Below are positions 1 through 64,000 of a stretch of DNA of 64,000 nucleotides, piece after piece (the first letter of the stretch is position 1; each line of letters begins with the position of its first letter). Location of the stretch: the NCBI RefSeq assembly GCF_040675855.1, contig NZ_JBEGIK010000001.1:1178001-1242000 (forward strand). The letters are read 5' to 3'. The notes below the pieces were generated by a model that was not told the DNA's origin, did no database searches, and worked only from the letters and a program-made list of their open reading frames with translations. Position numbers and translations under genes: made by a program. This stretch comes from Microbacterium sp. LWH3-1.2 (lineage in GTDB: Bacteria; Actinomycetota; Actinomycetes; Actinomycetales; Microbacteriaceae).

Positions 1-288
1 TTGCCGGATCAGAGCCGAAGCCGCCGACGGGCGCGGCGTCTTCTCGTCCGCCAGCGCCCCATCCGCGCCGTCGGCAACGACGCCGCGCCCGGATGCTCCC
101 AGCATGGACTGCAGGAGTTCGACCTCGGCGCGCGATTCGCCGCGGCTGCCCTGTCGTCCGAAATGGGCGGGGAGGATCCCCCGTACATCGAGGACGGACG
201 AGAGCAGAGCATGCACGATGGCGAACTGGTCGTCGACCTCGTTCGCGGCATCCGTGCTGATGAGCACCTTGTGCGGCGGGAGCGGCAT
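1..288 (-). CDS. Nucleoside hydrolase-like protein (partial, 3' end outside window)
   Basis: Only the first 96 codons are present; the gene runs off the left edge. The start ATG (286-288) lies 2 nt after the stop of the upstream lacI-type gene, so the two are co-transcribed on the minus strand. The N-terminus reads MPLPPHKVLISTDAANEVDD, and the TDAANEVDDQFAI stretch (residues about 12-24) matches the Asp-rich calcium and substrate-binding N-terminal motif of the inosine/uridine-preferring nucleoside hydrolase fold, especially its DUF1593-like members. In a sugar-utilisation locus it may cleave an N- or O-glycosidic bond of an unusual ribosyl or arabinosyl substrate; that substrate is inference. 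The catalytic C-terminal part cannot be checked. Confidence 0.7.
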   Translation of the reverse strand, partial: MPLPPHKVLISTDAANEVDDQFAIVHALLSSVLDVRGILPAHFGRQGSRGESRAEVELLQSMLGASGRGVVADGADGALADEKTPRPSAASALIRQ

Positions 289-290
289 CG

Positions 291-1292
291 TCAGAGTGAC
301 TCGCGACGGACGAGCGACGTGGGCAGCAGCTGCTCCTTCTCGGCCGGCAATCCGCGGATCGTCGCCAGGAGCGTATCGGCCGCCGCCCTGCCCATCTCCT
401 CCAGGGGCTGCCGGACGGTCGTCAGCGGCGGGTCGGATGTGCTGGCGATGAGCACATCGTCGAAACCGACCACCGATACGTCCGTGGGCACACGGCGCCC
501 GGCCGCCTGCAGGACGCGGATCGCCCCGGCGGCCATGAGGTCGGACGACGCGAAGACCCCGTCGAGGTCGGGGGCGCGCTGGAGCAGACGCGCCATGGCC
601 GCAGTGCCGCTGTCAAGGGTGAAGTCGCCGTGCACGATCGGGCCGGGCGGGATGCCGTGACGGGCGAGTTCGTCCGTCCATCCGCGCGTACGCTCGCGGG
701 CCTGCTCGAGATCGAGGGGGCCGGTGATGATCCCGATCGAACGCCGTCCGCGCTCGATGAGTGCGCGTGCGGCAAGGACGCCGCCGCCGTAGTTGTCGGA
801 GTCGATCACGATCGGCTCCCGGCCGATGTCGGCGTGCGGTCTGCCCACCCAGGCGACCGGAATGGGCGAGTCGGCGAGGCTCTCGACGAGGTGGGTGATC
901 TCGTGCTGCAGGATCACGATCACGCCGTCGAGCGCTCCCGAGCGCAGGAACCGCGGGATCCTGTCGAGATCCTCGTGATCGGCGGGAAGCAGAACCGGCT
1001 GCACCTCGCCGGCGGACAGGCCCTTCGCGGCGCCCTTGAGCACGGCGGTGAAGAACGTGCCACTGAGGCTGCCGAGCTCGTCGAAGGCGATGACCAGTCC
1101 GATCGAGCCTGCTTTCCCCCCTCGCAGCACTCGCGCGGCGAAGTTCGTCTCGTAGCCCAGCCGCCGGGCCTCGCGTACCACGGCCTCGGTCATCGTGGGG
1201 TCGACGTTCGTGGCCCCCGCGAGCACGCGCGCGGCGGTGGCGCGCGAGACGCCCGCCGCCTGGGCGACATCGATGATGGTGGGTCGGGCCAT
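291..1292 (-). CDS. LacI-family transcriptional regulator
   Basis: The 333-residue protein has the usual LacI layout: an N-terminal helix-turn-helix (TIIDVAQAAGVSRATAARVL, residues 5-24), a hinge helix, then a periplasmic-binding-protein-like effector domain (about 60-333) carrying the family signature region around FASSDLMAAGAIRVL. It faces away from the sugar ABC operon starting at 1559. An operator-like palindrome (core AGATCGATCT, 1323-1332) lies in its own 5' region, and the same core occurs before the importer gene (1483-1500) and the GH127 gene (11239-11250), so it is probably an autoregulated local repressor released by an oligosaccharide. An RBS (ggaggag) precedes the ATG. Effector identity is unknown. 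Confidence 0.93.
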   Translation of the reverse strand: MARPTIIDVAQAAGVSRATAARVLAGATNVDPTMTEAVVREARRLGYETNFAARVLRGGKAGSIGLVIAFDELGSLSGTFFTAVLKGAAKGLSAGEVQPVLLPADHEDLDRIPRFLRSGALDGVIVILQHEITHLVESLADSPIPVAWVGRPHADIGREPIVIDSDNYGGGVLAARALIERGRRSIGIITGPLDLEQARERTRGWTDELARHGIPPGPIVHGDFTLDSGTAAMARLLQRAPDLDGVFASSDLMAAGAIRVLQAAGRRVPTDVSVVGFDDVLIASTSDPPLTTVRQPLEEMGRAAADTLLATIRGLPAEKEQLLPTSLVRRESL

Positions 1293-1322
1293 GGCTCTCC
1301 TCCGAGAATGCGCACTGGCCGT

Positions 1323-1332
1323 AGATCGATCT
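1323..1332. promoter_or_regulatory. Operator-like palindrome upstream of lacI-type gene
   Basis: The perfect palindrome AGATCGATCT lies about 30 bp upstream of the regulator's ATG on the minus strand. One flank continues the match to the stronger site at 1483-1500 (GATCTC on the right) while the other reads GTAG. The position suits repression of the regulator's own transcription. Confidence 0.6.
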
Positions 1333-1442
1333 CACGACCACGTCGATCATTGCACGCGCCGCTCCGCCTGCGTGGCATTCCGATCGGCACATCGTGCCTT
1401 CAATCCCCGGAGTTCTCAAGTCAGGCGCTTTTCGGCAGGGTC

Positions 1443-1472
1443 TTGTGCTTTCGAGCCCTTCATGGCTACTCT
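1443..1472 (+). promoter_or_regulatory. Putative promoter of the sugar ABC operon
   Basis: A TTGTGC box (1443-1448) and a TACTCT box (1467-1472) are separated by 18 nt. Transcription from this pair would start just before or inside the 18-bp palindrome at 1483-1500, the classic geometry for LacI-type repression. Confidence 0.45.
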
Positions 1473-1482
1473 GGCTCGCGGA

Positions 1483-1500
1483 TGAGAGATCGATCTCTCA
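1483..1500. promoter_or_regulatory. LacI-type operator, perfect 18-bp palindrome
   Basis: TGAGAGATCGATCTCTCA is identical to its own reverse complement and has the central CG typical of LacI/PurR/CcpA-family operators. It lies just downstream of a likely -10 box and 58 nt before the solute-binding protein start. Sites with the same core are at 1323-1332 and 11239-11250. Confidence 0.75.
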
Positions 1501-1558
1501 CGGCGCAAGATTCCGCCATCACCCGCTCTCACATGTCCCCCGAAGAAGAGGAGCAGTT

Positions 1559-2839
1559 GTGAATCGTCGCAAACTGGCCCTGCCCATCGCCGCCCTCGGC
1601 GCTCTCGCGCTGCTGGTCTCCGGATGCTCGGGAGGGTCCGGCTCCGGCTCCGAAGCCGGGGACCCGAACGCCGAATTCGAGTTCTGGTCGTTCACCGGGA
1701 TCGGCCAGAAGGACTCGGTCGACCGGTACCTCGAAAAGAACCCCGACGCGAAGGTCAAGCTTTCGGAGGTCGGCAGCACCACCGAGACGGCGACCGCGCT
1801 GACGGCGGCCCTGGCCGGCGGCCGCGTGCCCGACCTGGTCATGATCCAGAACGACGACCTGCCAAAGTTCGTCGAGAACCCCGGCAACTTCATCGATCTG
1901 CGCACGCTCGGCGGCGACGACATCGGCGACGGGTACCTGGACTGGGCCATCGACGGAGCCACCGCCGAGGACGGATCCATCATCGGCATCCCCACCGACG
2001 TCGGCGGCCTGGCCTTCGCCTATCGGGCAGACCTGTTCGAGAAGGCGGGCCTTCCCACCGACCCGGCCGAGGTGGCGAAGATGTGGTCGACGTGGGACGA
2101 CTTCATCGCCATGGGCGAGCGCTACACCGAAGCCACCGGAGAGCCGTTCGTCGACAACGTCGAGACATCGGTCTTCTTCTCGACGGTCAACCAGGTGAGC
2201 CAGAAGTACTACACGCCCGAGGGCGACCTGATCTACGACACCAACCCCGAGGTCGAGGAAGCGTTCGACGTCGCGGTGCGCGCTTATCAAGCGGGGCTCA
2301 GTGCCGACATCCCGGCTTGGTCGTCGGGCTGGGCGCCCGGCAAGGCCAACGGTGCCTTCGCCGTCACCACTGCGCCGTCGTGGATCCTCTCGGGCCTCAA
2401 GAACGACGCGCCCGACACCGAGGGAAAGTGGCGCATCGCCTCCATCCCGGGGGTCGGCGGCAACTGGGGTGGCAGCGTCATCGCGATCCCCGCCCGAGCC
2501 GAGAACAAAGAGGCCGCCTGGCAGTACATCGAGACGATGCTGTCGCCGGAGGGGCAGACCGAGCACTTCGCCACGACGGGCACCTTCCCCGCGGCCGAGG
2601 CGGCCCTCGAAAGCGATGAGGTCAAGAGCTACACCGACCCGTTCTACGGCGACTCCCCGATCGGTCAGATCATGAGCGAGTCGGTCCTGAACTTCCAGTC
2701 GTTCTACAACGGACCGGACACCAGCGCGATCGGCGCTGCGCTCCTGAACGCCCTCGTCGACATGCAGGCGGGCAACGTCGCGCCCGAGGATGCCTGGCAG
2801 CGGGGACTCGACAGCGCGAAAGCAGCCCTCGGGGGCTGA
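1559..2839 (+). CDS. Sugar ABC transporter substrate-binding lipoprotein
   Basis: This is the extracellular binding component of a carbohydrate importer (family 1 solute-binding protein). The GTG start at 1559 is chosen because a GAGGAG RBS lies 5 nt upstream and the following sequence is a clean lipoprotein signal: basic NRRK, a hydrophobic stretch, then lipobox LVSGC with the lipidated Cys at residue 23. The mature part has the family's lobes, for example GGRVPDLVMIQ and a C-terminal AAWQYIETMLSPEGQ segment. At 426 residues it is a normal length. It is the first gene of an operon with two permeases and a GH3 enzyme. No ATPase gene is present, so an MsiK-type shared ATPase encoded elsewhere probably powers uptake. 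Confidence 0.93.
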   Translation: MNRRKLALPIAALGALALLVSGCSGGSGSGSEAGDPNAEFEFWSFTGIGQKDSVDRYLEKNPDAKVKLSEVGSTTETATALTAALAGGRVPDLVMIQNDDLPKFVENPGNFIDLRTLGGDDIGDGYLDWAIDGATAEDGSIIGIPTDVGGLAFAYRADLFEKAGLPTDPAEVAKMWSTWDDFIAMGERYTEATGEPFVDNVETSVFFSTVNQVSQKYYTPEGDLIYDTNPEVEEAFDVAVRAYQAGLSADIPAWSSGWAPGKANGAFAVTTAPSWILSGLKNDAPDTEGKWRIASIPGVGGNWGGSVIAIPARAENKEAAWQYIETMLSPEGQTEHFATTGTFPAAEAALESDEVKSYTDPFYGDSPIGQIMSESVLNFQSFYNGPDTSAIGAALLNALVDMQAGNVAPEDAWQRGLDSAKAALGG

Positions 2840-2852
2840 CCCCTTCGACAGA

Positions 2853-2880
2853 CGGTGGCCCGGGCCAGCCCGGGCCACCG
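2853..2880 (+). terminator. Intercistronic hairpin between binding protein and permease genes
   Basis: Two perfect 13-bp arms (CGGTGGCCCGGGC and its complement) enclose a 2-nt gap, forming a very stable GC stem with no following T-run. In ABC operons such stems attenuate read-through or protect the upstream message, raising binding protein over permease levels. This role is inferred from position. Confidence 0.7.
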
Positions 2881-2901
2881 TCCCGACCGAGGCCGAGGAC
2901 C

Positions 2902-3891
2902 ATGACCGTCACCGCTTCCGCGACCACCACGGCGACCGCCACCGCCACCGTCATCTCCGTGCGCAAGACGCGCCGTCGCGACCGCCCACCGTCGCGCATC
3001 CGCCAGAGCATCGGCGAGCGCATCGCGCCCTACTTCTACATCGCGCCGTTCTTCGTCATCTTCGCCGTCTTCGGGCTGTTTCCGCTCGTCTTCACCTTCT
3101 ACGTGGCGCTCTTCGACTGGAACCCGATCGGCGAGCAGACCTTCGTCGGACTCGCCAACTTCGAGCGGCTGTTCCAGGACCCCCGGTTCTGGAACGCCTT
3201 CGTGAACACGTTCGGCATCTTCCTCCTGTCCACGATCCCGCAGCTCGCGCTGGCGCTCGGACTCGCCCACCTGCTCAACCAGGCCACTCTCAAGTGGGCG
3301 AACTTCTTCCGCATGACGCTCCTGGTGCCCTACATCACCTCGGTGGCGGCCACCGCCCTGGTCTTCGCCCAGATCTTCGACCGCAACTTCGGCCTCATCA
3401 ACTGGGTGCTCAACATCTTCGGCATCCCCGACGTGAACTTCCTGTCCTCGCAGGTCGGTTCGTGGGTGGTGATCTCGTCGATGGTGATGTGGCGGTGGTT
3501 CGGCTACAACACGCTCCTCTACCTCGCGGGGCTCCAGGCGCTTCCGCGGGAGATGTATGAGGCCGCGTCGGTCGACGGTGCATCGGGATGGCAGCAGTTC
3601 ATCCATCTCACGATCCCGTCGCTGCGCCCCATCATCATTTTCACCGTCATCATGTCGACGATCGGCGGGCTGCAGATCTTCACCGAGCCGCTGCTGGTCG
3701 CCCCCGAGTCCGGCCTCACGTGCGGTGGCGGACGACAGTGCCAGACCCTCGCCCTCTTCCTCTACGAGCAGGGCTTCGGTCAGTTCGAGTTCGGATACGG
3801 CTCGGCGATCGGCGTGGCGCTCTTCGTCATCGTCGTCGTCGTCTCGCTCATCAACTTCTATCTGACCACTCGCACCCGGAAGGCGCGCTGA
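2902..3891 (+). CDS. Sugar ABC transporter permease (MalF/UgpA type)
   Basis: A 329-residue inner-membrane permease. A basic, Thr/Ala-rich N-terminal tail precedes about six transmembrane helices, starting at IAPYFYIAPFFVIFAVFGLFPLVF. The EAA loop for contact with the ATPase is seen as EMYEAASVDGASGWQQFIHLTIP (about residues 216-238). It pairs with the downstream MalG-type permease and the lipoprotein at 1559. The stop TGA shares one base with the next ATG, implying translational coupling. The binding gene, permease 1, permease 2 order is standard for CUT1 importers of di- and oligosaccharides. Confidence 0.93.
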   Translation: MTVTASATTTATATATVISVRKTRRRDRPPSRIRQSIGERIAPYFYIAPFFVIFAVFGLFPLVFTFYVALFDWNPIGEQTFVGLANFERLFQDPRFWNAFVNTFGIFLLSTIPQLALALGLAHLLNQATLKWANFFRMTLLVPYITSVAATALVFAQIFDRNFGLINWVLNIFGIPDVNFLSSQVGSWVVISSMVMWRWFGYNTLLYLAGLQALPREMYEAASVDGASGWQQFIHLTIPSLRPIIIFTVIMSTIGGLQIFTEPLLVAPESGLTCGGGRQCQTLALFLYEQGFGQFEFGYGSAIGVALFVIVVVVSLINFYLTTRTRKAR

Positions 3892-4799
3892 TGTCCGACG
3901 TCATCGATCAGGCGGTCCCGCTGGCGGGCCAGGAGGCGCTCGCGCGTCCGAAGAAGCGTCGGTCCCGACGCGGCGCCCGAGCGGGCCATGTGTCGTGGCC
4001 GGTCTACCTGATGCTCATCATCGCGGTGCTCATCAGCGTCTTCCCGCTCTACTACATGTTCGTCATCGCCTCCGTGGGTGCATCGGCGGTCACCTCGATG
4101 CCGCCGCGGCTGTACCCCGGGTTCAACTTCTTCGAGATCGCCGGCAAGGTCTTCGACACGGTGCCGTTCTTCCAATCGCTGATCAACAGCGTGATCGTGT
4201 CGCTGGCCATCGCGGTCATCGCCTCGCTGCTGTGCGCGTTGGCCGGCTTCGCGTTCGCGAAGCTCGAGTTCCCAGGCCGGAACGCGCTGTTCCTGATCGT
4301 GCTGCTGACCATGACGGTTCCGGCGCAGCTCAGCGTGATCCCGCAGTACCTCATCATCTCGTGGCTCGACTGGGTCGACACGCTCCAGGCGATCATCGTC
4401 CCGGGACTGGCGAGCGCCTTCGGCATCTTCTGGATGCGCCAGCACATGGCCACGACGCTGAACGACGAGCTCATGCAGGCTGCGCGCATCGACGGGGCCA
4501 ACAGCTGGCAGATCTTCTGGCGCATCGGCTTCCCCGTCGTCCGTCCGGCGGCATTCGTGCTCGGGCTCATCACCTTCACGGCGGTGTGGAACGACTTCAT
4601 GTGGCCGTTCATCGTGCTGAAGTCGCCCGAGCTGTTCACCGTCCAGATCGTCCTGAAGCAGCTGCAGGCGAACCGCACGATCGACCTCGCGCTGACGATG
4701 GGCGGATCGTTCATGGCCACCCTGCCGCTTCTGATCGTCTTCTTCTTCGTCGGTCGGCGCATGGTCGCCGGGATCATGGACGGAGCGTTCAAGGGCTGA
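3891..4799 (+). CDS. Sugar ABC transporter permease (MalG/UgpE type)
   Basis: The 302-residue second permease subunit of the importer. The ATG at 3891 overlaps the preceding TGA by one base. A basic cytoplasmic tail (KKRRSRRGARAG) precedes the first membrane helix (YLMLIIAVLISVFPLYYMFVI) of about six. The EAA loop reads ELMQAARIDGANSWQIFWRIGFP. The protein ends with the family-typical GIMDGAFKG tail. Its stop shares one base with the ATG of the GH3 gene, so import and intracellular hydrolysis are translationally linked. Confidence 0.93.
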   Translation: MSDVIDQAVPLAGQEALARPKKRRSRRGARAGHVSWPVYLMLIIAVLISVFPLYYMFVIASVGASAVTSMPPRLYPGFNFFEIAGKVFDTVPFFQSLINSVIVSLAIAVIASLLCALAGFAFAKLEFPGRNALFLIVLLTMTVPAQLSVIPQYLIISWLDWVDTLQAIIVPGLASAFGIFWMRQHMATTLNDELMQAARIDGANSWQIFWRIGFPVVRPAAFVLGLITFTAVWNDFMWPFIVLKSPELFTVQIVLKQLQANRTIDLALTMGGSFMATLPLLIVFFFVGRRMVAGIMDGAFKG

Positions 4800-7120
4800 T
4801 GAGCGCGAATGCAGGCGTCGTCGACGAGGGTCGGTGGCGCGATACAACGCTGAGCGCGCGCGAGCGCGCTCAGGCCCTGGTCGACGCGCTGACCCTGGAG
4901 GAGAAGGTCGCGCAGCTGGGGTCGGTGTGGCTCACCGACGACGCCGACGCCTTCGCCCCCAAGCTCGAGGGCGACGCCGCGGCCGCCGAGGCCGGTGACC
5001 CGTTCGCCCACGGCCTGGGTCAGCTGACCCGAGTCTTCGGCACGGCTCCGGTGACCGTGCGCGAGGGTGTCACCCGGCTTCGCGAGCTGCAGCAGAAGGT
5101 GATGGCTCAGCAGCGGCTCGGCATCCCCGCGCTCGTGCATGAGGAGTGCCTGACCGGTCTCGCCGCTTTCGGCGCCACCGCCTTTCCCACCCCGCTGGCA
5201 TGGGCCGCGAGCTTCGACGAAGACCTGGTGCGCGAGATGGCTCGCGCGATCGGCGAGGACATGCGCTCGATCGGTGTGCACCAGGGACTCGCCCCGGTGC
5301 TCGACGTCGTCCGCGACTACCGCTGGGGCCGCGTCGAAGAGACGCTCGGCGAAGACCCCTATGTCGTCGGCCAGCTCGGGGCGGCGTACGTCGCGGGCCT
5401 CGAGAGCGCCGGCGTCATAGCCACTCTCAAGCACTTCGCGGGGTATGCCGCCTCGCGGGGAGCCCGCAACCACGCTCCCGTCAGCATGGGTCCGCGCGAA
5501 TTCGCCGACACGGTGCTGCCTCCGTTCGAGACGGCGCTCCGGCAGGGCGGGGCCCGCAGCGTCATGACCTCGTACACCGACGTCGACGGCATCCCGAGCA
5601 CCGCCAATCGGGAACTGCTGGACGGCGTGCTGCGTACCGAGTGGGGCTTCGACGGCACGGTCGTCGCCGACTACTGGGCGGTGCCGTTCCTGGTGTCGAT
5701 GCACCGCGTCGCCGGTGACGCCGCCGCCGCCGGCGCCCTGGCCCTCCGGGCGGGCGTCGACGTCGAGCTGCCCTCGACGGTCGCGTACGCCGCCCTGCCT
5801 CGGCTCGTGCGCGCAGGGCTGGTCGAGGAAAGCGACATCGATCGCGCCGCTGTCCGGCACCTGCGCCACAAGATCGAAGCGGGACTCCTCGACGGCGGGG
5901 CGGTCGTCCCGGATGGCGCGGAGCAGGTGTGCCTGGACGGAGAGCGCAACCGCGCGCTGTCGTCGCGACTGGCGGAGGAATCGATCGTCCTGCTCAAGGA
6001 CGACGGCACTGCAGGGCTGCGACCGGGCGCGCGCATCGGACTCATCGGGCCCGCCGCCGCCGAGTACCGCAGCCTCCTCGGCTGCTACGCCTTCCCCAAC
6101 CACGTGCTCACGAAGTACCCCGGGCATGACCCCGGCATCGCCATCCCGACGATCGAGGAGGCGGTGCGCGCCGAGTTCGACGCGTCCGTCGTGCGCGCCG
6201 AAACCGGGTGCACCATCCTGGGCGACGGGCAGGCACGGATCGAGGAGGCGGTGGACCTGGCGCGCGACAGCGACGCGGTCGTCATCGTCGTCGGCGACGT
6301 CGCGGGGCTGTTCGGCGCCGGTACCTCGGGAGAGGGCTGCGACGCCGAAGATCTGCGTCTGCCGGGGCGCCAGGACGAACTCGTCCGCGCGGTCCTCGCG
6401 ACCGGCACACCGACCACACTCGTCGTCGTCTCGGGACGGCCGTACGCCCTGGGCGCCTACGGCGCGGCGGCCATGATCGTGCAGGCGTTCTTCCCCGGAG
6501 CCGAGGGGGCCGGAGCCCTCGCCGGGATCCTGTCGGGACGAGTGACCCCGAGCGGCCGTCTGCCGGTGCAGATCCCACGGACCCCCGGCGGCGGCGGCAC
6601 GTACCTGCAGCCGCCCCTGGGTCTGCACAACGCGGGGATCACCGTCGCCGACCCCACGCCGTTGTACCCGTTCGGCTTCGGCCTCACTCCAGGGCGGATC
6701 TCGTACGAGCACCTGTCCGCACCGCTCATCGTCCCCACGACGGGGGCGGCCGAGGTGACGGTGACCGTCGGCAACAGCGGCGCCGACTGCGTCGAGGTCG
6801 TCCAGCTCTACGCGTCCTTCCCGTCGGCGTCCGTGGTGCGCCCCGACATTCAGCTCGTCGGCTTCGCCCGCATCCGCGTGCCCGCCGGCGAGCGTCGCAC
6901 CGTGCTCTTCACGCTCGAGGCGGCACGCCTGGCCGCCACCGGGGCCGATGGCCGGCTGGCCGTCGACCCCGGTGTCGTGGTGCTCTCAGCCGGACCCTCG
7001 GCGGCGGACCGTCCTGTGGAGGCTCGGATCCGTCTATCCGGAGACCGGCGCGTCCTCCTGGCTCGGGCGGGCAGGACCGCGTGGGATGTGGACGACACGG
7101 AAGGAACGCCAGAACAGTGA
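4799..7120 (+). CDS. GH3 beta-glycosidase (beta-glucosidase or beta-xylosidase)
   Basis: A 773-residue glycoside hydrolase family 3 enzyme that removes beta-linked sugars from the non-reducing end. The N-terminal TIM barrel holds the substrate-binding KHFAGY motif and the catalytic nucleophile Asp291 (in GTVVADYWA). An alpha/beta sandwich follows (about 390-600), then a fibronectin-III-like C-terminal domain (about 640-770). There is no signal peptide, so it acts in the cytoplasm on sugars brought in by the coupled importer. The start overlaps the permease stop (TGATG). Sequence alone does not separate xylosidase from glucosidase; the GH127 and GH36 neighbours favour plant cell-wall oligosaccharides. 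Confidence 0.9.
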
Positions 7121-7908
7121 CATCAGCGGCAACATCACCACAGGCCTCAGGGATCCGCGTGCTCGTGTGGGGGGAGAACCACCACGAGAAGCATGACGGG
7201 ACGACGCAGCGGCTGTACCCCGACACCATGCACGGCACGATCGCGGCGGGGCTCCGCCGGCTGCTGCCGGACGACGCAGTCGTCCAGACCGCCACGCTCG
7301 ACGACCCCGAGCACGGACTTGCCGAGGAGCGCCTCGCAGAGACGGACGTGCTGTTCTGGTGGGGTCACCTGCGCCACGACGCCGTCGACGACGCCGTCAT
7401 CGAGCGTGTCCACCGCCACGTACTCGGGGGAATGGGGCTCGTGGTGCTGCACTCCGGCCACTTCTCGAAGATCTTCATCCGTCTCATGGGAACGACATGT
7501 TCGCTGCGCTGGCGACAGGCCGACGATCGCGAGCTGGTGTGGACGGTCGCCCCGACGCATCCGATCGCGATCGGCGTGCCGCATCCGATCGTGATCCCCT
7601 CGCAGGAGATGTACGGCGAGTTCTTCGACGTGCCCGCCCCGGACGAGCTGGTGTTCGTGTCCAGCTTCACCGGGGGAGAGGTCTTCCGCTCGGGCATGAC
7701 GTTCTCGCGCGGCCACGGTCGAATCTTCTACTTCTCGCCCGGTGACCAGGACTATCCCGTCTACCACCAGCCCGACATCCAGCGGGTCCTCGCCAATGCT
7801 GCAGCGTGGGCCGGGCAGGACCGCGCCCGCACCGTGCCCCGCCTCGCGATGCACCGCGCGGACGAGTTCGACACACCCCGTGAGTGGGACGGCGAGGTGC
7901 TCTCATGA
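7117..7908 (+). CDS. ThuA-like domain protein 1
   Basis: A 263-residue ThuA-fold protein (class I glutamine-amidotransferase-like fold without the amidotransferase triad). The GTG start gives a 4-nt GTGA overlap with the GH3 stop. Family features are a first strand with [11 protein letters not shown] (15-25), the [14 protein letters not shown] region, and a late [18 protein letters not shown] segment, where this family has a conserved Gly-His-Gly near its ligand site. ThuA proteins belong to trehalose, sucrose and glucoside utilisation operons and act with Gfo/Idh/MocA dehydrogenases on 3-keto sugars. Here the next gene is exactly such a dehydrogenase, overlapping by 4 nt, so both probably act in one pathway. 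Confidence 0.85.
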
Positions 7909-8987
7909 GGGATGTCGTCGTCGTCGGCGCGGGAGGAATGGGACGCGCGTGGCTCGACACCGTCGCCCGTCGTGACGACCTCCGTGTGAGCGCGATCGTC
8001 GACGTGTCGGTCGGGACCGCACGCGCGGCCGCCGGCGAGCGGAGATGGGATATCCCGTGCGTGGCGTCGGTGGATGAGGCTTTCGTCGCCGCAGGGCGCC
8101 CCGGGATGCTCCTGAACGTCACCATCCCCGAGGCGCACCGCGCGGTGAGCGAAGCCGCCCTGCGGCACGGCGTGCCGGTGCTCAGCGAGAAGCCCGTCAC
8201 CCCGACCGTGTCGGACGGGCTCGCGCTCGCCGCGGTGAGCGAGCTCACCGGCGTGCTGCTTGCCACCAGCCAGTCACGGCGGTACTCCGCCGGCATCCGC
8301 TCCTTCCGCGACGAGGTGGCCGCCGCGGGGGGCGCCGCGCAGCTGACCTCGCAGTTCTTCCAGAACCCGCGCTTCGGCGGATTCCGGGACGAGATGGAAT
8401 CTCCCCTCCTCATCGACATGGCCATCCACACGTTCGATCAGGCGCGATACGTGCTCGGCGCCGACCCCGTCTCGGTGTACTGCGACGAGTTCTCGCCGCC
8501 ATGGAGCTGGTACCGCGGGGACGCCGCAGCAGAAGCGGTCTTCCGCTTCGCGGATGGCGCCCGATTCGCCTACTCCGGCAGCTGGTGCGCCGACGGCCTG
8601 ACGACCTCGTGGAACGGGTCCTGGCGGGCCAGCACCGCCACCGGCTCGGTGACCTGGGACGGCGAATCAGGGGTGCACGCGCAGCACCGCGACGGCGAGC
8701 CGCGAACAGTGCCCGTCGGCGACGCGGAGGAGGGGCTCGATGCCGCGCTGGCCGAGTTCGTCACCGCCCTGGACGGCGGTGCGGTCCCCTCCGGCGAGGT
8801 ACGCGCCAACATCTGGAGCCTCGCGATGGTCGAGGCGGCCCTCGCCTCGGCTCGGGCGGGCCAGACCGTGCATCTGGACGACGTCTTCGCTGCGGCATCC
8901 GCACACGCCGCGGAGGCGGCGCGCGCGAGTGGCGACCACGCCCTCGCCGAGGCGATCGCGAGCTGGACCGGGGCGCCGCCGCGCTGA
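7905..8987 (+). CDS. Gfo/Idh/MocA-family NAD(P)-dependent oxidoreductase
   Basis: A 360-residue sugar or polyol dehydrogenase. The N-terminal Rossmann motif is [10 protein letters not shown] (4-13), and the conserved EKP triad (residues 95-97) supplies the catalytic lysine. The C-terminal alpha/beta domain has the [15 protein letters not shown] segment, whose His and Asp match the family active-site region. The start overlaps the ThuA stop by ATGA. It closes the six-gene operon beginning at 1559. A likely role is oxidation of a sugar hydroxyl, possibly at C3 of a glycoside, but the substrate is not readable from sequence. Confidence 0.9.
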
Positions 8988-9010
8988 CCGCCGTCAGTCG
9001 GCGGCCCGGT

Positions 9011-11197
9011 TCATGAGACCGCCTCCGCGTGCAGGATGGCCGCCCGTTCGGGGTGGAACACGGGGAAGTCGAGCCCGACGACCCCGAGTGCAGAGCCGCT
9101 GAGCACGGGGGCGCTGCCGTCGTCGGCGCGGTCCGGCGTCGCCCCGCCCAGCCAGGCGGGGACTTGCCAGGGCGGACCGAGCGACTCGGGGGCGTTCGCC
9201 GTCAGCCGGTAACGGCGACGGGGGTCCAGTCCAGGAAGACGGATGTGCGCCATCGCGTCGGCGCTGGTCGACGGCGTCACCACCGCGTAGATCGCCTCGT
9301 CGCGGGTGGGCGAGACGACGCCCCGCAGCGACGGGCCGCCGAGATCGCTCGAACCCGACACGGCTCGGCCGGTGGAGATGAGGTCGCGGTGACGACGCCA
9401 GCGCGCGATCCAGGTGGAGAGCACCTCGCGCTCGTCGCCGCTCAGTTCGCGGATGTCCCACTCGATGCCGAAATGCCCGAGGAACGCCACGGCACAGCGA
9501 TAGGCGAGTGTGGAGGTGCGCCCGGTGGTGCTGGAGACCGCAGAGGCCACGTGCGATCCCATCATCTCGGGCGGTACGAGCAGGCCGGTCCAGCCGAGGA
9601 TGTGGAAGCGGTCGACCGGGTCATGGCTGTCGGAGGGGTGGATACGGTCGGTGCGCTCGAGGATGCCGAGGTCGACCCGGCCCCCGCCCGACGCGCAGCT
9701 TTCGATCTCGAGCTGGGGATGCCGGCGGCGCAGCTCGTCGAGGAGCCGATACACCGCGATGGTCTGGTCGTGGACCGCGGGCGCGCCGGTGGCCGGATGC
9801 CCGGCGTCGACGAGGTCGCGGTTGTGGTCCCACTTCAGGTAGCTCACGCCGATCTCGGTGACAAGAGCGTCCAGTCGGTCGCGGATGTGCGCGTACGCAT
9901 CGGGGTTGGTCAAGTCGAGCACCTGCTGGAAGCGGTAGCGCGCGGGCAGGGTGTCGCGGGCTCGAAGGATCCAGTCGGGGTGGGCCCGGGCGAGGTCGGA
10001 ATCCTCGTTGATCATCTCGGGCTCGACCCAGAGTCCGAACTCCATTCCCAGCGAGCGCACCCGATCGGCCAGCGGGCGCAGTCCGTCCGGCCACGCCCCG
10101 GGATCCGGCTCCCAGTCGCCGAGGCCGGAGCGGTCGTCCCGTCGCCCCCGGAACCAGCCGTCGTCGAGCACGAACCGTTCGACGCCGAGAGCCGCGCCCT
10201 GTTCTGCCAGCTCGGTCAGGGCCGCGGCATCCTGATCGAAGTACACCGCTTCCCACACGTTCAAGGTGACCGGTCGCGGCCGGTCGCCGGCGCGGTTGCG
10301 ATCGCGCAGATACGTATGGAACCGCGCGGATGCCGCGTCCCACCCGTCGCCGTACGCGCCGAACACCCACGGCGTCACGTACTCGTCGCCTGCCTTCAGG
10401 CGCACCTCTCCGGGAAGGAGCAGCTCGCCGCCGCGGAAGGCCAGGTACCCGTCGGTGCGCTCCACGGCGTGCTCGTGGTCACCGCTGAAACCCACGTGAC
10501 AGAGCCATGTCTCACCGGCGTCGGCGGCGAAACCCGGCACACCGAGGGCGAGGACGGTGGTGGCGTCGAGACCCGTGCGGCCGCGGCGCGAGACGCGAGC
10601 GTGGGTGCCGCGGACGACGGGATGGCGCTGCGGGATCCGCTCGTGAGCCCACCTGCCGGTGAAGTCGAGGATCTCGCTCGCGCGCAGGGGCACCGGCAGC
10701 GCCGGGAGGGCCTCGACGACGTCCACGTCGTTCGCGACGGTGCCGAGATTGCGCACGCCGACTCGTGTGCGCAAGAGGCCGGCAGGCGTGAGATCGATCT
10801 CCACAACGACGCCGATCCCTGCCCATTCGTCGCTCCCCTCGGCGGTGATGCTCGCGGCTCCGAGCGAGATCGCACCGACAGGGACCGGCGTGCCCGCCAC
10901 GAGCAGCGGCGCGGCGCGGAAGCGCGGGGACCACGCGCGACCACCGCGGTGCACGCTCAGTCCGGGGCTGCCGAACCAGCCGCGCGAGTGTTCCGGGAGC
11001 ACACTCGGTCGGTATGGTACGTCCGAATCAGCGGACAATCCGGGCCGATGATCGATGGAGGCGAGCGCGCACAGGTCGTCATCCGAGACATCCAGGCGCG
11101 CGCCCCAGTGGAGGATCGCCGGCAGCTCGTCGCCGCGTTGGGTCACCACCACCGACACATCATCGGACGACAGATGGACGACGCGAAGATCACTCAT
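9011..11197 (-). CDS. GH36 alpha-galactosidase
   Basis: A 728-residue family GH36 enzyme removing alpha-1,6-linked galactose from raffinose-type sugars or galactomannan side chains. The N-terminal beta-sandwich is followed by a TIM barrel with FVLDDGWFRGR, the catalytic nucleophile Asp457 in YLKWDHNRD, and the acid/base Asp523 in HPSDSHDPVDR. The Cys-Gly-rich SCASGGGRVD motif is also present. No signal peptide, so cytoplasmic. ATG at 11197 is preferred; a GTG two codons upstream (11203) is an alternative. It faces the GH127 gene across 65 bp that contain the third LacI-type operator, so it may belong to the same regulon. Confidence 0.93.
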   Translation of the reverse strand: MSDLRVVHLSSDDVSVVVTQRGDELPAILHWGARLDVSDDDLCALASIDHRPGLSADSDVPYRPSVLPEHSRGWFGSPGLSVHRGGRAWSPRFRAAPLLVAGTPVPVGAISLGAASITAEGSDEWAGIGVVVEIDLTPAGLLRTRVGVRNLGTVANDVDVVEALPALPVPLRASEILDFTGRWAHERIPQRHPVVRGTHARVSRRGRTGLDATTVLALGVPGFAADAGETWLCHVGFSGDHEHAVERTDGYLAFRGGELLLPGEVRLKAGDEYVTPWVFGAYGDGWDAASARFHTYLRDRNRAGDRPRPVTLNVWEAVYFDQDAAALTELAEQGAALGVERFVLDDGWFRGRRDDRSGLGDWEPDPGAWPDGLRPLADRVRSLGMEFGLWVEPEMINEDSDLARAHPDWILRARDTLPARYRFQQVLDLTNPDAYAHIRDRLDALVTEIGVSYLKWDHNRDLVDAGHPATGAPAVHDQTIAVYRLLDELRRRHPQLEIESCASGGGRVDLGILERTDRIHPSDSHDPVDRFHILGWTGLLVPPEMMGSHVASAVSSTTGRTSTLAYRCAVAFLGHFGIEWDIRELSGDEREVLSTWIARWRRHRDLISTGRAVSGSSDLGGPSLRGVVSPTRDEAIYAVVTPSTSADAMAHIRLPGLDPRRRYRLTANAPESLGPPWQVPAWLGGATPDRADDGSAPVLSGSALGVVGLDFPVFHPERAAILHAEAVS

Positions 11198-11207
11198 ACG
11201 CACTATC

Positions 11208-11236
11208 TTGGTGGCGAAGGGGGAGGGGAGTACAGT
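11208..11236 (+). promoter_or_regulatory. Putative promoter of the GH127 gene
   Basis: A TTGGTG box (11208-11213) and a TACAGT box (11231-11236) are spaced by 17 nt. The start point would fall inside the operator at 11239-11250. Confidence 0.45.
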
Positions 11237-11238
11237 CA

Positions 11239-11250
11239 GAGATCGATCTC
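11239..11250. promoter_or_regulatory. LacI-type operator before the GH127 gene
   Basis: GAGATCGATCTC is a perfect 12-bp palindrome identical to the core of the 18-bp site at 1483-1500. It immediately follows a candidate -10 box and precedes the RBS AGGAGG (11254-11259). Confidence 0.7.
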
Positions 11251-11262
11251 ACCAGGAGGAAC

Positions 11263-13101
11263 GTGACTCTCCACCCCGCCACCCCCGCTCCGGCCGCAAC
11301 CGCCCTCGCGCCCGAACGGGTCAGGCTCGCGCCCGGGACGTTCGAGAACCGCCGACGTCTCAACCGCGAGTACCTCGTCTCGCTGACGGAGCGCAACCTT
11401 CTGCAGAACCACCTTCTCGAGGCCGGGGTCACTGACCAGGCCTGGCACCTGCATCCCTCGCGTTCCGGCGTCGCCGACCGTGGACTCGATCGGCACTGGG
11501 GCTGGGAGACCCCGGGCTCGCTGCTGCGGGGACACTTCCTCGGTCACTGGATGTCGGCGGCGGCGCGCGAAATCGCCACCACCGGGGACCCGGTGCTGCG
11601 AGGCCGCCTCGAGAACGTTGTGGCTGCATTGGAGCGGTGCCAGGACGAGAACGGCGGGGAATGGGTGTTCGCCACCCCCGAGTCGTTTCTGCGGCGACTG
11701 GGCGAAGGCCGCGAGACGTGGGCGCCCCAGTACGCGATCCACAAGACCTTCATGGGGCTGATGGACGTATGGCGGGACCTCGGCGACGAGCGCGCCCTCG
11801 CGATCGCGAACCGCGCGGCGGCGGCGATCGCCCGGTGGGCGCGCGGGTTCGACACCGCGAGCTTCCAGCGGATCCTCGATGTCGAGACGGGTGGAATGCT
11901 CGAGGTGTGGGCTGACCTGCTCGAGGCCACCGGTGACGAGCAGTACCGCGAGCTGCTCGACCGCTACTGGCACGGCGCTGTCTTCGACCCGCTGCGGGCG
12001 GGCGACGACGTGCTCACGAACATGCACGCCAACACCACGATCCCCGAGGTGCTCGGGGCCGCCCGCGCCTACGAGGTCACCGGAGAGGGGCGGTGGCGCG
12101 ACGTCGTGACCGCGTACTGGCGGTCCGCGGTCGTGGAGCGCGGCACGTTCTGCACCGGCGGGCAGACCTCGGGAGAGATCTGGACGCCGCCCTTCGCGTT
12201 CGCCGCCCGCCGGGGGTCGAAGACCCAGGAGCATTGCTCGGTGTACAACATGATCCGGCTGGCGGACGTGGTCTTCCGCTGGACCGGAGATGTCGAGGCG
12301 CTGGACTACATCGAGACCAACCTGCACAACGGCCTGCTCGCACAGCAGAACCCGCGCACCGGCATGGTGGCGTACTTCCTCCCGCTCGAAGGCGGCGCAC
12401 GCAAGGAGTGGGGCAGCCCCACCGAGGACTTCTGGTGCTGCCACGGCACGCTCGTGCAGGCGCACACCCGTCATGCTCAGTCTGCCCTCTACGCCGCACC
12501 GGGCGGCGCCTTGACGGTGGCGCAGTACGTGCCGGTCCGGGGTGACTTCCCCGACCGGGGCGCACGCATCGACATCGTCGTCCTCGACGACGCGCGGTAC
12601 GTCGGTCCCGACGCCAATGCCGGACCGGGCGGCGACCGTCATCGTCCGCGGGCGCTTCGCGTGCGCGTCACCGTCACAGGAAGCGCGAGTCAGGTGCGTC
12701 TGCGCGTGCCGGCGTGGATCTCGGCCGAACCCCGCGTGCACACCGAGGCGTCCTGGCAGCGCGCGGACCGGTGGCTCGACGTCGCTCATCCCGGCGGCGA
12801 GACCGAGATCGCGGTGGAGTTCCCGTTCGTCGTACGGACGGTGCCGATCCCCGACGAGCCGGCGACAGTCGCCTTCGTGGAGGGTCCGACCGTCCTGGCG
12901 GGCCTGGTCGATCGCGAAGTGGCGCTCATCGGTGATTCGGACGACGCGGCTACGATGCTCGCGCCCGATGACGAGCGGCAGTGGACTCAATGGCTCACGC
13001 GCTATCGAAGCGTGGGGCAGTCCCAGGCGATCCGGTTCGTGCCGTTGCACGAGGTGGTCGACGAGCGCTACTCGGTGTACTTCCCGGTGCGCTCGGCGTA
13101 G
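11263..13101 (+). CDS. GH127-type beta-L-arabinofuranosidase (DUF1680)
   Basis: A 612-residue protein of the DUF1680/GH127 family, an (alpha/alpha)6 barrel with C-terminal beta domains that releases beta-L-arabinofuranose, for instance from hydroxyproline-linked arabinan. The family's zinc-binding catalytic set is visible: Glu323 and Cys325 in QEHCSVYN, and Cys392-Cys393 in FWCCHGT. The GTG at 11263 follows AGGAGG at 11254-11259, so the upstream part of the open frame is not coding. No signal peptide is seen. The gene is separated from its sugar island neighbours only by the shared operator region. Fine specificity among GH127 and related families is not certain. Confidence 0.85.
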   Translation: MTLHPATPAPAATALAPERVRLAPGTFENRRRLNREYLVSLTERNLLQNHLLEAGVTDQAWHLHPSRSGVADRGLDRHWGWETPGSLLRGHFLGHWMSAAAREIATTGDPVLRGRLENVVAALERCQDENGGEWVFATPESFLRRLGEGRETWAPQYAIHKTFMGLMDVWRDLGDERALAIANRAAAAIARWARGFDTASFQRILDVETGGMLEVWADLLEATGDEQYRELLDRYWHGAVFDPLRAGDDVLTNMHANTTIPEVLGAARAYEVTGEGRWRDVVTAYWRSAVVERGTFCTGGQTSGEIWTPPFAFAARRGSKTQEHCSVYNMIRLADVVFRWTGDVEALDYIETNLHNGLLAQQNPRTGMVAYFLPLEGGARKEWGSPTEDFWCCHGTLVQAHTRHAQSALYAAPGGALTVAQYVPVRGDFPDRGARIDIVVLDDARYVGPDANAGPGGDRHRPRALRVRVTVTGSASQVRLRVPAWISAEPRVHTEASWQRADRWLDVAHPGGETEIAVEFPFVVRTVPIPDEPATVAFVEGPTVLAGLVDREVALIGDSDDAATMLAPDDERQWTQWLTRYRSVGQSQAIRFVPLHEVVDERYSVYFPVRSA

Positions 13102-13111
13102 CTTCGCCGAC

Positions 13112-14131
13112 CTACATCGCGGTGCGGGTCGAGCCGCGTTCGACGAGCTCGGTCGGCATGACGATCGCCTCGGGCGCCACCTCATCCCCGGCTGCGGAGC
13201 GGGCCAGAAGACGCACTGCGGTCGCGGCCATCTCGCGGATGGGCTGGCGGATGGTCGTGAGCGACGGCTGCAGCCAACGCGCCCCCCGAACGTCGTCGAA
13301 GCCGACCACGAGCACGTCGCGGGGGATGCCGAGCCCGCTGTCGGTGACCGCCCGATAAGCGCCGGCGGCCATCTCGTCCGAGCAGGCGAAGATCCCCACG
13401 GGGCCTTCGCCGCCGAGCTCCGACAGTGCCCGTGCGCACGCACGGCGAGCGTCCCACGCGCTCCAGTCGGCGCTCGTCCGTACGCACGGCGCTCCGGGCG
13501 CGAGCTCGCCCAGGGCTGCGGTGAACCCGTCGACACGCGCGCGTCCGTACCGGTACGAGGGTGCGCCGCCGATGACGATGAAGCGACGGGCTCCCCGGGA
13601 GATGAGGTGCTCGGCGGCCGCCGAACCACCCGCCCGGTCGGTCGTGCGGACGCTCGGCAGCGGCCTGGACGACTCGGAGGGGGGCTCCATCAGCACGAGG
13701 GGGATGCCGGCGCGGTGCATCGCGAGGATCTGCGTGCTCGTGGGGGTGATGAGTCCGACGACGACGCCGGCGGAGCCGCGGGAACGGATGCGTTCGGGCC
13801 AGTCGTGCGCGGGGTCGTCCCGCTCGGCTGTCAGCACGAGGTCGTAGCCGAGCGACGAAGCGGTGGTGCGGGCTCCCGCGGTGATCTCCTCGGTGTACGG
13901 GTCGTGGAAGTGCCCGAGGACGAGGTCGAACATCAACGAGGTGCCACGGCGCGGCCGGCCCCGCCCCGCACCGGTGCCGGGGTAACCGAGCTCGGCCGCC
14001 GCGCGGAGGACTGCAGCTCGCGTCTCGGCGGCCATCTCGCCCCGCGCGCGGAGCGCCCGCGACGCCGTGGCGACACTCACCCCTGCGTGTTCGGCCACCG
14101 CACTGAGGGTCACACGTGCGCCGTCGCTCAT
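13112..14131 (-). CDS. LacI-family transcriptional regulator
   Basis: A 339-residue second LacI protein. The HTH is VTLSAVAEHAGVSVATASRA (residues 7-26), followed by an effector domain with IFACSDEMAAGAYRAV and GFDDVRGARWLQPSLTTIRQP, both family landmarks. ATG at 14131 is preferred over an upstream TTG because the latter would place the palindrome TTTGCGCAAA inside the coding sequence. It converges with the GH127 gene and is divergent from a ThuA-like gene, which is its most likely target. It differs markedly from the first LacI protein and probably has a different operator. Confidence 0.92.
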   Translation of the reverse strand: MSDGARVTLSAVAEHAGVSVATASRALRARGEMAAETRAAVLRAAAELGYPGTGAGRGRPRRGTSLMFDLVLGHFHDPYTEEITAGARTTASSLGYDLVLTAERDDPAHDWPERIRSRGSAGVVVGLITPTSTQILAMHRAGIPLVLMEPPSESSRPLPSVRTTDRAGGSAAAEHLISRGARRFIVIGGAPSYRYGRARVDGFTAALGELAPGAPCVRTSADWSAWDARRACARALSELGGEGPVGIFACSDEMAAGAYRAVTDSGLGIPRDVLVVGFDDVRGARWLQPSLTTIRQPIREMAATAVRLLARSAAGDEVAPEAIVMPTELVERGSTRTAM

Positions 14132-14140
14132 AGAGCCATT

Positions 14141-14150
14141 TTTGCGCAAA
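14141..14150. promoter_or_regulatory. Palindrome TTTGCGCAAA between divergent lacI-type and thuA-like genes
   Basis: A perfect 10-bp palindrome with a central CG lies 10 bp upstream of the second LacI ATG and about 70 bp upstream of the divergent ThuA-like start. The position suits an operator that controls both genes. No second copy was noticed in the window. Confidence 0.5.
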
Positions 14151-14221
14151 GTTCATACGCTTCGCTTCCGCGCGGTGGCAGTGTGACGGCGTAGCACCCG
14201 TCGATGCGGAGGATGAAGTCG

Positions 14222-14935
14222 ATGACGACGACATACGAGGGACGCCGCGCCCTGATCGTGCGCGGTGGATGGGAGGGTCACCGACCCGTCGAGGCGACCG
14301 AGATCTTCGTGCCGTTCCTGGAGCAGCAGGGCTTCGACGTGCGCATCGAGGAGTCCAATGAGGTCTACGCCGACCGTGAGGTGATGAACCGCACCGACCT
14401 GATCCTGCAGTGCGTGACGATGTCCGAGATCTCGGCCGATGCGCTCGCCGGCCTGCGCGGCGCCGTCGAACGCGGCACCGGCCTGGCCGGCTGGCACGGC
14501 GGCATCGCCGACTCGTACCGGAACAGCTCCGACTACCTGCAGCTGATCGGCGGTCAGTTCGCCACCCACCCGTCCAGGCACCCGGACGCGCGCGAGGGCG
14601 TCGAGGCCGACAACTTCCTCTGCTACACGGTCGACCTCACGGACCTCGGGCGCTCGCACGAGATCATGGTCGGCGTCGAGGACTTCACCCTCCGCACCGA
14701 GCAGTACTGGGTGCTCACCGACGACCTCAACGACGTGCTGGCCACGACCACTCATCCAGTCCAGCCGTACCACCCCTGGCATCGCCCCATCACCTCGCCC
14801 GCCGTGTGGACGCGCGAGTGGGGTCAGGGTCGCGTCTTCGTCGCGACCCCCGGTCACAGTCTGTCCGTCCTGCGCGACGTCAGCGTCCGCACCATCATCG
14901 AACGGGGAATGCTCTGGGCGACTCGCCGTCCATGA
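14222..14935 (+). CDS. ThuA-like domain protein 2
   Basis: A 237-residue ThuA-fold protein. Three in-frame ATGs exist (14204, 14213, 14222); 14222 is chosen because GGAGGA (14208-14213) is then 8 nt upstream. Landmarks are RALIVRGGWEGHRP near the N-terminus, GLAGWHGGIADSYR in the middle (the WHGG motif is highly conserved in the family), and GQGRVFVATPGHSLS near the end, with the Gly-His pair of the putative ligand site. It is only distantly similar to the ThuA protein at 7117, so the locus carries two subfamilies. It is a single gene divergent from the second LacI regulator. The role is inferred to be sugar modification or isomerisation. Confidence 0.88.
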   Translation: MTTTYEGRRALIVRGGWEGHRPVEATEIFVPFLEQQGFDVRIEESNEVYADREVMNRTDLILQCVTMSEISADALAGLRGAVERGTGLAGWHGGIADSYRNSSDYLQLIGGQFATHPSRHPDAREGVEADNFLCYTVDLTDLGRSHEIMVGVEDFTLRTEQYWVLTDDLNDVLATTTHPVQPYHPWHRPITSPAVWTREWGQGRVFVATPGHSLSVLRDVSVRTIIERGMLWATRRP

Positions 14936-14936
14936 C

Positions 14937-14954
14937 CACGGCGGCCTGGCCGTG
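14937..14954 (+). terminator. Weak hairpin after thuA-like gene 2
   Basis: Arms CACGGC and GCCGTG enclose a 6-nt loop directly after the stop codon at 14933-14935. There is no T-run, so termination strength is uncertain. Confidence 0.35.
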
Positions 14955-14997
14955 ATAGATGACGCGGGATGGGTCCGGACCCGCAGCCCGGGCGTCA

Positions 14998-15100
14998 ACC
15001 CGCCGTGCGCACACGGAACACGGTCGCCGCCGTCGCGAGGAGGACGACGACGGCGCCGCACCAGCGCGCGGTCACGCCGAGGGCCAGCGAGAGGCCATGT
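14998..15100 (-). pseudogene. C-terminal remnant of a membrane transport protein
   Basis: Read on the minus strand, about 33 residues ending at a stop (GLSLALGVTARW, then CGAVVVLLATAATVFRVRTAG) look like the last transmembrane helix and cytoplasmic tail of an MFS- or DMT-type transporter. Upstream of this stretch the frame degenerates into Arg/Pro-rich noise and overlaps TetR-like sequence on the other strand, so the body of the gene is missing. The limits are approximate. Confidence 0.5.
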
Positions 15101-15104
15101 CGGC

Positions 15105-15425
15105 CGCGGGCCTCAACCATGGCGGATTCCACAAGCACTTCGGCTCCAAGGACGAGCTGATGGCGGCGGCGGCATCCGGGATCGGCTCGACCGCGTCGCG
15201 GCCGAGAGCCCGGGCGGCAGCGCTGCGCTGGACCCGGCTGGTGGACGAATACCCGACGTCGTCGCACCGGGACGCGCCGGCTCGTGGGTGCGCGAATGCC
15301 GCACTCGCCGCAGCCGCCGCTCGCGGCAGGACCCGGCCCCTCGTGCGGCCTGGATCGAGGGGCCGGAGGAGACGCTCCCGTCTCGAGCCGATGGCTGAGG
15401 CAGGCGGTCGACGGGGCCGGGAATG
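15105..15425 (+). pseudogene. TetR-family regulator remnant, truncated and frameshifted
   Basis: The plus strand encodes SAAGLNHGGFHKHFGSKDEL, the recognition-helix end of a TetR DNA-binding domain (consensus AGLTHGGFYKHF.SKDEL). Further on YPTSSHRDAPARGCANAALA matches the C-terminal ligand-domain motif of one TetR subfamily (HRD.PG.GC..AALA). After about 15325 the match shifts to another frame, where PAPRAAWIEGPEETL continues it. The first half of the helix-turn-helix is absent and the middle is shortened. TetR genes commonly sit beside the exporter they regulate, and the adjacent transporter tail fits collapse of such a pair. Confidence 0.7.
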
Positions 15426-15427
15426 AC

Positions 15428-15463
15428 GAAACCCCCGCGATGTAGAAGCTACGCGGGGGTTTC
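15428..15463 (-). terminator. Rho-independent terminator after the tRNA cluster
   Basis: Arms GAAACCCCCGCG and CGCGGGGGTTTC are perfect 12-bp complements around a 12-nt loop. The hairpin lies directly at the 3' end of tRNA-Phe on the minus strand and could also stop plus-strand read-through from the TetR remnant. Confidence 0.85.
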
Positions 15464-15465
15464 AG

Positions 15466-15538
15466 TGGCTCCGACCGGCATCGATCCGGTGACCTTTCGA
15501 TTTTCAGTCGAACGCTCTACCAACTGAGCTACAGAGCC
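15466..15538 (-). tRNA. tRNA-Phe (GAA)
   Basis: A 73-nt cloverleaf starts GGCTCTGTAGCTCAG on the minus strand, and its 3' strand GGAGCC pairs with the 5' end. The anticodon arm TTCGA-CTGAAAA-TCGAA gives anticodon GAA, and the T-loop is TCGATGC. CCA is not encoded. It is the last tRNA of the Glu-Asp-Phe cluster and has its own TATAAG box about 12 nt upstream. Confidence 0.95.
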
Positions 15539-15549
15539 TTGCGGCATCT

Positions 15550-15555
15550 CTTATA
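15550..15555 (-). promoter_or_regulatory. Putative -10 box of tRNA-Phe
   Basis: TATAAG on the minus strand lies about 12 nt before the tRNA 5' end, inside a GCGGCA/TGCCGC inverted repeat (15541-15569). The -35 match is poor. Confidence 0.4.
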
Positions 15556-15615
15556 CAAGACCTGCCGCGTCCTAGACGAAAGGCCCTCTTCGAAAAAAGG
15601 GCCCGTCGCTCGGAG

Positions 15616-15689
15616 CGACCCTGACGGGACTTGAACCCGCGACCTCCGCCGTGACAGGGCGGCACGCTAACCAACTGCGCTACAGGGCC
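15616..15689 (-). tRNA. tRNA-Asp (GTC)
   Basis: A 74-nt cloverleaf begins GGCCCTGTAGCGCAG on the minus strand and closes with CAGGGTC plus a G discriminator. The anticodon arm CCGCC-CTGTCAC-GGCGG gives GTC. The T-arm is GCGGG-TTCAAGT-CCCGT. It is the second gene of the cluster. Confidence 0.95.
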
Positions 15690-15709
15690 ATGCTTGTTGA
15701 GTTATTGAG

Positions 15710-15782
15710 TGACCCCAACGGGATTCGAACCCGTGCTACCGCCGTGAAAGGGCGGCGTCCTAGGCCGCTAAACGATGGGGCC
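15710..15782 (-). tRNA. tRNA-Glu (TTC)
   Basis: A 73-nt cloverleaf begins GGCCCCATCGTTTAG on the minus strand and ends TGGGGTC plus an A discriminator. The anticodon arm CCGCC-CTTTCAC-GGCGG gives TTC. The T-arm is ACGGG-TTCGAAT-CCCGT. It is the promoter-proximal gene of the cluster. Confidence 0.95.
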
Positions 15783-15815
15783 GGGTGAACCTTTGGGGCT
15801 CACTGCCGAGGACCA

Positions 15816-15845
15816 AGCATACGTAACTCCCCGCGAAAACGCGAA
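15816..15845 (-). promoter_or_regulatory. Putative promoter of the tRNA-Glu/Asp/Phe cluster
   Basis: On the minus strand TTCGCG (15840-15845) and TATGCT (15816-15821) are 18 nt apart and lie about 35 nt upstream of the tRNA-Glu 5' end. Confidence 0.4.
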
Positions 15846-15941
15846 TCGAGGGCGCGCCGCCCTTGTGCAACTTCTCGCAGAGGCGCACACTGACCGGGTG
15901 ACCGCTACCCGAGGCGGCGGTCGCCGTCCACCTCTGGGGGG

Positions 15942-15969
15942 TTGCACATGTTACTGATGTTGCTAGTGT
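15942..15969 (+). promoter_or_regulatory. Putative promoter of the M23 peptidase gene
   Basis: TTGCAC (15942-15947) and TAGTGT (15964-15969) are 16 nt apart and lie just upstream of the peptidase RBS and GTG start. The 219-bp gap 15783-16001 holds this and the divergent tRNA promoter and nothing else recognisable. Confidence 0.5.
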
Positions 15970-16001
15970 GAAACGAGTTGACGCCGCGAGGGAGGGATCC
16001 G

Positions 16002-17411
16002 GTGCAGCCCGAAAACGCCACTGATCAGGCCGTGTCCGACGACACCTCCGTGGACTGCGGGTGCGCTCCATCCGCCCGTGAGCAGCGGCGGCTCTGGCCG
16101 TCGATGAACCGGCGCACGGCGCTCGGGCTCGGCATCCTCGGTGTCGCGGTGCTCGGCGCCGCCGGCGGAACGCTCGGCCCGCGCGTCGCTCCCGCGTTCG
16201 CCGCCGACTACCCGTCGTGGGACGACGTCGTCGCCGCGAAGAACAACGAGACGGCCAAAGCCGCCGAGATCACGAAGATCCAGCAGCTGATCGCGGGGCT
16301 CGAGGCCGACGTCGCCGCGAAGCAGCAGGTCGCGCAGCAGCTCGCCGACGAGTTCTACGTGGCTCAGCAGGCGTACTTCGACGCGGCTCTGCGAGCGGAC
16401 CAGCTGCAGCAGCAGGCCGACGAGCAGGCCGGAGCCGCGCTGGAGGCCGCGAACAAGGCCGGCCGGGTCGCGGCGCAGCTCTATCGCAACGGGGGCGACG
16501 ACACGTCGCTGGAGCTCTTCTTCGCGGGCTCGGCCGCGGGCGCCGACGACCTGCTGGCGCGACTGGGCACGATGGACAAGCTCGTCCAGCGCAACCAGGA
16601 CGTGTACGCGCAGGCCGTCACCGCACGCGACTCGGCGCAGAGCCTGAGCGACCAGGCAGCCGTGCAGCGCGCCGAGCGCGACCGGCTGCAGAAGATTGCC
16701 GAAGAGAAGATGGTCGCCGCGCAGAAGGCCGCCGACGAGGCGCAGGCCGCGCTCGACGCGCAGAACGCGAAGCGCGGCGAACTCGAGGCACAGCTCGCGG
16801 CCCTGCAGGACGCGACGGCGAAGACCATCGCGGACTACCAAGAGGGTGAGCGCCTCCGCAAGGAGGAAGAGGAGCGACAGCGGCAGGCCGCGGCGGCAGC
16901 AGCGCGCGCCGAGGCGGAGCGCCTCGCCCAGCAGAACCAGGGCGGTGGCGGTGGCGGTGGAGGCGGCAGTGGCGGCGGAGGAGCCGTCGTCGGCTCGGGC
17001 TGGGCGCGACCCTCGTCCGGCTGGCGCAGCTCCGGCTACGGCCCCCGCACCGTGCAGTGCGGCAACAGCTACTGCTCCAGCGGCTTCCACTACGGCGTCG
17101 ACCTCGCGGCCGGCTGCAGTTCGGGGATCTACGCCGCATCGGCGGGTCGCGTCGTCTACGCCGGCTGGAACGGCGGCTACGGCAATTACATCAAGATCGA
17201 CCACGGCGGCGGCATCGGCACCGGCTACGGCCACATCCGCTCGGGCGGCATCTTCGTCGGCGTCGGGCAGTGGGTGAACGCCGGCCAGCTCATCGCGAGC
17301 GAGGGCAACACCGGCAACTCGTTCGGCTGCCACCTGCACTTCGAGACCTACGTCAACGGCGGCACGACGAATCCCATCAACTTCATGGCGGAGCGCGGCA
17401 TCTCGGTCTGA
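16002..17411 (+). CDS. Secreted M23-family peptidoglycan endopeptidase with coiled coil
   Basis: A 469-residue cell-wall hydrolase. GTG at 16002 is chosen over a TTG at 15978 because a GGAGGGA RBS lies just upstream. After about 40 cytoplasmic residues comes a signal or membrane segment (LGLGILGVAVLGAAGG) with likely cleavage after AFA. A long Ala/Gln/Glu-rich coiled coil (about 70-310) precedes a Gly/Ser linker of about 16 residues and the C-terminal M23 domain. Zinc ligands are seen as His363 and Asp367 (HYGVD) and HLH (444-446). The layout resembles EnvC/NlpD and RipA-like division hydrolases, so a role in cell separation is likely. A 30-bp palindromic terminator follows. Confidence 0.9.
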   Translation: MQPENATDQAVSDDTSVDCGCAPSAREQRRLWPSMNRRTALGLGILGVAVLGAAGGTLGPRVAPAFAADYPSWDDVVAAKNNETAKAAEITKIQQLIAGLEADVAAKQQVAQQLADEFYVAQQAYFDAALRADQLQQQADEQAGAALEAANKAGRVAAQLYRNGGDDTSLELFFAGSAAGADDLLARLGTMDKLVQRNQDVYAQAVTARDSAQSLSDQAAVQRAERDRLQKIAEEKMVAAQKAADEAQAALDAQNAKRGELEAQLAALQDATAKTIADYQEGERLRKEEEERQRQAAAAAARAEAERLAQQNQGGGGGGGGGSGGGGAVVGSGWARPSSGWRSSGYGPRTVQCGNSYCSSGFHYGVDLAAGCSSGIYAASAGRVVYAGWNGGYGNYIKIDHGGGIGTGYGHIRSGGIFVGVGQWVNAGQLIASEGNTGNSFGCHLHFETYVNGGTTNPINFMAERGISV

Positions 17412-17433
17412 CCGACAACACGCCTGAAACGAC

Positions 17434-17463
17434 GAGAACCGGATGCCGCGGCATCCGGTTCTC
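17434..17463. terminator. Perfect 30-bp palindromic terminator
   Basis: The whole segment equals its own reverse complement and has the core GGATGCCGCGGCATCC. It lies between the convergent M23 and pyrophosphatase genes and can act for both. The same core recurs in the terminator at 41748-41777. Confidence 0.75.
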
Positions 17464-17478
17464 GCATGAGAAGACAGG

Positions 17479-18012
17479 TCAGAGCGTGCTGGGGGCGACG
17501 CCCTCACCCTGCGTGCGGGTCTCGGCGTCGTGCTCCTTGAAGCGGTCGAAGGCCTCGCCGACCAGTCGCTCGGCCTCGGCGGCGTTCGCCCACTCGTCGA
17601 CCTTGACCCACTTGTTGGGCTCGAGGTCCTTGTAGTGCTCGAAGAAGTGCGCGATCTCCTTCTGCAGGTATTCGGAGATGTCGCCGACGTCCTGGATGTG
17701 GGCCCACCGCGGGTCCTTGGCGAGCACCGCGACGACCTTGTCGTCGCCGCCGGCCTCGTCGCTCATCTTGAGCACGCCGACGGGACGCACGCTCGCGAGG
17801 ATGCCGGGCGCCAGGTCGACGTCGAGGATCACCAGAACGTCGAGCGGGTCGCCGTCCTCACCGAGGGTGTTCTCGAAGAACCCGTAGTTGGTGGGGTAGC
17901 CCATGGGCGTGTAGAGGATGCGGTCGAGGAACACGCGGCCCGTGCCGTGGTCGACCTCGTACTTCACGCGGCTGCCGCGCGGGATCTCGATGACGGCGTC
18001 GTACGCGCCCAT
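17479..18012 (-). CDS. ppa: Inorganic pyrophosphatase
   Basis: A 177-residue family I soluble pyrophosphatase hydrolysing PPi from biosynthesis. ATG at 18012 gives [21 protein letters not shown], the canonical start, and is preceded by AGGAGC. The metal-binding signature is GDPLDVLV, and Lys/Arg/Tyr active-site residues lie in YPTNYGF and KDPRW. The C-terminus is a short Thr/Gly-rich tail. It faces tilS divergently and converges with the M23 peptidase gene. Confidence 0.97.
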
Positions 18013-18073
18013 AGTGGTGCTCCTTCGAAGACTGTGGATTGCCGCGACCAGCCTAGTCGCGGCACGTCGCGGG

Positions 18074-18079
18074 TACGGT
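18074..18079 (+). promoter_or_regulatory. Leaderless -10 box of tilS
   Basis: TACGGT ends 6 nt before the GTG at 18086, the spacing of leaderless actinobacterial promoters. It supports that start. Confidence 0.55.
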
Positions 18080-18085
18080 GGGCTG

Positions 18086-19084
18086 GTGGAGGAGCGCAGA
18101 CCCGGACTCGACCCCGCCGTCGCCGAGGTGCGGCTCGCGGTGCGCCGGGTCCTCACCGGTCTCGAACCCGGCACGACCGTACTCGTCGCGCTGTCAGGCG
18201 GTGCCGACTCCCTCGCCCTGGCAGCCGCAATGGCGTTCGAAGCCCCGAAGCTCGGTCTCCGCGCGGCATCGCTCACCGTCGACCACGGCCTCCAGGACGG
18301 ATCGACGGATGCTGCCACCTCCGCGGCGGCGAAGGCCGAGGCCCTCGGGCTCGATGCCCGCGTCGTGCGCGTCGCGGTCGGGGTCGCGGGCGGTCCCGAG
18401 GCCGCAGCGCGCGGCGCGCGCTACCGCGCCCTCGCCGATGGTGCCAGGGCCGTCGGCGCGGCCGCCATCCTCACCGGCCACACGCTGGACGACCAGGCGG
18501 AGACGGTGCTGCTCGGCCTGGCCCGCGGCGCGGGGGCCGCCAGCCTGCAGGGCATGGCCGAGGCATCCGTCGTCGACGAGATCGCCCTCGTGCGTCCGCT
18601 GCTCGGCGTGCGCCGCGCCACCACTCTGGCCGCGTGCGCGGCCGAAGGCCTCGAGCCGTGGCACGACCCCCACAACGCCGACCCGCGCTTCGCGCGCGCG
18701 CGTGTGCGCGCTGCCGTGCTGCCGGTCCTGGAGTCCGAGCTCGGGCCGGGAATCGCCGAGGCGCTCGCGCGCACCGCGGCGCAGCTGCGCGAGGACGCCG
18801 AGGCCTTCGACGAGATGATCGACGAGACGATCGAAGACATCGTCGAGCACGCCGAGGCCGGCATCTCGGTGTCGGTGGCCGCGCTCGCCGCAAATCCGGC
18901 GGCCCTGCGAAACCGCATCATCCGGCACGTGGTGGCGAGCGAGTTCCACGAGAGCCTCACGCGGATGCAGACGCTCGAGGTGGCGCGCCTGGTCACGGAC
19001 TGGGCGGGTCAGGGGCCGATCGACCTGCCCGGATGCCGCGCCCGCCGGATCGGCGGACGGATCGAGTTCTCGGCCCGCGTCTGA
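18086..19084 (+). CDS. tilS: tRNA(Ile)-lysidine synthase
   Basis: A 332-residue PP-loop ATPase that attaches lysine to C34 of the CAT-anticodon tRNA-Ile, changing codon reading from AUG to AUA. The PP-loop SGGADS is at residues 37-42. DHGLQ and the [12 protein letters not shown] motif follow. The protein has the short actinobacterial form with little of the C-terminal tRNA-binding extension. The GTG start is supported by a leaderless -10 box. It begins the conserved tilS-hpt-ftsH order, and hpt starts 14 nt after its stop. Confidence 0.93.
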
Positions 19085-19085
19085 A

Positions 19086-19091
19086 TAGACT
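19086..19091 (+). promoter_or_regulatory. Leaderless -10 box of hpt
   Basis: TAGACT ends 7 nt before the ATG at 19099, so hpt likely has its own leaderless transcript in addition to read-through from tilS. Confidence 0.5.
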
Positions 19092-19098
19092 CTTCTCC

Positions 19099-19650
19099 AT
19101 GCGCGCGGCCGACGTCTCCAGCGACATCACCGAAGTCCTCGTCACCGAGGAGGAGATCCGAGCCAAGCTCGATGAGATCGCGGCGCAGGTCGCAGACGAC
19201 TACGCGGACGAAGACCTTCTGCTGGTCGGCGTGCTCAAGGGCGCGGTCATGGTCATGGCCGACTTCTCGCGCGCGCTCGAGAAGCACGTCACGATGGACT
19301 GGATGGCCGTCTCGTCGTACGGCGCCGGCACGAAGTCCAGCGGTGTCGTGCAGATCCGCAAGGACCTCGACACCGACATCCTCGGCAAGCACGTGCTGAT
19401 CGTCGAGGACATCATCGACTCGGGCCTCACCCTCAGCTGGCTGCTGGACAACTTCGCGGCCCGCGGGGCGGCATCCGTCGAGGTCTTCGCGCTGCTGCGC
19501 AAGCCCGAGGCCGCCAAGGTCGAGGTGCGCTGCCGGTACGTCGGCTTCGACATCCCCACGGAGTTCGTCGTCGGCTACGGCCTCGACTACGCCGAGAAGT
19601 ACCGCAACCTGCGCGACGTCGCCGTGCTCGCGCCCCACGTCTACAGCTGA
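19099..19650 (+). CDS. hpt: Hypoxanthine phosphoribosyltransferase
   Basis: A 183-residue purine-salvage enzyme converting hypoxanthine or guanine plus PRPP into IMP or GMP. The PRPP loop VEDIIDSG occupies residues 102-109, and the catalytic flexible-loop region SSYGAGTKSSG precedes it. GFDIPTEFVVGYGLDYAEKYRN near the C-terminus is the purine-binding region with the conserved Asp. The gene lies between tilS and ftsH as in most actinobacteria. Confidence 0.96.
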   Translation: MRAADVSSDITEVLVTEEEIRAKLDEIAAQVADDYADEDLLLVGVLKGAVMVMADFSRALEKHVTMDWMAVSSYGAGTKSSGVVQIRKDLDTDILGKHVLIVEDIIDSGLTLSWLLDNFAARGAASVEVFALLRKPEAAKVEVRCRYVGFDIPTEFVVGYGLDYAEKYRNLRDVAVLAPHVYS

Positions 19651-19798
19651 GCTGCGCACCCGGCGGACTGTGATTACGCCCGGGGCGAATGCACAGACGG
19701 CGCTGAGGAATCGCGCGATACCCTGATTCAACCGCCGACGGGGGTTTTCCCGTCCGCGGCGGCACGTCGACGAAAGGGGTCGGGCTCGCGCCCGCGCC

Positions 19799-21808
<2,010 letters not shown>

Positions 21809-21817
21809 GCTCGGCCT

Positions 21818-22408
21818 ATGGCCGTCGATCGTGAGCGCGTCGCCGCGCTCGTGCGCGAACTGCTCGAGGCGATCGGCGAAGACCCCGAGCGCCCCGGACT
21901 GAAGCAGACGCCCGAGCGCGTCGCCGACGCCTATGCCGAGTTCTTCGCGGGAGTGGGGACGGATGCCTCTGCCCCGCTCGCGCACACCATCTCGGTGTCG
22001 CGCGGGCCGGCGCCCGACACGCTGCCGTCGGGAGCGGTGATCCTGCGCGACATCATCTTCCGCTCGGTGTGCGAGCATCACCTCCTGCCTTTCCGCGGGC
22101 ACGCGCACCTCGCCTACCTCCCCGGGGAGCAGGTCGTCGGACTCGGCGCGCTGCCGAAGGTCGTCGACATCCTGTCGTCGCGTCCCCAGGTGCAGGAGCG
22201 CCTGGGCGAGCAGATCGCCGACGTGATCGCCGGATCCCTCGACGCGCGTGGCGTGCTGGTCGTGCTCGACGCGTCGCACGAGTGCGTCACGATGCGGGGC
22301 GGACGCCAGCCGGATGCCTCGACCGTGACGATCGCGGCGCGCGGCGAGCTCGCCGACCCCGCCGCGCGGGCCGAGCTCGTCGCCCTGATCGGAGCTGGTC
22401 GCGGATGA
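21818..22408 (+). CDS. folE: GTP cyclohydrolase I
   Basis: A 196-residue enzyme that opens GTP to dihydroneopterin triphosphate, the first step of folate synthesis. Zinc ligands are in SVCEHHLLPF (Cys and His) and SHECVTMRG (Cys). The PGEQVVGLGALPKVVDI stretch is the family signature. It heads the fol operon, and its stop overlaps the folP ATG by 4 nt (ATGA). Confidence 0.97.
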   Translation: MAVDRERVAALVRELLEAIGEDPERPGLKQTPERVADAYAEFFAGVGTDASAPLAHTISVSRGPAPDTLPSGAVILRDIIFRSVCEHHLLPFRGHAHLAYLPGEQVVGLGALPKVVDILSSRPQVQERLGEQIADVIAGSLDARGVLVVLDASHECVTMRGGRQPDASTVTIAARGELADPAARAELVALIGAGRG

Positions 22409-23232
22409 CCCTCATCATGGGCGTCGTCAACGTGACGCCCGATTCCTTCAGCGACGGCGGGCGCTACGTGGATGCCGACGCCGCCGTCGCCCACGGGCTC
22501 CAGCTGCGCGCGCAGGGCGCCGACATCCTCGACGTCGGCGGCGAGTCCACGCGGCCGGGTGCGGAGCGCGTGAGCCCCGAGGTCGAGCAGGAGCGGGTGC
22601 TCCCGGTGGTGCGGGCGTTGGCGGAAGCCGGCGTCGTGGTCAGCATCGACACGATGAACGCCTCGACCGCCGCCGCGGCCGTCGAGGCGGGCGCGCGGAT
22701 CGTGAACGACGTCTCGGGCGGCATGGCGGATCCCGCGATGCTGGCGACCGTCGCCTCCGCCGCCGCGGACGTGGTGCTGCAGCACTGGCGCGGCCACTCC
22801 GCCGACATGTACGCGAGCGCCGTGTACGACGATGTCGTCGCCGACGTGGTCGGCGAGCTCGCCGCCCGCATCGAGGCGGCCGCGGCGGCGGGCATCGATC
22901 CCTCGCGGGTGATCGTCGACCCCGGCATCGGCTTCGGCAAACGCGGCGAGCAGAACTGGGAGACGCTGCGAGGGCTCGACCGCTTCGTCGAGATGGGTCA
23001 GCGCGTGCTGATCGGCACGAGCCGCAAGCGGTTCCTCGCCGAGGCGCTCGCGGAGGACCCCGCCGATGCCTCAGAGGCCCGGCGGGACCTCGCCACCGCG
23101 GTGACGAGCGCCCTTGCGGCACAGGCGGGGGTCTGGGCGGTGCGCGTCCACGATGTCGCCGCCACGCGAGATGCTCTGGTGGTCGCCGGACGCTGGGCGG
23201 GCGCGGACGGATCAGACGGCCGGGAGGGCTGA
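22405..23232 (+). CDS. folP: Dihydropteroate synthase
   Basis: A 275-residue TIM-barrel enzyme condensing 6-hydroxymethyl-dihydropterin pyrophosphate with p-aminobenzoate; the sulfonamide target. Signatures are MGVVNVTPDSFSDGG near the N-terminus and DVGGESTRPGA for pterin-pyrophosphate binding. DPGIGFGKRGEQN and GTSRKRFL follow in the usual order. The start overlaps folE by ATGA and the stop overlaps folB by one base. Confidence 0.97.
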   Translation: MTLIMGVVNVTPDSFSDGGRYVDADAAVAHGLQLRAQGADILDVGGESTRPGAERVSPEVEQERVLPVVRALAEAGVVVSIDTMNASTAAAAVEAGARIVNDVSGGMADPAMLATVASAAADVVLQHWRGHSADMYASAVYDDVVADVVGELAARIEAAAAAGIDPSRVIVDPGIGFGKRGEQNWETLRGLDRFVEMGQRVLIGTSRKRFLAEALAEDPADASEARRDLATAVTSALAAQAGVWAVRVHDVAATRDALVVAGRWAGADGSDGREG

Positions 23233-23627
23233 TGGACTTCATCGACGAGATCACGCTCATGGGCGTGCGCGCCTACGGATACCACGGGGTGTTCGAGGAC
23301 GAGCGGCGTGAGGGCCAGGAGTTCGTCGTCGACGTGACTCTGTCCCTCAGCACCGCGGAGGCTGCCGAGACCGACGACGTCGGCGACACCGTGCACTACG
23401 GCGAGGTCGCCGAGCGCATCGTCGAACTCGTCGGCGGTGAGCCGCTGAACCTCATCGAGGGCGTCGCGGCGCGCATCGCCGACGATCTCCTCTCGTACGA
23501 CCTCGTGCGGATGGTCGCGGTCACCGTGCACAAGCCCCGGGCCCCGATCGCGGTCCCGTTCTCCGACGTGTCGGTGACGATCCGCCGCGGCCGCCCCGTG
23601 GACCCGGCGTGGGCGGTGGGCTCGTGA
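23232..23627 (+). CDS. folB: Dihydroneopterin aldolase
   Basis: A 131-residue enzyme releasing 6-hydroxymethyl-dihydropterin and glycolaldehyde. The N-terminal ITLMGVRAYGYHGVFEDERREGQEF with the pterin-binding Glu, and VTVHKPRAPI near the C-terminus with the active-site Lys, are the family hallmarks. It overlaps folP by one base and folK by four. Confidence 0.95.
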   Translation: MDFIDEITLMGVRAYGYHGVFEDERREGQEFVVDVTLSLSTAEAAETDDVGDTVHYGEVAERIVELVGGEPLNLIEGVAARIADDLLSYDLVRMVAVTVHKPRAPIAVPFSDVSVTIRRGRPVDPAWAVGS

Positions 23628-24181
23628 ACCGCCGTCTCGCGCAGGGCTTCGACGGCGACGTCGAGCGTCACCCGCGTACAGCGGTCGAAGCCGTCGTCGC
23701 GCTCGGCGCCAACCTCGGCGATCGCGCCGAAACGATGGCGGCCGCGATCAAAGACCTCGCGCGGGTGCCTCTCGTCGACGCGGTGCGGGTCTCGGAGCCG
23801 ATCGAGTCGGTCGCTCTGAAGCCGGAAGGACCGGATGCCTCGGCCCCGGCGTACCTGAACGCCGTCGCCATCCTCACCACGCGCCTGGCGCCGTCGGTGC
23901 TGCTCGGCTACCTCCATGCCATCGAGCAACGGTATGGCCGGGTGCGGTCGACCACGCGCTCCGCGCGCGAAGGAGGCTGGGAGGACCGCACGCTCGACCT
24001 CGACCTCATCGCCTACGACGCCGTCGTCAGCGACGATCCGCGGCTTCTCCTCCCGCACCCGCGCGCGGCGGAGCGGGACTTCGTGCTGGGTCCATGGCTG
24101 ACGGTCGACCCCGACGCCGTGATCCCCGGCGTCGGCCGGGTTGACGAGGCGCTGCGCCGGCTGCGGTCGGAGACCCGATGA
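23624..24181 (+). CDS. folK: 2-amino-4-hydroxy-6-hydroxymethyldihydropteridine pyrophosphokinase
   Basis: A 185-residue HPPK that transfers pyrophosphate from ATP to the pterin. GTG at 23624 gives a 4-nt overlap with folB. ALGANLGDRAETM is the N-terminal glycine motif, and the signature DRTLDLDLIAYD with LLPHPRAAERDFVL carries the magnesium-binding Asp pair. About 22 residues precede the usual start region (VEAVVALGAN), so a somewhat later start is possible, but no better RBS is visible. Confidence 0.94.
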   Translation: MNRRLAQGFDGDVERHPRTAVEAVVALGANLGDRAETMAAAIKDLARVPLVDAVRVSEPIESVALKPEGPDASAPAYLNAVAILTTRLAPSVLLGYLHAIEQRYGRVRSTTRSAREGGWEDRTLDLDLIAYDAVVSDDPRLLLPHPRAAERDFVLGPWLTVDPDAVIPGVGRVDEALRRLRSETR

Positions 24182-24645
24182 AGCGCACGGGTGCGGGGGT
24201 GCTGATCATCGCGGCCATCCTCGGGGTCGCGGCGGGGTTCCTCGTGGATCAGCTGCTGACCTCGGCAGGGCGACCCACGTTCACGCCCGCGGTGACGCTG
24301 CCGATCCTTCTCGTGCTGCTGGGCGCGGTCGTAGTCGGACTCGCGATCCCGATCCGCCGGGCCACCCGCGGCACATCGAAGGCGAAGGTCGATCCGTTCC
24401 GCGCGGTGCGCATCGCGATGCTCGCCAAGGCGTCGAGCATCGTCGGCGCCGCGATCGGCGGACTGGGTGCGGGGCTGTGGATCTTCCTCGCGACCCGACC
24501 GGTCACGCCCTCGCTAGGCTCGTTGGGGACGGTCATCGCGACGACCGTGTGCGGCGCCCTGCTGGTCGCCGCGGGTCTGGTCGCGGAGCACCTGTGCACC
24601 ATCCGGAAGGACGACGATGACGAACAGCCCGGAGGCGATGCCTGA
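24178..24645 (+). CDS. DUF3180 membrane protein
   Basis: A 155-residue actinobacterial membrane protein of unknown function. Four hydrophobic helices are visible: LIIAAILGVAAGFL, LPILLVLLGAVVVGLAI, an Ala/Gly-rich third, and VIATTVCGALLVAAGLVAE. The segment FRAVRIAMLAKASSIVGA between helices 2 and 3 is the conserved family core. The tail is Asp-rich. It overlaps folK by ATGA, and this position after folK is conserved in the phylum. Confidence 0.88.
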   Translation: MKRTGAGVLIIAAILGVAAGFLVDQLLTSAGRPTFTPAVTLPILLVLLGAVVVGLAIPIRRATRGTSKAKVDPFRAVRIAMLAKASSIVGAAIGGLGAGLWIFLATRPVTPSLGSLGTVIATTVCGALLVAAGLVAEHLCTIRKDDDDEQPGGDA

Positions 24646-25258
24646 TGGGGCTTCGCCCCACACCCCCGGCGCTACCGCGAGCCACCCGGACTCGAACCGC
24701 GAATCCACAGCCACCGACGCGGCGGCTGTCTCCGACGCCGCCCCGGGGTTCGAGCGGTTGGTCGAGCCGCGGTCCGCGAACCGCCTCGCCCTCGAGAGCG
24801 GGGTGTGGCACCAGATCTCGCCGAAGTACGTGACCGTGCAGTTCATCTCGACGGGGTCGTTCCTCCTCGTCGTCATCGCGGCCACACTCGTGCTCACGCT
24901 GCTCATGCACCAGCTGTGGGCGTGGATCCCCGGCGGGATCATGACGGTGATCCTCGCGTGGACGCTCGCCATCCTTCCCCGGCAGGCGCGCGCGATCGGG
25001 TACCAGATGCGCGACGACGACCTCGTCTTCCGCCGCGGGATCCTGTGGCAGCGCTTCGTCGCCGTTCCTTACGGTCGCATGCAGCTCATCGACATCACGC
25101 ACGGCCCGCTCGACCGCGGCTTCGGCATCGCGCAGCTCAAGTTCGTGACCGCCGCCGCCGCGACCGGCGTGGTGATCCCCGGCCTCGCCCAGTCCACCGC
25201 GGAGACGCTCCGCGACCACCTCGTCGAGGTCGCCGAGAGCCGGCGCACGGGGCTATGA
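24617..25258 (+). CDS. PH domain-containing membrane protein (YdbS-like)
   Basis: A 213-residue protein. A disordered N-terminal 55 residues lead to two membrane helices (FLLVVIAATLVLTLLMHQLWAWIPGGIMTVILAWTLAI), then a bacterial PH-like domain (bPH_2, formerly DUF304) with RGILWQRFVAVPYGRMQLIDI. ATG at 24617 has GGAAGG 7 nt upstream but overlaps the DUF3180 gene by 29 nt, an unusually long overlap. Its family partner is the larger three-PH protein directly downstream (4-nt overlap). Such pairs are of unknown function, possibly membrane-stress or lipid-related. Confidence 0.88.
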   Translation: MTNSPEAMPDGASPHTPGATASHPDSNRESTATDAAAVSDAAPGFERLVEPRSANRLALESGVWHQISPKYVTVQFISTGSFLLVVIAATLVLTLLMHQLWAWIPGGIMTVILAWTLAILPRQARAIGYQMRDDDLVFRRGILWQRFVAVPYGRMQLIDITHGPLDRGFGIAQLKFVTAAAATGVVIPGLAQSTAETLRDHLVEVAESRRTGL

Positions 25259-27075
25259 GCGATCCGCTTCCGCCGTCGGAACCGGCGCCCGCGGGGCGGG
25301 GCGTACCGTCGGCCGCCGCTCCCGCCGGCGCCGGCGCGCCGCCGCCGCAGCTCGTGCGCTCGCCGCTCAGCGACGGCGAATGGCACCGCCTGCATCCGCT
25401 CACCCCGCTGCTGCGCGGCGGGCTGTTCCTCATCGTCGTCATCGGCATCGTCATCGCGAACCTGCGCGATCGCCTGCTGTACCTCTTCCTGCCATGGCTC
25501 GCGCCGGGCGTGGGAGACGAGGTGGTGGAGTGGGAGCAGGTCGGCGGCGACCCGGTCGACTTCATCATCGCGAACAACCTCTACGTGCTCGCCGGCGTCG
25601 CGGTGCTCGCTGCCCTCATCGTGCTGGTCACGGTGTTCTACACGTCGTGGCGCTTCCACACGTTCCGCATCACGGGTGACGACGTCGAGGTCCGCAGCGG
25701 CATCCTGTTCCGCACGCAGCGGCGTGCCCCGCTCGACCGCGTGCAGGGCGTCAACCTCACGCGTCCGATGATCGCGCGGCTGCTCGGCATGGCCAAGCTC
25801 GAGGTCGTGGGGGCGGGCACCGACGCCAACGTCAAGCTCGAGTACCTCTCGACCTCCAACGCCGAGGCGGTCCGCGCCGACATCCTGCGCCTCGCGTCGG
25901 GGCGCAGGCTCGCGATGTCCACGGGTCCCTCCGGCGCGGCAGCACCCCGGCAGCCCGGCCGGGTCGCCTCTCTCAGTCAGACCGTCGGTCGCGAGATCAC
26001 CGGACTCATCGAGGGGCCAGAGGCCCCGGTCGCCGAACTCGAATCGGTCGTCCACATCCCGGTCGGCCGGCTGGTGGCATCGCATGTCCTCAGCACCTCG
26101 ACGCTGGGCCTTCTGTTCGCGATCGTCGCGATCGTGATCGGCGTCAGCCAGGGCGTGACGTGGCTGCTGTTCGGGTTCGTGCCCGCGATCATCGGCTTCG
26201 GCGCGTACTGGGTGCGCTCGATCGTCCGCTCGCTGCGCTACTCGATCGCGCCGACGCCGGACGGCGTGCGCATCACGTTCGGGCTCTTCACGACGATCAC
26301 CGAGATCGTCCCGCCCGGCCGCGTGCACGCCGTCGAGGTGACGCAGGGGATCTTCTGGCGCCCCGCCGGATGGTGGACCATCCGCATCAACCGCCTCACC
26401 GGCCGCAGCGCCGCAGACAGCACGACCGATCAGTTCACGACGGTGCTGCCCGTCGGCACGGCGGCGGACGTCGAGCGGGTGCTGCGCCTTCTGCAGCCCT
26501 CGCTGTCCGAGGAGGAGCGCGCGCTCATCGTCCAGCAGGGCATCTTCGGGCCGACCGACGGCGACACCTTCACGAACACGCCGACGCGTGCGTGGTGGAT
26601 CCGACCGTTCTCCTACCGCCGCAACGGCTTCCGCCTCACCGAGGACGTGCTCCTGATGCGACGCGGCGTGGTGTGGCGCAAGCTCGTGATCCTGCCGCTC
26701 GCGCGGCTGCAGAGCCTCGGGCTGTACCAGGGGCCGCTCGACCGCGCGTCGCGCGTGACCAACGTGCGCGCGCACGTCGTGACCGGCCCGGTCTCACCTT
26801 TCCTCGCGGCGGTCGACCGCGACAGCGCGCTCGCGCTCTTCGACGACGTCGCCCGCGGGTCGGTGCGCGCCGCGCTCGCGGACCGCACCCACCGCTGGGC
26901 GGAGGACGAGACGGATGCTGCCGACTCCGTCGCGGTGACGCCCGAGTCGTACGTCCCCGCCGCCGCGGCCCCCGCGCCACCTGCCGGCGGCGCAGACGCT
27001 CACGCCGCAGCATCCGTGCCCCCTCCGCCGGTGGGTTACACGGTCGTGGCGCAGCCGGGGAAGGACCGCCGGTGA
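25255..27075 (+). CDS. Multi-PH-domain membrane protein (YdbT-like)
   Basis: A 606-residue protein. After a Pro/Ala-rich start come two membrane helices (about 60-75 and 115-130), a first bPH_2 domain (FRITGDDVEVRSGILFRTQR), another hydrophobic pair (LGLLFAIVAIVIGVSQGVTWLLFGFVPAIIGF), a second PH domain (ITFGLFTTITEIVPPGRVHAVEV), and a third (FRLTEDVLLMRRGVVWRKLVILPLARLQSL). The Ala/Pro-rich tail is low complexity. The pair with the preceding YdbS-like gene is typical. Both neighbours overlap by 4 nt, making it part of the folE-to-DUF2520 chain. Confidence 0.9.
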   Translation: MSDPLPPSEPAPAGRGVPSAAAPAGAGAPPPQLVRSPLSDGEWHRLHPLTPLLRGGLFLIVVIGIVIANLRDRLLYLFLPWLAPGVGDEVVEWEQVGGDPVDFIIANNLYVLAGVAVLAALIVLVTVFYTSWRFHTFRITGDDVEVRSGILFRTQRRAPLDRVQGVNLTRPMIARLLGMAKLEVVGAGTDANVKLEYLSTSNAEAVRADILRLASGRRLAMSTGPSGAAAPRQPGRVASLSQTVGREITGLIEGPEAPVAELESVVHIPVGRLVASHVLSTSTLGLLFAIVAIVIGVSQGVTWLLFGFVPAIIGFGAYWVRSIVRSLRYSIAPTPDGVRITFGLFTTITEIVPPGRVHAVEVTQGIFWRPAGWWTIRINRLTGRSAADSTTDQFTTVLPVGTAADVERVLRLLQPSLSEEERALIVQQGIFGPTDGDTFTNTPTRAWWIRPFSYRRNGFRLTEDVLLMRRGVVWRKLVILPLARLQSLGLYQGPLDRASRVTNVRAHVVTGPVSPFLAAVDRDSALALFDDVARGSVRAALADRTHRWAEDETDAADSVAVTPESYVPAAAAPAPPAGGADAHAAASVPPPPVGYTVVAQPGKDRR

Positions 27076-27785
27076 GCCGGGACGGTCGCCTCGGCGTCGG
27101 CATCATCGGCGCCGGACGGGTCGGGCCGGTGCTCGGCGCCGCGCTCGGCGGAGCCGGGCACGCGCTCGTGGGGATCACGCAGGGCTCCGACCCCGAGCGC
27201 GTCGAGGCGATGCTTCCCGGCGTTCCCGTCCTCGACGCCACCGAGGTCGTCCGCCGCAGCGAGCTGGTGATCGTCGCAGTACCGCACGACCAGCTCGAGG
27301 GGCTGGTCGGTGGTCTCGCGGAGGTCGGTGCGTGGCAGCCGGGGCAGCTCGTGCTGCACACGGATCCGGCCTGGGGCACCGGCATCCTGTCGGCCGCCGT
27401 CGTGATGGGGGCGATCCCGCTCGCCGTGCACCCCGCGATCGAGTTCAGCGGGACCTCGATGGATCTGCGGGCGCTCTCGAGCGCGTACGCCGCCGTGACC
27501 GCCCCCGCCCCCGTCCTGCCGATCGCGCAGGCGCTCGCCGTCGAGCTCGGCTGCGAGCCGGTCGTGGTCGACGAGTCGGCCAGGCCTGCGTATGCGGAGG
27601 CGATCGCGACCGCACGCGATTTCTCCCGCTCGATCGTGCGGCAGGCGACAGCACTGCTCGCCGAGGCGGGCGTGCCGCAGCCGGGGTCGTTCCTCTCCGC
27701 CCTCGCGCACACGACGATCGAGCACGCGCTGGCGGAGGCGGGCTCCGGTCCTGGAGCCGAGCCCCCCGCTACGGTCCAAGGATGA
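27072..27785 (+). CDS. Rossmann-fold DUF2520 protein
   Basis: A 237-residue predicted NAD(P)-dependent oxidoreductase. The N-terminal dinucleotide motif is GVGIIGAGRVGPVLG. The Rossmann domain runs to about residue 110 (LVIVAVPHDQLEG), and the C-terminal DUF2520 helical domain contains HPAIEFSGTSMDL and ARDFSRSIVRQATALL. It resembles ketopantoate-reductase and ProC-like folds, and its gene normally sits immediately upstream of panC. Here the following panC is an internally deleted remnant although this gene is intact. GTG overlaps the preceding stop by GTGA. Confidence 0.88.
   Translation: MSRDGRLGVGIIGAGRVGPVLGAALGGAGHALVGITQGSDPERVEAMLPGVPVLDATEVVRRSELVIVAVPHDQLEGLVGGLAEVGAWQPGQLVLHTDPAWGTGILSAAVVMGAIPLAVHPAIEFSGTSMDLRALSSAYAAVTAPAPVLPIAQALAVELGCEPVVVDESARPAYAEAIATARDFSRSIVRQATALLAEAGVPQPGSFLSALAHTTIEHALAEAGSGPGAEPPATVQG
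27770..27775 (+). promoter_or_regulatory. Leaderless -10 box of the panC remnant
   Basis: TACGGT inside the end of the DUF2520 gene is 6 nt from the ATG at 27782, so the remnant retains a promoter-like element. Confidence 0.45.
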
Positions 27786-28054
27786 TCAGCACCGTCGACG
27801 AGCTGCGGGCTCGGCGCGCCGAGGTCCGCGCCGCGGCGGCCGCGAACGCGGATCGCGGCGTGGACGCGTGCATCGCTGCTGCGCAGTCGGCGCTCATGGG
27901 AGAGCCGCGCATACGGCTGGAGTACCTCAGCGTCGTCGATCCGGCGACATTCCTGCCGGTCGGCGAAGGCAGCAGCGGACGCGCACTGGCGCTCATCGCC
28001 GCCTCGGTGGCGGGACACCGGTTCATCGACAACGGCGAGATCTACCTGGGCTGA
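27782..28054 (+). pseudogene. panC: Pantothenate synthetase remnant with large internal deletion
   Basis: An open frame of 90 codons where a panC of about 280-300 is expected. Residues 1-17 (MISTVDELRARRAEVRA) match the first strand and helix of PanC. Residues from about 18 on match only the extreme C-terminal domain: EPRIRLEYLSVVDPATFLPV and ASVAGHRFIDNGEIYLG align with the M. tuberculosis PanC end (VAVDYLELRD... and LGTTRLLDN). The MGALHEGH ATP site, the pantoate pocket, the KDYQQL region and the SSRN motif are all missing, so it cannot catalyse pantoate-beta-alanine ligation. The frame survived the deletion, so a short peptide could still be made. Confidence 0.85.
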
Positions 28055-28081
28055 CCCGGGTCCGAGTGCGGGGAGGGCGAC

Positions 28082-28876
28082 ATGCGTGTCATGCGGATCG
28101 GCGGTCCGACCGCCCTCGTCGAATGGGAAGGGTGGCGGATCCTCACGGATCCCACCTTCGACCCGCCGGGACGGACGTACTCCTTCGCACTGGGGACGTC
28201 GTCGCGCAAGACCACCGGTCCGGCGATCGCGCTGCGGGAGGTCGGCCCGGTCGACGTGGTGCTGCTGAGCCACCATCACCACGCCGACAATCTCGACGAC
28301 GCCGGCCGGGCGGGACTGTCGGTGGCGCGGACGGTGCTGACCACCGTCGCCGGCGCGAAGGCGCTGACCTCCGACGCCGCCCATCCCGACGCGCGGGGGC
28401 TGGCTCCCGGAGACGTTGTCACCCTCACCGCCGACGGCAAGCGCTCCCTCGTGGTCACGGCGACACCGTGCCGGCACGGTGCTCCCTTTACCGGCCCCAT
28501 CGTCGGCCCCGTGGTCGGGTTCGCCCTCACGCTCAGCGGCGCTGCGCGCCCGGGCCTGTGGATGACGGGCGACACAGTGATGTACGGCGCGCTGCGCCGC
28601 GCCGCGACGGGCCTGCGACCCGATGTGGCCTTGGTGCACATCGGCGCCGTGAAGTTCCCGCTCACCGGACCGCTCGCGTACACCATGGACGCCGACGACG
28701 CCGTCGAACTCATCGGGCTCGCCGAGCCCGGCGTGGCCGTGCCGATGCACGTCGAGGGCTGGAGCCACTTCTCGCAGCAGGAGGAGGCCGCCGCGGCCGT
28801 CTTCGGCGCTGCTCCGGGACACGTGCGGGAGCGGGTGCGCTGGGCACCGCTCGGCGTGCCGATCGAGCTCGGCTGA
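28082..28876 (+). CDS. Metallo-beta-lactamase-fold hydrolase (UlaG-like)
   Basis: A 264-residue MBL-fold protein similar to the L-ascorbate-6-phosphate lactonase UlaG group. The metal motif is SHHHHADNLD (63-72), where the usual final His of HxHxDH is Asn70. Later ligands are in TPCRHGAP (His) and WMTGDTVMYG (Asp). The C-terminal PMHVEGWSHF provides the last His. The Asn variant recurs in a subgroup with the HHHHxDNLD pattern, so it need not be inactive. It is inserted between the panC remnant and the MFS gene, in a place where lysS would usually follow. Confidence 0.85.
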   Translation: MRVMRIGGPTALVEWEGWRILTDPTFDPPGRTYSFALGTSSRKTTGPAIALREVGPVDVVLLSHHHHADNLDDAGRAGLSVARTVLTTVAGAKALTSDAAHPDARGLAPGDVVTLTADGKRSLVVTATPCRHGAPFTGPIVGPVVGFALTLSGAARPGLWMTGDTVMYGALRRAATGLRPDVALVHIGAVKFPLTGPLAYTMDADDAVELIGLAEPGVAVPMHVEGWSHFSQQEEAAAAVFGAAPGHVRERVRWAPLGVPIELG

Positions 28877-28904
28877 GTTCGATCCGACTCGCGTCGAGCC
28901 GGGC

Positions 28905-30134
28905 TCAGCCTGCCGGGTCGTCCTGCGGGGCCGCCTGGAGCGAGTGGCGCCGCATCGCGATACCCGCGCCGAGCGTCGCGACGAGCACGACCGCGGAGAA
29001 GACGAGCAGCACGGCCGTCTCACCCACGAAGGGAAGGGCGAGGCCCACGAGGAGCACCGGCGCGACGAGGCCCCCATAAGCGATGAGGAAGAGCAGCGCG
29101 AGAGTCTCGCCTCGGCGATCGGGTGCAGCGAGCGCGCTCGCCGCGGCGAGCGCCGAGCGGAACATGATGCCGGCGCCGGCACCGGCGACGATGCCGCCCG
29201 CGATGAAGAGCGCGAGAGCAGGGATCAACGCGCCCGCGGCGATGGACAGGAGACCCGCCGCGAAGCACAGCATCGCGATGAGAAGCTGCGCCGGCTGCGC
29301 GACGCGGACCAGAAGCACCTGCGCGACCGTTGCAGCGCCGAAGACGGCGAAGACGGTCGCACCGTCCACCAGGTGATCGGAGACCTGGAATGTGTCGTGA
29401 AGGAAGGTCGGAGCCAGCGACGTGAACAGCGCGAAGAGCGCGAACGAGGCCGCCGCGCCGGTGCTCGCCGCGGCGAAGGCCGCGCCGGACCCGGCGGGGA
29501 GCGCCAGCCGCTGTGGGCGGTAGGCCGTATGCGGCGCAGAGGTGTCGACGGTCTCGGGCACGGCGTGCAGCACGAGCGCCGCCGCGAGGAAGAGGACCAG
29601 GAACACGAGGTGCGGCAGCTCCAGCGGGTCGGGAGCGAACTCGGCGAACAGAGCGCCCACGAGCGGTCCGAGCGCGAGTCCGCCGAGATTGGCTGCTCCG
29701 GCCACCGACGCTGCGACGACCGGCGTCTCCCGGGGTCGCGCCTTCGAGCGCAGTTCGGCAAGATGAGCCGTCGCCGCGGCGCTGAGCATGCCGACGCTGA
29801 CCCCGTCGACGAATCGCGCGGCGATGAGGCCGGGAACCGAGTTCCAGAGGATGAAGACGACTGCCGCGAGCGCAGATACGAGCACCGCGATCACGGCCAT
29901 CCGGCGTCGCCCTGCCCAGTCGCTGATGTGACCGATCAGGAACAGGCTGACCACGACTCCGACCGCGAACGCGGCGAAGATGAAGGTCACGACCGGAACG
30001 GGGAAGTCGTCGGCCGCCTGGTAGAGCGGATACAGCGGCGTGGGCACCGTGGCGTAGGCGGTGACGGTCGTGAAGGCGGCTGCGACGGCCCAGAACCCGG
30101 CGAGATCCGACATCGTGCGACGAGCTTGCGACAT
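28905..30134 (-). CDS. MFS transporter
   Basis: A 409-residue major facilitator protein with about 12 membrane helices. Motif A is seen as GHISDWAGRRR after helix 2. The N-terminal TPLYPLYQ and the internal symmetry fit the DHA1-like drug or metabolite efflux group. Two starts are possible: ATG 30134 (MSQARRT) and ATG 30113 (MSDLAGF); neither has a strong RBS. It is a single gene, convergent with the MBL-fold gene and divergent from lysS. The substrate is unknown. Confidence 0.88.
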   Translation of the reverse strand: MSQARRTMSDLAGFWAVAAAFTTVTAYATVPTPLYPLYQAADDFPVPVVTFIFAAFAVGVVVSLFLIGHISDWAGRRRMAVIAVLVSALAAVVFILWNSVPGLIAARFVDGVSVGMLSAAATAHLAELRSKARPRETPVVAASVAGAANLGGLALGPLVGALFAEFAPDPLELPHLVFLVLFLAAALVLHAVPETVDTSAPHTAYRPQRLALPAGSGAAFAAASTGAAASFALFALFTSLAPTFLHDTFQVSDHLVDGATVFAVFGAATVAQVLLVRVAQPAQLLIAMLCFAAGLLSIAAGALIPALALFIAGGIVAGAGAGIMFRSALAAASALAAPDRRGETLALLFLIAYGGLVAPVLLVGLALPFVGETAVLLVFSAVVLVATLGAGIAMRRHSLQAAPQDDPAG

Positions 30135-30209
30135 CGCGTCGTCCGATCGTGTCGAGGTAGGCGTTCGATGAGCCGCCCCCGACCTTACTCGCGCCGTGGA
30201 GCACCTCGG

Positions 30210-30244
30210 TAGACTTGGGGGTCCGCGTTCTGCGGAGAACCCCC
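30210..30244 (+). promoter_or_regulatory. lysS -10 box and leader hairpin
   Basis: TAGACT (30210-30215) is followed by an inverted repeat at 30217-30244: GGGGG with CCCCC outside, CCGC with GCGG inside. The GAGGAG RBS (30248-30253) comes right after the stem, so folding could modulate ribosome access. Confidence 0.45.
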
Positions 30245-30261
30245 ACCGAGGAGCACACCCC

Positions 30262-31776
30262 GTGACCGACGCGACCGCGCCCGATGAGCCGACCGAAGAG
30301 GAAGTCTTCGAGCAGAAGGCCGTGCGACTGGCGAAGCGCGAGCGTCTGATCGCGGAGCGGACGGATGCCGCAGGCGGGGCGTATCCGGTCAGCGTGCCGA
30401 TCACCGACACGATCCCGGCGCTGCGCCAGCGCTTCGCCGACCTCGAGGCGGGCGCCGAGAGCGGCGTCACCGCGGCCGTCGCCGGCCGCGTCGTCTTCAG
30501 CCGCAACACCGGCAAGCTCTGCTTCGCCTCGCTGCAGTCCGGCGACGGCAGCCGAATCCAGGCGATGGTGTCGCTCGCGGCGGTCGGCGACGAGTCGCTC
30601 CAGGCATGGAAGGAACTCGTCGACCTCGGGGACCACGTCTTCGTATCGGGCGAAGTCATCTCGAGCCGGCGCGGCGAGCTCTCCATCATGGTGTCCGAGT
30701 GGAGCATCGCGTCGAAAGCCGTGCTGCCGCTGCCGAACCTGCACTCCGAGCTCAGCGAGGAGAGCCGCGTCCGCAGCCGCTTCCTGGACCTCATCGTGCG
30801 CGATCGGGCGCGCGAGACGGTCGTCGCCCGCGCGAAGGTCAACGCGAGCCTGCGGCAGACGTTCGCCTCCCACGACTTCATCGAGGTCGAGACCCCCATG
30901 CTCCAGGTGCAGCACGGCGGGGCCTCCGCGCGGCCGTTCATCACGAACTCCAATGCGTTCGACACCGACCTGTATCTGCGGATCGCGCCGGAGCTGTTCC
31001 TCAAGCGCGCCGTCGTGGGCGGCATCGACCGGGTGTTCGAGATCAACCGCAACTTCCGCAACGAGGGCGCCGACTCGACGCACAGCCCGGAGTTCGCGAT
31101 GCTCGAGGCCTACCAGGCGTACAGCGACTACAACGGCATCGCCGACCTCACGCAGGAGCTGATCCAGAACGCGGCGATCGCGATCTCGGGGTCGACCACG
31201 GTGACCTGGGCCGACGGCACCGAGTACGACCTGGGCGGCCAGTGGGACCGCCTCTCGATGTACGAGTCGCTGTCGGGGGCGGCCGGCCGCGAGATCACGC
31301 CCGAGACGCCGTTCGAGGACCTCGTCGCGCTCGCCGAGGCCGAGGGGGTCGACCTGCCGCCGCACGCGATCCACGGCAAGCTCATCGAGGAGCTGTGGGA
31401 GCACTACGTGAAGCCGGGCCTCGTGCGCCCCACCTTCGTGATGGACTTCCCGGTAGACACGAGCCCGCTCGTGCGCGAGCACCGTTCGATCGTCGGCGTC
31501 GTGGAGAAGTGGGACTTGTACGTGCGCGGCTTCGAGCTCGCGACCGGCTACTCCGAACTCGTCGATCCGGTGATCCAGCGCGAGCGTTTCGTCGAGCAGG
31601 CGAAGCTCGCCGCCAAGGGCGACCTCGAGGCGATGCGCATCGACGAGGAGTTCTTGCGCGCGCTCGAGCACGGCATGCCGCCCACCGGTGGCATGGGGAT
31701 GGGCATCGACCGTCTGCTCATGGCGGTGACCGGGCTCGGCATCCGCGAGACGATCCTCTTCCCGCTCGTCAAGTAG
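30262..31776 (+). CDS. lysS: Lysyl-tRNA synthetase, class II
   Basis: A 504-residue class IIb synthetase. GTG at 30262 has GAGGAG 8 nt upstream. The N-terminal OB-fold anticodon domain (about 70-175) contains VAGRVVFSRNTGKLCFASLQ. Motif 2 is FEINRNFRNEGADSTHSPEFAMLEAYQAYSD and motif 3 GGMGMGIDRLLMAVTG near the C-terminus. VETPMLQ belongs to motif 1. It is the end of the conserved tilS-to-lysS neighbourhood. Confidence 0.97.
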   Translation: MTDATAPDEPTEEEVFEQKAVRLAKRERLIAERTDAAGGAYPVSVPITDTIPALRQRFADLEAGAESGVTAAVAGRVVFSRNTGKLCFASLQSGDGSRIQAMVSLAAVGDESLQAWKELVDLGDHVFVSGEVISSRRGELSIMVSEWSIASKAVLPLPNLHSELSEESRVRSRFLDLIVRDRARETVVARAKVNASLRQTFASHDFIEVETPMLQVQHGGASARPFITNSNAFDTDLYLRIAPELFLKRAVVGGIDRVFEINRNFRNEGADSTHSPEFAMLEAYQAYSDYNGIADLTQELIQNAAIAISGSTTVTWADGTEYDLGGQWDRLSMYESLSGAAGREITPETPFEDLVALAEAEGVDLPPHAIHGKLIEELWEHYVKPGLVRPTFVMDFPVDTSPLVREHRSIVGVVEKWDLYVRGFELATGYSELVDPVIQRERFVEQAKLAAKGDLEAMRIDEEFLRALEHGMPPTGGMGMGIDRLLMAVTGLGIRETILFPLVK

Positions 31777-31805
31777 TCCGCCGGCTGGATCGATCCGCAC
31801 GGGGA

Positions 31806-33113
31806 TCACCGGGCGTCCGCGCGCCGGAACGCCCAGTCGGGCAGGTGCCCCGCGTTCACGAACGAGAGCACGATCTGCGACAGCCCGTGCTCGGGCTCGA
31901 TCTCGCATGCGCGGTCGGCGTAGGCGGCTGCGTGTGTCGAGCGGCCGAGAGCCCACGACAGCCACGCGCACATCGCGAGAGGCCCCGGCCGCGCGTCGCG
32001 GGGCGCGACCGAGGCCGAATACCGCGCCAGCTCGAGCGCGGTCTCGAGGCGCGACACCTCCGGCCGGTCGCCCTCGCCCCACATGCGCATCGCGAGATGC
32101 GCCGGATACTCCTCGCCCGATTCCCACCGCAGCTGCGCGTCGAACGCCTCGTCGCCCTCGGCGAGGTTGCCGCTCCACTGCACGAGCGCGACATCTCGCA
32201 GCGACGGGCGCGCGAGGCACCATACGAGGGCGGCGGCATCGTACGCGTCCGCCGCGTCGCGCGGTCGCGCCAGGGCGTTCTCGAAGAACCCGGGCAGATC
32301 GTCGAACCGGCACACCGCGGCGAGCGCCTGCGGGTCGACCCGCGCCTCGTCGTCGGTGACGGATGCCTCATCCTCCACCGCGTCCGACACCGGCGCGGGC
32401 ACGGGGCCGAGGTCGCTCGCGCGTTCGAGGGGCCGTCCGCCGTCGACGGCGACAGCGGCGCGAGCGGAGCCCTCGACCGCGTCGTCGCACGCGGCGGTCC
32501 GAGCCGACCGCGCGGTGCGGGCCGCGGTGCCGCCTTCCGCGGTCGGTCCGCACAGCACCGCCACCGCGGTGTCGAGCGCGATCATCGCCTTCGCGACCCG
32601 CTCCCGCTCCTCGACCGAGCACTCCGGCAGCTCGGCGCCGGTCGCCTGGTCGCCGTCGGGCTCGGGGATGTCTCCCGAACCCATCCATTTCAGGTCGCCG
32701 AGCGGCCTGCCCGCGGCGGGACACTCGGCGTCGAGGAACGATCCCCACCCGTCCCTCGCGACGCACAGCAGATCGGTGACGCGCAGGCCGCACGCATCGG
32801 CGCGGCCCTCGAGCGCGGCGAGGAGGTCGCGATGCGGCATCCGTTCGTCTTCTGAGAACCTCGCGTTCGTGTACGCGATCGCGGCGACCGCGTCGGCCTC
32901 GGCGAGCCGGCACACCATGCCGGTGACCGTTGCGGCGATCCGGTCGACGGCGTCGTGGTCGCCGCCGGGGAGATCGAACCGCATCACGCCGAGGCTGCGG
33001 GCGCCGTGGAACGGGATCACGACGAGGCTCTGCGTCGGGTGGTAGCCGAGCATGCGGGGGACGAAGGAGAGGAACTGCGCGGCATCCGCGGCTTTCACGA
33101 CGGTGGGGGTCAT
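31806..33113 (-). CDS. DUF4192 family protein
   Basis: A 435-residue cytoplasmic protein of an actinobacterial family of unknown function. The N-terminal half (AAQFLSFVPRMLGYHPTQSLVVIPF through GWGSFLDAECP) is the DUF4192 core. A low-complexity Ala/Arg/Asp insert (about 195-270) separates it from a helical C-terminal half rich in Trp and Ala (ALVWCLARPSLRDVALVQWSG, ALARYSASVAPRDARPGPLAMCAWLSWALGRSTHAAAYADRA) that resembles TPR-like helices. It converges with lysS. No catalytic motif is evident. Confidence 0.85.
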   Translation of the reverse strand: MTPTVVKAADAAQFLSFVPRMLGYHPTQSLVVIPFHGARSLGVMRFDLPGGDHDAVDRIAATVTGMVCRLAEADAVAAIAYTNARFSEDERMPHRDLLAALEGRADACGLRVTDLLCVARDGWGSFLDAECPAAGRPLGDLKWMGSGDIPEPDGDQATGAELPECSVEERERVAKAMIALDTAVAVLCGPTAEGGTAARTARSARTAACDDAVEGSARAAVAVDGGRPLERASDLGPVPAPVSDAVEDEASVTDDEARVDPQALAAVCRFDDLPGFFENALARPRDAADAYDAAALVWCLARPSLRDVALVQWSGNLAEGDEAFDAQLRWESGEEYPAHLAMRMWGEGDRPEVSRLETALELARYSASVAPRDARPGPLAMCAWLSWALGRSTHAAAYADRACEIEPEHGLSQIVLSFVNAGHLPDWAFRRADAR

Positions 33114-33278
33114 GGGACGAGTGTCGTGACGGCCGAGCCCTCCGCCGCAGTCTCCACAGCCATCGCATCGGCTCGGTGCGAACACGTGCTCTGGGGAGGA
33201 GGCGGCGCGCCCCTGTGGACGAACCCCCGATCAGACGTCCGGCGAGACCGCTGGGGAGGAGGCGATACCCGCACGGCG

Positions 33279-33284
33279 TATCCT
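33279..33284 (+). promoter_or_regulatory. Leaderless -10 box of small membrane protein gene
   Basis: TATCCT ends 7 nt before the ATG at 33292, supporting expression of this 64-residue protein. Confidence 0.5.
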
Positions 33285-33291
33285 TGAAGGC

Positions 33292-33486
33292 ATGGATTAC
33301 TGGGTCGCGGCGCTCTGGACGCTCCTGCCGACCGTCCTCGTGTCGCTGATCTTCTTCTTCGTGCTGCGCAGCATCGTCCGCGCGGACCGCACCGAGCGCC
33401 GCGTGTACGCGAAGATCGAGGCCGAGGAGCGCGCCAAGCGCGGGCTGCCTCCGGTCGCGCCCGGCACCGCCTCCACCGACGCCTGA
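33292..33486 (+). CDS. Small single-pass membrane protein
   Basis: A 64-residue protein with one hydrophobic helix (WTLLPTVLVSLIFFFVLRSIV, about 9-29) and a charged cytoplasmic tail (RADRTERRVYAKIEAEERAKRG). A leaderless -10 box and normal codon use support it. It lies between the DUF4192 gene (divergent) and cardiolipin synthase (same strand). Function unknown; similar short proteins are common beside cls in related genera as far as I recall. Confidence 0.75.
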   Translation: MDYWVAALWTLLPTVLVSLIFFFVLRSIVRADRTERRVYAKIEAEERAKRGLPPVAPGTASTDA

Positions 33487-33576
33487 TCGGCGCAGGCATC
33501 GAAGGCTGATGCGCATCCGATGACGTGCGGCCGCACCGACCGCTCCCGGATGTGCGGCCGGGTCCGCCGCCCCCGA

Positions 33577-33582
33577 TAGTGT
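33577..33582 (+). promoter_or_regulatory. Putative -10 box of cls
   Basis: TAGTGT lies about 70 nt before the chosen ATG at 33651; no clear -35 box is seen. Confidence 0.35.
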
Positions 33583-33650
33583 GGGCTCACCGCTCGATCG
33601 GCGCGTCCGTCGGGCGGATCCGCCCGATGACCGGGGAGAGGCGCCGCTCG

Positions 33651-35117
33651 ATGATCACCATCACGTTCGACGCGACGTGGTGGGTGGTGCTCGTCTTCAT
33701 CGTCGACATCGTCATCCGTGTCACGGCGATCATCGTGGTCCCGCGCAATCGCCGCCCCACCGCGGCGATGGCGTGGCTGCTGGCGATCTATTTCATCCCG
33801 ATCATCGGCGTGTTCCTGTTCCTGCTGATCGGAAACCCCCGGCTTCCCCGCAAGCGCCGCCGCAAGCAGGAGCGCATCAACGACTACATCCACGACACCA
33901 GCGCGTCGCTGGACTTCGGCACGCTGCGCCCGCACGCGCCGAGCTGGTTCACGTCGCTCGTGACACTCAACCGCAATCTCGGCGCGATGCCGCTGGCCGG
34001 CGACAACGCCGCGCACCTGATCCCCGAATACCAGCAGAGCCTCGATGCGATGGCGGACGCCATCCGCAAAGCCGAGCGGTTCGTGCACGTCGAGTTCTAC
34101 ATCCTCCAGGCGGATGCCGCGACCGACAACTTCTTCCGTTCCCTCGAAGAGGTGGCGGCGCGTGGGGTGACCGTGCGCGTGCTCCTCGACCACTGGGCGA
34201 ACCGCGGAAAGCCGTTCTACAAGCGCACCCTCAAGCGCCTGACCGCGATGGGCGCGCAGTGGCACCTCATGCTCCCGGTGCAGCCGCTGCGCGGCAAGTA
34301 CCAGCGGCCCGACCTGCGCAACCACCGCAAGCTCCTCGTGGTCGACGGCCGCGTCGCCTTCACCGGGTCGCAGAACGTCACCGACTCGACGTACAACCTG
34401 CGCAAGAACATCAAGCGCGGCCTGCACTGGGTCGACCTCATGGCGCGCATCGAAGGCCCGGTCGTGGCATCCGTCAACGCCGTCTTCCTGAGCGACTGGT
34501 ACAGCGAGACCGACGAGGTGCTCACCGATCAGATCGACCTCTTCGATGTGCGCAGCGGGCCCGGCGACCTCGACTGCCAGATCGTGCCGTCGGGGCCGGG
34601 GTTCGAGTTCCAGAACAACCTCAAGCTCTTCGCCGGGCTCCTCTACGCGGCGCAGCGCAAGATCATCGTGGTGAGCCCGTACTTCGTGCCCGACGAGGCG
34701 ATGCTGCTCGCGATCACGACGGCGTGCCAGCGCGGCATCCATGTCGAGCTTTTCGTGTCGGAGGAGGGTGACCAGGCGATCGTGTACCACGCGCAGCGCA
34801 GCTACTACGAAGCGCTTCTGCGCGCGGGTGTGAAGATCTGGATGTACAAGAAGCCGTTCATCCTGCACACCAAGAGCCTCACGATCGACGACGAGGTCGC
34901 GATCATGGGCTCGAGCAACATGGACATGCGCTCGTTCGGTCTCAACATGGAGATCTCCGTGCTCGTGCGCGGTGAGGAGTTCGTGCGCCAGATGCGCGCG
35001 GTGGAAGACATGTACCGATCGCTCTCGCGCGAACTCACGCTCGAGGAGTGGGAGAAGCAGCCGCTGCGCTCAACGGTGCTCGACAATCTCGCGCGCCTCA
35101 CGTCGGCGCTGCAGTAG
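33651..35117 (+). CDS. cls: Cardiolipin synthase (phospholipase D family)
   Basis: A 488-residue membrane enzyme that joins two phosphatidylglycerols, or PG and CDP-DAG, into cardiolipin. Two N-terminal helices (WWVVLVFIVDIVIRVTAIIVV and MAWLLAIYFIPIIGVFLFLLIG) precede two PLD domains. HKD motifs are H225-x-K227 (HRKLLVVDGRVAFTGSQN) and H406-x-K408 (HTKSLTIDDEVAIMGSSN). ATG 33651 is chosen; ATG 33627 is an alternative adding eight residues. GGGGAGAGG upstream serves as RBS. Confidence 0.94.
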   Translation: MITITFDATWWVVLVFIVDIVIRVTAIIVVPRNRRPTAAMAWLLAIYFIPIIGVFLFLLIGNPRLPRKRRRKQERINDYIHDTSASLDFGTLRPHAPSWFTSLVTLNRNLGAMPLAGDNAAHLIPEYQQSLDAMADAIRKAERFVHVEFYILQADAATDNFFRSLEEVAARGVTVRVLLDHWANRGKPFYKRTLKRLTAMGAQWHLMLPVQPLRGKYQRPDLRNHRKLLVVDGRVAFTGSQNVTDSTYNLRKNIKRGLHWVDLMARIEGPVVASVNAVFLSDWYSETDEVLTDQIDLFDVRSGPGDLDCQIVPSGPGFEFQNNLKLFAGLLYAAQRKIIVVSPYFVPDEAMLLAITTACQRGIHVELFVSEEGDQAIVYHAQRSYYEALLRAGVKIWMYKKPFILHTKSLTIDDEVAIMGSSNMDMRSFGLNMEISVLVRGEEFVRQMRAVEDMYRSLSRELTLEEWEKQPLRSTVLDNLARLTSALQ

Positions 35118-35244
35118 GGCGTTCTCCCCGTGGATCGTGACCTCGACGTGACCCGGGTACTGAGATTCCTGGCCGTTATGCGACACGATATGGGTGACGG
35201 ATGCCGCGGGGGGATGGCGTCCGCGGAACTCCAGGAGGCCTCGC

Positions 35245-35982
35245 ATGCCCGTTCGCTCCCGTTCACTGCTCGCCGGGCTCGGCCTGGCGCTCCTCGCCGC
35301 AGGCCTTCTGACCGCCTGCGCGGTGCCCGCCGGCGGCGGCGCCACTCCGACGCCGGCTGCGACCGGCAACGACGACGACAGCAGCAACGAGCAGGAGGTC
35401 GGCGCGGCCTGGCTCGACGGCGGCCGCATGATCGGCATCGTCACGCAGGGCAGCTCGACGTGCATCCCGGTCGCCGAGGAGGCCACCTATGACGACGGCG
35501 TCATGATGGTCACCCTCGTCGACGCCGAGGACGACGAGGCCTGCACGGCTGACCTCGTTCCGCGGGTGACTCTCGTGGGCACGCCTGCCGACGTCGATCC
35601 CGTCAACGGCGTGGAGATCGAGGTGACCGGTGACGGCTGGCGCGGCGACACCGATCTCGAGGGCGTCTCGGGCCTCGCGGTGGGCGGCGAGACGGACTAC
35701 CTGCCGAGCGCGGGATGGACCGATGTCGACGGCCAGTTCGTGATCCTGTCGTGGGGCTCTTCCTCCTGCGCGCCGCAGGTCGAGAGCACCGAGCCGACGA
35801 GCGCGACCGAGGTCACGGTGACGTTCGTCACCCCGCCTGCCGACCAGGTCTGCACGATGGACATGGCCGCGCGCGGCGTCGTGACCGCGGTGAACGGCCT
35901 GGAGGACGAGGACGCAGAGACCTTCGCGATCCTCACCGGCGGCGAGTTCGACAACATCCGCATCCCGATCTACCCCAACTGA
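35245..35982 (+). CDS. Putative lipoprotein of unknown function
   Basis: A 245-residue secreted lipoprotein. AGGAGG lies just upstream of ATG 35245. The signal is RSRSLLAGLGLALLAAG with lipobox LLTAC, so Cys is about residue 23. A Thr/Pro/Asp-rich linker follows, then two similar halves: GIVTQGSSTCIPVAEEATYDDGVMMVTL and VILSWGSSSCAPQVESTEPTSATEVTVTF, each with a downstream CTADL or CTMDM motif. The two halves look like an internal duplication with paired cysteines. No function can be assigned. Confidence 0.85.
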   Translation: MPVRSRSLLAGLGLALLAAGLLTACAVPAGGGATPTPAATGNDDDSSNEQEVGAAWLDGGRMIGIVTQGSSTCIPVAEEATYDDGVMMVTLVDAEDDEACTADLVPRVTLVGTPADVDPVNGVEIEVTGDGWRGDTDLEGVSGLAVGGETDYLPSAGWTDVDGQFVILSWGSSSCAPQVESTEPTSATEVTVTFVTPPADQVCTMDMAARGVVTAVNGLEDEDAETFAILTGGEFDNIRIPIYPN

Positions 35983-36007
35983 CGCCGGCCCAGCTCATGT
36001 GCCTTCT

Positions 36008-36058
36008 GCTCACCTGTCACAAGCGGCCGCTCCGAGTGGCACTTCGTGACAGGTGAGC
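36008..36058 (-). repeat. 51-bp palindromic element, copy A
   Basis: Left arm GCTCACCTGTCAC and right arm GTGACAGGTGAGC are perfect 13-bp complements around 25 bp. The interior (ending CACTTC) matches the other copies when read on the minus strand. It lies 25 bp after the lipoprotein stop and could double as a terminator. Confidence 0.85.
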
Positions 36059-36080
36059 TCCGGACGCCGGCGCGATTATT

Positions 36081-36131
36081 GCTCACCTGTCACGATGTGT
36101 CGGACGACGAGGCACCTTGTGACAGGTGAGC
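36081..36131 (+). repeat. 51-bp palindromic element, copy B
   Basis: The same perfect 13-bp arms as copy A flank a 25-bp interior beginning GATGTGTCGG, so the interior has the plus orientation. Confidence 0.85.
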
Positions 36132-36223
36132 GGGGAGGGCGGGGTCGCGCCTCGGCATCTATGGCTCCGTTTCCGCAACCGGGTCCTGACCTGCGCTCAC
36201 CCGCGGGGCCCCGGCACTGAGGT

Positions 36224-36274
36224 GCTCGACTGTCCCGAATTGTCGCCCGCATCGACATTTTGGGACAGGGGAGC
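36224..36274 (+). repeat. 51-bp palindromic element, diverged copy C
   Basis: Arms GCTCGACTGTCCC and GGGACAGGGGAGC pair with two mismatches. The length and the interior (GAATTGTCGCCCGCATCGAC) match the family, especially the tandem array units. Confidence 0.75.
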
Positions 36275-36391
36275 CGAGGAGTGCGGGGTCCAGACGTTGC
36301 TTCCTCCACACGCCGGCCGGGTCGTGGACCCTCCACAGAGTCGAACTGACACCCACGATGCGGACGGCACGCAGGTCATGCTTCTCGTGTG

Positions 36392-37351
36392 ATGCGACCC
36401 CTCCCGGAAGACCTCGGGCCCCGGTTCTCCGTTCGGCAGGCGAAGAGTGCCGGAGTGTCGACCGGGCGGCTGCGTCGCACCGACGTGGACAAGCCCTTTC
36501 ACGGGGTGCGAGTGGTCAGCGACGCCACCCTCCCGGAGGAGCTCGAAATGGATCGCTGGGGCCGGGCTCTCGGTCCCGCCGAGCGAGCCCACCTCGCACG
36601 GGCGCTCGCCTACGCGACGCGGATGTCCGAGGGCGAGTTCTTCAGCCACATCACCGCCGCGGTCATCCTCGGGATTCCTCTCCCGTACCTCCTGGTCGCG
36701 CGATCGCTGCTGCATGTGTCGGTGTTCCGCCCGCGACGGCTTCCCCGCAGTCTCGGTGTCCGCGGGCACGAAGCCAAGCCGTCGCTTGTGACCGCCACGC
36801 GTGATGAGCGCTCAGGCTTGGTCATCGCGACGCCCGCGGCGGTCTGGGCGAGTCTCGGACGACAGTTGATCGATCCGTACGACCTCGTCGCGGCCGGAGA
36901 TGCGGTGGTCCGGACATGGCGCGTCGAATCGCCGCTCGCGACGCTCGCCGATCTCCAGACCGCGGTCTCGGCGGGCCGCAGAGTCGGCGTGGTGGCCGCC
37001 CGACTGGCGCTGCCGCGCGTGCGAACCGACTCCGCATCTCGCACCGAGTCCTGGCTGCGCCTCACGCTCATCGATCACGGTCTGCGCGAGCCCGAGCGTA
37101 ACCACGAGGTCTTCGCAGGCGGCATCTACCTGGGGTGCGTCGACCTCGCCTACCCTGACCTGAAGATCGCGATCGAGTATGAGGGTGCGCATCACCTCCT
37201 CGATCCGGAGCAATGGGCGCGCGATATCGCGCGCTACGAGGGACTTCGCGCCGCAGGATGGATCGTCGTCCAGATCACCAAGGCCGAACTCTTCGACCAG
37301 CCTGCGGTAGCGGTGCAGCGGGTGCGCGCGGCGATCCGTCGCCGGGGTTGA
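36392..37351 (+). CDS. DUF559/Vsr-like endonuclease-domain protein with N-terminal AbiEi-like region
   Basis: A 319-residue protein. The N-terminal region (SVRQAKSAGVSTGRLRRTDV, about 14-33) resembles the winged-helix segment of AbiEi-type antitoxins. The C-terminal 90 residues have a DUF559 or very-short-patch-repair-like PD-(D/E)xK fold: Asp251 in GCVDLAYP, Glu262 and Glu264 in IAIEYEG, then HHL and GWIVVQITKAELF. These proteins are often multicopy in actinobacteria and annotated as AbiEi antitoxins, with no known function. The gene stands alone and is flanked by 51-bp palindromes on the left and a seven-copy array of them on the right. ATG 36392 and GTG 36389 are both possible starts. Confidence 0.8.
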   Translation: MRPLPEDLGPRFSVRQAKSAGVSTGRLRRTDVDKPFHGVRVVSDATLPEELEMDRWGRALGPAERAHLARALAYATRMSEGEFFSHITAAVILGIPLPYLLVARSLLHVSVFRPRRLPRSLGVRGHEAKPSLVTATRDERSGLVIATPAAVWASLGRQLIDPYDLVAAGDAVVRTWRVESPLATLADLQTAVSAGRRVGVVAARLALPRVRTDSASRTESWLRLTLIDHGLREPERNHEVFAGGIYLGCVDLAYPDLKIAIEYEGAHHLLDPEQWARDIARYEGLRAAGWIVVQITKAELFDQPAVAVQRVRAAIRRRG

Positions 37352-37405
37352 GTCGACCGCCGCCGCACCGTCCACGTCGCTGCTTCACAGCGACGAGAGT
37401 GCACA

Positions 37406-37440
37406 GATTCCGGATGCCGCGGCCCGCAGCATCCGGAATC
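37406..37440. terminator. Hairpin after the nuclease-like gene
   Basis: Arms GATTCCGGATGC and GCATCCGGAATC (12 bp, perfect) enclose 11 nt. The GGATGC/GCATCC core is shared with several other terminators in the window. Confidence 0.65.
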
Positions 37441-37446
37441 CACATT

Positions 37447-37935
37447 GCTCGCCTGGCGCAAGGTGCCACCCGTCTCGGCGCTTTGTGACAGGTGGGCGAC
37501 TTCGGCCCGGGGTGCTGCGGCTCGCCTGGCGCGAAGTGCCGCCCACCTCGGCGCGTTGTGACAGGTGAGCGACTTCGGCCCCGGGTGCTGCGGCTCGCCT
37601 GGCGCGAAGTGTCGCCCACCTCGGCGCGTTGTGACAGGTGAGCGACTTCGGCCCCGGGTGCTGCGGCTCGCCTGGCGCGAAGTGTCGCCCACCTCGGCGC
37701 TTTGTGACAGGTGGGCGACTTCGGCCCGGGGTGCTGCGGCTCGCCTGGCGCGAAGTGTCGCCCATCTCGGCGCTTTGTGACAGGTGGGCGACTTCGGCCC
37801 GGGGTGCTGCGGCTCGCCTGGCGCGAAGTGCCGCCCACCTCGGCGCGTTGTGACAGGTGAGCGACTTCGGCCCCGGGTGCTGCGGCTCGCCTGGCGCGAA
37901 GTGTCGCCCACCTCGGCGCTTTGTGACAGGTGAGC
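37447..37935 (+). repeat. Tandem array of seven 51-bp palindromic elements (73-bp period)
   Basis: Each unit is a 51-bp element (arms GCTCGCCTGGCGC and GTGACAGGTGAGC or GTGACAGGTGGGC around 25 bp starting GAAGTG) plus a 22-bp linker GACTTCGGCC[C/CC]GGG...TGCG. Units start at 37447, 37520, 37593, 37666, 37739, 37812 and 37885. The first unit is the most diverged and the rest differ at few positions, consistent with expansion by unequal exchange or slippage. The left arm is drifted relative to free copies A and B. There is no spacer variability and no adjacent cas gene, so it is not a CRISPR. Confidence 0.92.
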
Positions 37936-38030
37936 AGGAGGGCGGGGGTGGGGTGGGGGTGGGGGCGGAGCAGGGGGGCGGGGCGGAGCGGGGGTGGGGG
38001 CGCAGCGGGGGTGGGGGCGAGCAGGGGGCG
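37936..38030 (+). repeat. G-run tract with potential to form G-quadruplexes
   Basis: About 95 bp dominated by runs of four to six G separated by single T, C or A bases, with nearly repeated GCGGGGGTGGGGG units. It lies between the tandem array and the 3' end of the XRE gene. Confidence 0.75.
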
Positions 38031-38033
38031 ATG

Positions 38034-38267
38034 TCAGGTGTCGGCCCGGACGAGCAGGTCGCCGATCTCGCAATCGAGCGTCCGGCAGATCGCCGACAGG
38101 GTCGAGTAGCGGATCGCGCGTGCGCGATCGTTCTTGAGGATCGACAGGTTCACGACCGAGACGCCGACGAGCTCCGAGAGCCGGGTGAGCGTCATCCCGC
38201 GCTCGAGCAGCAGCTCGTCGAGGCGGCAGTGGACGCCGGAGGGTCCGTCGTCGTCCGCTGGGCTCAC
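38034..38267 (-). CDS. XRE-family small HTH regulator (YozG-like)
   Basis: A 77-residue protein that is essentially one helix-turn-helix: CRLDELLLERGMTLTRLSELVGVSVVNLSILKNDRARAIRYSTLSAICRTLDCEIGDLLV. The GTG start overlaps the stop of the upstream DUF2975 gene by four bases. Pairs of a DUF2975 membrane protein and this kind of regulator are common in Gram-positive bacteria. It likely binds the TATCG-rich sites upstream of the pair. Confidence 0.9.
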   Translation of the reverse strand: MSPADDDGPSGVHCRLDELLLERGMTLTRLSELVGVSVVNLSILKNDRARAIRYSTLSAICRTLDCEIGDLLVRADT

Positions 38268-39001
38268 ACCAGGGCCTCCGTATCCTTCTGCATGCGGGTG
38301 CCGATCTGGAAGGCCGCCGCCACGAGGGCGAGCCCGAGCGACCAGCCGATCGGCGCGAGATCGAGTACGAGGGTCCAGCCCGTGAGCCCCTCGTACGGCC
38401 CGGCGCCCATGTCGCCGGCGGTGATCACACGCTCGGCCAGGAACGCGGCGACCGATCCCCGTGCCGCGCTGGCGGCCACCTGGGAACCGATCCCACCGAC
38501 CAGCACCGCGATGGCCGCGACTCCGACGACGTTCGGCAGCGAGCGGACGAACGGACGCCCCCGCAGCAGAGCGATCGCGAGCCACGAGACGGCGACGCCG
38601 ATCGCGAGCGCCGCAAGGAGCGGCAGTGCGGACTCGAGGGAGAGCAGCCAGCGCGTCCCGTCCGGCAGGCCCGCGACGTCCAGCCACACGGACTCATACC
38701 CGGCGCCGACGATCGCGTCGGACTTCTCGGTGAACTCGGGCACGAGGGCGTTCGCGAGCGGGAAGCCCGCGACGCGCGAGGGGTCCGCCGCGAAGACCTG
38801 CACCGCGGTCCCCACGAGGAGGACGGCGCTCCCCGCCGCGACGAGCATCGCGCCTGTTCCCACCGCGGCGACCACCCACTCCTCGAGGCGCGACAGCACC
38901 CCGGGTTCGCCGGTGCGACGGATCCGCACCATGAGGACCACGACGATAGTGCCGACAAGGACCGGCACACCGACCCACAGCGCGAGGAACTGCCAGACCA
39001 T
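38264..39001 (-). CDS. DUF2975-like membrane protein
   Basis: A 245-residue protein with five or six hydrophobic helices, starting FLALWVGVPVLVGTIVVVLMV. Between helices 2 and 3 is a 60-residue extracytoplasmic segment. The last helix (IGWSLGLALVAAAFQIGTRMQ) with its trailing acidic tail fits the DUF2975 pattern. Assignment rests on topology and the linked XRE gene. ATG 39001 has GGAGACG 5 nt upstream. Function unknown; such pairs respond to membrane perturbation in some bacteria, which is inference here. Confidence 0.75.
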   Translation of the reverse strand: MVWQFLALWVGVPVLVGTIVVVLMVRIRRTGEPGVLSRLEEWVVAAVGTGAMLVAAGSAVLLVGTAVQVFAADPSRVAGFPLANALVPEFTEKSDAIVGAGYESVWLDVAGLPDGTRWLLSLESALPLLAALAIGVAVSWLAIALLRGRPFVRSLPNVVGVAAIAVLVGGIGSQVAASAARGSVAAFLAERVITAGDMGAGPYEGLTGWTLVLDLAPIGWSLGLALVAAAFQIGTRMQKDTEALV

Positions 39002-39016
39002 GGAACGTCTCCATAT

Positions 39017-39047
39017 CGATAAACGTTGTTATCGAAAAACGATAAAC
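39017..39047. promoter_or_regulatory. Three CGATAAAC half-sites upstream of the DUF2975/XRE operon
   Basis: CGATAAAC occurs at 39017-39024 and 39040-39047 with an inverted GTTATCG copy at 39028-39034. The AT-rich block stands out sharply from the surrounding GC-rich DNA, lies within 50 bp of the DUF2975 start, and probably combines the promoter with the XRE operator. Confidence 0.6.
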
Positions 39048-39050
39048 CGA

Positions 39051-39077
39051 ACGGATGCTGCGGCGCAAGGCATCCGT
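39051..39077. terminator. Hairpin with GGATGC core upstream of clpC
   Basis: Arms ACGGATGC and GCATCCGT are perfect around 11 nt. It sits between divergent genes, so it is a structural element rather than an obvious terminator of either. Confidence 0.4.
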
Positions 39078-39206
39078 CCCCTGTCAAGGCCCGCCCCCGC
39101 GCGCTATGCCCACGGCGAACACGGCCGTGCGCTCACGAGCCGCTGGCTACCCTCGATGTAAGGCGCAGTGGGTCAACCGACCCGAGGTGCCCCGGAGGAG
39201 TGAACG

Positions 39207-41732
39207 ATGTTCGAGAGATTCACCGACCGTGCCCGTCGTGTGGTCGTCCTCGCCCAGGAAGAGGCGAAGATGCTGAACCACAACTACATCGGCACCGAGC
39301 ACATCCTGCTCGGTCTCATCCACGAGGGTGAGGGCGTCGCCGCCAAGGCCCTCGAGAGCCTCGGAATCTCGCTCGATGCCGTGCGCGAACAGGTGCAGGA
39401 CATCATCGGCCAGGGTCAGCAGCAGCCGACCGGCCACATCCCCTTCACGCCGCGCGCCAAGAAGGTGCTCGAGCTCAGCCTCCGCGAGGCCCTGCAGCTG
39501 GGCCACAACTACATCGGCACCGAGCACATCCTCCTCGGCCTCATCCGCGAGGGCGAGGGCGTCGCCGCCCAGGTCCTGGTCAAACTCGGTGCCGACCTCA
39601 ACAAGGTGCGTCAGCAGGTCATCCAGCTGCTCTCGGGCTACCAGGGCAAGGAGCCCGCGGGCGTCGCGAGCGGCCAGGGCGAGCAGACCCAGGGCACGAC
39701 GCAGGGCGGCTCGCAGGTTCTCGATCAGTTCGGCCGCAACCTCACGCAGGCCGCGCGCGACAACAAGCTCGACCCGGTCATCGGGCGCGAGAAGGAGATC
39801 GAGCGCGTGATGCAGATCCTGTCGCGCCGCTCCAAGAACAACCCCGTCCTCATCGGTGAGCCCGGTGTGGGAAAGACGGCGGTCGTCGAGGGCCTCGCCC
39901 AGGCCATCGTCAAGGGCGACGTGCCCGAGACGCTCAAGGACAAGCAGCTCTACTCCCTCGACCTCGGCTCGCTCATCGCCGGTTCCCGCTACCGCGGCGA
40001 CTTCGAGGAGCGCCTGAAGAAGGTCACCAAAGAGATCCGTACGCGCGGCGACATCATCGTCTTCATCGACGAGATCCACACCCTGGTGGGTGCCGGTGCC
40101 GCCGAGGGCGCGATCGACGCCGCCTCGATCCTGAAGCCGCTCCTCGCTCGCGGCGAGCTCCAGACGATCGGTGCGACGACGCTCGACGAGTACCGCAAGC
40201 ACTTCGAGAAGGATGCTGCGCTCGAGCGCCGCTTCCAGCCGATCCAGGTCGCCGAGCCGAGCCTGCCCCACGCGATCAACATCCTGAAGGGCCTGCGCGA
40301 CCGCTACGAGGCGCACCACAAGGTGCAGATCACCGACGGCGCGATCGTCGCGGCGGCGAACCTCGCCGACCGGTACATCTCGGACCGCTTCCTGCCCGAC
40401 AAGGCCATCGACCTGATCGACGAGGCCGGCGCCCGCCTGCGTCTGTCGATCCTGTCGAGCCCGCCCGAGCTGCGCGAGTTCGACGACAAGATCGCCAAGG
40501 TCCGTGAGGACAAGGAGCGCGCCTCCGAGGAGCAGGACTTCGAGAAGGCCGCGTCGCTGCGCGACGAGGAGAAGTCGCTCCTCGCCGAGCGCCTGCGCCT
40601 CGAGAAGCAATGGCGCTCGGGTGACGTCGCCAGCCACGCCGTGGTCGACGAGGGCCTGATCGCCGAGGTGCTCGCCCAGGCGACCGGCATCCCGGTGTTC
40701 AAGCTCACCGAGGAGGAGTCGAGCCGTCTCGTCTTCATGGAGAAGGCGCTGCACCAGCGCGTCATCGGCCAGGAGGAGGCGATCGCCGCCCTCTCGAAGA
40801 CGATCCGCCGCCAGCGCGCGGGCCTCAAGGACCCGAAGCGCCCGTCGGGCTCGTTCATCTTCGCCGGCCCCACGGGCGTCGGAAAGACGGAGCTCGCCAA
40901 GGCGCTCGCCGAGTTCCTCTTCGACGACGAGCACGCGCTGATCTCGCTCGACATGTCGGAGTTCGGCGAGAAGCACACGGTCTCGCGGCTGTTCGGTGCC
41001 CCTCCCGGGTTCGTCGGATTCGAAGAGGGCGGCCAGCTCACCGAGAAGGTGCGCCGGAAGCCCTTCTCGGTCGTGCTCTTCGACGAGATCGAGAAGGCCC
41101 ACCCCGACATCTTCAACTCGCTGCTGCAGATCCTCGAAGAGGGTCGCCTGACCGACGGTCAGGGTCGCGTCATCGACTTCAAGAACACGGTGATCATCAT
41201 GACGACGAACCTCGGTTCGTCGGCGATCGCCGGTGGCCCGGTGGGCTTCCAGGTCGAGGGCAACAGCGGCACCACCTACGAGCGCATGAAGGGCAAGGTC
41301 AACGAGGAGCTGAAGCGCAACTTCAAGCCCGAGTTCCTCAACCGCGTCGACGACATCATCGTCTTCCCGCAGCTCGACAAGGACGAGCTGCGCCAGATCG
41401 TGGGCCTGTTCACCAAGCGCCTCGGCGAGCGCCTGCTCGACCGCGACATGACGATCGAGCTGACGGATGCCGCGAAGGACAAGCTGATCGAGATCGGCTT
41501 CGACCCGGCACTCGGCGCCCGGCCGCTGCGCCGTGCCATGCAGCGCGAGGTGGAGGACCGCCTGTCGGAGAAGATCCTGCACGGCGAGCTCGACGCCGGC
41601 GACCACGTGAAGGTCGACGCCGAGAACGGCGAGTTCGTGTTCGAACACGGCCCGCGCGGTGAGAAGGTCGCGGTCGGCGTCGTCCACAACGGCGAGATCA
41701 CCGCGACGCCGGACCTCGCAGCCAACTCGTAG
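39207..41732 (+). CDS. clpC: ATP-dependent Clp protease ATP-binding subunit ClpC
   Basis: An 841-residue HSP100 unfoldase that feeds substrates to ClpP and is essential in actinobacteria. Order: double Clp-N repeat (1-145), a Gln/Gly-rich linker, AAA-1 with Walker A GEPGVGKT, a UVR-type middle domain (about 415-450), AAA-2 with Walker A GPTGVGKT, and the C-terminal D2-small domain. GLFTKRL in the C-terminal third is consistent with the ClpP-interaction loop class. GGAGGAG lies 6 nt upstream of ATG 39207. No CIRCE or HAIR-like operator is visible in the 205-bp upstream gap. Confidence 0.97.
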
Positions 41733-41747
41733 ACCCCTGATGACGAC

Positions 41748-41777
41748 GAAGAGCGGATGCCGCGGCATCCGCTCTTC
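41748..41777. terminator. Perfect 30-bp palindromic terminator after clpC
   Basis: The segment equals its own reverse complement (GAAGAGC outer arms, GGATGCCGCGGCATCC core). It serves the convergent clpC and zinc-peptidase genes. Confidence 0.75.
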
Positions 41778-41823
41778 GCCGTTCTCGCTGGTGACGAGGC
41801 TTCCCCGCGGCACGATCCACAGC

Positions 41824-42834
41824 TCAGCTCCCGCTCGCGCGCGCGGGGCGCAGCGACGCCACGAAGTCGAGCTTGTCGAGCACCGGCTCGGCGAGGACGA
41901 ACGGATACAGGTCGTCCTTTCCGATGGAGCGGTTCATGAGGTTGAGCGCCCCGGAGAGCGGTACCCACACGTCGGTGACGAGATCTCGGAAGCGCGCGCG
42001 ACCGACGAGTTCCGCGGCGGGCACCAGCCCGAACTCGACGGCGGTCTCGATGGCGTCGCAGATGTGGAGGTAGTGCGCCCACGTCTCGGCGAAGTCCTCG
42101 AAGGGATGCATCGAGGCGTACGCGGAGATGAACTGCCTCTGCCAGCCTGCAGGCGCGCCATCGGCGTAGTGCCGATCGACGGATGCCGCGTAGTCGGCGG
42201 TCTCGTCGCCGAACAGCTCTCGGGCCCGTGCCTGGACGTCGGGGTCGCCCGCGAGCGTCACCAGCTGCCACTCGAAATAGTGCCCGACCTCGTGGCGGAA
42301 ATGGCCGAGCATCGTGCGGTAGGGCTCGGCGAGCTGGTTGCGGATACGCTCGCGGTAGGCGTCGTCGCCCTCGGCCAGGTCGATCGTCACGACCCCGTCG
42401 GCGTGGGAGGTCGTCACCGGACGACGGCTGGATGACAACAGGTCGAAGGCGAGGCCGTTCGCCGCGTCGCTGCTCTTTCCGGTCACCGGGAAGCCGAGTC
42501 CGTCCAGCTCCGCGACGAGGTGGCGCTTGGCGCGCTCGGCGAGGAGGAAGTTCGCGAGGCCTGCCTTGTCGGCGTCGGCTGGCCGGGTGCGGGTGAGGTC
42601 GCACGCGAAGCACTGCCCGCCCTCGAGCGGTGCGAGCCACGCGCAACCCGAGAGCCCGAGGTTGCGGCACACGTGCCATATCCACCCGTCAGCGTCGATG
42701 TAGACGCCGCGTGCGTCGACGGGAACGAGGCCGCGCTCACCGCGCGAGTAGCCCAAGGCCGTACCGCATGAGACGCAGACGGAGTTCTCGAAGTACAGGG
42801 CGTTCCCGCACACGCGGCAGCTATAGGCCTTCAT
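41824..42834 (-). CDS. Putative zinc-ribbon zinc-binding metallopeptidase
   Basis: A 336-residue protein starting at ATG 42834. The N-terminal zinc ribbon has CRVCGN and CVSCGTALGY, then CAWLAP and CFACD. The C-terminal putative metallopeptidase domain has HEVGHYFEW (an HExxH zincin site) and a downstream DFAETWAHYLHI stretch with the third-ligand Glu. The family is commonly linked with transglutaminase, alpha-E and permuted ATP-grasp genes, as here: it follows the transglutaminase at 42913 by 78 nt. It may process the product of that operon; activity is unproven. Confidence 0.85.
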   Translation of the reverse strand: MKAYSCRVCGNALYFENSVCVSCGTALGYSRGERGLVPVDARGVYIDADGWIWHVCRNLGLSGCAWLAPLEGGQCFACDLTRTRPADADKAGLANFLLAERAKRHLVAELDGLGFPVTGKSSDAANGLAFDLLSSSRRPVTTSHADGVVTIDLAEGDDAYRERIRNQLAEPYRTMLGHFRHEVGHYFEWQLVTLAGDPDVQARARELFGDETADYAASVDRHYADGAPAGWQRQFISAYASMHPFEDFAETWAHYLHICDAIETAVEFGLVPAAELVGRARFRDLVTDVWVPLSGALNLMNRSIGKDDLYPFVLAEPVLDKLDFVASLRPARASGS

Positions 42835-42912
42835 CGCTCCAGCCAAGCACACGTGTACGCCGCAACGCGTCGCGGCGATGCCGCACGGCCGCCACGACTC
42901 CGCGCGGCCGCG

Positions 42913-43833
42913 CTACGACGCCGCAGGCGCGAGGGGCGCGTGATCGAGCGGCGCGACGTCGACCGATACGCGCAGGGTCGACTTCTTGGCCTTCGTGTAG
43001 ATGATGCCTTTGACGGGTGAGACGTCGCCGTAGTCCCGTCCCCACGCGACCGTGACGTACCGCTCGTTCGCCCATTGGTCGTTGGTGGGGTCGATCGCGA
43101 GCCATTGTCCGGATCCGGGCATCCAGACCGCCAGCCACGCGTGCGACGCGTCGGCGCCGACCACCCGCTCCTTGCCGGGGGGAGGTTGCGTGGCCAGGTA
43201 GCCGCTCACATATCGGGCGGCGACACCGTGCCCGCGCAGGCAGGCGAGGGCGAGGTGCGCGAAGTCCTGGCAGACGCCGGCGCGCTTGCGCATCACGTCG
43301 GCGACGGTGCTCGTGACCGTGGTCGCGGTGCTGTCGTAGGCGAAGTCGCGATGGATGCGCTGCATCAGGTCGGTGGCGGCCTCGCCGATCGGACGGCCCG
43401 GGAGAAGAGACTCCGCGGCGTAATCCGCCACCTCGGGCAGGTGAGCGACGCGGGCGGACTCGAGAGCGTAGTCCGTCGCCCTCCACGCATCGGCGGCCGT
43501 GCTGGCGGCGCCGTCCGAGGCGAGGAGCGGGCGCGACAACTCCCAGGGGGTCTGGAGCGCTGCCTCGTCGTACACGGGCACCTCGGCGACGACCTCGCTG
43601 GTCGACTCGATTTCCAGCTCGCGGTGCGATCTCGTGACATGGAAGTAGGTGGTGGAGTTGCCGAAGTAGTCGGTGTCGGCGTTCAGATCCTCCGGACCGG
43701 GCGTGACGACCACCCGGCTCGCCAGCACCTGCTGCCACGGCAGCTGCCGCGGAATGAGATGAAACAGGCCCACGCTGTCTTGCACGGCCCTGCTGTAGCC
43801 GTACGACGTGCGGTGCGTCACGCGATACCTCAT
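42913..43833 (-). CDS. Transglutaminase-like family protein
   Basis: A 306-residue protein. The N-terminal beta domain (bacterial transglutaminase N, MRYRVTHRTSYGYSRAV) is followed by a transglutaminase-like core with catalytic Cys188 (RAGVCQDFAHL), His in DASHAWLAVW and Asp in AIDPTND. These proteins are predicted peptidases or amidases rather than cross-linkers. Its ATG overlaps the stop of the ATP-grasp/alpha-E gene by ATGA, making it the third gene of a coupled operon. Confidence 0.92.
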   Translation of the reverse strand: MRYRVTHRTSYGYSRAVQDSVGLFHLIPRQLPWQQVLASRVVVTPGPEDLNADTDYFGNSTTYFHVTRSHRELEIESTSEVVAEVPVYDEAALQTPWELSRPLLASDGAASTAADAWRATDYALESARVAHLPEVADYAAESLLPGRPIGEAATDLMQRIHRDFAYDSTATTVTSTVADVMRKRAGVCQDFAHLALACLRGHGVAARYVSGYLATQPPPGKERVVGADASHAWLAVWMPGSGQWLAIDPTNDQWANERYVTVAWGRDYGDVSPVKGIIYTKAKKSTLRVSVDVAPLDHAPLAPAAS

Positions 43834-46364
43834 GCGCCGACCATCTCCTCGATGAGCGCGAGCGCCGACAGCGGCACGGCGGGCGGACCGGCCTCGAAGT
43901 GCACGTGCCCGATGGACACCCCGATCTGCTCGAGGTGCGAGATCGTGTCGGCGAGCCAATCCTCGAGCTCGCCGCGGCGGTCGTCGACGCTCGCCGAGAG
44001 GCGCGCGACATCCGTGGCGCGCAGCGCGCCTTCGAGGTGGTGGAGCAGACGCTCGGGGCGCGTCGAGCCGGTGGACGCCGGCATCGCGGCCAGATGCACG
44101 CGCAGCTCGGCCAGCGCGAAAGCGATCGATCGAGGATTGTCACGGTCGAGCAGCAGCAGCTCGAGGGCATCGGAGATGCGCACCGACCCCCGGTAGCGCC
44201 GGCGATGCGTGACGACGCTCTCCGCCGCCGTCAGCATGGTCTCGAGCACCTCGCGATCGACCCGCGGCGTGCGGCGATCCACGGCGGTTGCGGCCAGCAG
44301 ATGGCACACCTGGAGTGCGCGCTCCAGCGCACGCCCGGCCTCGATCATCCGCCACCCGCTGTCGCGCATCATGCTCGCCGTCACGCCGTGGAACGACAGG
44401 ATGCACGTCAGCATGCGTCCGCCCGACTCCGCCGTGCGGTGCGGCCGGTCGGACGCATGCAGCGCCGTGGTGGCACGGTCGATGCCCGAGAACACCCGCC
44501 ACGTGTCGCCCGACAGCTGGTCGCGCACTCCCTCCAGGCTGCGGCGGAGGTGGGAGATGGAGTGCGCCGCCGAGCCTGCGCGGGCGCCGTCGAGCAGAAG
44601 CGAGCGGAACTCCGTGTCGGGGTCGGTCCACCGCGATCCGGCAAGCCGGCGCAGAGCGCCCATGAGCACCCGCGTGGGCTCGTCCGGGGCGATCGGCTGC
44701 CCGCCGGACTGGTCGAACTGCGCCTGCGTGGTCAGCAGCAGCCGCAGCATGTCCTCGGCGCGCTCGGCGTAACGACCGGCCCAGAACATGTCCTCCAGCG
44801 CGCGCGGCGACGGCGTGGGCACCGCGCGGCCGAGGGACGGCGGCGCAATCTCGGGCAGGCCCTGGTCGGCATCCGTGTCGGTCGCCTTCAGGACCCAGAC
44901 GTCCTTCGTGGTCGGAGCCTGGTCGGGCTCTTCGCGCACCGATGCGAGCCCGCCGACGAGCGGGCGGTAGGCCGAGCCGTACCGGAGGGTGAACGCCCGC
45001 AGCACGAGCGGGCGCGCGTCCGCGGCGCCTGAGGGGTTCCACACGGGCGCCTGCGACAGCGGGAGCAGGTCCTGGCCGACGAACCGGTGGGGTGCGGCGG
45101 CGATGCGTGCGGCGAGCTCGTCGGGATCGAGACCGGCGACCGCGGCACGAGGGCGATCGATCGGGCGCACCAGGAGCGTCTCGTCGCCCGCTGCGATCCG
45201 CGCGAGGACGTGGGCCAGATCATCCGGGCGTCCGCACCACCACGTCGGTACGGCGGGCAGCCGCAGCTGCTCGCCCAGCAGGTGCTCGCACACGGCCGGC
45301 AGGAACGGCAGCAGCGCCGGATTCTCGAGAACGCCCGCCCCGAGACCGTTGACCAGGCGCACGCGCCCGCGGCGCACAGCCTCGGCCAGGCCCGCCACGC
45401 CGAGTCGCGAGTCCGCGCGCATCTCGAGCGGGTCGCACCATTCCGCGTCGACGCGACGCAGCACCACGTCCACGCGCTCCGTCGGGGCCGTCGCGGGCCA
45501 CCCGGCGGGCTTCGTCCACAACCACCCGTCGCGCACGACGAGGTCGCTTCCCTGCACGAGGGGGAAACCCAGCGCGTTCGCGAGGAACGCCTGGTCGAAC
45601 GCCGTCTCGGACCGGGCTCCGGGTGAGAGCACCACGACCCTGGGGTCGTCGATGCCTTCGCCGGAGGAGATCAGTGCGGCGCGCAACGCCGCGAAGTACG
45701 GCTCCATGCGGTGCAGGTCGCTCTCCTGGAAGAGGTCCGGAAGCACCTGGGAGATGACCCGGCGGTTCTGCATCGCGAACCCGAGTCCGGACGGCGCCTG
45801 CACGCGATCGGCGAGCACGCGCCACTGTCCGTCGGCGTCGCGTCCGAGGTCGGTGCCCGAGAGCAGCAGCGGCTGGGCGTCGCTCGCGCTGGGGCGTGCG
45901 ACAGGGCGGGCGAAGCCCGCGTGGGCGAAGACCGTCGCTGCGGGCAGGACGCCCGACGAAAGCAGCGTCTGCGCACCGTAGAGGTCGACCAGGAGGGCGT
46001 TCAGCAGTTCCGCGCGCTGAGCCAGGCCGATCTCGAGGTGAGCCCACGTGGTCGCGTCGATCACCAGAGGCACGGGATCGAGCAGCCACGGCTGGGGTGC
46101 ACCGCCGGGCGGCGCATAGGTCACGCCGTCGTCGGCGAGGAACCGGGCGATCTCGCCGTCGACCCGCTGCAACTCCTCGGGCGTGAGCGAGAGCGCGACC
46201 GACGCCATCGCCTTCCAGGCCGGGCGCAGCGCACCGTCGGGCGCCACGACCTCGTCGTACCTCGTCACCGACGCGAGGGCGAGGCCTCCCTCGAGGCCCG
46301 TGGGCGCGATCAGCGGCAGTGTCGCCTGAGACACTGCCGCCGCATAGTCGCGCAGAACCGTCAC
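43830..46364 (-). CDS. Fused circularly permuted ATP-grasp and alpha-E protein
   Basis: An 844-residue protein. GTG 46364 is preceded by GGAGGA and overlaps the upstream stop by four bases. The N-terminal part (about 1-510) is a circularly permuted ATP-grasp, with DLFQESDLHRMEPYFAALRAAL, VVLSPGARSETAFDQAFLANALGFPLVQGSDL and the VRLVNGLGAGVLENPALL segment. From about residue 518 the alpha-E (DUF403) helical domain begins with LEDMFWAGRYAERAEDMLRLL. In many bacteria these two are separate genes. Family comparison predicts an amide or peptide ligase, partnered by the flanking transglutaminases; the substrate is unknown. Confidence 0.9.
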   Translation of the reverse strand: MTVLRDYAAAVSQATLPLIAPTGLEGGLALASVTRYDEVVAPDGALRPAWKAMASVALSLTPEELQRVDGEIARFLADDGVTYAPPGGAPQPWLLDPVPLVIDATTWAHLEIGLAQRAELLNALLVDLYGAQTLLSSGVLPAATVFAHAGFARPVARPSASDAQPLLLSGTDLGRDADGQWRVLADRVQAPSGLGFAMQNRRVISQVLPDLFQESDLHRMEPYFAALRAALISSGEGIDDPRVVVLSPGARSETAFDQAFLANALGFPLVQGSDLVVRDGWLWTKPAGWPATAPTERVDVVLRRVDAEWCDPLEMRADSRLGVAGLAEAVRRGRVRLVNGLGAGVLENPALLPFLPAVCEHLLGEQLRLPAVPTWWCGRPDDLAHVLARIAAGDETLLVRPIDRPRAAVAGLDPDELAARIAAAPHRFVGQDLLPLSQAPVWNPSGAADARPLVLRAFTLRYGSAYRPLVGGLASVREEPDQAPTTKDVWVLKATDTDADQGLPEIAPPSLGRAVPTPSPRALEDMFWAGRYAERAEDMLRLLLTTQAQFDQSGGQPIAPDEPTRVLMGALRRLAGSRWTDPDTEFRSLLLDGARAGSAAHSISHLRRSLEGVRDQLSGDTWRVFSGIDRATTALHASDRPHRTAESGGRMLTCILSFHGVTASMMRDSGWRMIEAGRALERALQVCHLLAATAVDRRTPRVDREVLETMLTAAESVVTHRRRYRGSVRISDALELLLLDRDNPRSIAFALAELRVHLAAMPASTGSTRPERLLHHLEGALRATDVARLSASVDDRRGELEDWLADTISHLEQIGVSIGHVHFEAGPPAVPLSALALIEEMVGA

Positions 46365-49300
46365 GCCGTCGGAATCCTCCTCAGGTCGAGCGTACGGGGA
46401 TAATCGGGCGTCGCCGCCCGCCGGCCCGCCGCACGCGCGCCGGCGACGTCGAATGCGCCGGGTGTGTGGCCCCGTGGCTCGAAGCGACCGGATCGCCGTG
46501 CCTCCGCCTCGTTGGCGTTCACAGGCGGATGCTCGTACGCGCGTCCGCCGGGATGGACGACGTGGTAGGTGCCGCCGCCGAGACTCGTCGCCGACCCGAT
46601 GTCGACCACCTCGAACGTGAGGGGGGAGTGGACGCCGATCGAGGGGTGCAGGGCCGACCACGGCTGCCACGCGCGAAATCGGACGCCCGCGTAGTACTCG
46701 CCGAGATGCCCCGTCGACGTGAGCGGCACCTCGACGCCGTTGCAGGCAACGAGGTGTCGCGCCGGATCGATGCCGTGCACCTTCACCTGCACGCGTTCGA
46801 CCGACGAGTCCACATAACGGGCCGTTCCGCCGGCGGTCGCCTCCTCGCCGAGCACGTGCCACGGCTCGATGGCCTGGCGCAGCTCCAGCTCGATCGTGTC
46901 GCCGCCGGCACTGGAGGCGAATCCGGTCCAGCCGCCTTCGAGGTCGGGGCGGGTGACCGTGGAGCCGGCCGTCGCCGAGATGCGGCTCATACCGATCCGC
47001 GGGAACCGGAACTCGGTGAACGAGTCGAGCCACGTCTCCTCGAACGCGATGCCGTGCGCACGCAGGTCGGCGACCACTTCGTACACGTCGCGCACGGCGC
47101 CGTGGGGGAGGAGGAAATCGTCGTGCAGCGCCGTCCCCCAGCGGGTCAGCGGGGCGACGACGGGCTTCTCCCAGAACATCGCGACGAGGCTGCGGACGAG
47201 GAGCGCCTGCACCAGCGCGAGTTCGGGATGCGGCGGCATCTCGAACCCGCGCAGCTCGAGCAGCCCCAGTCGGCCCCGGCTCGAGTCGGGGCTGTAGAGC
47301 TTGTCGATGCAGAACTCGGCGCGGTGGGTGTTGCCGGTGAGGTCGGTGAGCAGGTGCCGCAGCGCCCGGTCGACGACCCATGGGGCCGGATGGCCGGTTG
47401 TCGCCGCGGCATCGGTCGTCGCGGGATCGGTCGTCGCCGAATCCGCCGCCGCCGTCGCGGCTGTGAGCCGGCGGAGCTCCTGCAGCGCGATCTCCATCTC
47501 GTACACCGCCTCGGGACGTCCCTCGTCGAACCGGGGCGCCTGGCTGGTCGGGCCGATGAACCGCCCCGAGAAGAGATAGGAGAGGGACGGATGCCGCTGC
47601 CAGTACGAGATGAGAGACGCGAGCAGGTCCGGCCGGCGCAGCAGAGGAGAATCGATCGGCTTCGGACCGCCGAGGGTCAGGTGGTTGCCGCCGCCTGTCC
47701 CGGTATGGGTGCCGTCGAGGTCGAACTTCTCGGTCGTGAGTCGCGAGAGCCGCGCCTGCTCGTAAAGGGCGAATGTGAGATCGCGCTGATCGCGCCACGA
47801 AGACGTGGGCTGCACGTTGACCTCGATCACCCCCGGATCGGGGGTGACGACGAGCTGGGTGAGACGGGCGTCGGGCGGCGGGCCGTAGCCCTCGATCACC
47901 ACGCGTCCGCCGGTGTCGGCGACGGCTCGTTCGATGACGTGCAGGAGGTTCGCGTACGACTCGAGATCCTGTGTCGGCGGGAGGAAGACGTGCAGGTGGC
48001 CGTCGCGCTCCTCGAACGCCAGCGCCGTCGTCGCGGCCCCGACCGGATCCACGACCTCGACGGCCGGGATGCCGGGTTCCAGCGGCGGGCCGGCGTCGAG
48101 GTACGACGGCTCACCCGGCCATTCGGGATCGGTCCACGTGATGGCGTCGAGCGGCAGCCGCAGCCCGGCCGCGCTCGTGCCCGGGCTGAGGACGAGTCTC
48201 CCACGCCGGAAGCGCCAGGCGGGACTGGTCCAGGCTGCCCCGGTCGTCAACGGCAGCACCCACGCGGTGGGCTGGGTGAGGGCCTGGTCGAGCGCGGCGA
48301 CGTGGTCGGCGTCGGGCTCGGCATCCGGACGCGGCCCCTCGGGCCGGCGCAGGTCGTCCGCGAGCTCCGCGAGGGGATCCTCATAAGCGGCCAGCAGGCT
48401 CCCGGCGGGCAGGCCCAGCAGCTCGGTCACCCGACGGGCCACGGCCTCGGCGGTGTCGGTGGTGGTCGTCGCATCCGTGGTGGCGTCCCACGGGTCGGCG
48501 AACAGCTCAGGGTCGTGCCAGAGCGTGTTGCCGTCGGTGCGCCATTGCAGAGCGATGTTCCAGCGCGGGAGCGGCTCGCCCGGGTACCACTTGCCCTGAC
48601 CCCGGTGCACCACGCCCCCGCGCGCGTAGGCGTCGCGCAGCCTCTCGGCGAGGGTGTTGGCGAGCGCGCGCTTCGCGGGTCCGTCGGCGTCCGTGTTCCA
48701 CTGCGGGCTGGTGGCGTCGTCCAGTGACACGAATGTCGGCTCACCGCCCATGGTGAGGCGCACGTCGCCGCGGCGAAGTCGCTCGTCGACCGCTTCGCCC
48801 AGCGCATCGATCCGCTCCCATTGATGGGCGGTGTACGGCTTCGTGGTGCGCGGGTCCTCGTGGACGCGCCGCACCTCGTTGTGGAAGGCGAACGACACCT
48901 CGACAGGGTCGGTCGCACCGGTGATCGGCGCCGCGCTGGACGGGTGCGGGGTCGCGCTCAGCGGGATGTGTCCTTCGCCGGCGAAGAGCGCCGAGGTCGG
49001 GTCCAGTCCGATCCACCCCGCGCCCGGGATGAAGACCTCGGCCCACGCGTGCAGGTCGGTGAAATCCGCCTCGGGGCCGCTCGGCCCGTCGAGCGCCGCC
49101 TGATCGGCGGACAGCTGCACGAGGTAGCCCGACACGAAGCGTGCCGCGAGCCCGTACTGCCGCAGCAGGCTGACGAGCAGCCACGCGCTGTCGCGACACG
49201 AGCCGATGCCGAGGGAGAGGGTCTCGTCGGGCGTCTGCACGCCCGTCTCCATTCGGACGGTGTAGGCCACGTCGCCGTGCACCGCGCGATTGAGGTCGGC

Positions 49301-49744
49301 GAGGAACGTCACCGTCGGTACGCCGTCGGCGGGGAGCGGGGGGAGCGCTTCACGCCAGCGGGTCGTATCCACGCTGTGGGTCACCGGGCGCAGATACGGC
49401 GCGAGGTCCGCCTCGAGGTCGGGCTCGTACTGGAACGGGAACCGCTCCGCGTACTCCTCGACGAAGAAGTCCAGCGGATTGATCACCATGAGATCGGCCA
49501 CGAGACCGACGGTGATCTCAAGCCTGCTGACCCTCTCGGGGAACACGATCCTCGCGAGCCAGTTGCCGAACGGGTCCTGCTGCCAGTTGACGAAGTGCTC
49601 CTTCGGGCTGATCTCGAGCGAGTACGCCTCGATCGGGGTGCGTGAGTGCGGAGCGGGGCGCAGCCGGATCACATGAGGGAAGACCCTGACGGGTCGTGCG
49701 AACTCATAGCTGGTGTAATGCTCGAGCGCCACCTTGATCGACAT
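46361..49744 (-). CDS. DUF2126 protein with N-terminal transglutaminase domain
   Basis: A 1127-residue protein starting at ATG 49744. An N-terminal bacterial-transglutaminase beta domain (1-80) and core (about 110-250) carry Cys183 in GSCRDSAWLL, with HAWAEVFIPGAGWIGLDPT supplying His and Asp. The long C-terminal DUF2126 region starts near RLTMGGEPTFVSLDD and continues with KWYPGEPLPRWNIALQWR, GGGNHLTLGGPKPIDSPLLRRPDLLASLISYWQRHPSLSYLFSGRFIGPTSQAPR and other blocks that resemble the ATP-grasp/glutamate-cysteine-ligase-like family. It is the first gene of the operon and shares GTGA with the ATP-grasp/alpha-E gene. Acidic, no signal peptide. Confidence 0.92.
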   Translation of the reverse strand: MSIKVALEHYTSYEFARPVRVFPHVIRLRPAPHSRTPIEAYSLEISPKEHFVNWQQDPFGNWLARIVFPERVSRLEITVGLVADLMVINPLDFFVEEYAERFPFQYEPDLEADLAPYLRPVTHSVDTTRWREALPPLPADGVPTVTFLADLNRAVHGDVAYTVRMETGVQTPDETLSLGIGSCRDSAWLLVSLLRQYGLAARFVSGYLVQLSADQAALDGPSGPEADFTDLHAWAEVFIPGAGWIGLDPTSALFAGEGHIPLSATPHPSSAAPITGATDPVEVSFAFHNEVRRVHEDPRTTKPYTAHQWERIDALGEAVDERLRRGDVRLTMGGEPTFVSLDDATSPQWNTDADGPAKRALANTLAERLRDAYARGGVVHRGQGKWYPGEPLPRWNIALQWRTDGNTLWHDPELFADPWDATTDATTTTDTAEAVARRVTELLGLPAGSLLAAYEDPLAELADDLRRPEGPRPDAEPDADHVAALDQALTQPTAWVLPLTTGAAWTSPAWRFRRGRLVLSPGTSAAGLRLPLDAITWTDPEWPGEPSYLDAGPPLEPGIPAVEVVDPVGAATTALAFEERDGHLHVFLPPTQDLESYANLLHVIERAVADTGGRVVIEGYGPPPDARLTQLVVTPDPGVIEVNVQPTSSWRDQRDLTFALYEQARLSRLTTEKFDLDGTHTGTGGGNHLTLGGPKPIDSPLLRRPDLLASLISYWQRHPSLSYLFSGRFIGPTSQAPRFDEGRPEAVYEMEIALQELRRLTAATAAADSATTDPATTDAAATTGHPAPWVVDRALRHLLTDLTGNTHRAEFCIDKLYSPDSSRGRLGLLELRGFEMPPHPELALVQALLVRSLVAMFWEKPVVAPLTRWGTALHDDFLLPHGAVRDVYEVVADLRAHGIAFEETWLDSFTEFRFPRIGMSRISATAGSTVTRPDLEGGWTGFASSAGGDTIELELRQAIEPWHVLGEEATAGGTARYVDSSVERVQVKVHGIDPARHLVACNGVEVPLTSTGHLGEYYAGVRFRAWQPWSALHPSIGVHSPLTFEVVDIGSATSLGGGTYHVVHPGGRAYEHPPVNANEAEARRSGRFEPRGHTPGAFDVAGARAAGRRAATPDYPRTLDLRRIPTA

Positions 49745-49805
49745 GAGGACAGCCTGGTGCAACCCTGTTGCGGGAGAGTTACAGATTTCCTCCTCGTCCG
49801 CGGTC

Positions 49806-49811
49806 TACTGT
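49806..49811 (+). promoter_or_regulatory. Leaderless -10 box of the acetyltransferase gene
   Basis: TACTGT ends 6 nt before the GTG at 49818, supporting that start over longer frames. Confidence 0.5.
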
Positions 49812-49817
49812 GGACCG

Positions 49818-50345
49818 GTGACTCCCCCGCAAGACGCACATCCGGCAGAGTTCACCGTGAGGCCGGCGCGCACGAGCGACGTCCGCGGCATCCAGGCGCT
49901 CCTCGAGCCGTTCGTGCAGCGGCGGATTCTTCTCGGCAAGGACCTGGTCGTGCTCTACGAGGCGACCCAGCAGTTCCTCATCGCCGAGGATGCGAACGGC
50001 GACATCATCGGGTGCGGCGCGCTGCACGTCATGTGGGAGGACCTCGGCGAGGTGCGCACCCTGATCGTGGCCGACGGCTGGCTGCACCACGGCGTGGGTC
50101 GTGCGATCGTCGAGGGTCTCGAGGCGAACGCCCGCGCGCTCGGCCTCACGCGCCTGTTCTGCCTCACGTTCGAGGTCGACTTCTTCACACGCCGCGGGTT
50201 CGAGCAGATCGGCGAGCAGGTCGTCGACCCCGACGTCTACTCGCAGCTCATCCGCTCTCCCGACGAGGGCGTCGCCGAGTTCCTCGACCTCGCGCACGTC
50301 AAGCCGAACACGCTCGGCAACACCCGCATGCTGAAGCGTCTCTGA
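49818..50345 (+). CDS. Amino-acid N-acetyltransferase (GNAT, ArgA-like)
   Basis: A 175-residue GNAT protein. The N-terminal FTVRPARTSDVRGIQALLEPFVQRRILL, IGCGALHVMWEDLGEVRTLIVADGWLHHGVGRAIVEGL (with the Q/HxxGxG acetyl-CoA loop as HHGVGR) and TFEVDFFTRRGF match short-form N-acetylglutamate synthases such as the mycobacterial type. It would commit glutamate to arginine synthesis. It is divergent from the DUF2126 operon (73-bp gap) and monocistronic. Confidence 0.85.
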   Translation: MTPPQDAHPAEFTVRPARTSDVRGIQALLEPFVQRRILLGKDLVVLYEATQQFLIAEDANGDIIGCGALHVMWEDLGEVRTLIVADGWLHHGVGRAIVEGLEANARALGLTRLFCLTFEVDFFTRRGFEQIGEQVVDPDVYSQLIRSPDEGVAEFLDLAHVKPNTLGNTRMLKRL

Positions 50346-50409
50346 TCTGCGCGCAGCCGCCGGGTCGAGGCATCCGGGCGCGCCGACGGGAGAAGGCGAC
50401 GCCCGCCGT

Positions 50410-50415
50410 TAGCCT
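50410..50415 (+). promoter_or_regulatory. Leaderless -10 box deciding the 50422 start
   Basis: TAGCCT ends 6 nt before ATG 50422. An in-frame GTG at 50416 would begin immediately after the box and is therefore less likely. Confidence 0.5.
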
Positions 50416-50421
50416 GTGAGC

Positions 50422-51117
50422 ATGACCGGCACCACCCCCCGACGTCGTCCCTCGAAGGCGGTGTACCGTCGCCGACGGCTCGTGCTGATCGTAGGGCTGC
50501 TGGCCATCGCGGCAGTCATCTGGCTGCTGATCGCGCAACCGTGGGCGGGTGCCGCGACCCCGTCTTCCGCCGAGAAGCCCGAGACGAAGAACACCGCCGA
50601 GTCGCTGCCGGTCCCGTCGTCGCAGGCGACGACGGGAGGAACCGACACCGGCGCCGTCGAGGGCGCGGTCGTCGAGGGCCAGACTCCGACGCCCGGGGCG
50701 ACCCCCTCCGCACAGCCCTGTGTCGCGAGCGAGATCACGGTGGAGCCCGTCACCAGCGCCGACACGTACGCGGGCGATCAGCAGCCGCAGTTCACCATCA
50801 CGCTCACCAACAACGGCCCCGACTGCACGATGAACGTCGGCACCACTGCCCAGTCCTTCACGGTCACCAGCGGCGACGACATCTGGTGGCGGTCGACCGA
50901 CTGCCAGAGCGAGCCCAGCGACATGATCGTGCTGATCGCTGCCGGTCAGACGGTGTCGAGCGCGACGGCCCTCTCGTGGGATCGCACCCGGTCCGCGGTC
51001 GGCACCTGCGCCGACGGCAACCGGCCGATGGCTCCCGGGGGCGGTGCCTCGTACCATCTCTCTGTCGAGATCGGCGGCATCCCCTCGACCGAGCCGAAGC
51101 AGTTCCTGCTCTACTGA
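50422..51117 (+). CDS. Membrane-anchored extracytoplasmic protein, unknown function
   Basis: A 231-residue protein with a basic N-terminus (PRRRPSKAVYRRRR), one membrane anchor (LVLIVGLLAIAAVIWLLIAQPW, about 22-43), a Pro/Thr/Glu/Ala-rich linker, and a C-terminal extracytoplasmic beta domain from about 95. Cysteines in SAQPCVASE, NNGPDCTMNVG, STDCQSEP and VGTCADG may form two disulfides. Related proteins are common in Microbacteriaceae, but I do not recognise a function. Confidence 0.8.
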   Translation: MTGTTPRRRPSKAVYRRRRLVLIVGLLAIAAVIWLLIAQPWAGAATPSSAEKPETKNTAESLPVPSSQATTGGTDTGAVEGAVVEGQTPTPGATPSAQPCVASEITVEPVTSADTYAGDQQPQFTITLTNNGPDCTMNVGTTAQSFTVTSGDDIWWRSTDCQSEPSDMIVLIAAGQTVSSATALSWDRTRSAVGTCADGNRPMAPGGGASYHLSVEIGGIPSTEPKQFLLY

Positions 51118-51183
51118 CCGACCCGTACCCCGAGCTACACGAAGATCGCGGGGCGCAGTCACTCCGCGCCCGCGTGACGCAGT

Positions 51184-51215
51184 GGAGCGGGGCGTCCCCC
51201 AGGGCGCCCCGCTCC
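51184..51215. terminator. Bidirectional hairpin terminator
   Basis: Arms GGAGCGGGGCG and CGCCCCGCTCC (11 bp, perfect) enclose 10 nt, between two convergent genes (ends at 51117 and 51248). Confidence 0.75.
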
Positions 51216-51247
51216 GTTCCCCTCGCACAGGTGCTCTGGCCGAACAC

Positions 51248-52816
51248 CTAGGACTTGTCGCCGAACACCTCGGTCTCCATCGCGTCATAGCCCTCCGCCT
51301 GCGGGTCTCCGTGGGAGCCGCCCGAGATCGCGTACTCCTCCTCTGGCGAGAGCACCAGGCGGTGACGGAAGAAGAGGCCGAAGCCGAGGAGCAGAACGAC
51401 GTAGACGACCGCGATGGCGATGATCGCGGGCAGGAACGTGGGGTTGAGCAGGAATCCGACGAAGATCAGGAGCGCGATCGCGGCCGCGATGACCGCTCCC
51501 GTGATGCCCCACGGGCTGCGGTAGGGGCGTTCCACGTTCGGCAGCTTCTTGCGGAGGATGATGAACGACACCATCTGGAGGAAGTAGGCGAGCACCGCGC
51601 CCCACACCGCGATGTTGAGGACGATGGCGCCTGCGACGCTGCCCGAGCCGCCGGCGAACTCGATGATGACCAGCGCGATGAAGCCGATCACCGCCCCGAC
51701 CACCAGCGCGACCCAGGGCGTCTTGCGCTTTCCGGTGAGCGACAGGAACTGCGGGTAGTAGCCCGCGCGGGAGAGCGAGTACATGTTGCGACCGTAGGCG
51801 AACATGATGCCCTGCAGCGAGGCGAGGAGACCCACGAGGGCGAACAGCGCGAGGAGCGCCGCCAGCTGGTCGCCGACGATGGCGCGGAAGCCGTCGAGCA
51901 GGGGTTCGGCGGCCACACCCGTCGCCTCGGCGCCGAGCACGCCGGTGTTGAGGAACAGCACCAGCAGACCGGTGACGATGAGCGTGCCCCGCGCCCAGAA
52001 GCCCGCGCGCGGGATGTCGCGCACCGGGTTGTGCGACTCCTCTGCCGCCAGCGGAAGCTCCTCGATGCCGAGGAAGAACCACATGGCGAACGGGAGGGCG
52101 AACAGGATCGGCAGGACGCCGTGCGGCAGGAACTCCGTCTGGCCGGGGTCGGGGACGATGTCCCACAGGTTCCCCCATTGGAAGGCGCCCGAGAACAGCG
52201 CCATCGCGGAGAACACCAGGATGATGCCGATCGAGATCACCGAGACCACGATCGCGAATGTGAACGAGATGCTGGCGCCGGCGGCGTTCAGGGCGATGAA
52301 GACCGCGTACAGGATGATCCACCATACCCAGCCGGGCAGTGTCAGCCCGAGCAGCTCGGAGGTGATGGCGTCGGCGTACGAGGCCGAGAAGAAGACGATG
52401 ACCGCGGTCGTCGCGACGTACTCGATCGTCTCGGCGGCGCCGGTGATGAGGCCGCCCCACGGACCCATCGCGGAGCGGGCGAACGAGTAGGCGCCGCCGG
52501 TATGCGGCATGGCGGCGGCCATCTCGCCGATCGAGAAGATCATGCCGTAGTACATGGCGACGAGGATGACGAAGGCGATCAGCATGCCGCCGAAGCCGGC
52601 GAAGTCGATGCCGAAGTTCCATCCCGAGAAGTCGCCCGAGATGACCGCGGCGACGGCGAGGCCCCACAGACCCCACACGCCGGCAGTTCGTTTCAGGCCG
52701 CGCTTCTCGAAGTAGTCCTGGCCTGCCCTCGTATAGGTCGCTCCCGCGACCTTCGCTGAGCCGGCGGTCGACGATGCCGGGGATTCCGAGGGACTGGCAC
52801 TGCTCGCTTGGGACAT
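51248..52816 (-). CDS. APC-family permease, ethanolamine-permease type
   Basis: A 522-residue amino acid/polyamine/organocation transporter with about 12 helices. ATG 52816 follows GGAGG. Landmarks are SGWNFGIDFAGFGGMLIAF, the GEMAAAMPHTGGAYSFARSAMGPWGG block, and FLGIEELPLAAEESHNPVRDIPR, all typical of the ethanolamine permease subgroup. The N-terminal 55 residues are Ser/Ala-rich and disordered. It is divergent from the glutamine-synthetase-like gene, so it is the likely uptake system for the amine that enzyme glutamylates. Confidence 0.9.
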   Translation of the reverse strand: MSQASSASPSESPASSTAGSAKVAGATYTRAGQDYFEKRGLKRTAGVWGLWGLAVAAVISGDFSGWNFGIDFAGFGGMLIAFVILVAMYYGMIFSIGEMAAAMPHTGGAYSFARSAMGPWGGLITGAAETIEYVATTAVIVFFSASYADAITSELLGLTLPGWVWWIILYAVFIALNAAGASISFTFAIVVSVISIGIILVFSAMALFSGAFQWGNLWDIVPDPGQTEFLPHGVLPILFALPFAMWFFLGIEELPLAAEESHNPVRDIPRAGFWARGTLIVTGLLVLFLNTGVLGAEATGVAAEPLLDGFRAIVGDQLAALLALFALVGLLASLQGIMFAYGRNMYSLSRAGYYPQFLSLTGKRKTPWVALVVGAVIGFIALVIIEFAGGSGSVAGAIVLNIAVWGAVLAYFLQMVSFIILRKKLPNVERPYRSPWGITGAVIAAAIALLIFVGFLLNPTFLPAIIAIAVVYVVLLLGFGLFFRHRLVLSPEEEYAISGGSHGDPQAEGYDAMETEVFGDKS

Positions 52817-53005
52817 CGGTCCTCCAAGGATTCGCGAAGGAAGGTGCGCTCGGGTCGCGCTCATGCGCTTTCGCCGATTGTGGTGCCTATTGGTCGGCTG
52901 TGTCTACCTTTGGAACGGATTCTGGTTAGAGTGTGCGGGTGAGCGCGGTTCGGGAGGGCCGCGCTCACGAGTCTCGTCGCACGTCGACAGCAGGAGGAGG
53001 GACGG
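52817..53005. promoter_or_regulatory. Divergent promoter region of permease and glutamylation genes
   Basis: The 189-bp region separates two genes that likely act together. I see the RBS of each (GGAGG near 52823 on the minus strand, AGGAGGAGGG near 52992 on the plus strand) but no convincing operator. Confidence 0.4.
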
Positions 53006-54361
53006 ATGCCGGGCAACCTCACCGTCGAGCAGCTGAACGCCGGGATCGCCGCCGGTGACATCGACACCGTGGTCGTCGCGTTCGCCGACGCGCAGGGCCG
53101 GCTCGTCGGCAAGCGCGTGTCGGCGCGGCTCTTCCAGGAAGAGGTGCTGCCTCACGGCGCCGAGGCGTGCAACTACCTGCTGTCGGTCGACGTCGACATG
53201 AACACGGTCGACGGCTACGCGATGTCGAGCTGGGAGACCGGCTATGGAGACATGATGCTGAGGCCCGACGTCTCCACCCTCCGGTGCATCCCCTGGCTCC
53301 CCGGATCCGCGCTCGTCATGGCCGACCTCACATGGGAGGACGGCGGGCCCGTCGTCCAGTCGCCGCGCGACATCCTGAACCGCCAGCGTCAGCGCCTCGC
53401 CGACCGCGGTCTCGTCGCCTTCTCGGGCACCGAGCTCGAGTTCATCGTCTTTGACGACACCTATCGGGATGCCTGGGCCAAGGGTTATCGCGATCTCACG
53501 CCGTCGACCGACTACAACGTCGACTACGACCTCCTCGCGTCGGGCCGTCTCGAACCGCTGCTGCGCGACATCCGCCTGTCGATGGACGGCGCCGGCCTCT
53601 ACACCGAGGGCGTCAAGGGCGAGTGCAATCTCGGTCAGCAGGAGATCGCATTCCGCTATGCCGAAGCGCAGGAGACCGCCGACCAGCACGCGATCTACAA
53701 GAACGGCGCGAAGGCGATCGCCGGGCACCACGGCAAGTCCGTGACCTTCATGGCGAAGTTCAACGAGCGTGAGGGCAACAGCTGCCACATCCACCTGTCG
53801 GTGCGTTCTGCGGCGGGCGATCCCGTCATGGCCGGCGACCGCGACCACGGCTTCAGCCCGTTCATGGAGCATTGGATCGCCGGCATCCTCGCGACCCTTC
53901 GCGAGTTCACGCTGCTCTACGCGCCGAACATCAACTCGTACAAGCGGTTCGCGAAGGGCTCGTTCGCCCCGACCGGCATCGCGTGGGGTGTCGACAACCG
54001 CACGTGCGCGCTGCGCGTGATCGGCCACGGCTCATCGCTGCGCGTCGAGAACCGTGTGCCCGGCGGCGACGTCAACCCGTACCTCGGCATCGCCGCGATC
54101 ATCGCGGGAGGGCTTCACGGCGTCGAGCACGAGCTGCCGCTGCCCGATCGACTCGAGGGCAACGCCTATACGGCGGGCGTCGACCACCTTCCGACGACGC
54201 TGCGAGAAGCGGCGCAGCTGTTCGACCAGTCGGCCATCGCCCGCGCGGCCTTCGGCGACGACATGGTTGACCACTACCTGAACCAGGCGCGCATCGAGGT
54301 CGAGGCCTATGACGCGGCCGTGACCGACTGGGAGAGGGTCCGTGGCTTCGAACGCCTCTAG
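53006..54361 (+). CDS. Glutamine-synthetase-family gamma-glutamyl-amine synthetase
   Basis: A 451-residue class I glutamine-synthetase-like enzyme. The N-terminal beta-grasp (VVVAFADAQGRLVGKRV) precedes the catalytic barrel with SGTELEFIVFD, GECNLGQQEIAFRYA, KNGAKAIAGHHGKSVTFMAKF and NSCHIHLSVRS, then NSYKRFAKGSFAPTGIAWGVDNRTCALRV and ENRVPGGDVNPYL. It lacks the Tyr adenylylation loop of GlnA1. Such proteins glutamylate polyamines (PuuA, GlnA2/3) or ethanolamine (GlnA4 of Streptomyces). The ethanolamine-type permease and the alcohol and aldehyde dehydrogenases downstream favour ethanolamine. AGGAGGAGGG lies upstream of the ATG. Confidence 0.85.
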   Translation: MPGNLTVEQLNAGIAAGDIDTVVVAFADAQGRLVGKRVSARLFQEEVLPHGAEACNYLLSVDVDMNTVDGYAMSSWETGYGDMMLRPDVSTLRCIPWLPGSALVMADLTWEDGGPVVQSPRDILNRQRQRLADRGLVAFSGTELEFIVFDDTYRDAWAKGYRDLTPSTDYNVDYDLLASGRLEPLLRDIRLSMDGAGLYTEGVKGECNLGQQEIAFRYAEAQETADQHAIYKNGAKAIAGHHGKSVTFMAKFNEREGNSCHIHLSVRSAAGDPVMAGDRDHGFSPFMEHWIAGILATLREFTLLYAPNINSYKRFAKGSFAPTGIAWGVDNRTCALRVIGHGSSLRVENRVPGGDVNPYLGIAAIIAGGLHGVEHELPLPDRLEGNAYTAGVDHLPTTLREAAQLFDQSAIARAAFGDDMVDHYLNQARIEVEAYDAAVTDWERVRGFERL

Positions 54362-55094
54362 GAGGCCGGTGATCGGGCTGACGACGTACCTCGAGCAGGC
54401 GAAGCAAGGGGTGTGGGACGTGCGGGCGGCCTTCCTGCCGCAGGTCTACTTCGACTCGGTGACGTCGTCGGGCGGCATCGCGGTGCTGCTGCCTCCGCAG
54501 CCGGAGCCCGAGATCGCTGCCGACGCGGTGCTCGACGGGCTCGACGGACTCATCCTCACCGGCGGCCTGGACGTTCAGCCGGAGCTCTACGGTGCCGAGC
54601 GGCATCCGCTCACGGACGCTGCCCGCCCGGATCGCGACGCGTGGGAGCTGGCGCTCTTCCGGGGCGCGGAGGAGCGACGGCTGCCGGTGCTCGCGATCTG
54701 CCGTGGCCTGCAGCTCGTGAACGTGGCGCGCGGCGGCACGCTGCACCAGCACCTGCCGGAGGCGCTCGGCACCGAACGGTTCCGCGTCGGCGGCGGCGTC
54801 TTCGCGACGAACGACGTCATGGTCGACGAGGGTTCGCGTCTGGCGAGGCTCGTCGGGCCCGGCGCGCTCGCGGTGCACAGCTACCATCATCAGGGCGTCG
54901 ACCGGCTCGGCGACGGCCTCGTCGCGACCGCCCACACCGACGACGGCCTCGTGCAGGCGTTCGAGTCCGATGGCGAGGGCTACGTCCTCGGAGTGCAGTG
55001 GCACCCTGAGCAGAACCAGGAGGACCGCCGGCTGTTCGCGGGACTCGTGGCCGAGGCCTCCGTCTACGCAGCTCGGGAAGTACCGACCGCATGA
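54342..55094 (+). CDS. PuuD-like gamma-glutamyl-amide hydrolase
   Basis: A 250-residue class I amidotransferase-like hydrolase of the gamma-glutamyl-GABA hydrolase type. The catalytic triad is Cys120 in AICRGLQLVN, and His221 with Glu223 in GVQWHPEQ. GGLDVQPELYG is the family motif. GTG 54342 overlaps the synthetase gene by 20 nt. A later GTG at 54369 would shorten it by nine residues, but its AGGAGG is too close. It would release glutamate from the oxidised product of the pathway. Confidence 0.9.
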   Translation: MASNASRRPVIGLTTYLEQAKQGVWDVRAAFLPQVYFDSVTSSGGIAVLLPPQPEPEIAADAVLDGLDGLILTGGLDVQPELYGAERHPLTDAARPDRDAWELALFRGAEERRLPVLAICRGLQLVNVARGGTLHQHLPEALGTERFRVGGGVFATNDVMVDEGSRLARLVGPGALAVHSYHHQGVDRLGDGLVATAHTDDGLVQAFESDGEGYVLGVQWHPEQNQEDRRLFAGLVAEASVYAAREVPTA

Positions 55095-56449
55095 GCGCCG
55101 TGTTCACCGTCATCAACCCGGCGACTGCGCTGCCGATCCGCGGGATCGCGCGGGCAAGCGTGGACGAGACGGATGCCGCGATCTCGCGCGCCGTCGCCGC
55201 ACAGCGTTCGTGGGCGTCGCTGCCGCCGGTCGCGCGCGCCGACGCGCTGCGGTCGTTCGCCGGTGTCGTCGAGGCGCACGTCGAGGAGCTGGCGCAGCTG
55301 GAGGTGCTCAACTCAGGGCACCCGATCGGGTCGGCCCGGTGGGAGGCGTCGCACGTCGCTCAGGTGCTGAACTTCTACGCCGGTGCGCCCGAGCGGCTCT
55401 CGGGGCGGCAGATCCCGGTCGCGGGCGGTCTCGATGTGACCTTCCACGAGCCGTACGGGGTCGTCGGGATCATCGTGCCGTGGAACTTCCCGATGACGAT
55501 CGCGTCGTGGGGTTTCGCGCCGGCGCTCGCCGCAGGCAACGCGGTCGTGCTCAAGCCGGCGGAGCTGACCCCATTGACCGCGGTGCGCCTCGGGGAGCTC
55601 GCGCGTCTCGCCGGACTGCCGGAGGGTCTCTTCGAGGTGGTCACCGGCTCGGGCTCGGTGGTCGGGCAGCGCTTCGTCTCGCACCCGGACGTGCGCAAGG
55701 TCGTCTTCACCGGCTCGACATCGGTGGGAACGGATGTCGCGGCCGGCTGTGCGCGCGAGCTGAAGCCCGTGACCCTGGAGCTCGGCGGCAAGAGCGCCAA
55801 CATCGTGTTCGCTGACGCCGACCTTGACAGGGCCGCGGCCTCGGCGCCGGGCGCCGTGTTCGACAACGCCGGCCAGGACTGCTGCGCCCGCAGCCGGATC
55901 CTGGTCGAGCGGTCGGTGTACGACCGGTTCCTCGAGCTGCTCGAGCCCGCGGTGCGGGCGTGGCGCGTCGGCGACCCCGCAGACGAGGCGACGGAGATGG
56001 GGCCGCTGATCTCGGCATCCCATCGGAGCACGGTCGAGGGATTCCTCGACGGCGCCAACGTGGCGTTCCGCGGCTCGGCCCCTGACGGCGACGGTTTCTG
56101 GTTGGCGCCGACCGTGGTGCTGGCCGGTCGCGGCGACCGCATCGCGCGGGAGGAGGTCTTCGGCCCCGTCGTCGCGGTGCTCCCGTTCGATGACGAGGCG
56201 GACGCGATACGGCTGGCGAACGACACGATCTACGGACTCGCCGGCTCCATCTGGACCGAGAACCTGGGCCGCGCGGTGCGGGTCTCGCGCGGCGTGAAGA
56301 GCGGTGTGCTGTCGGTCAACTCGCACTCGTCGGTGCGGTACTGGACGCCGTTCGGCGGCATGAAGGCGTCGGGTCTCGGGCGCGAGCTCGGTCCCGACGC
56401 GGCCGAGCACTTCACCGAGACCAAGAACGTCTTCTTCGCGACGGACTGA
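55091..56449 (+). CDS. NAD(P)-dependent aldehyde dehydrogenase
   Basis: A 452-residue ALDH superfamily enzyme. GIIVPWNFPMTIASWGFAPALAAGNAVVLKPAELTP holds the coenzyme Lys, VTLELGGKSANIVFADADLD the general-base Glu, and NAGQDCC the catalytic Cys264. It overlaps the hydrolase gene by 4 nt. The likely role is oxidation of a gamma-glutamyl aldehyde to the acid (PuuC-like step). It ends 11 nt before the SDR gene. Confidence 0.93.
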   Translation: MSAVFTVINPATALPIRGIARASVDETDAAISRAVAAQRSWASLPPVARADALRSFAGVVEAHVEELAQLEVLNSGHPIGSARWEASHVAQVLNFYAGAPERLSGRQIPVAGGLDVTFHEPYGVVGIIVPWNFPMTIASWGFAPALAAGNAVVLKPAELTPLTAVRLGELARLAGLPEGLFEVVTGSGSVVGQRFVSHPDVRKVVFTGSTSVGTDVAAGCARELKPVTLELGGKSANIVFADADLDRAAASAPGAVFDNAGQDCCARSRILVERSVYDRFLELLEPAVRAWRVGDPADEATEMGPLISASHRSTVEGFLDGANVAFRGSAPDGDGFWLAPTVVLAGRGDRIAREEVFGPVVAVLPFDDEADAIRLANDTIYGLAGSIWTENLGRAVRVSRGVKSGVLSVNSHSSVRYWTPFGGMKASGLGRELGPDAAEHFTETKNVFFATD

Positions 56450-56460
56450 GAGGGAACAGC

Positions 56461-57234
56461 ATGGATCTGACGGCGAGGCTCAAGGACCGGGTCGCGATCA
56501 TCACGGGCGGCGCGTCCGGGATCGGGCTGGCGACGGCGCGACGGTTCGCAGCGGAAGGCGCGCGTGTCGTGATCGCCGACCTCGACCCGGCCAGCGGCGA
56601 GGTCGCCGCCGACGAGGTCGACGGCGTCTTCCGCCAGGTGAACGTCGCCGACGAGATGCAGGTCGACGCGGTGTTCGACGGCGTCGCCGCCGAGTTCGGC
56701 CGCATCGACATCGCGTTCAACAACGCCGGCATCTCGCCGGCCGACGACGACTCGATCGAGACGACCGAACTGCCGGCGTGGGACCGCGTGCAGGACGTGA
56801 ACCTCAAGTCGGTGTATCTGTGCTCCCGCGCGGCCCTCCGGCACATGGTGCCGGAGGGCAAGGGGTCGATCATCAACACGGCGTCGTTCGTGGCGCTGCT
56901 CGGCTCGGCGACCTCGCAGATCTCGTACACCGCGTCGAAGGGCGGCGTGCTCGCCATGACCCGCGAGCTCGGCGTGCAGTTCGCACGGCAGGGCATCCGC
57001 GTGAACGCCCTGTGCCCAGGGCCGGTGAACACCCCGCTGCTGCAGGAGCTGTTCGCCAAGGACCCCGAGCGTGCGCAGCGCCGGCTCGTGCACGTGCCGA
57101 TGGGCCGATTCGCCGAGCCCGAGGAGCTCGCCGCCGCGGTCGCCTTCCTGGCCTCGGACGACGCGTCGTTCATCACGGCGACCGCATTCGTGGTCGACGG
57201 CGGCATCACGAACGCCTATGTCACGCCGCTGTGA
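56461..57234 (+). CDS. Short-chain dehydrogenase/reductase
   Basis: A 257-residue classical SDR. The cofactor motif TGGASGIG is at 15-22, the NNAG motif follows at about 84, and the catalytic Tyr156-x3-Lys160 is in YTASK. Asp40 after the second strand (IADLD) suggests NAD preference. In this operon it could oxidise the hydroxyl of gamma-glutamylethanolamide to the aldehyde, the step that an amine oxidase (PuuB) performs in putrescine degradation; no PuuB-like gene is present. Confidence 0.92.
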   Translation: MDLTARLKDRVAIITGGASGIGLATARRFAAEGARVVIADLDPASGEVAADEVDGVFRQVNVADEMQVDAVFDGVAAEFGRIDIAFNNAGISPADDDSIETTELPAWDRVQDVNLKSVYLCSRAALRHMVPEGKGSIINTASFVALLGSATSQISYTASKGGVLAMTRELGVQFARQGIRVNALCPGPVNTPLLQELFAKDPERAQRRLVHVPMGRFAEPEELAAAVAFLASDDASFITATAFVVDGGITNAYVTPL

Positions 57235-57274
57235 GGTCTGACTCCGATGCGAACCCTGTACCGTCTGCAGGACC

Positions 57275-57286
57275 GATTGTCCGACC
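57275..57286. promoter_or_regulatory. Possible GntR/FadR-type site
   Basis: GATTGTCCGACC lies in the 128-bp gap before the GntR gene and resembles the TnGTnnnAC pattern of FadR-subfamily operators. A single weak match. Confidence 0.25.
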
Positions 57287-57362
57287 GGATGCCGAAACCG
57301 GCGTGCCGGGCGGATCACATCGGGGTCGTCCTGCGATCGGTGCAGGCAAGGGGGGCGCAGTC

Positions 57363-58079
57363 ATGACCGACGCCCCGCTGCAGGAGGTGCGCAAGGCCGT
57401 CTACCGGCCGGTGCGCGAGGGCAACGCGCTCGAAGACACCGTCGCGCGCCTGGTGCAGACGATCCGGCTCGGAGTCGTCGCGCCGGGGGAGTCGCTGCCG
57501 TCGGAGCGCGAGCTCGCCGTTCTGTACGCCGTGAGCCGGGACACCGTGCGCGAGGCGATCCGCGAACTCGCCGACACCGGCTACCTGGTGCGCCGCCGCG
57601 GGCGATACGGCGGCACGTTCGTCGCGGATCCGCTGCCGCAGCCGCCGCATCCGCGCGACGTCACGCCCGCCGAGCTCGAAGACGTCCTGGGCCTGCGGCG
57701 AGTGCTCGAAGCCGGCGCGGCCCGCGCCGCCGCAGGACGTACGCTCGACCCCGCCGCCCGCGACGAGCTGTGGGCGCGGTACGAGGTCGTGGCCGAGGCA
57801 TCCGAATCCGACTATCGCCGGCTCGACACCCTCTTGCACCTGACGATCGCCGAGCTCGCCGGAGTCCCGTCCCTCGTCGCGCTCGCCGCCGAGAACCGCG
57901 CGCGCGTGAACGAGTGGCTCGACACGTTCCCCCTGCTGCCTCGCAACATCGAGCACTCCAACGTCCAGCACGAGCGGATCGTGACCGCGATCCTCGCCGG
58001 GCGACCGGATGCTGCGGAAGCCGCCATCCTCGAACACCTCGCCGGCTCGGAGGCCCTGCTGCGCGGCTTCCTCGCCTGA
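57363..58079 (+). CDS. GntR-family regulator, FadR subfamily
   Basis: A 238-residue regulator with an N-terminal winged helix (ESLPSERELAVLYAVSRDTVREAIRELADTGYLVRRRGRYGGTFV, about 43-87) and a helical FadR C-terminal ligand domain (FCD) with metal-site His residues around LHLTIAELAG and HSNVQHERIVTAILAGRPDAAEAAILEHL. It follows the dehydrogenase genes and is the probable regulator of the amine-utilisation cluster. The ATG at 57363 follows a long leader, and GTGs upstream are possible alternatives. Confidence 0.9.
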   Translation: MTDAPLQEVRKAVYRPVREGNALEDTVARLVQTIRLGVVAPGESLPSERELAVLYAVSRDTVREAIRELADTGYLVRRRGRYGGTFVADPLPQPPHPRDVTPAELEDVLGLRRVLEAGAARAAAGRTLDPAARDELWARYEVVAEASESDYRRLDTLLHLTIAELAGVPSLVALAAENRARVNEWLDTFPLLPRNIEHSNVQHERIVTAILAGRPDAAEAAILEHLAGSEALLRGFLA

Positions 58080-58122
58080 CGTCGTTGCCGCGCCCACCGT
58101 TCGTCCTGTCTGTGGTTTCTCC

Positions 58123-58173
58123 GCTCACCTGTCACGAAGTGCTGAGCCGCGCGGCAGATCGCGGCAGGTGAGC
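58123..58173 (+). repeat. 51-bp palindromic element, isolated copy D
   Basis: The left arm GCTCACCTGTCAC is identical to copies A and B and the right arm GCGGCAGGTGAGC has drifted at two or three positions. The interior begins GAAGTG as in the array. It lies between the GntR gene and the gene at 58212, about 20 kb from the other copies. Confidence 0.8.
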
Positions 58174-58199
58174 AGAGGAGGCGGGGTTCTGCGGGCGAT

Positions 58200-58205
58200 T
58201 ACGCT
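58200..58205 (+). promoter_or_regulatory. Leaderless -10 box of the 58212 gene
   Basis: TACGCT ends 6 nt before GTG 58212. Confidence 0.5.
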
Positions 58206-58211
58206 GGACGG

Positions 58212-58622
58212 GTGGCAGGGAAGAAGCGCGCGAAGAAGGCGAAGAAACCGCTCGAGTTCCGCAACACGCAGCTCGGCGACGCGCTCCAGACCCAGGACAT
58301 GGCCGCCGTCGCCTTCGCGCTGCGGCACGGGCCGACCGTCGTGCCGCTGATGCGGCCCGGCCACCGCGACAACCCGCTCGACGTCGGCGAGGTCTGGACC
58401 TACCGCGACGCGAGGACCGGCGACATCGCACTGCTGCTGTTCAGCGACGCCGCACACAAGCCCGAGACGCTGCCGCCGGGCGTCGCGCTCCAGTCGCCGG
58501 CGTGGCTGCGCTCCTTCCTCGGAGCGCACGAGAACGAGATCACCACCGTCTTCTTCGACATCGCCGGACCCCACCCGCTGCAGGCCTCGCCCGCCGACCT
58601 CATCGCCGCGCTCGACGCCTGA
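58212..58622 (+). CDS. Conserved small protein of unknown function
   Basis: A 136-residue soluble protein with a Lys-rich N-terminus (GKKRAKKAKK) and a compact alpha/beta body. VPLMRPG, GDIALLLFSDAAHKP and SPAWLRSFLGAHENEITTVFFDIAG suggest similarity to the SseB N-terminal domain. Relatives are sometimes labelled dehydrogenase, but no nucleotide-binding motif is visible, so that label seems unfounded. The GTG is supported by the leaderless -10 box. Confidence 0.75.
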   Translation: MAGKKRAKKAKKPLEFRNTQLGDALQTQDMAAVAFALRHGPTVVPLMRPGHRDNPLDVGEVWTYRDARTGDIALLLFSDAAHKPETLPPGVALQSPAWLRSFLGAHENEITTVFFDIAGPHPLQASPADLIAALDA

Positions 58623-58686
58623 AGCGGATTCGGACACTCCGAGCGAAGGGTTTGCGTCCGCGGGGACCACGGGGCAGACTCACCGG

Positions 58687-58791
58687 GTGGAATTCCTGCT
58701 CGTCGGAGTCGTGTGCGCGGCTGGACTCGTGATCCCCATCATGCTCGGGTACGTCGACGCCGGGCGCCGACGCCGGCCTCGCGGCCGCTGA
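58687..58791 (+). CDS. Possible 34-residue membrane peptide
   Basis: GTG 58687 opens VEFLLVGVVCAAGLVIPIML, one hydrophobic helix, followed by [14 protein letters not shown] and a stop. A CAGACT box ends 6 nt before the start, matching the leaderless arrangement of nearby genes with one weak base. It converges with radA, 8 nt apart. It may be a small membrane peptide or chance. Confidence 0.4.
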   Translation: MEFLLVGVVCAAGLVIPIMLGYVDAGRRRRPRGR

Positions 58792-58799
58792 GCCGAACC

Positions 58800-60170
58800 T
58801 CAGAACCCGGGGATGTCCTCACCGGGCCGGGCTTTCGACCGTACCCGCACGTCACTGACGGCGCCGCCCAGCGATCCTGAGCGGTGGTCGATGACGTCCC
58901 GATAGCCGAGACGCGCTCCTTCGCTGCGCCGCTGCGTCGCCTGGGTGACGGGCCGCACCTCGCCGGCCAGGCTCAGTTCGCCGACCACGGCGATGTGCCG
59001 GGGAATCGTCCATCCCTCGACCGCGCTGGCCACGGCGAGAGCGATCGCGAGGTCGGCCGCGGGCTCGGCGAATCTCACCCCGCCGACCGTCGAGACGTAC
59101 ACGTCTTGATCCGAGGTCTTGATCTTCATCCGCTTCTCGAGGACCGCGAGCACGGTCGCGACCCGTGCGGCATCGACGCCGTTCACGATGCGCCGCGGGT
59201 TGCCCGACTTGCTGTCGATCGTGAGAGCCTGCACCTCGACGGGGAGCGCGCGTCGGCCTTCGAGCGCGATCGAGACGCACGTTCCCGGCTCGGTGCTGCC
59301 GTGCCCGAGGAACAGCGCGCTGGGGTCGGGAACCTCGGCGATGCCGGCGCCGGTCATGTCGAAGCATCCGACTTCGTCCGTCGGCCCGAAGCGGTTCTTG
59401 AGCGCACGCACGAACCGCAGCGACGTCTGCCGGTCGCCCTCGAACTGGCACACGACGTCGACGAGGTGCTCGAGGATGCGGGGCCCCGCGATCGAGCCGT
59501 CCTTCGTGACATGGCCGACGATGATCGTCGGCAGACCCCGCTCCTTCGCGATGCGGATCAGCGTCGCCGCCACCTCGCGCACTTGCGACGGATGCCCGGC
59601 CATGCCCTCCGACAGCGCTGACGACACCGTCTGCACCGAGTCGACGATGAGGAGATCGGGGGTCACGTCGTCGACATGCCCGAGGATCGTGGCGAGGTCG
59701 GTCTCGCTCGCGAGGTACAGCTCGTCGTGGAGGGCGCCGGTGCGCTCGGCACGCAACCGCACCTGCGCCGTCGACTCCTCGGCGCTCGCGTAGAGCACGC
59801 GGCGCCCGGCCTTCGCGGACTGCGCGGCGACCTCGAGCAACAGGGTCGACTTGCCGACGCCCGGCTCGCCGGACAGCAGGATGGCGGCGCCCGGCACGAG
59901 CCCGCCGCCGAGCACGCGGTCGAACTCGCCGACACCCGTGGTGCGCCGCGGGGCGTCGGACGTGTCGATGCGCGTGATCGGCTGGGCAGCGCGCCCCGCG
60001 CCGGGAGACACCGGCGTGACCGACCGGAGGATGCCGGTCTGCTCGGCGGCCTCGACCACGGTGCCCCACTGCTGGCACTCGCCGCAGCGCCCGACCCACT
60101 TGACCGTGGTCCAGCCGCACTCGGTGCACCGGTAAGGGACGGTCTGCGTCGGGCGTCGGGCAGCGGGCAT
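58800..60170 (-). CDS. radA: DNA repair protein RadA
   Basis: A 456-residue RecA-like branch-migration ATPase. The N-terminal zinc finger is CTECGWTTVKWVGRCGEC (residues about 15-32), Walker A is GEPGVGKST, and the RadA-specific ALKNRFGPTDEVG motif follows. The C-terminal Lon-like domain includes VGGVRFAEPAADLAIALAVAS and SLAGEVRPVTQ. ATG 60170. It is monocistronic and lies 127 bp downstream of ldh on the same strand. Confidence 0.97.
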   Translation of the reverse strand: MPAARRPTQTVPYRCTECGWTTVKWVGRCGECQQWGTVVEAAEQTGILRSVTPVSPGAGRAAQPITRIDTSDAPRRTTGVGEFDRVLGGGLVPGAAILLSGEPGVGKSTLLLEVAAQSAKAGRRVLYASAEESTAQVRLRAERTGALHDELYLASETDLATILGHVDDVTPDLLIVDSVQTVSSALSEGMAGHPSQVREVAATLIRIAKERGLPTIIVGHVTKDGSIAGPRILEHLVDVVCQFEGDRQTSLRFVRALKNRFGPTDEVGCFDMTGAGIAEVPDPSALFLGHGSTEPGTCVSIALEGRRALPVEVQALTIDSKSGNPRRIVNGVDAARVATVLAVLEKRMKIKTSDQDVYVSTVGGVRFAEPAADLAIALAVASAVEGWTIPRHIAVVGELSLAGEVRPVTQATQRRSEGARLGYRDVIDHRSGSLGGAVSDVRVRSKARPGEDIPGF

Positions 60171-60245
60171 GCGATGAGCCTACGTCCAGCCCGCGACATC
60201 TCCCGCGAGCCCGCGCGCGGGAACGACGGCCCCGCCCGCGCGGTT

Positions 60246-60285
60246 GAGGGGACGGATGCCGCGGGGCGCAGCATCCGTCCCCCTC
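60246..60285 (-). terminator. Terminator after ldh
   Basis: Arms GGGGACGGATGC and GCATCCGTCCCC (12 bp) enclose 11 nt, followed by C/T-rich DNA. The shared GGATGC/GCATCC core is again present. Confidence 0.65.
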
Positions 60286-60297
60286 ACGTCGGCCCGA

Positions 60298-61251
60298 TCA
60301 GCCGCGCAACGACTCCGCCACCTGTTTCAGCGCGTCGGCCGAGGCGTGGAACAGCTCGAGCTCATCGGGGGCGAACTTCGTCTCGCGGATGGGTACGGCG
60401 CCGGCCGCGCTCACGAGCGACGGCACCGACAGGGCCACGCCGTCGACGCCGTGGAAGTCGTGCAGCACGGGCGAGACGGGCATGACCGCGCGCTCGTCAT
60501 TCAGGATCGCCTCGATGATGCGCGCGCTCGACAGGCCGATCGCATAATTCGTCGCGCCCTTGCCCTGGATCACCTTGTAGGCGGCGTCGCGCACGTCGAT
60601 GGCGATCTGGTCGAGCTCCTCGACCGTCATGCGATCGCCCGCCGGGGTGACCCACTCGAGGATCGGGACAGTGCCGATCGTGGCCTTCGACCACAGCGGG
60701 AACTCGGTGTCGCCGTGCTCGCCCACGATGTACGCGTGCACGCTCGAAGTCGAGACCCCGGCGCGCTCGGCGAGCTTCCAGCGCAGACGCGATGTGTCGA
60801 GCACCGTGCCCGACGCGAAGATGCGCTCGGGCGGGAGGCCGGTCTGCTCCTGTGCGAGCACGGTGAGCACGTCGCACGGGTTCGTGACGATGACGTAGAC
60901 GGCGTCGGGTGCCACGCTCAGCAGCTGCGGCATCATCGTCTTCATGATCCCGGCGTTCACCCCGGCGAGCTCGATGCGCGTCTGACCCGGATTCTGCTTC
61001 GCTCCTGCCGTGATCACGACGACGTGCGACCCCTCCACCACCGAGAGGTTGCTGCCGCCGATGATGTCGCTCGTGCCCGTGAACTGCGTGCCGTGCGCGA
61101 GGTCGAGCACCTCGGCCTCGGCCTTCTGGGTGGCGATGTCGTACAGGGCGACGTGGCGGGCGGAACCGCGGATGAGCGCGGCATATGCGGCGCTCGAGCC
61201 GACGCTGCCGGCTCCGACGATGGTGACTTTCGAATTCTCGATGACGGCCAT
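60298..61251 (-). CDS. ldh: L-lactate dehydrogenase
   Basis: A 317-residue NAD-dependent dehydrogenase interconverting pyruvate and L-lactate. The Rossmann motif is VTIVGAGSVGSSAAYA. AGAKQNPGQTRIEL is the specificity loop, where the Gln marks LDH rather than malate dehydrogenase. TNPCDVLT, DTSRLRWKLAE and the catalytic GEHGDTEFPLWS (His) complete it. ATG 61251 gives MAVIENSKV, and the upstream extension is not coding. Monocistronic. Confidence 0.95.
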   Translation of the reverse strand: MAVIENSKVTIVGAGSVGSSAAYAALIRGSARHVALYDIATQKAEAEVLDLAHGTQFTGTSDIIGGSNLSVVEGSHVVVITAGAKQNPGQTRIELAGVNAGIMKTMMPQLLSVAPDAVYVIVTNPCDVLTVLAQEQTGLPPERIFASGTVLDTSRLRWKLAERAGVSTSSVHAYIVGEHGDTEFPLWSKATIGTVPILEWVTPAGDRMTVEELDQIAIDVRDAAYKVIQGKGATNYAIGLSSARIIEAILNDERAVMPVSPVLHDFHGVDGVALSVPSLVSAAGAVPIRETKFAPDELELFHASADALKQVAESLRG

Positions 61252-61303
61252 GGCGCCAGTCTTGCAGTCCACGGATGCTGCGAGCCACCGCCGGCCGCCG
61301 GGT

Positions 61304-62731
61304 CTAAGGCGCGACGATACCCGAGTCGCGCGCGCGATCCGGATTGCGGATGCCGAAGAACGAGGTGATCCCACCAGCGATCATGAGCACGGCTGTGACG
61401 ATGGCCGAGCGGTGGAAGCCCTCGAGGTCGAGCGCGCCCCCGACGATGGTGGCGAGCAGGGCGATGGCGAGGAGTCCGGCCACGCGCGCGACCGCGTTGT
61501 TCACGGCGGAGGCGATGCCCGAGCGCTCGGGCTCGATCGAGCCGAGGATCGCCGACGTCAGCGGTGCGACGGTGAGCGCCAGGCCGGCGCCCATCACGAT
61601 CATGCTCGGCAGCACCTGCCACCAGTACGAGAAGACCGTCCCCACCGTGAGGAGCAGCAGCGCGCCGACGCCCATCGTGAGGGGCCCCACGGTCATGAAG
61701 AAGCGCGGCCCCCACCGGCCGCTCAGCGCGCCGACGCGGGAGCTGAAGAGGATCATCAGGATCGTCATCGGCAGGCTCGCGAGTCCGGCGAGGGTGGCGG
61801 GCAGGCCGGCGCCCTCCTGCAGGTACACGACCACGACGAGCCCATTGAGGGCCAGCGCGCCGTAGATGAACGTGGTCGCGACGTTGCCCGTCCAGAAGTT
61901 GCGCACGCGGAACAGGTCGAGCGGAAGGATCGGGTGCCGCACCGTGCGCTGCCGCAGCACGAACGCGAGGAAGAGCACTGCGCCGACGACGAGCGGGAGC
62001 CAGATCGCGGGGGAGGCCCACCCCTGATCGGGCTGCTCGATGAGGGCGAAGACCATGCTGCCGAGGCCGAGAGCGCACAGCGCCGCGCCGAGCCAGTCGA
62101 TCGACGCATCGGGGCGCCGGGTGTCGCGGAACCCGCCCCGCGCGAGCAGCATGATCGTGATGCCGATCGGCACGATGTTGATGAGGAACGCCCACCGCCA
62201 CGATGCGAAGTCGACCAGGATCCCGCCGAGCAGCGGACCGACGATCATGGCGGACGTGGTCGTCGCCGTCCAGATGCCGATGGCACGACTCTGCGCCGGT
62301 CCGCTGAAGTTGGAGGTGATGAGCGCCAGCGAGCTGGGAACGAGGAACGCGCCCGCCGCTCCCTGCACGGCCCGCGCGACGATGAGGAACTCGGCCGTCG
62401 GAGCCGCGGCGATGGCCAGGGAGGCGACGCCGAAGCCGATGAGCCCGATGCGCAGCACGAGCACCCGCCCGTAGGCGTCGCTCACGGCTCCCGCGACGAG
62501 GATCAGCGCACCGAGCGTGATGAGGTACGCGTCGACGACCCACTGCTGCGTGGTGATGCCGCCGCCCAGTTCGTCGCTGATCGCCGGCAGGGCGACGTTC
62601 ACGATCGTGCCGTCCAGGAACGCGACGAACGAGGCGAGCACCGCGATCCACAGCACGTACCGCTGCGTCGTGGCCATACGTCCCGCGACGGATGCCGCCT
62701 CCGCCGGATGATCGTGGGTCACGGTCTCCAC
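61304..62731 (-). CDS. DHA2-family MFS drug exporter (EmrB/QacA-like)
   Basis: A 475-residue exporter with about 14 membrane helices. The first helix (FVAFLDGTIVNVALPAI) and the VDAYLITLGALILVAGAVSDAYGRVLVLRIGL block with motif A are diagnostic. QGAAGAFLVPSSLALI carries motif C-like Gly-Pro features. GTG 62731 is used; GTG 62722 or ATG 62678 are alternatives. It is the last gene of a minus-strand run beginning with the sucrose phosphorylase gene. Confidence 0.9.
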   Translation of the reverse strand: METVTHDHPAEAASVAGRMATTQRYVLWIAVLASFVAFLDGTIVNVALPAISDELGGGITTQQWVVDAYLITLGALILVAGAVSDAYGRVLVLRIGLIGFGVASLAIAAAPTAEFLIVARAVQGAAGAFLVPSSLALITSNFSGPAQSRAIGIWTATTTSAMIVGPLLGGILVDFASWRWAFLINIVPIGITIMLLARGGFRDTRRPDASIDWLGAALCALGLGSMVFALIEQPDQGWASPAIWLPLVVGAVLFLAFVLRQRTVRHPILPLDLFRVRNFWTGNVATTFIYGALALNGLVVVVYLQEGAGLPATLAGLASLPMTILMILFSSRVGALSGRWGPRFFMTVGPLTMGVGALLLLTVGTVFSYWWQVLPSMIVMGAGLALTVAPLTSAILGSIEPERSGIASAVNNAVARVAGLLAIALLATIVGGALDLEGFHRSAIVTAVLMIAGGITSFFGIRNPDRARDSGIVAP

Positions 62732-62859
62732 GCTAGACCCGCCCGGCGACACCGGTTGGCGGTGACGGTGGGATCTGAACCCATGACCCCGACCTGCATC
62801 TCGAGCTCCCGGAGCCGCGAGACGACACCGGCGATGTCCGGGTCGACTGCCGCCGTCAC
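62719..62859 (-). CDS. Small 46-residue ORF coupled to sucrose phosphorylase gene
   Basis: GTG 62859 overlaps the stop of the upstream glycoside hydrolase gene by four bases (GTGA) and encodes a 46-residue product with a short amphipathic helix (IAGVVSRLRELEMQVGVMGS) and a basic tail. The junction and overlap suggest translation, but the end of the frame overlaps the start of the exporter gene by 13 nt. Whether it is a real peptide or a vestige is open. Confidence 0.4.
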   Translation of the reverse strand: MTAAVDPDIAGVVSRLRELEMQVGVMGSDPTVTANRCRRAGLAWRP

Positions 62860-64000
62860 GCGTTCTGTACGGCGGATTCGAAGACGAGTGCGCGGACCCC
62901 GTCGACGTTCGTCGCGATGATCTGGAATTCGTGGCGGGCCACGTCCGCGTGAAGGGCCGCCTCGTGCTCGCCGTTGACCCAGGTGAGGATGAGAGCGCCG
63001 TCATCCGAGCTGCCCTCGAGCCGGAGTTCGCCGTCGAACGCCGCGTGCTCGCTCCGGAAGCGGAGGATGTCCAGGAGCTGTGCGACGTAAGGGCGGCGGA
63101 CCCTCTCCACGATCTCCGCGGTCGTGTAGTCATGCCTGTTGATCCCGCGCGGGTCCCCCGAGGCCTTCAGCGCGTCGACGTCGTTCTCGCCGAACAGGAG
63201 ACCGACGTAGTAGACCTGCGGGATTCCGGGGACGAACAACTGGAGGACGCGCGCGAGCAGATAGGCGTCGTCATCCTCGTCGAGGGCGGAGTAGAAGCTC
63301 GACATGAGCTGATACTGCCGCGCCTTCTCGGCGCCGCGCTTGACCATCCCCGGGGGCGCCTTCACGAACTGCCGACTGTCGGCGATCTTCGCGTTGACGC
63401 GGTCGGACACCAGATCGATCTCGTCGTCGGAGAGCAGGCCCGCGACGTCCACCACCCCGATGCCGTCGTGGGTGTCGAGCGTCGTGAACTGCTTGCGGGG
63501 GCAGATCTCGATCCAGTGGCGCAGCCGGTCGGTGCGCCCGCTCATGAGCGCGTGCAGCATCAGCATCGGCAGCGCGAAGTCGTACACCCAATGCCCCCGC
63601 GCGGCCATTGCCAGCTGGACGCGGTAGTTCTCGTGGATCTCGGGCAGCATCTGCGTACCGCGCTCGCGGAGCGGCTCCATCCCGATGTCCAGCACCTCCC
63701 ACACGTCGGGCTCGACGAAGAAGCAGCTCGTCCCCGGACGCTTTGTGGCGTATGCGAACGCGTCGAAGCGAATCAGCGGGACCAGATCGGCGAGCCGCCC
63801 GAGGTTGCGCCGGAAGTACTCCTGAGTGGCTTCGCTCCGCGGATCGATGTCGACCTGCTCGTCGAAGAAGGTGTTCCACAGCCGCACCTCGGTGCCGTCG
63901 GCGCGGGTGAACATCTTGTAGGGTCCCTGTGCCTTGCGCCGGTACAGCATCGCCATCTCCTCCTCGGTGGGCTCGCCCGCCGGCCAGAACTCGTCCCAGT
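62856..64000 (-). CDS. Sucrose phosphorylase-like GH13 enzyme (partial, 5' end outside window)
   Basis: At least 381 C-terminal residues of a GH13 subfamily 18 enzyme. In-frame codons reach the right edge (WDEFWPAGEPTEEEMAML), so the start lies beyond it. RFDAFAYATK contains the catalytic nucleophile Asp, LPEIHENYR the acid/base Glu, and TTLDTHDGIGVVDVAGLL the stabilising Asp (THDG). GIPQVYYVGLLFGENDVDALKASGDPRGINRHDYT is typical of sucrose phosphorylase, which yields glucose-1-phosphate and fructose. Closely related sucrose-6-phosphate or glucosylglycerate phosphorylases cannot be excluded. Confidence 0.88.
   Translation of the reverse strand, partial: WDEFWPAGEPTEEEMAMLYRRKAQGPYKMFTRADGTEVRLWNTFFDEQVDIDPRSEATQEYFRRNLGRLADLVPLIRFDAFAYATKRPGTSCFFVEPDVWEVLDIGMEPLRERGTQMLPEIHENYRVQLAMAARGHWVYDFALPMLMLHALMSGRTDRLRHWIEICPRKQFTTLDTHDGIGVVDVAGLLSDDEIDLVSDRVNAKIADSRQFVKAPPGMVKRGAEKARQYQLMSSFYSALDEDDDAYLLARVLQLFVPGIPQVYYVGLLFGENDVDALKASGDPRGINRHDYTTAEIVERVRRPYVAQLLDILRFRSEHAAFDGELRLEGSSDDGALILTWVNGEHEAALHADVARHEFQIIATNVDGVRALVFESAVQNA

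What the first reader, a model, noticed from the sequence alone, without database searches (positions are those of the whole stretch)
36008..37935. Family of 51-bp palindromic elements flanking a Vsr/DUF559-like nuclease gene
The sequence shows three free copies (36008-36058, 36081-36131, 36224-36274) left of the gene at 36392-37351 and a seven-copy array right of it. All have exactly 13+25+13 bp with arms GCTCACCTGTCAC / GTGACAGGTGAGC and an interior beginning GAAGTG or close to it. Constant length and arm conservation point to a REP- or MITE-like element or a binding site. The linkage suggests, by analogy with REP elements and RAYT proteins, that the nuclease-like protein may recognise or mobilise the repeat. 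The analogy is inference.
Basis: partly seen in the sequence, partly recalled or inferred. Interest (0 to 1): 0.75.

Follow-up and report, generated by a model that had tools for sequence, protein, structure and literature searches.

The report
Nuclease genes with matching DNA palindromes
In Microbacterium and related bacteria, genes for a DNA-cutting-type protein sit between copies of a palindrome of their own, and that same palindrome is scattered through the genome, which looks like a previously unnoticed protein-and-repeat partnership similar to, but built from different parts than, the known REP repeats.

Summary
Ten 51-bp (13+25+13) palindromes bracket the MTES_1575/DUF559-type nuclease-like gene (36389-37351). 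The genome (Microbacterium) has 42 copies at <=3 mismatches, against 0 for the reversed pattern.

The link to the gene is a rule. Matched palindromes lie on both sides of 54 of 71 close homologues, 6 of 8 more distant and 1 of 16 most distant ones, against 1 of 69 control genes, and that one is itself this nuclease. Palindrome sequence differs between nuclease lineages. In G190, three nucleases have three palindromes, all dispersed. A palindrome read off a distant homologue in G021 predicted 21 copies there and none in five other genomes. At one locus, neighbour genes 91-93% identical enclose different nucleases, and the palindrome follows the nuclease. Spacing between neighbouring palindromes favours multiples of 10.5 bp, suggesting double-stranded protein-binding sites. 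Four copies sit in frame inside conserved genes. No RAYT-type transposase was found in 14 genomes. Against: 10 of 21 genomes with >=4 copies lack a flanked nuclease of this clade, so loss must be assumed.

Best reading: a REPtron-like nuclease-palindrome pair with no shared components. Recognition is inferred with good support; mobilisation is unproven.

The parts
36008..36058 (.). 51-bp palindrome, upstream copy 1 (exact consensus arms)
36081..36131 (.). 51-bp palindrome, upstream copy 2 (exact consensus arms; start-to-start 73 bp from copy 1)
36224..36274 (.). 51-bp palindrome, upstream copy 3, diverged arms
   Evidence: not reached by the 3-mismatch pattern, reached
36389..37351 (+). Nuclease-like gene, 320 aa. 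C-terminal MTES_1575/DUF559 (Vsr-type PD-(D/E)XK) domain; N-terminal region perhaps AbiEi-like wHTH (weak). Invariant E220, D252, E263, H269, D279 among 56 homologues
37447..37497 (.). 51-bp palindrome, downstream array copy 1
37520..37570 (.). 51-bp palindrome, downstream array copy 2
37593..37643 (.). 51-bp palindrome, downstream array copy 3
37666..37716 (.). 51-bp palindrome, downstream array copy 4
37739..37789 (.). 51-bp palindrome, downstream array copy 5
37812..37862 (.). 51-bp palindrome, downstream array copy 6
37885..37935 (.). 51-bp palindrome, downstream array copy 7 (period 73 bp = about 7 helical turns)
58123..58173 (.). Dispersed 51-bp palindrome in an intergenic gap; the flanks match stretches of G095, G017 and G177 chosen for holding the element, and in G095 the site itself is shared
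35983..38033 (.). Whole cassette (palindromes + nuclease + palindromes) between a lipoprotein gene (35194-35982, +) and an XRE regulator (38034-38267, -); absent or replaced as a block in relatives

Best explanation
This is a cognate nuclease-palindrome system, analogous to a REPtron (RAYT gene plus its REP repeats) but made of unrelated parts.
SHOWN by sequence statistics: genes of this MTES_1575/DUF559 family tend to carry, on both sides, matched palindromes of roughly 50-65 bp peculiar to their own lineage. Where tested, those palindromes are also dispersed in the same genome. The cassette (palindromes-gene-palindromes) is present, absent, replaced or relocated as a block.
INFERRED, likely: a dimer of the protein binds each palindrome as double-stranded DNA, with variable base pairs inside a GYTC-NNNN-GTCRC-like arm setting specificity. 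Neighbouring palindromes lie on the same face of the helix so that bound proteins touch, which would also autoregulate the gene. Genomes with copies but no cognate nuclease have lost it.
INFERRED, less certain: the nuclease occasionally cuts or nicks at or near the palindromes. Repair from other copies then duplicates them in tandem, seeds new sites in gene gaps (now and then in frame inside genes) and lets the cassette move or replace a relative.
For: Both-side matching: 54 of 71 loci at >=100 bits, 6 of 8 at 60-100, 1 of 16 below 60; controls 1 of 69 (which is G095's own nuclease), 1 of 100, mismatched flank pairs 5 of 285. Same element on both sides in all 10 top homologues (in L057 one side rests on a 7-mismatch match). 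Prediction test: 61-bp palindrome from the flanks of a 45%-identical homologue gives 21 copies in G021, 0 in five other genomes, control 0. In G190 three of its four homologues were examined and their three palindrome families are all dispersed (11, 11 and 7 copies in 400 kb); the two types foreign to G095 and G000 are absent from 400 kb and 300 kb of those, with one reversed-arm control match in G000. The G054 copies listed (not all 74), dispersed ones and those beside its nuclease, mostly carry arm CACGTG(T/G)CGC. Palindrome follows gene, not place: G062 lipoprotein and XRE are 91% and 93% identical to G000's but its nuclease only 48-51% with other palindromes, while G095 has lipoprotein 75%, nuclease 83%, same palindrome; L050, L051, L057 nest inside the clade but sit elsewhere. 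Empty sites: lipoprotein and XRE 3' ends adjacent without nuclease in 8 of 16 loci looked at. dsDNA sites: spacer exactly 25 in 161 distinct sequences, 24 in 2, 26 in 0; spacings near n x 10.5 bp in other families; 5 of 25 column pairs covary at z above 4, the others weakly or not. Co-occurrence 11 of 21 versus 0 of 20 genomes. In-frame intragenic copies: 4.
Against: No binding or cleavage was tested. No structure could be predicted, and the wHTH call is weak (AbiEi_4 in 2 of 56 members). Ten of 21 genomes with >=4 copies (4-29 copies) have no flanked nuclease of the 51-bp clade, so loss has to be assumed; one of them, G045, has a clade member with other arms. Dispersed copies in G000 have random central 7 bp (3.04 matches against 2.86 expected), so no recent copy-and-paste is seen there. 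No insertion junction or target duplication could be read. Empty PLD-locus sites hold no 51-bp palindrome (0 of 16 loci at <=7 mismatches), which argues against plain homing into a palindrome. 17 of 71 close homologues show no match by this test and only 1 of 16 distant ones does. L002 and L178 repeat at 39-40 bp, which is not a multiple of 10.5; with these and three long spacings included the phasing falls to R 0.57, best period 10.35. Some stem columns do covary. Co-occurrence is not corrected for phylogeny and the 20 zero-copy genomes were picked by hand.
Confidence: 0.7

Rival explanations
1. Purely regulatory: the palindromes are operators of an AbiEi-like wHTH protein that represses itself and a set of dispersed genes; nothing is mobile and the nuclease domain is incidental.
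For: Helically phased, exactly spaced dyads are what a cooperative repressor would need. Flanking copies lie close to the gene, within about 400 bp. Dispersed copies keep conserved arms around a random centre, as selected sites would. Cooperative binding and bending by AbiEi is recalled, not from a call.
Against: Sites avoid promoters: 4 divergent gaps of 78 against 116 of 349 background, and 37 of 78 convergent against 56 of 349. Four copies sit inside reading frames. An operator does not explain matched copies downstream of the gene in most close homologues.
Confidence: 0.18
2. Bidirectional transcription terminators or mRNA-stabilising hairpins that happen to be alike.
For: The three upstream copies fold far better than shuffles as single strands (z -6.2, -6.0, -5.0); the two array copies folded give z -1.9 and -3.0, and -1.6 for the other strand of one. 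Enrichment in convergent gaps. Five of 25 column pairs covary at z above 4.
Against: No terminator-like site in the region, against 0.6 in shuffles. Most stem columns barely covary. Exact 25-bp spacer and 10.5-bp phasing are irrelevant to a terminator. A different hairpin family (GGATGCC...GGCATCC) lies in several of these gaps, including some empty ones. In-frame intragenic copies. The lineage-specific link to a nuclease gene would be unexplained.
Confidence: 0.03
3. Ordinary REP or MITE repeats driven by another transposase (RAYT/IS200-type or an unrelated transposon), with the nuclease a passenger.
For: Short, dispersed, extragenic palindromes in pairs and arrays resemble REP/BIME and MITE families (PMC8266576 and PMC2229807, passages seen). 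Ten of 21 genomes with >=4 copies lack a flanked nuclease of the clade.
Against: Y1_Tnp is absent from 14 of 14 genomes searched, while 5 of 14 control genomes ring; other transposases were not searched. Specific matching of palindrome families to their own nuclease lineages. GTAG/CTAC occurs in 3 of 185 distinct elements and beside 0 of the G000 copies.
Confidence: 0.06
4. Defence or self-marking device: the nuclease attacks foreign DNA and the host palindromes titrate, load or restrain it.
For: Vsr-type/MTES_1575 domains were described in proposed defence proteins (PMC3710099, passages seen); turnover and replacement of the cassette at one locus is typical of conflict systems.
Against: PADLOC, run on the nuclease only, gives a weak generic hit (mREase_II, E 0.056). 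Copies per genome vary from 4 to 98 among carriers.
Confidence: 0.08

Closest known systems
REPtron: RAYT/TnpA-REP with REP/BIME repeats
   Same: A gene beside short cognate palindromes that are also dispersed genome-wide, often in pairs or arrays (REPtron features as in PMC8266576, passages seen).
   Different: The protein is a PD-(D/E)XK/Vsr-type nuclease, not HuH/Y1 (0 of 14 genomes have Y1_Tnp). Elements are 51-63 bp symmetric dyads spaced by the turn of the double helix in most arrays, whereas TnpA-REP acts on single-stranded REP. Here the cassette is replaced and relocated, whereas for tnpA-REP no evidence of mobility is reported.
Rickettsia palindromic elements (RPE) and other bacterial MITEs
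   Same: Palindromic repeats found between genes and also in frame inside conserved protein genes (PMC2229807, passages seen).
   Different: 51 bp instead of 105-146 bp, and linked to a cognate nuclease gene. Sequences were not compared here.
Vsr-fold (EDxHD) homing endonucleases such as I-Bth0305I (PDB 3r3p)
   Same: Perhaps the same nuclease superfamily: a weak profile match over the catalytic region (E 0.55, residues 253-302; two unrelated dehydrogenases score slightly better, so it may be chance). Site-specific nuclease gene that may spread itself. The enzyme name behind 3r3p is recalled.
   Different: No intron or intein seen; whole palindromes on both sides; empty sites without a palindrome of this type.
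MTES_1575-type REase domain (Pfam PF18741) and DUF559 (PF04480)
   Same: The gene's C-terminal domain; all 56 aligned homologues match both models at E up to 0.1.
   Different: The founding description is a giant HEPN-helicase-REase fusion in a proposed defence setting (PMC3710099). No palindrome link is mentioned in the passages seen.
AbiEi-type antitoxin/autorepressor (type IV TA)
   Same: Possible N-terminal winged helix (AbiEi_4, 2 of 56); inverted repeats near the gene.
   Different: No AbiEii toxin gene recognised next to this gene, a nuclease domain is fused, and sites are dispersed genome-wide.

Membership tests
RAYT/REP (REPtron) | HuH/Y1 transposase of the TnpA-REP family | tested here: not met
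   Gene product is MTES_1575/DUF559; PF01797 in 0 of 14 genomes, 5 of 14 control genomes ring
RAYT/REP (REPtron) | Cognate palindromes next to the gene and dispersed in the genome | tested here: met
RAYT/REP (REPtron) | GTAG tag at the foot of the hairpin | tested here: not met
   GTAG/CTAC in 3 of 185 distinct elements and within 10 bp outside 0 of 44 scanned G000 copies (43 distinct); CGTC/GACG occurs in 64 of 185 and beside 11 of 44 without a position test, so the CGTC tag is not settled
RAYT/REP (REPtron) | Recognition of single-stranded hairpin | not testable with these tools
   Indirectly disfavoured by limited covariation and 10.5-bp phasing
MITE / RPE-like mobile palindrome | Insertion within genes in frame | tested here: met
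   4 copies, all in the same stop-free frame, in an ABC transporter, NadB, a KipI/KipA-like fusion and a CydD-like protein (gene names recalled from sequence)
MITE / RPE-like mobile palindrome | Target-site duplication or readable insertion junction | tested here: inconclusive
   Relatives too diverged in gaps and linkers hypervariable
Homing endonuclease element | Nuclease of a homing family | tested here: inconclusive
   Only a weak profile hit to 3r3p, E 0.55, below two unrelated hits
Homing endonuclease element | Empty allele carries the recognition site, split by the insertion | tested here: not met
   No 51-bp element at <=7 mismatches in any of 16 PLD loci, eight of which show lipoprotein and XRE adjacent
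MTES_1575 / DUF559 nuclease family | Profile match above the curated cut-off | tested here: inconclusive
   Window protein 33.8 bits against 38.2 for PF18741 and 16.9 against 20.6 for DUF559; best members of the alignment 5.8e-11 and 1.4e-07; PF18741 is precomputed for the window protein's own cluster, P0001
Type IV TA (AbiE) | AbiEi antitoxin beside an AbiEii nucleotidyltransferase toxin | tested here: not met
   hmmscan of the lipoprotein, XRE and membrane-protein neighbours shows no nucleotidyltransferase; the next genes out look like a PLD-type synthase and ClpC (names recalled from sequence)
Intrinsic terminators | GC-rich stem followed by T run | tested here: not met
   0 found in 35500-38500; shuffles mean 0.6

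The most novel reading that the evidence does not exclude
A large, undescribed class of selfish nuclease-palindrome cassettes runs through Actinomycetota (shown here to the level of the class; 1 of 16 of the most distant homologues passes the test). Each REase-fold (Vsr/MTES_1575-DUF559) nuclease with an N-terminal DNA-binding domain brackets itself with helically phased arrays of its own binding palindrome. It spreads that palindrome through the genome, and itself between genomes, by cut-and-repair. This would be a convergent counterpart of RAYT/REP with a readable protein-DNA specificity code, since the variable core of a shared GCTC-NNNN-GTCAC arm changes with the protein.
Probability: 0.4. 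Interest if true: 0.93.

Novelty: categorically new. Interest (0 to 1): 0.86.

Why it matters
DUF559/MTES_1575 proteins occur widely here (75 of 296 genomes drawn from the phylum have a homologue) and to my knowledge have no assigned function. If each has its own palindrome family, function can be tested at once: the binding site of a member can be read from its flanks. It would be a second, independent origin of the gene-plus-dispersed-palindrome arrangement known so far from RAYT/REP. That bears on how REP-like repeats arise, and would supply many natural pairs for learning how a DNA-binding domain's specificity evolves. It would also explain orphan palindromes in actinobacterial genomes, and short in-frame peptides inserted into conserved enzymes.

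Tried and rejected
One search used a wrong spacer (31 instead of 25) and found nothing; corrected. Rfam search of the region gave two chance-level hits. A first home-made gene caller put ClpC on the wrong strand; its orientation table (7 sites inside genes, 16 divergent) was discarded and redone with a GC-position filter. Strict palindrome scans missed real elements with mismatched stems, so matching of both flanks was used. Reading insertion junctions from G000/G095 gaps failed because gaps are too diverged, and from in-frame copies because linkers are hypervariable. RNA-stem selection was considered and judged less likely on covariation. RAYT-driven spread was rejected. Phage or plasmid carriage was looked for: phages 1 weak record, plasmids 4 weak records. 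Literature: seven searches, of which I saw listings with the starts of abstracts, capped (20 of 104; 15 of 28; 15 of 22; 20 of 447; 10 of 69) and complete in 26 (4) and 73 (14); plus passages of PMC3710099, PMC2229807 and PMC8266576. Nothing seen described this link. In one search the spacings were typed by hand, one value per locus and class, leaving out 39 and 40 (L002, L178) and 133, 146, 153; one search gives the result with them.
Full report
1. WHAT IS THERE. The window lies in a 3.94-Mb genome (G000:C1:1178001-1242000). It is Microbacterium by kinship: all 57 stretches of the named genome collection that hold the exact core pattern are Microbacterium. Three 51-bp palindromes precede and seven follow a 320-aa gene (36389-37351); all ten keep 13+25+13 bp. 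An eleventh copy lies at 58123-58173. The genome has 42 matches at <=3 mismatches and none to the reversed pattern. In the genus 49 of 198 genomes have a match and 21 (own included) have >=4; the reversed pattern gives 0-2 per genome, so single matches are at chance level.

2. THE ELEMENT. The whole 51 bp is a dyad: GCTCRCCTGTCRC + GAWSTGYCG + about 7 free bp + inverse. Among the DNA held, the spacer between arms is 25 in 161 distinct sequences, 24 in 2 and 26 in 0. Eighteen matches at longer spacers (32: 8, 34: 1, 35: 3, 36: 3, 40: 3) are unexplained. In 185 distinct elements both halves are conserved. Five of 25 column pairs covary at z above 4 against shuffles (5/47, 7/45, 8/44, 19/33, 21/31; the shuffles ignore relatedness, and 7/45 fits the arm change of G054), and others, such as 14/38, 16/36 and 18/34, are often mismatched. 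This fits a symmetric double-stranded binding site better than a maintained stem, but is not decisive.

3. SPACING. Neighbouring 51-bp copies start 63-65 (15 pairs), 71-76 (49), 83 or 87 bp (2) apart, with nine single values from 92 to 173. Beside other nucleases, palindromes of other sequence are spaced mostly near 63, 73.5, 84, 94.5 and 105 bp: R at 10.5 bp is 0.76 for the 33 spacings between 45 and 130 bp. With one value per locus and class (n = 21), R = 0.70, the best period between 8 and 15 bp is 10.50 with phase about 0, and 0 of 20000 uniform draws reach this. Left out there were 39 and 40 bp (L002 and L178, 11 spacings) and three values above 130; with them n = 26, R = 0.57, best period 10.35, p about 2e-4. 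So phasing is a strong tendency with exceptions.

4. THE GENE. Pfam MTES_1575 (33.8 bits, cut-off 38.2) and DUF559 (16.9, cut-off 20.6) match the C-terminal part; both match 56 of 56 aligned homologues at E up to 0.1, and AbiEi_4 matches 2 of 56. Invariant residues include E220, D252, E263, H269 and D279, as expected of an intact PD-(D/E)XK/Vsr-type active site (motif reading recalled). In the solved-structure search the only nuclease is 3r3p, 'Mobile intron protein', E 0.55, below two dehydrogenases at E 0.24-0.25, so it may be chance.

5. LINK TO THE GENE FAMILY. In 40 relatives (20 with >=4 copies, 20 hand-picked with none) 30 loci came with DNA. The ten best homologues (53-83% identical) all have 51-bp elements on both sides (in L057 one side rests on a 7-mismatch match). 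Of the other 20 loci, 18 have no match and L064 and L075 one weak match each (6 and 7 mismatches); many have palindromes of their own. A uniform test asked for the same 9-bp arm (<=1 mismatch) and the same span (+-1) in the 420 bp on each side. It gives 54 of 71 loci at >=100 bits, 6 of 8 at 60-100 bits and 1 of 16 below 60. Three of 98 loci were dropped beforehand for short flanks. Controls: 1 of 69 genes with >=80-bp gaps (that one is G095's nuclease), 1 of 100 sampled from 338 other genes, and 5 of 285 mismatched flank pairs. An independent measure, flank-to-flank similarity, exceeds the 99th percentile of mismatched pairs in 51 of 95 loci. Five of the six positives at 60-100 bits come from other genera of the same order or class; beyond the class the test has little support.

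6. PREDICTIONS MET. The 61-bp palindrome flanking a 45%-identical homologue in G021 occurs 21 times in G021 and in none of five other genomes, control 0. G190 has four homologues; three were examined and have three different palindromes. In one 400-kb stretch there are 11 copies of the 51-bp type, 11 of the L135 type (its nuclease is more than 700 kb away) and 7 of the L136 type, two of which flank its nuclease. The latter two types are absent from 400 kb of G095 and 300 kb of G000; reversed-arm controls give 0, except 1 in G000 for the L135 type. G000's own paralogue (L002) also has its motif in arrays elsewhere in G000, in L258 and, more weakly, L247. In G054 the copies listed (part of 74), dispersed ones and those beside the nuclease alike, mostly share an arm change to CACGTG(T/G)CGC.

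7. CASSETTE BEHAVIOUR. Eighteen loci group by their flanks at the PLD-lipoprotein ... XRE/ClpC place. In 8 of 16 further PLD loci lipoprotein and XRE meet with only a gap between them, sometimes with another hairpin; none of the 16 holds a 51-bp element at <=7 mismatches. Seven others showed no XRE in the stretch and one (G190) has the nuclease L135. In the tree of 74 nucleases the 51-bp type falls in one 12-row clade (100/97) that also holds L058, whose palindrome has the same length but other arms. L050, L051 and L057 lie within this clade but sit elsewhere in their genomes. G062 has lipoprotein 91%, XRE 93%, PLD 96% (52-residue piece) and membrane protein 82% identical to G000, yet a nuclease of 48-51% with arms GCTC-CGCA-GTCAC. 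G095 has lipoprotein 75%, XRE 91%, nuclease 83% and the same palindrome as G000. So the palindrome goes with the nuclease.

8. DISPERSED COPIES. Of 85 element sites in G000 and relatives, 37 are in convergent, 37 in codirectional and 4 in divergent gaps, 5 fall inside called genes and 2 at edges. Background gaps of >=60 bp, from G000 and G095 only: 56 convergent, 177 codirectional, 116 divergent (home-made gene caller; tests). Of the five inside, one ORF is only 120 nt and probably spurious. The other four are in frame in recognisable conserved proteins, all in the same stop-free frame, adding a 17-residue insert of the kind (R/P)SPV...TGE(Q/R). By eye in the alignment, the insert in the ABC transporter is absent from 14 homologues, and in NadB it is shared with G102 and absent from the other 13 genomes. 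Some sites are shared between G000 and G095, others present in only one. The random central 7 bp of dispersed copies in G000 shows they are old or individually maintained, while near neighbours are similar, as after tandem duplication.

9. COPY NUMBER AND NUCLEASE. A flanked nuclease of the 51-bp clade occurs in 11 of 21 genomes with >=4 copies and 0 of 20 with none (p = 1.6e-4; uncorrected for phylogeny). The 11 carriers have 4, 8, 9, 9, 15, 36, 42, 49, 52, 74 and 75 copies; the 10 non-carriers 4, 4, 4, 4, 4, 7, 8, 14, 16 and 29. Among the latter G045 has L058, the clade member with other arms; G079 and G122 have PLD-locus relatives with other arms (L059, L060); G052, G065, G102, G067 and G140 have an empty PLD locus. 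Copies without the nuclease need past loss or another explanation.

10. RIVALS. Y1_Tnp is absent from 14 of 14 genomes; other transposases were not searched. Terminator-like sites are absent. A regulatory role alone does not explain downstream copies, promoter avoidance and in-frame copies, but may be part of the function. PADLOC, run on the nuclease only, gives no clear defence assignment.

11. VERDICT. The pairing of nuclease lineage and palindrome is shown. Recognition of the palindrome as double-stranded DNA by the nuclease is the best inference. Spread by cutting and repair is plausible but unproven. REPtrons work alike in layout, but the defining HuH protein was tested and not met, so this is not filed as a REP/RAYT member. 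Seven literature searches of an open-access library, seen as partly capped listings, showed no description; most subscription papers were not searchable.

Noticed in passing
window 37406-37440 (= L001:2518-2552); also L002, L052, L055, L061, L068, L260, L261, L264: A second recurrent hairpin, GGATGCCGCGG...CCGCGGCATCC and variants, sits in many gaps of this genus, also in some empty cassette sites; it looks like the ordinary terminator or a separate repeat.
   Followed up: partly
G021 contig C1 (3475315 bases): All 21 copies of the 61-bp palindrome lie between 0.229 and 1.867 Mb of the contig, none in the other half; perhaps one replichore, unexplained.
   Followed up: no
window 37936-38040: G-rich low-complexity tract (GGGGTGGGGGC repeats) directly after the palindrome array.
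   Followed up: no
L002 (G000:C1:3791469-3795320), L258:18367-18590, L247:7996-8053: The genome's second nuclease of this family has its own motif TGGCGAYTCGCCA repeated at 39 bp beside the gene; an alternating 39/44-bp array and a 39-bp pair of it occur elsewhere in the genome.
   Followed up: partly
L306 (G045 NadB): NadB of G045 carries a long run of a repeated TPTRSxSEQ-type peptide in the same variable linker where G000 and G102 have the palindrome insert.
   Followed up: no
L204, L212, L081, L094: In-frame palindromes add 17-residue linkers to an ABC transporter, NadB, a KipI/KipA-like fusion and a CydD-like protein.
   Followed up: partly
sequences scanned, spacers 32-40: Eighteen matches to the arms with spacers of 32, 34, 35, 36 and 40 instead of 25; possibly another palindrome family with similar arms.
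   Followed up: no
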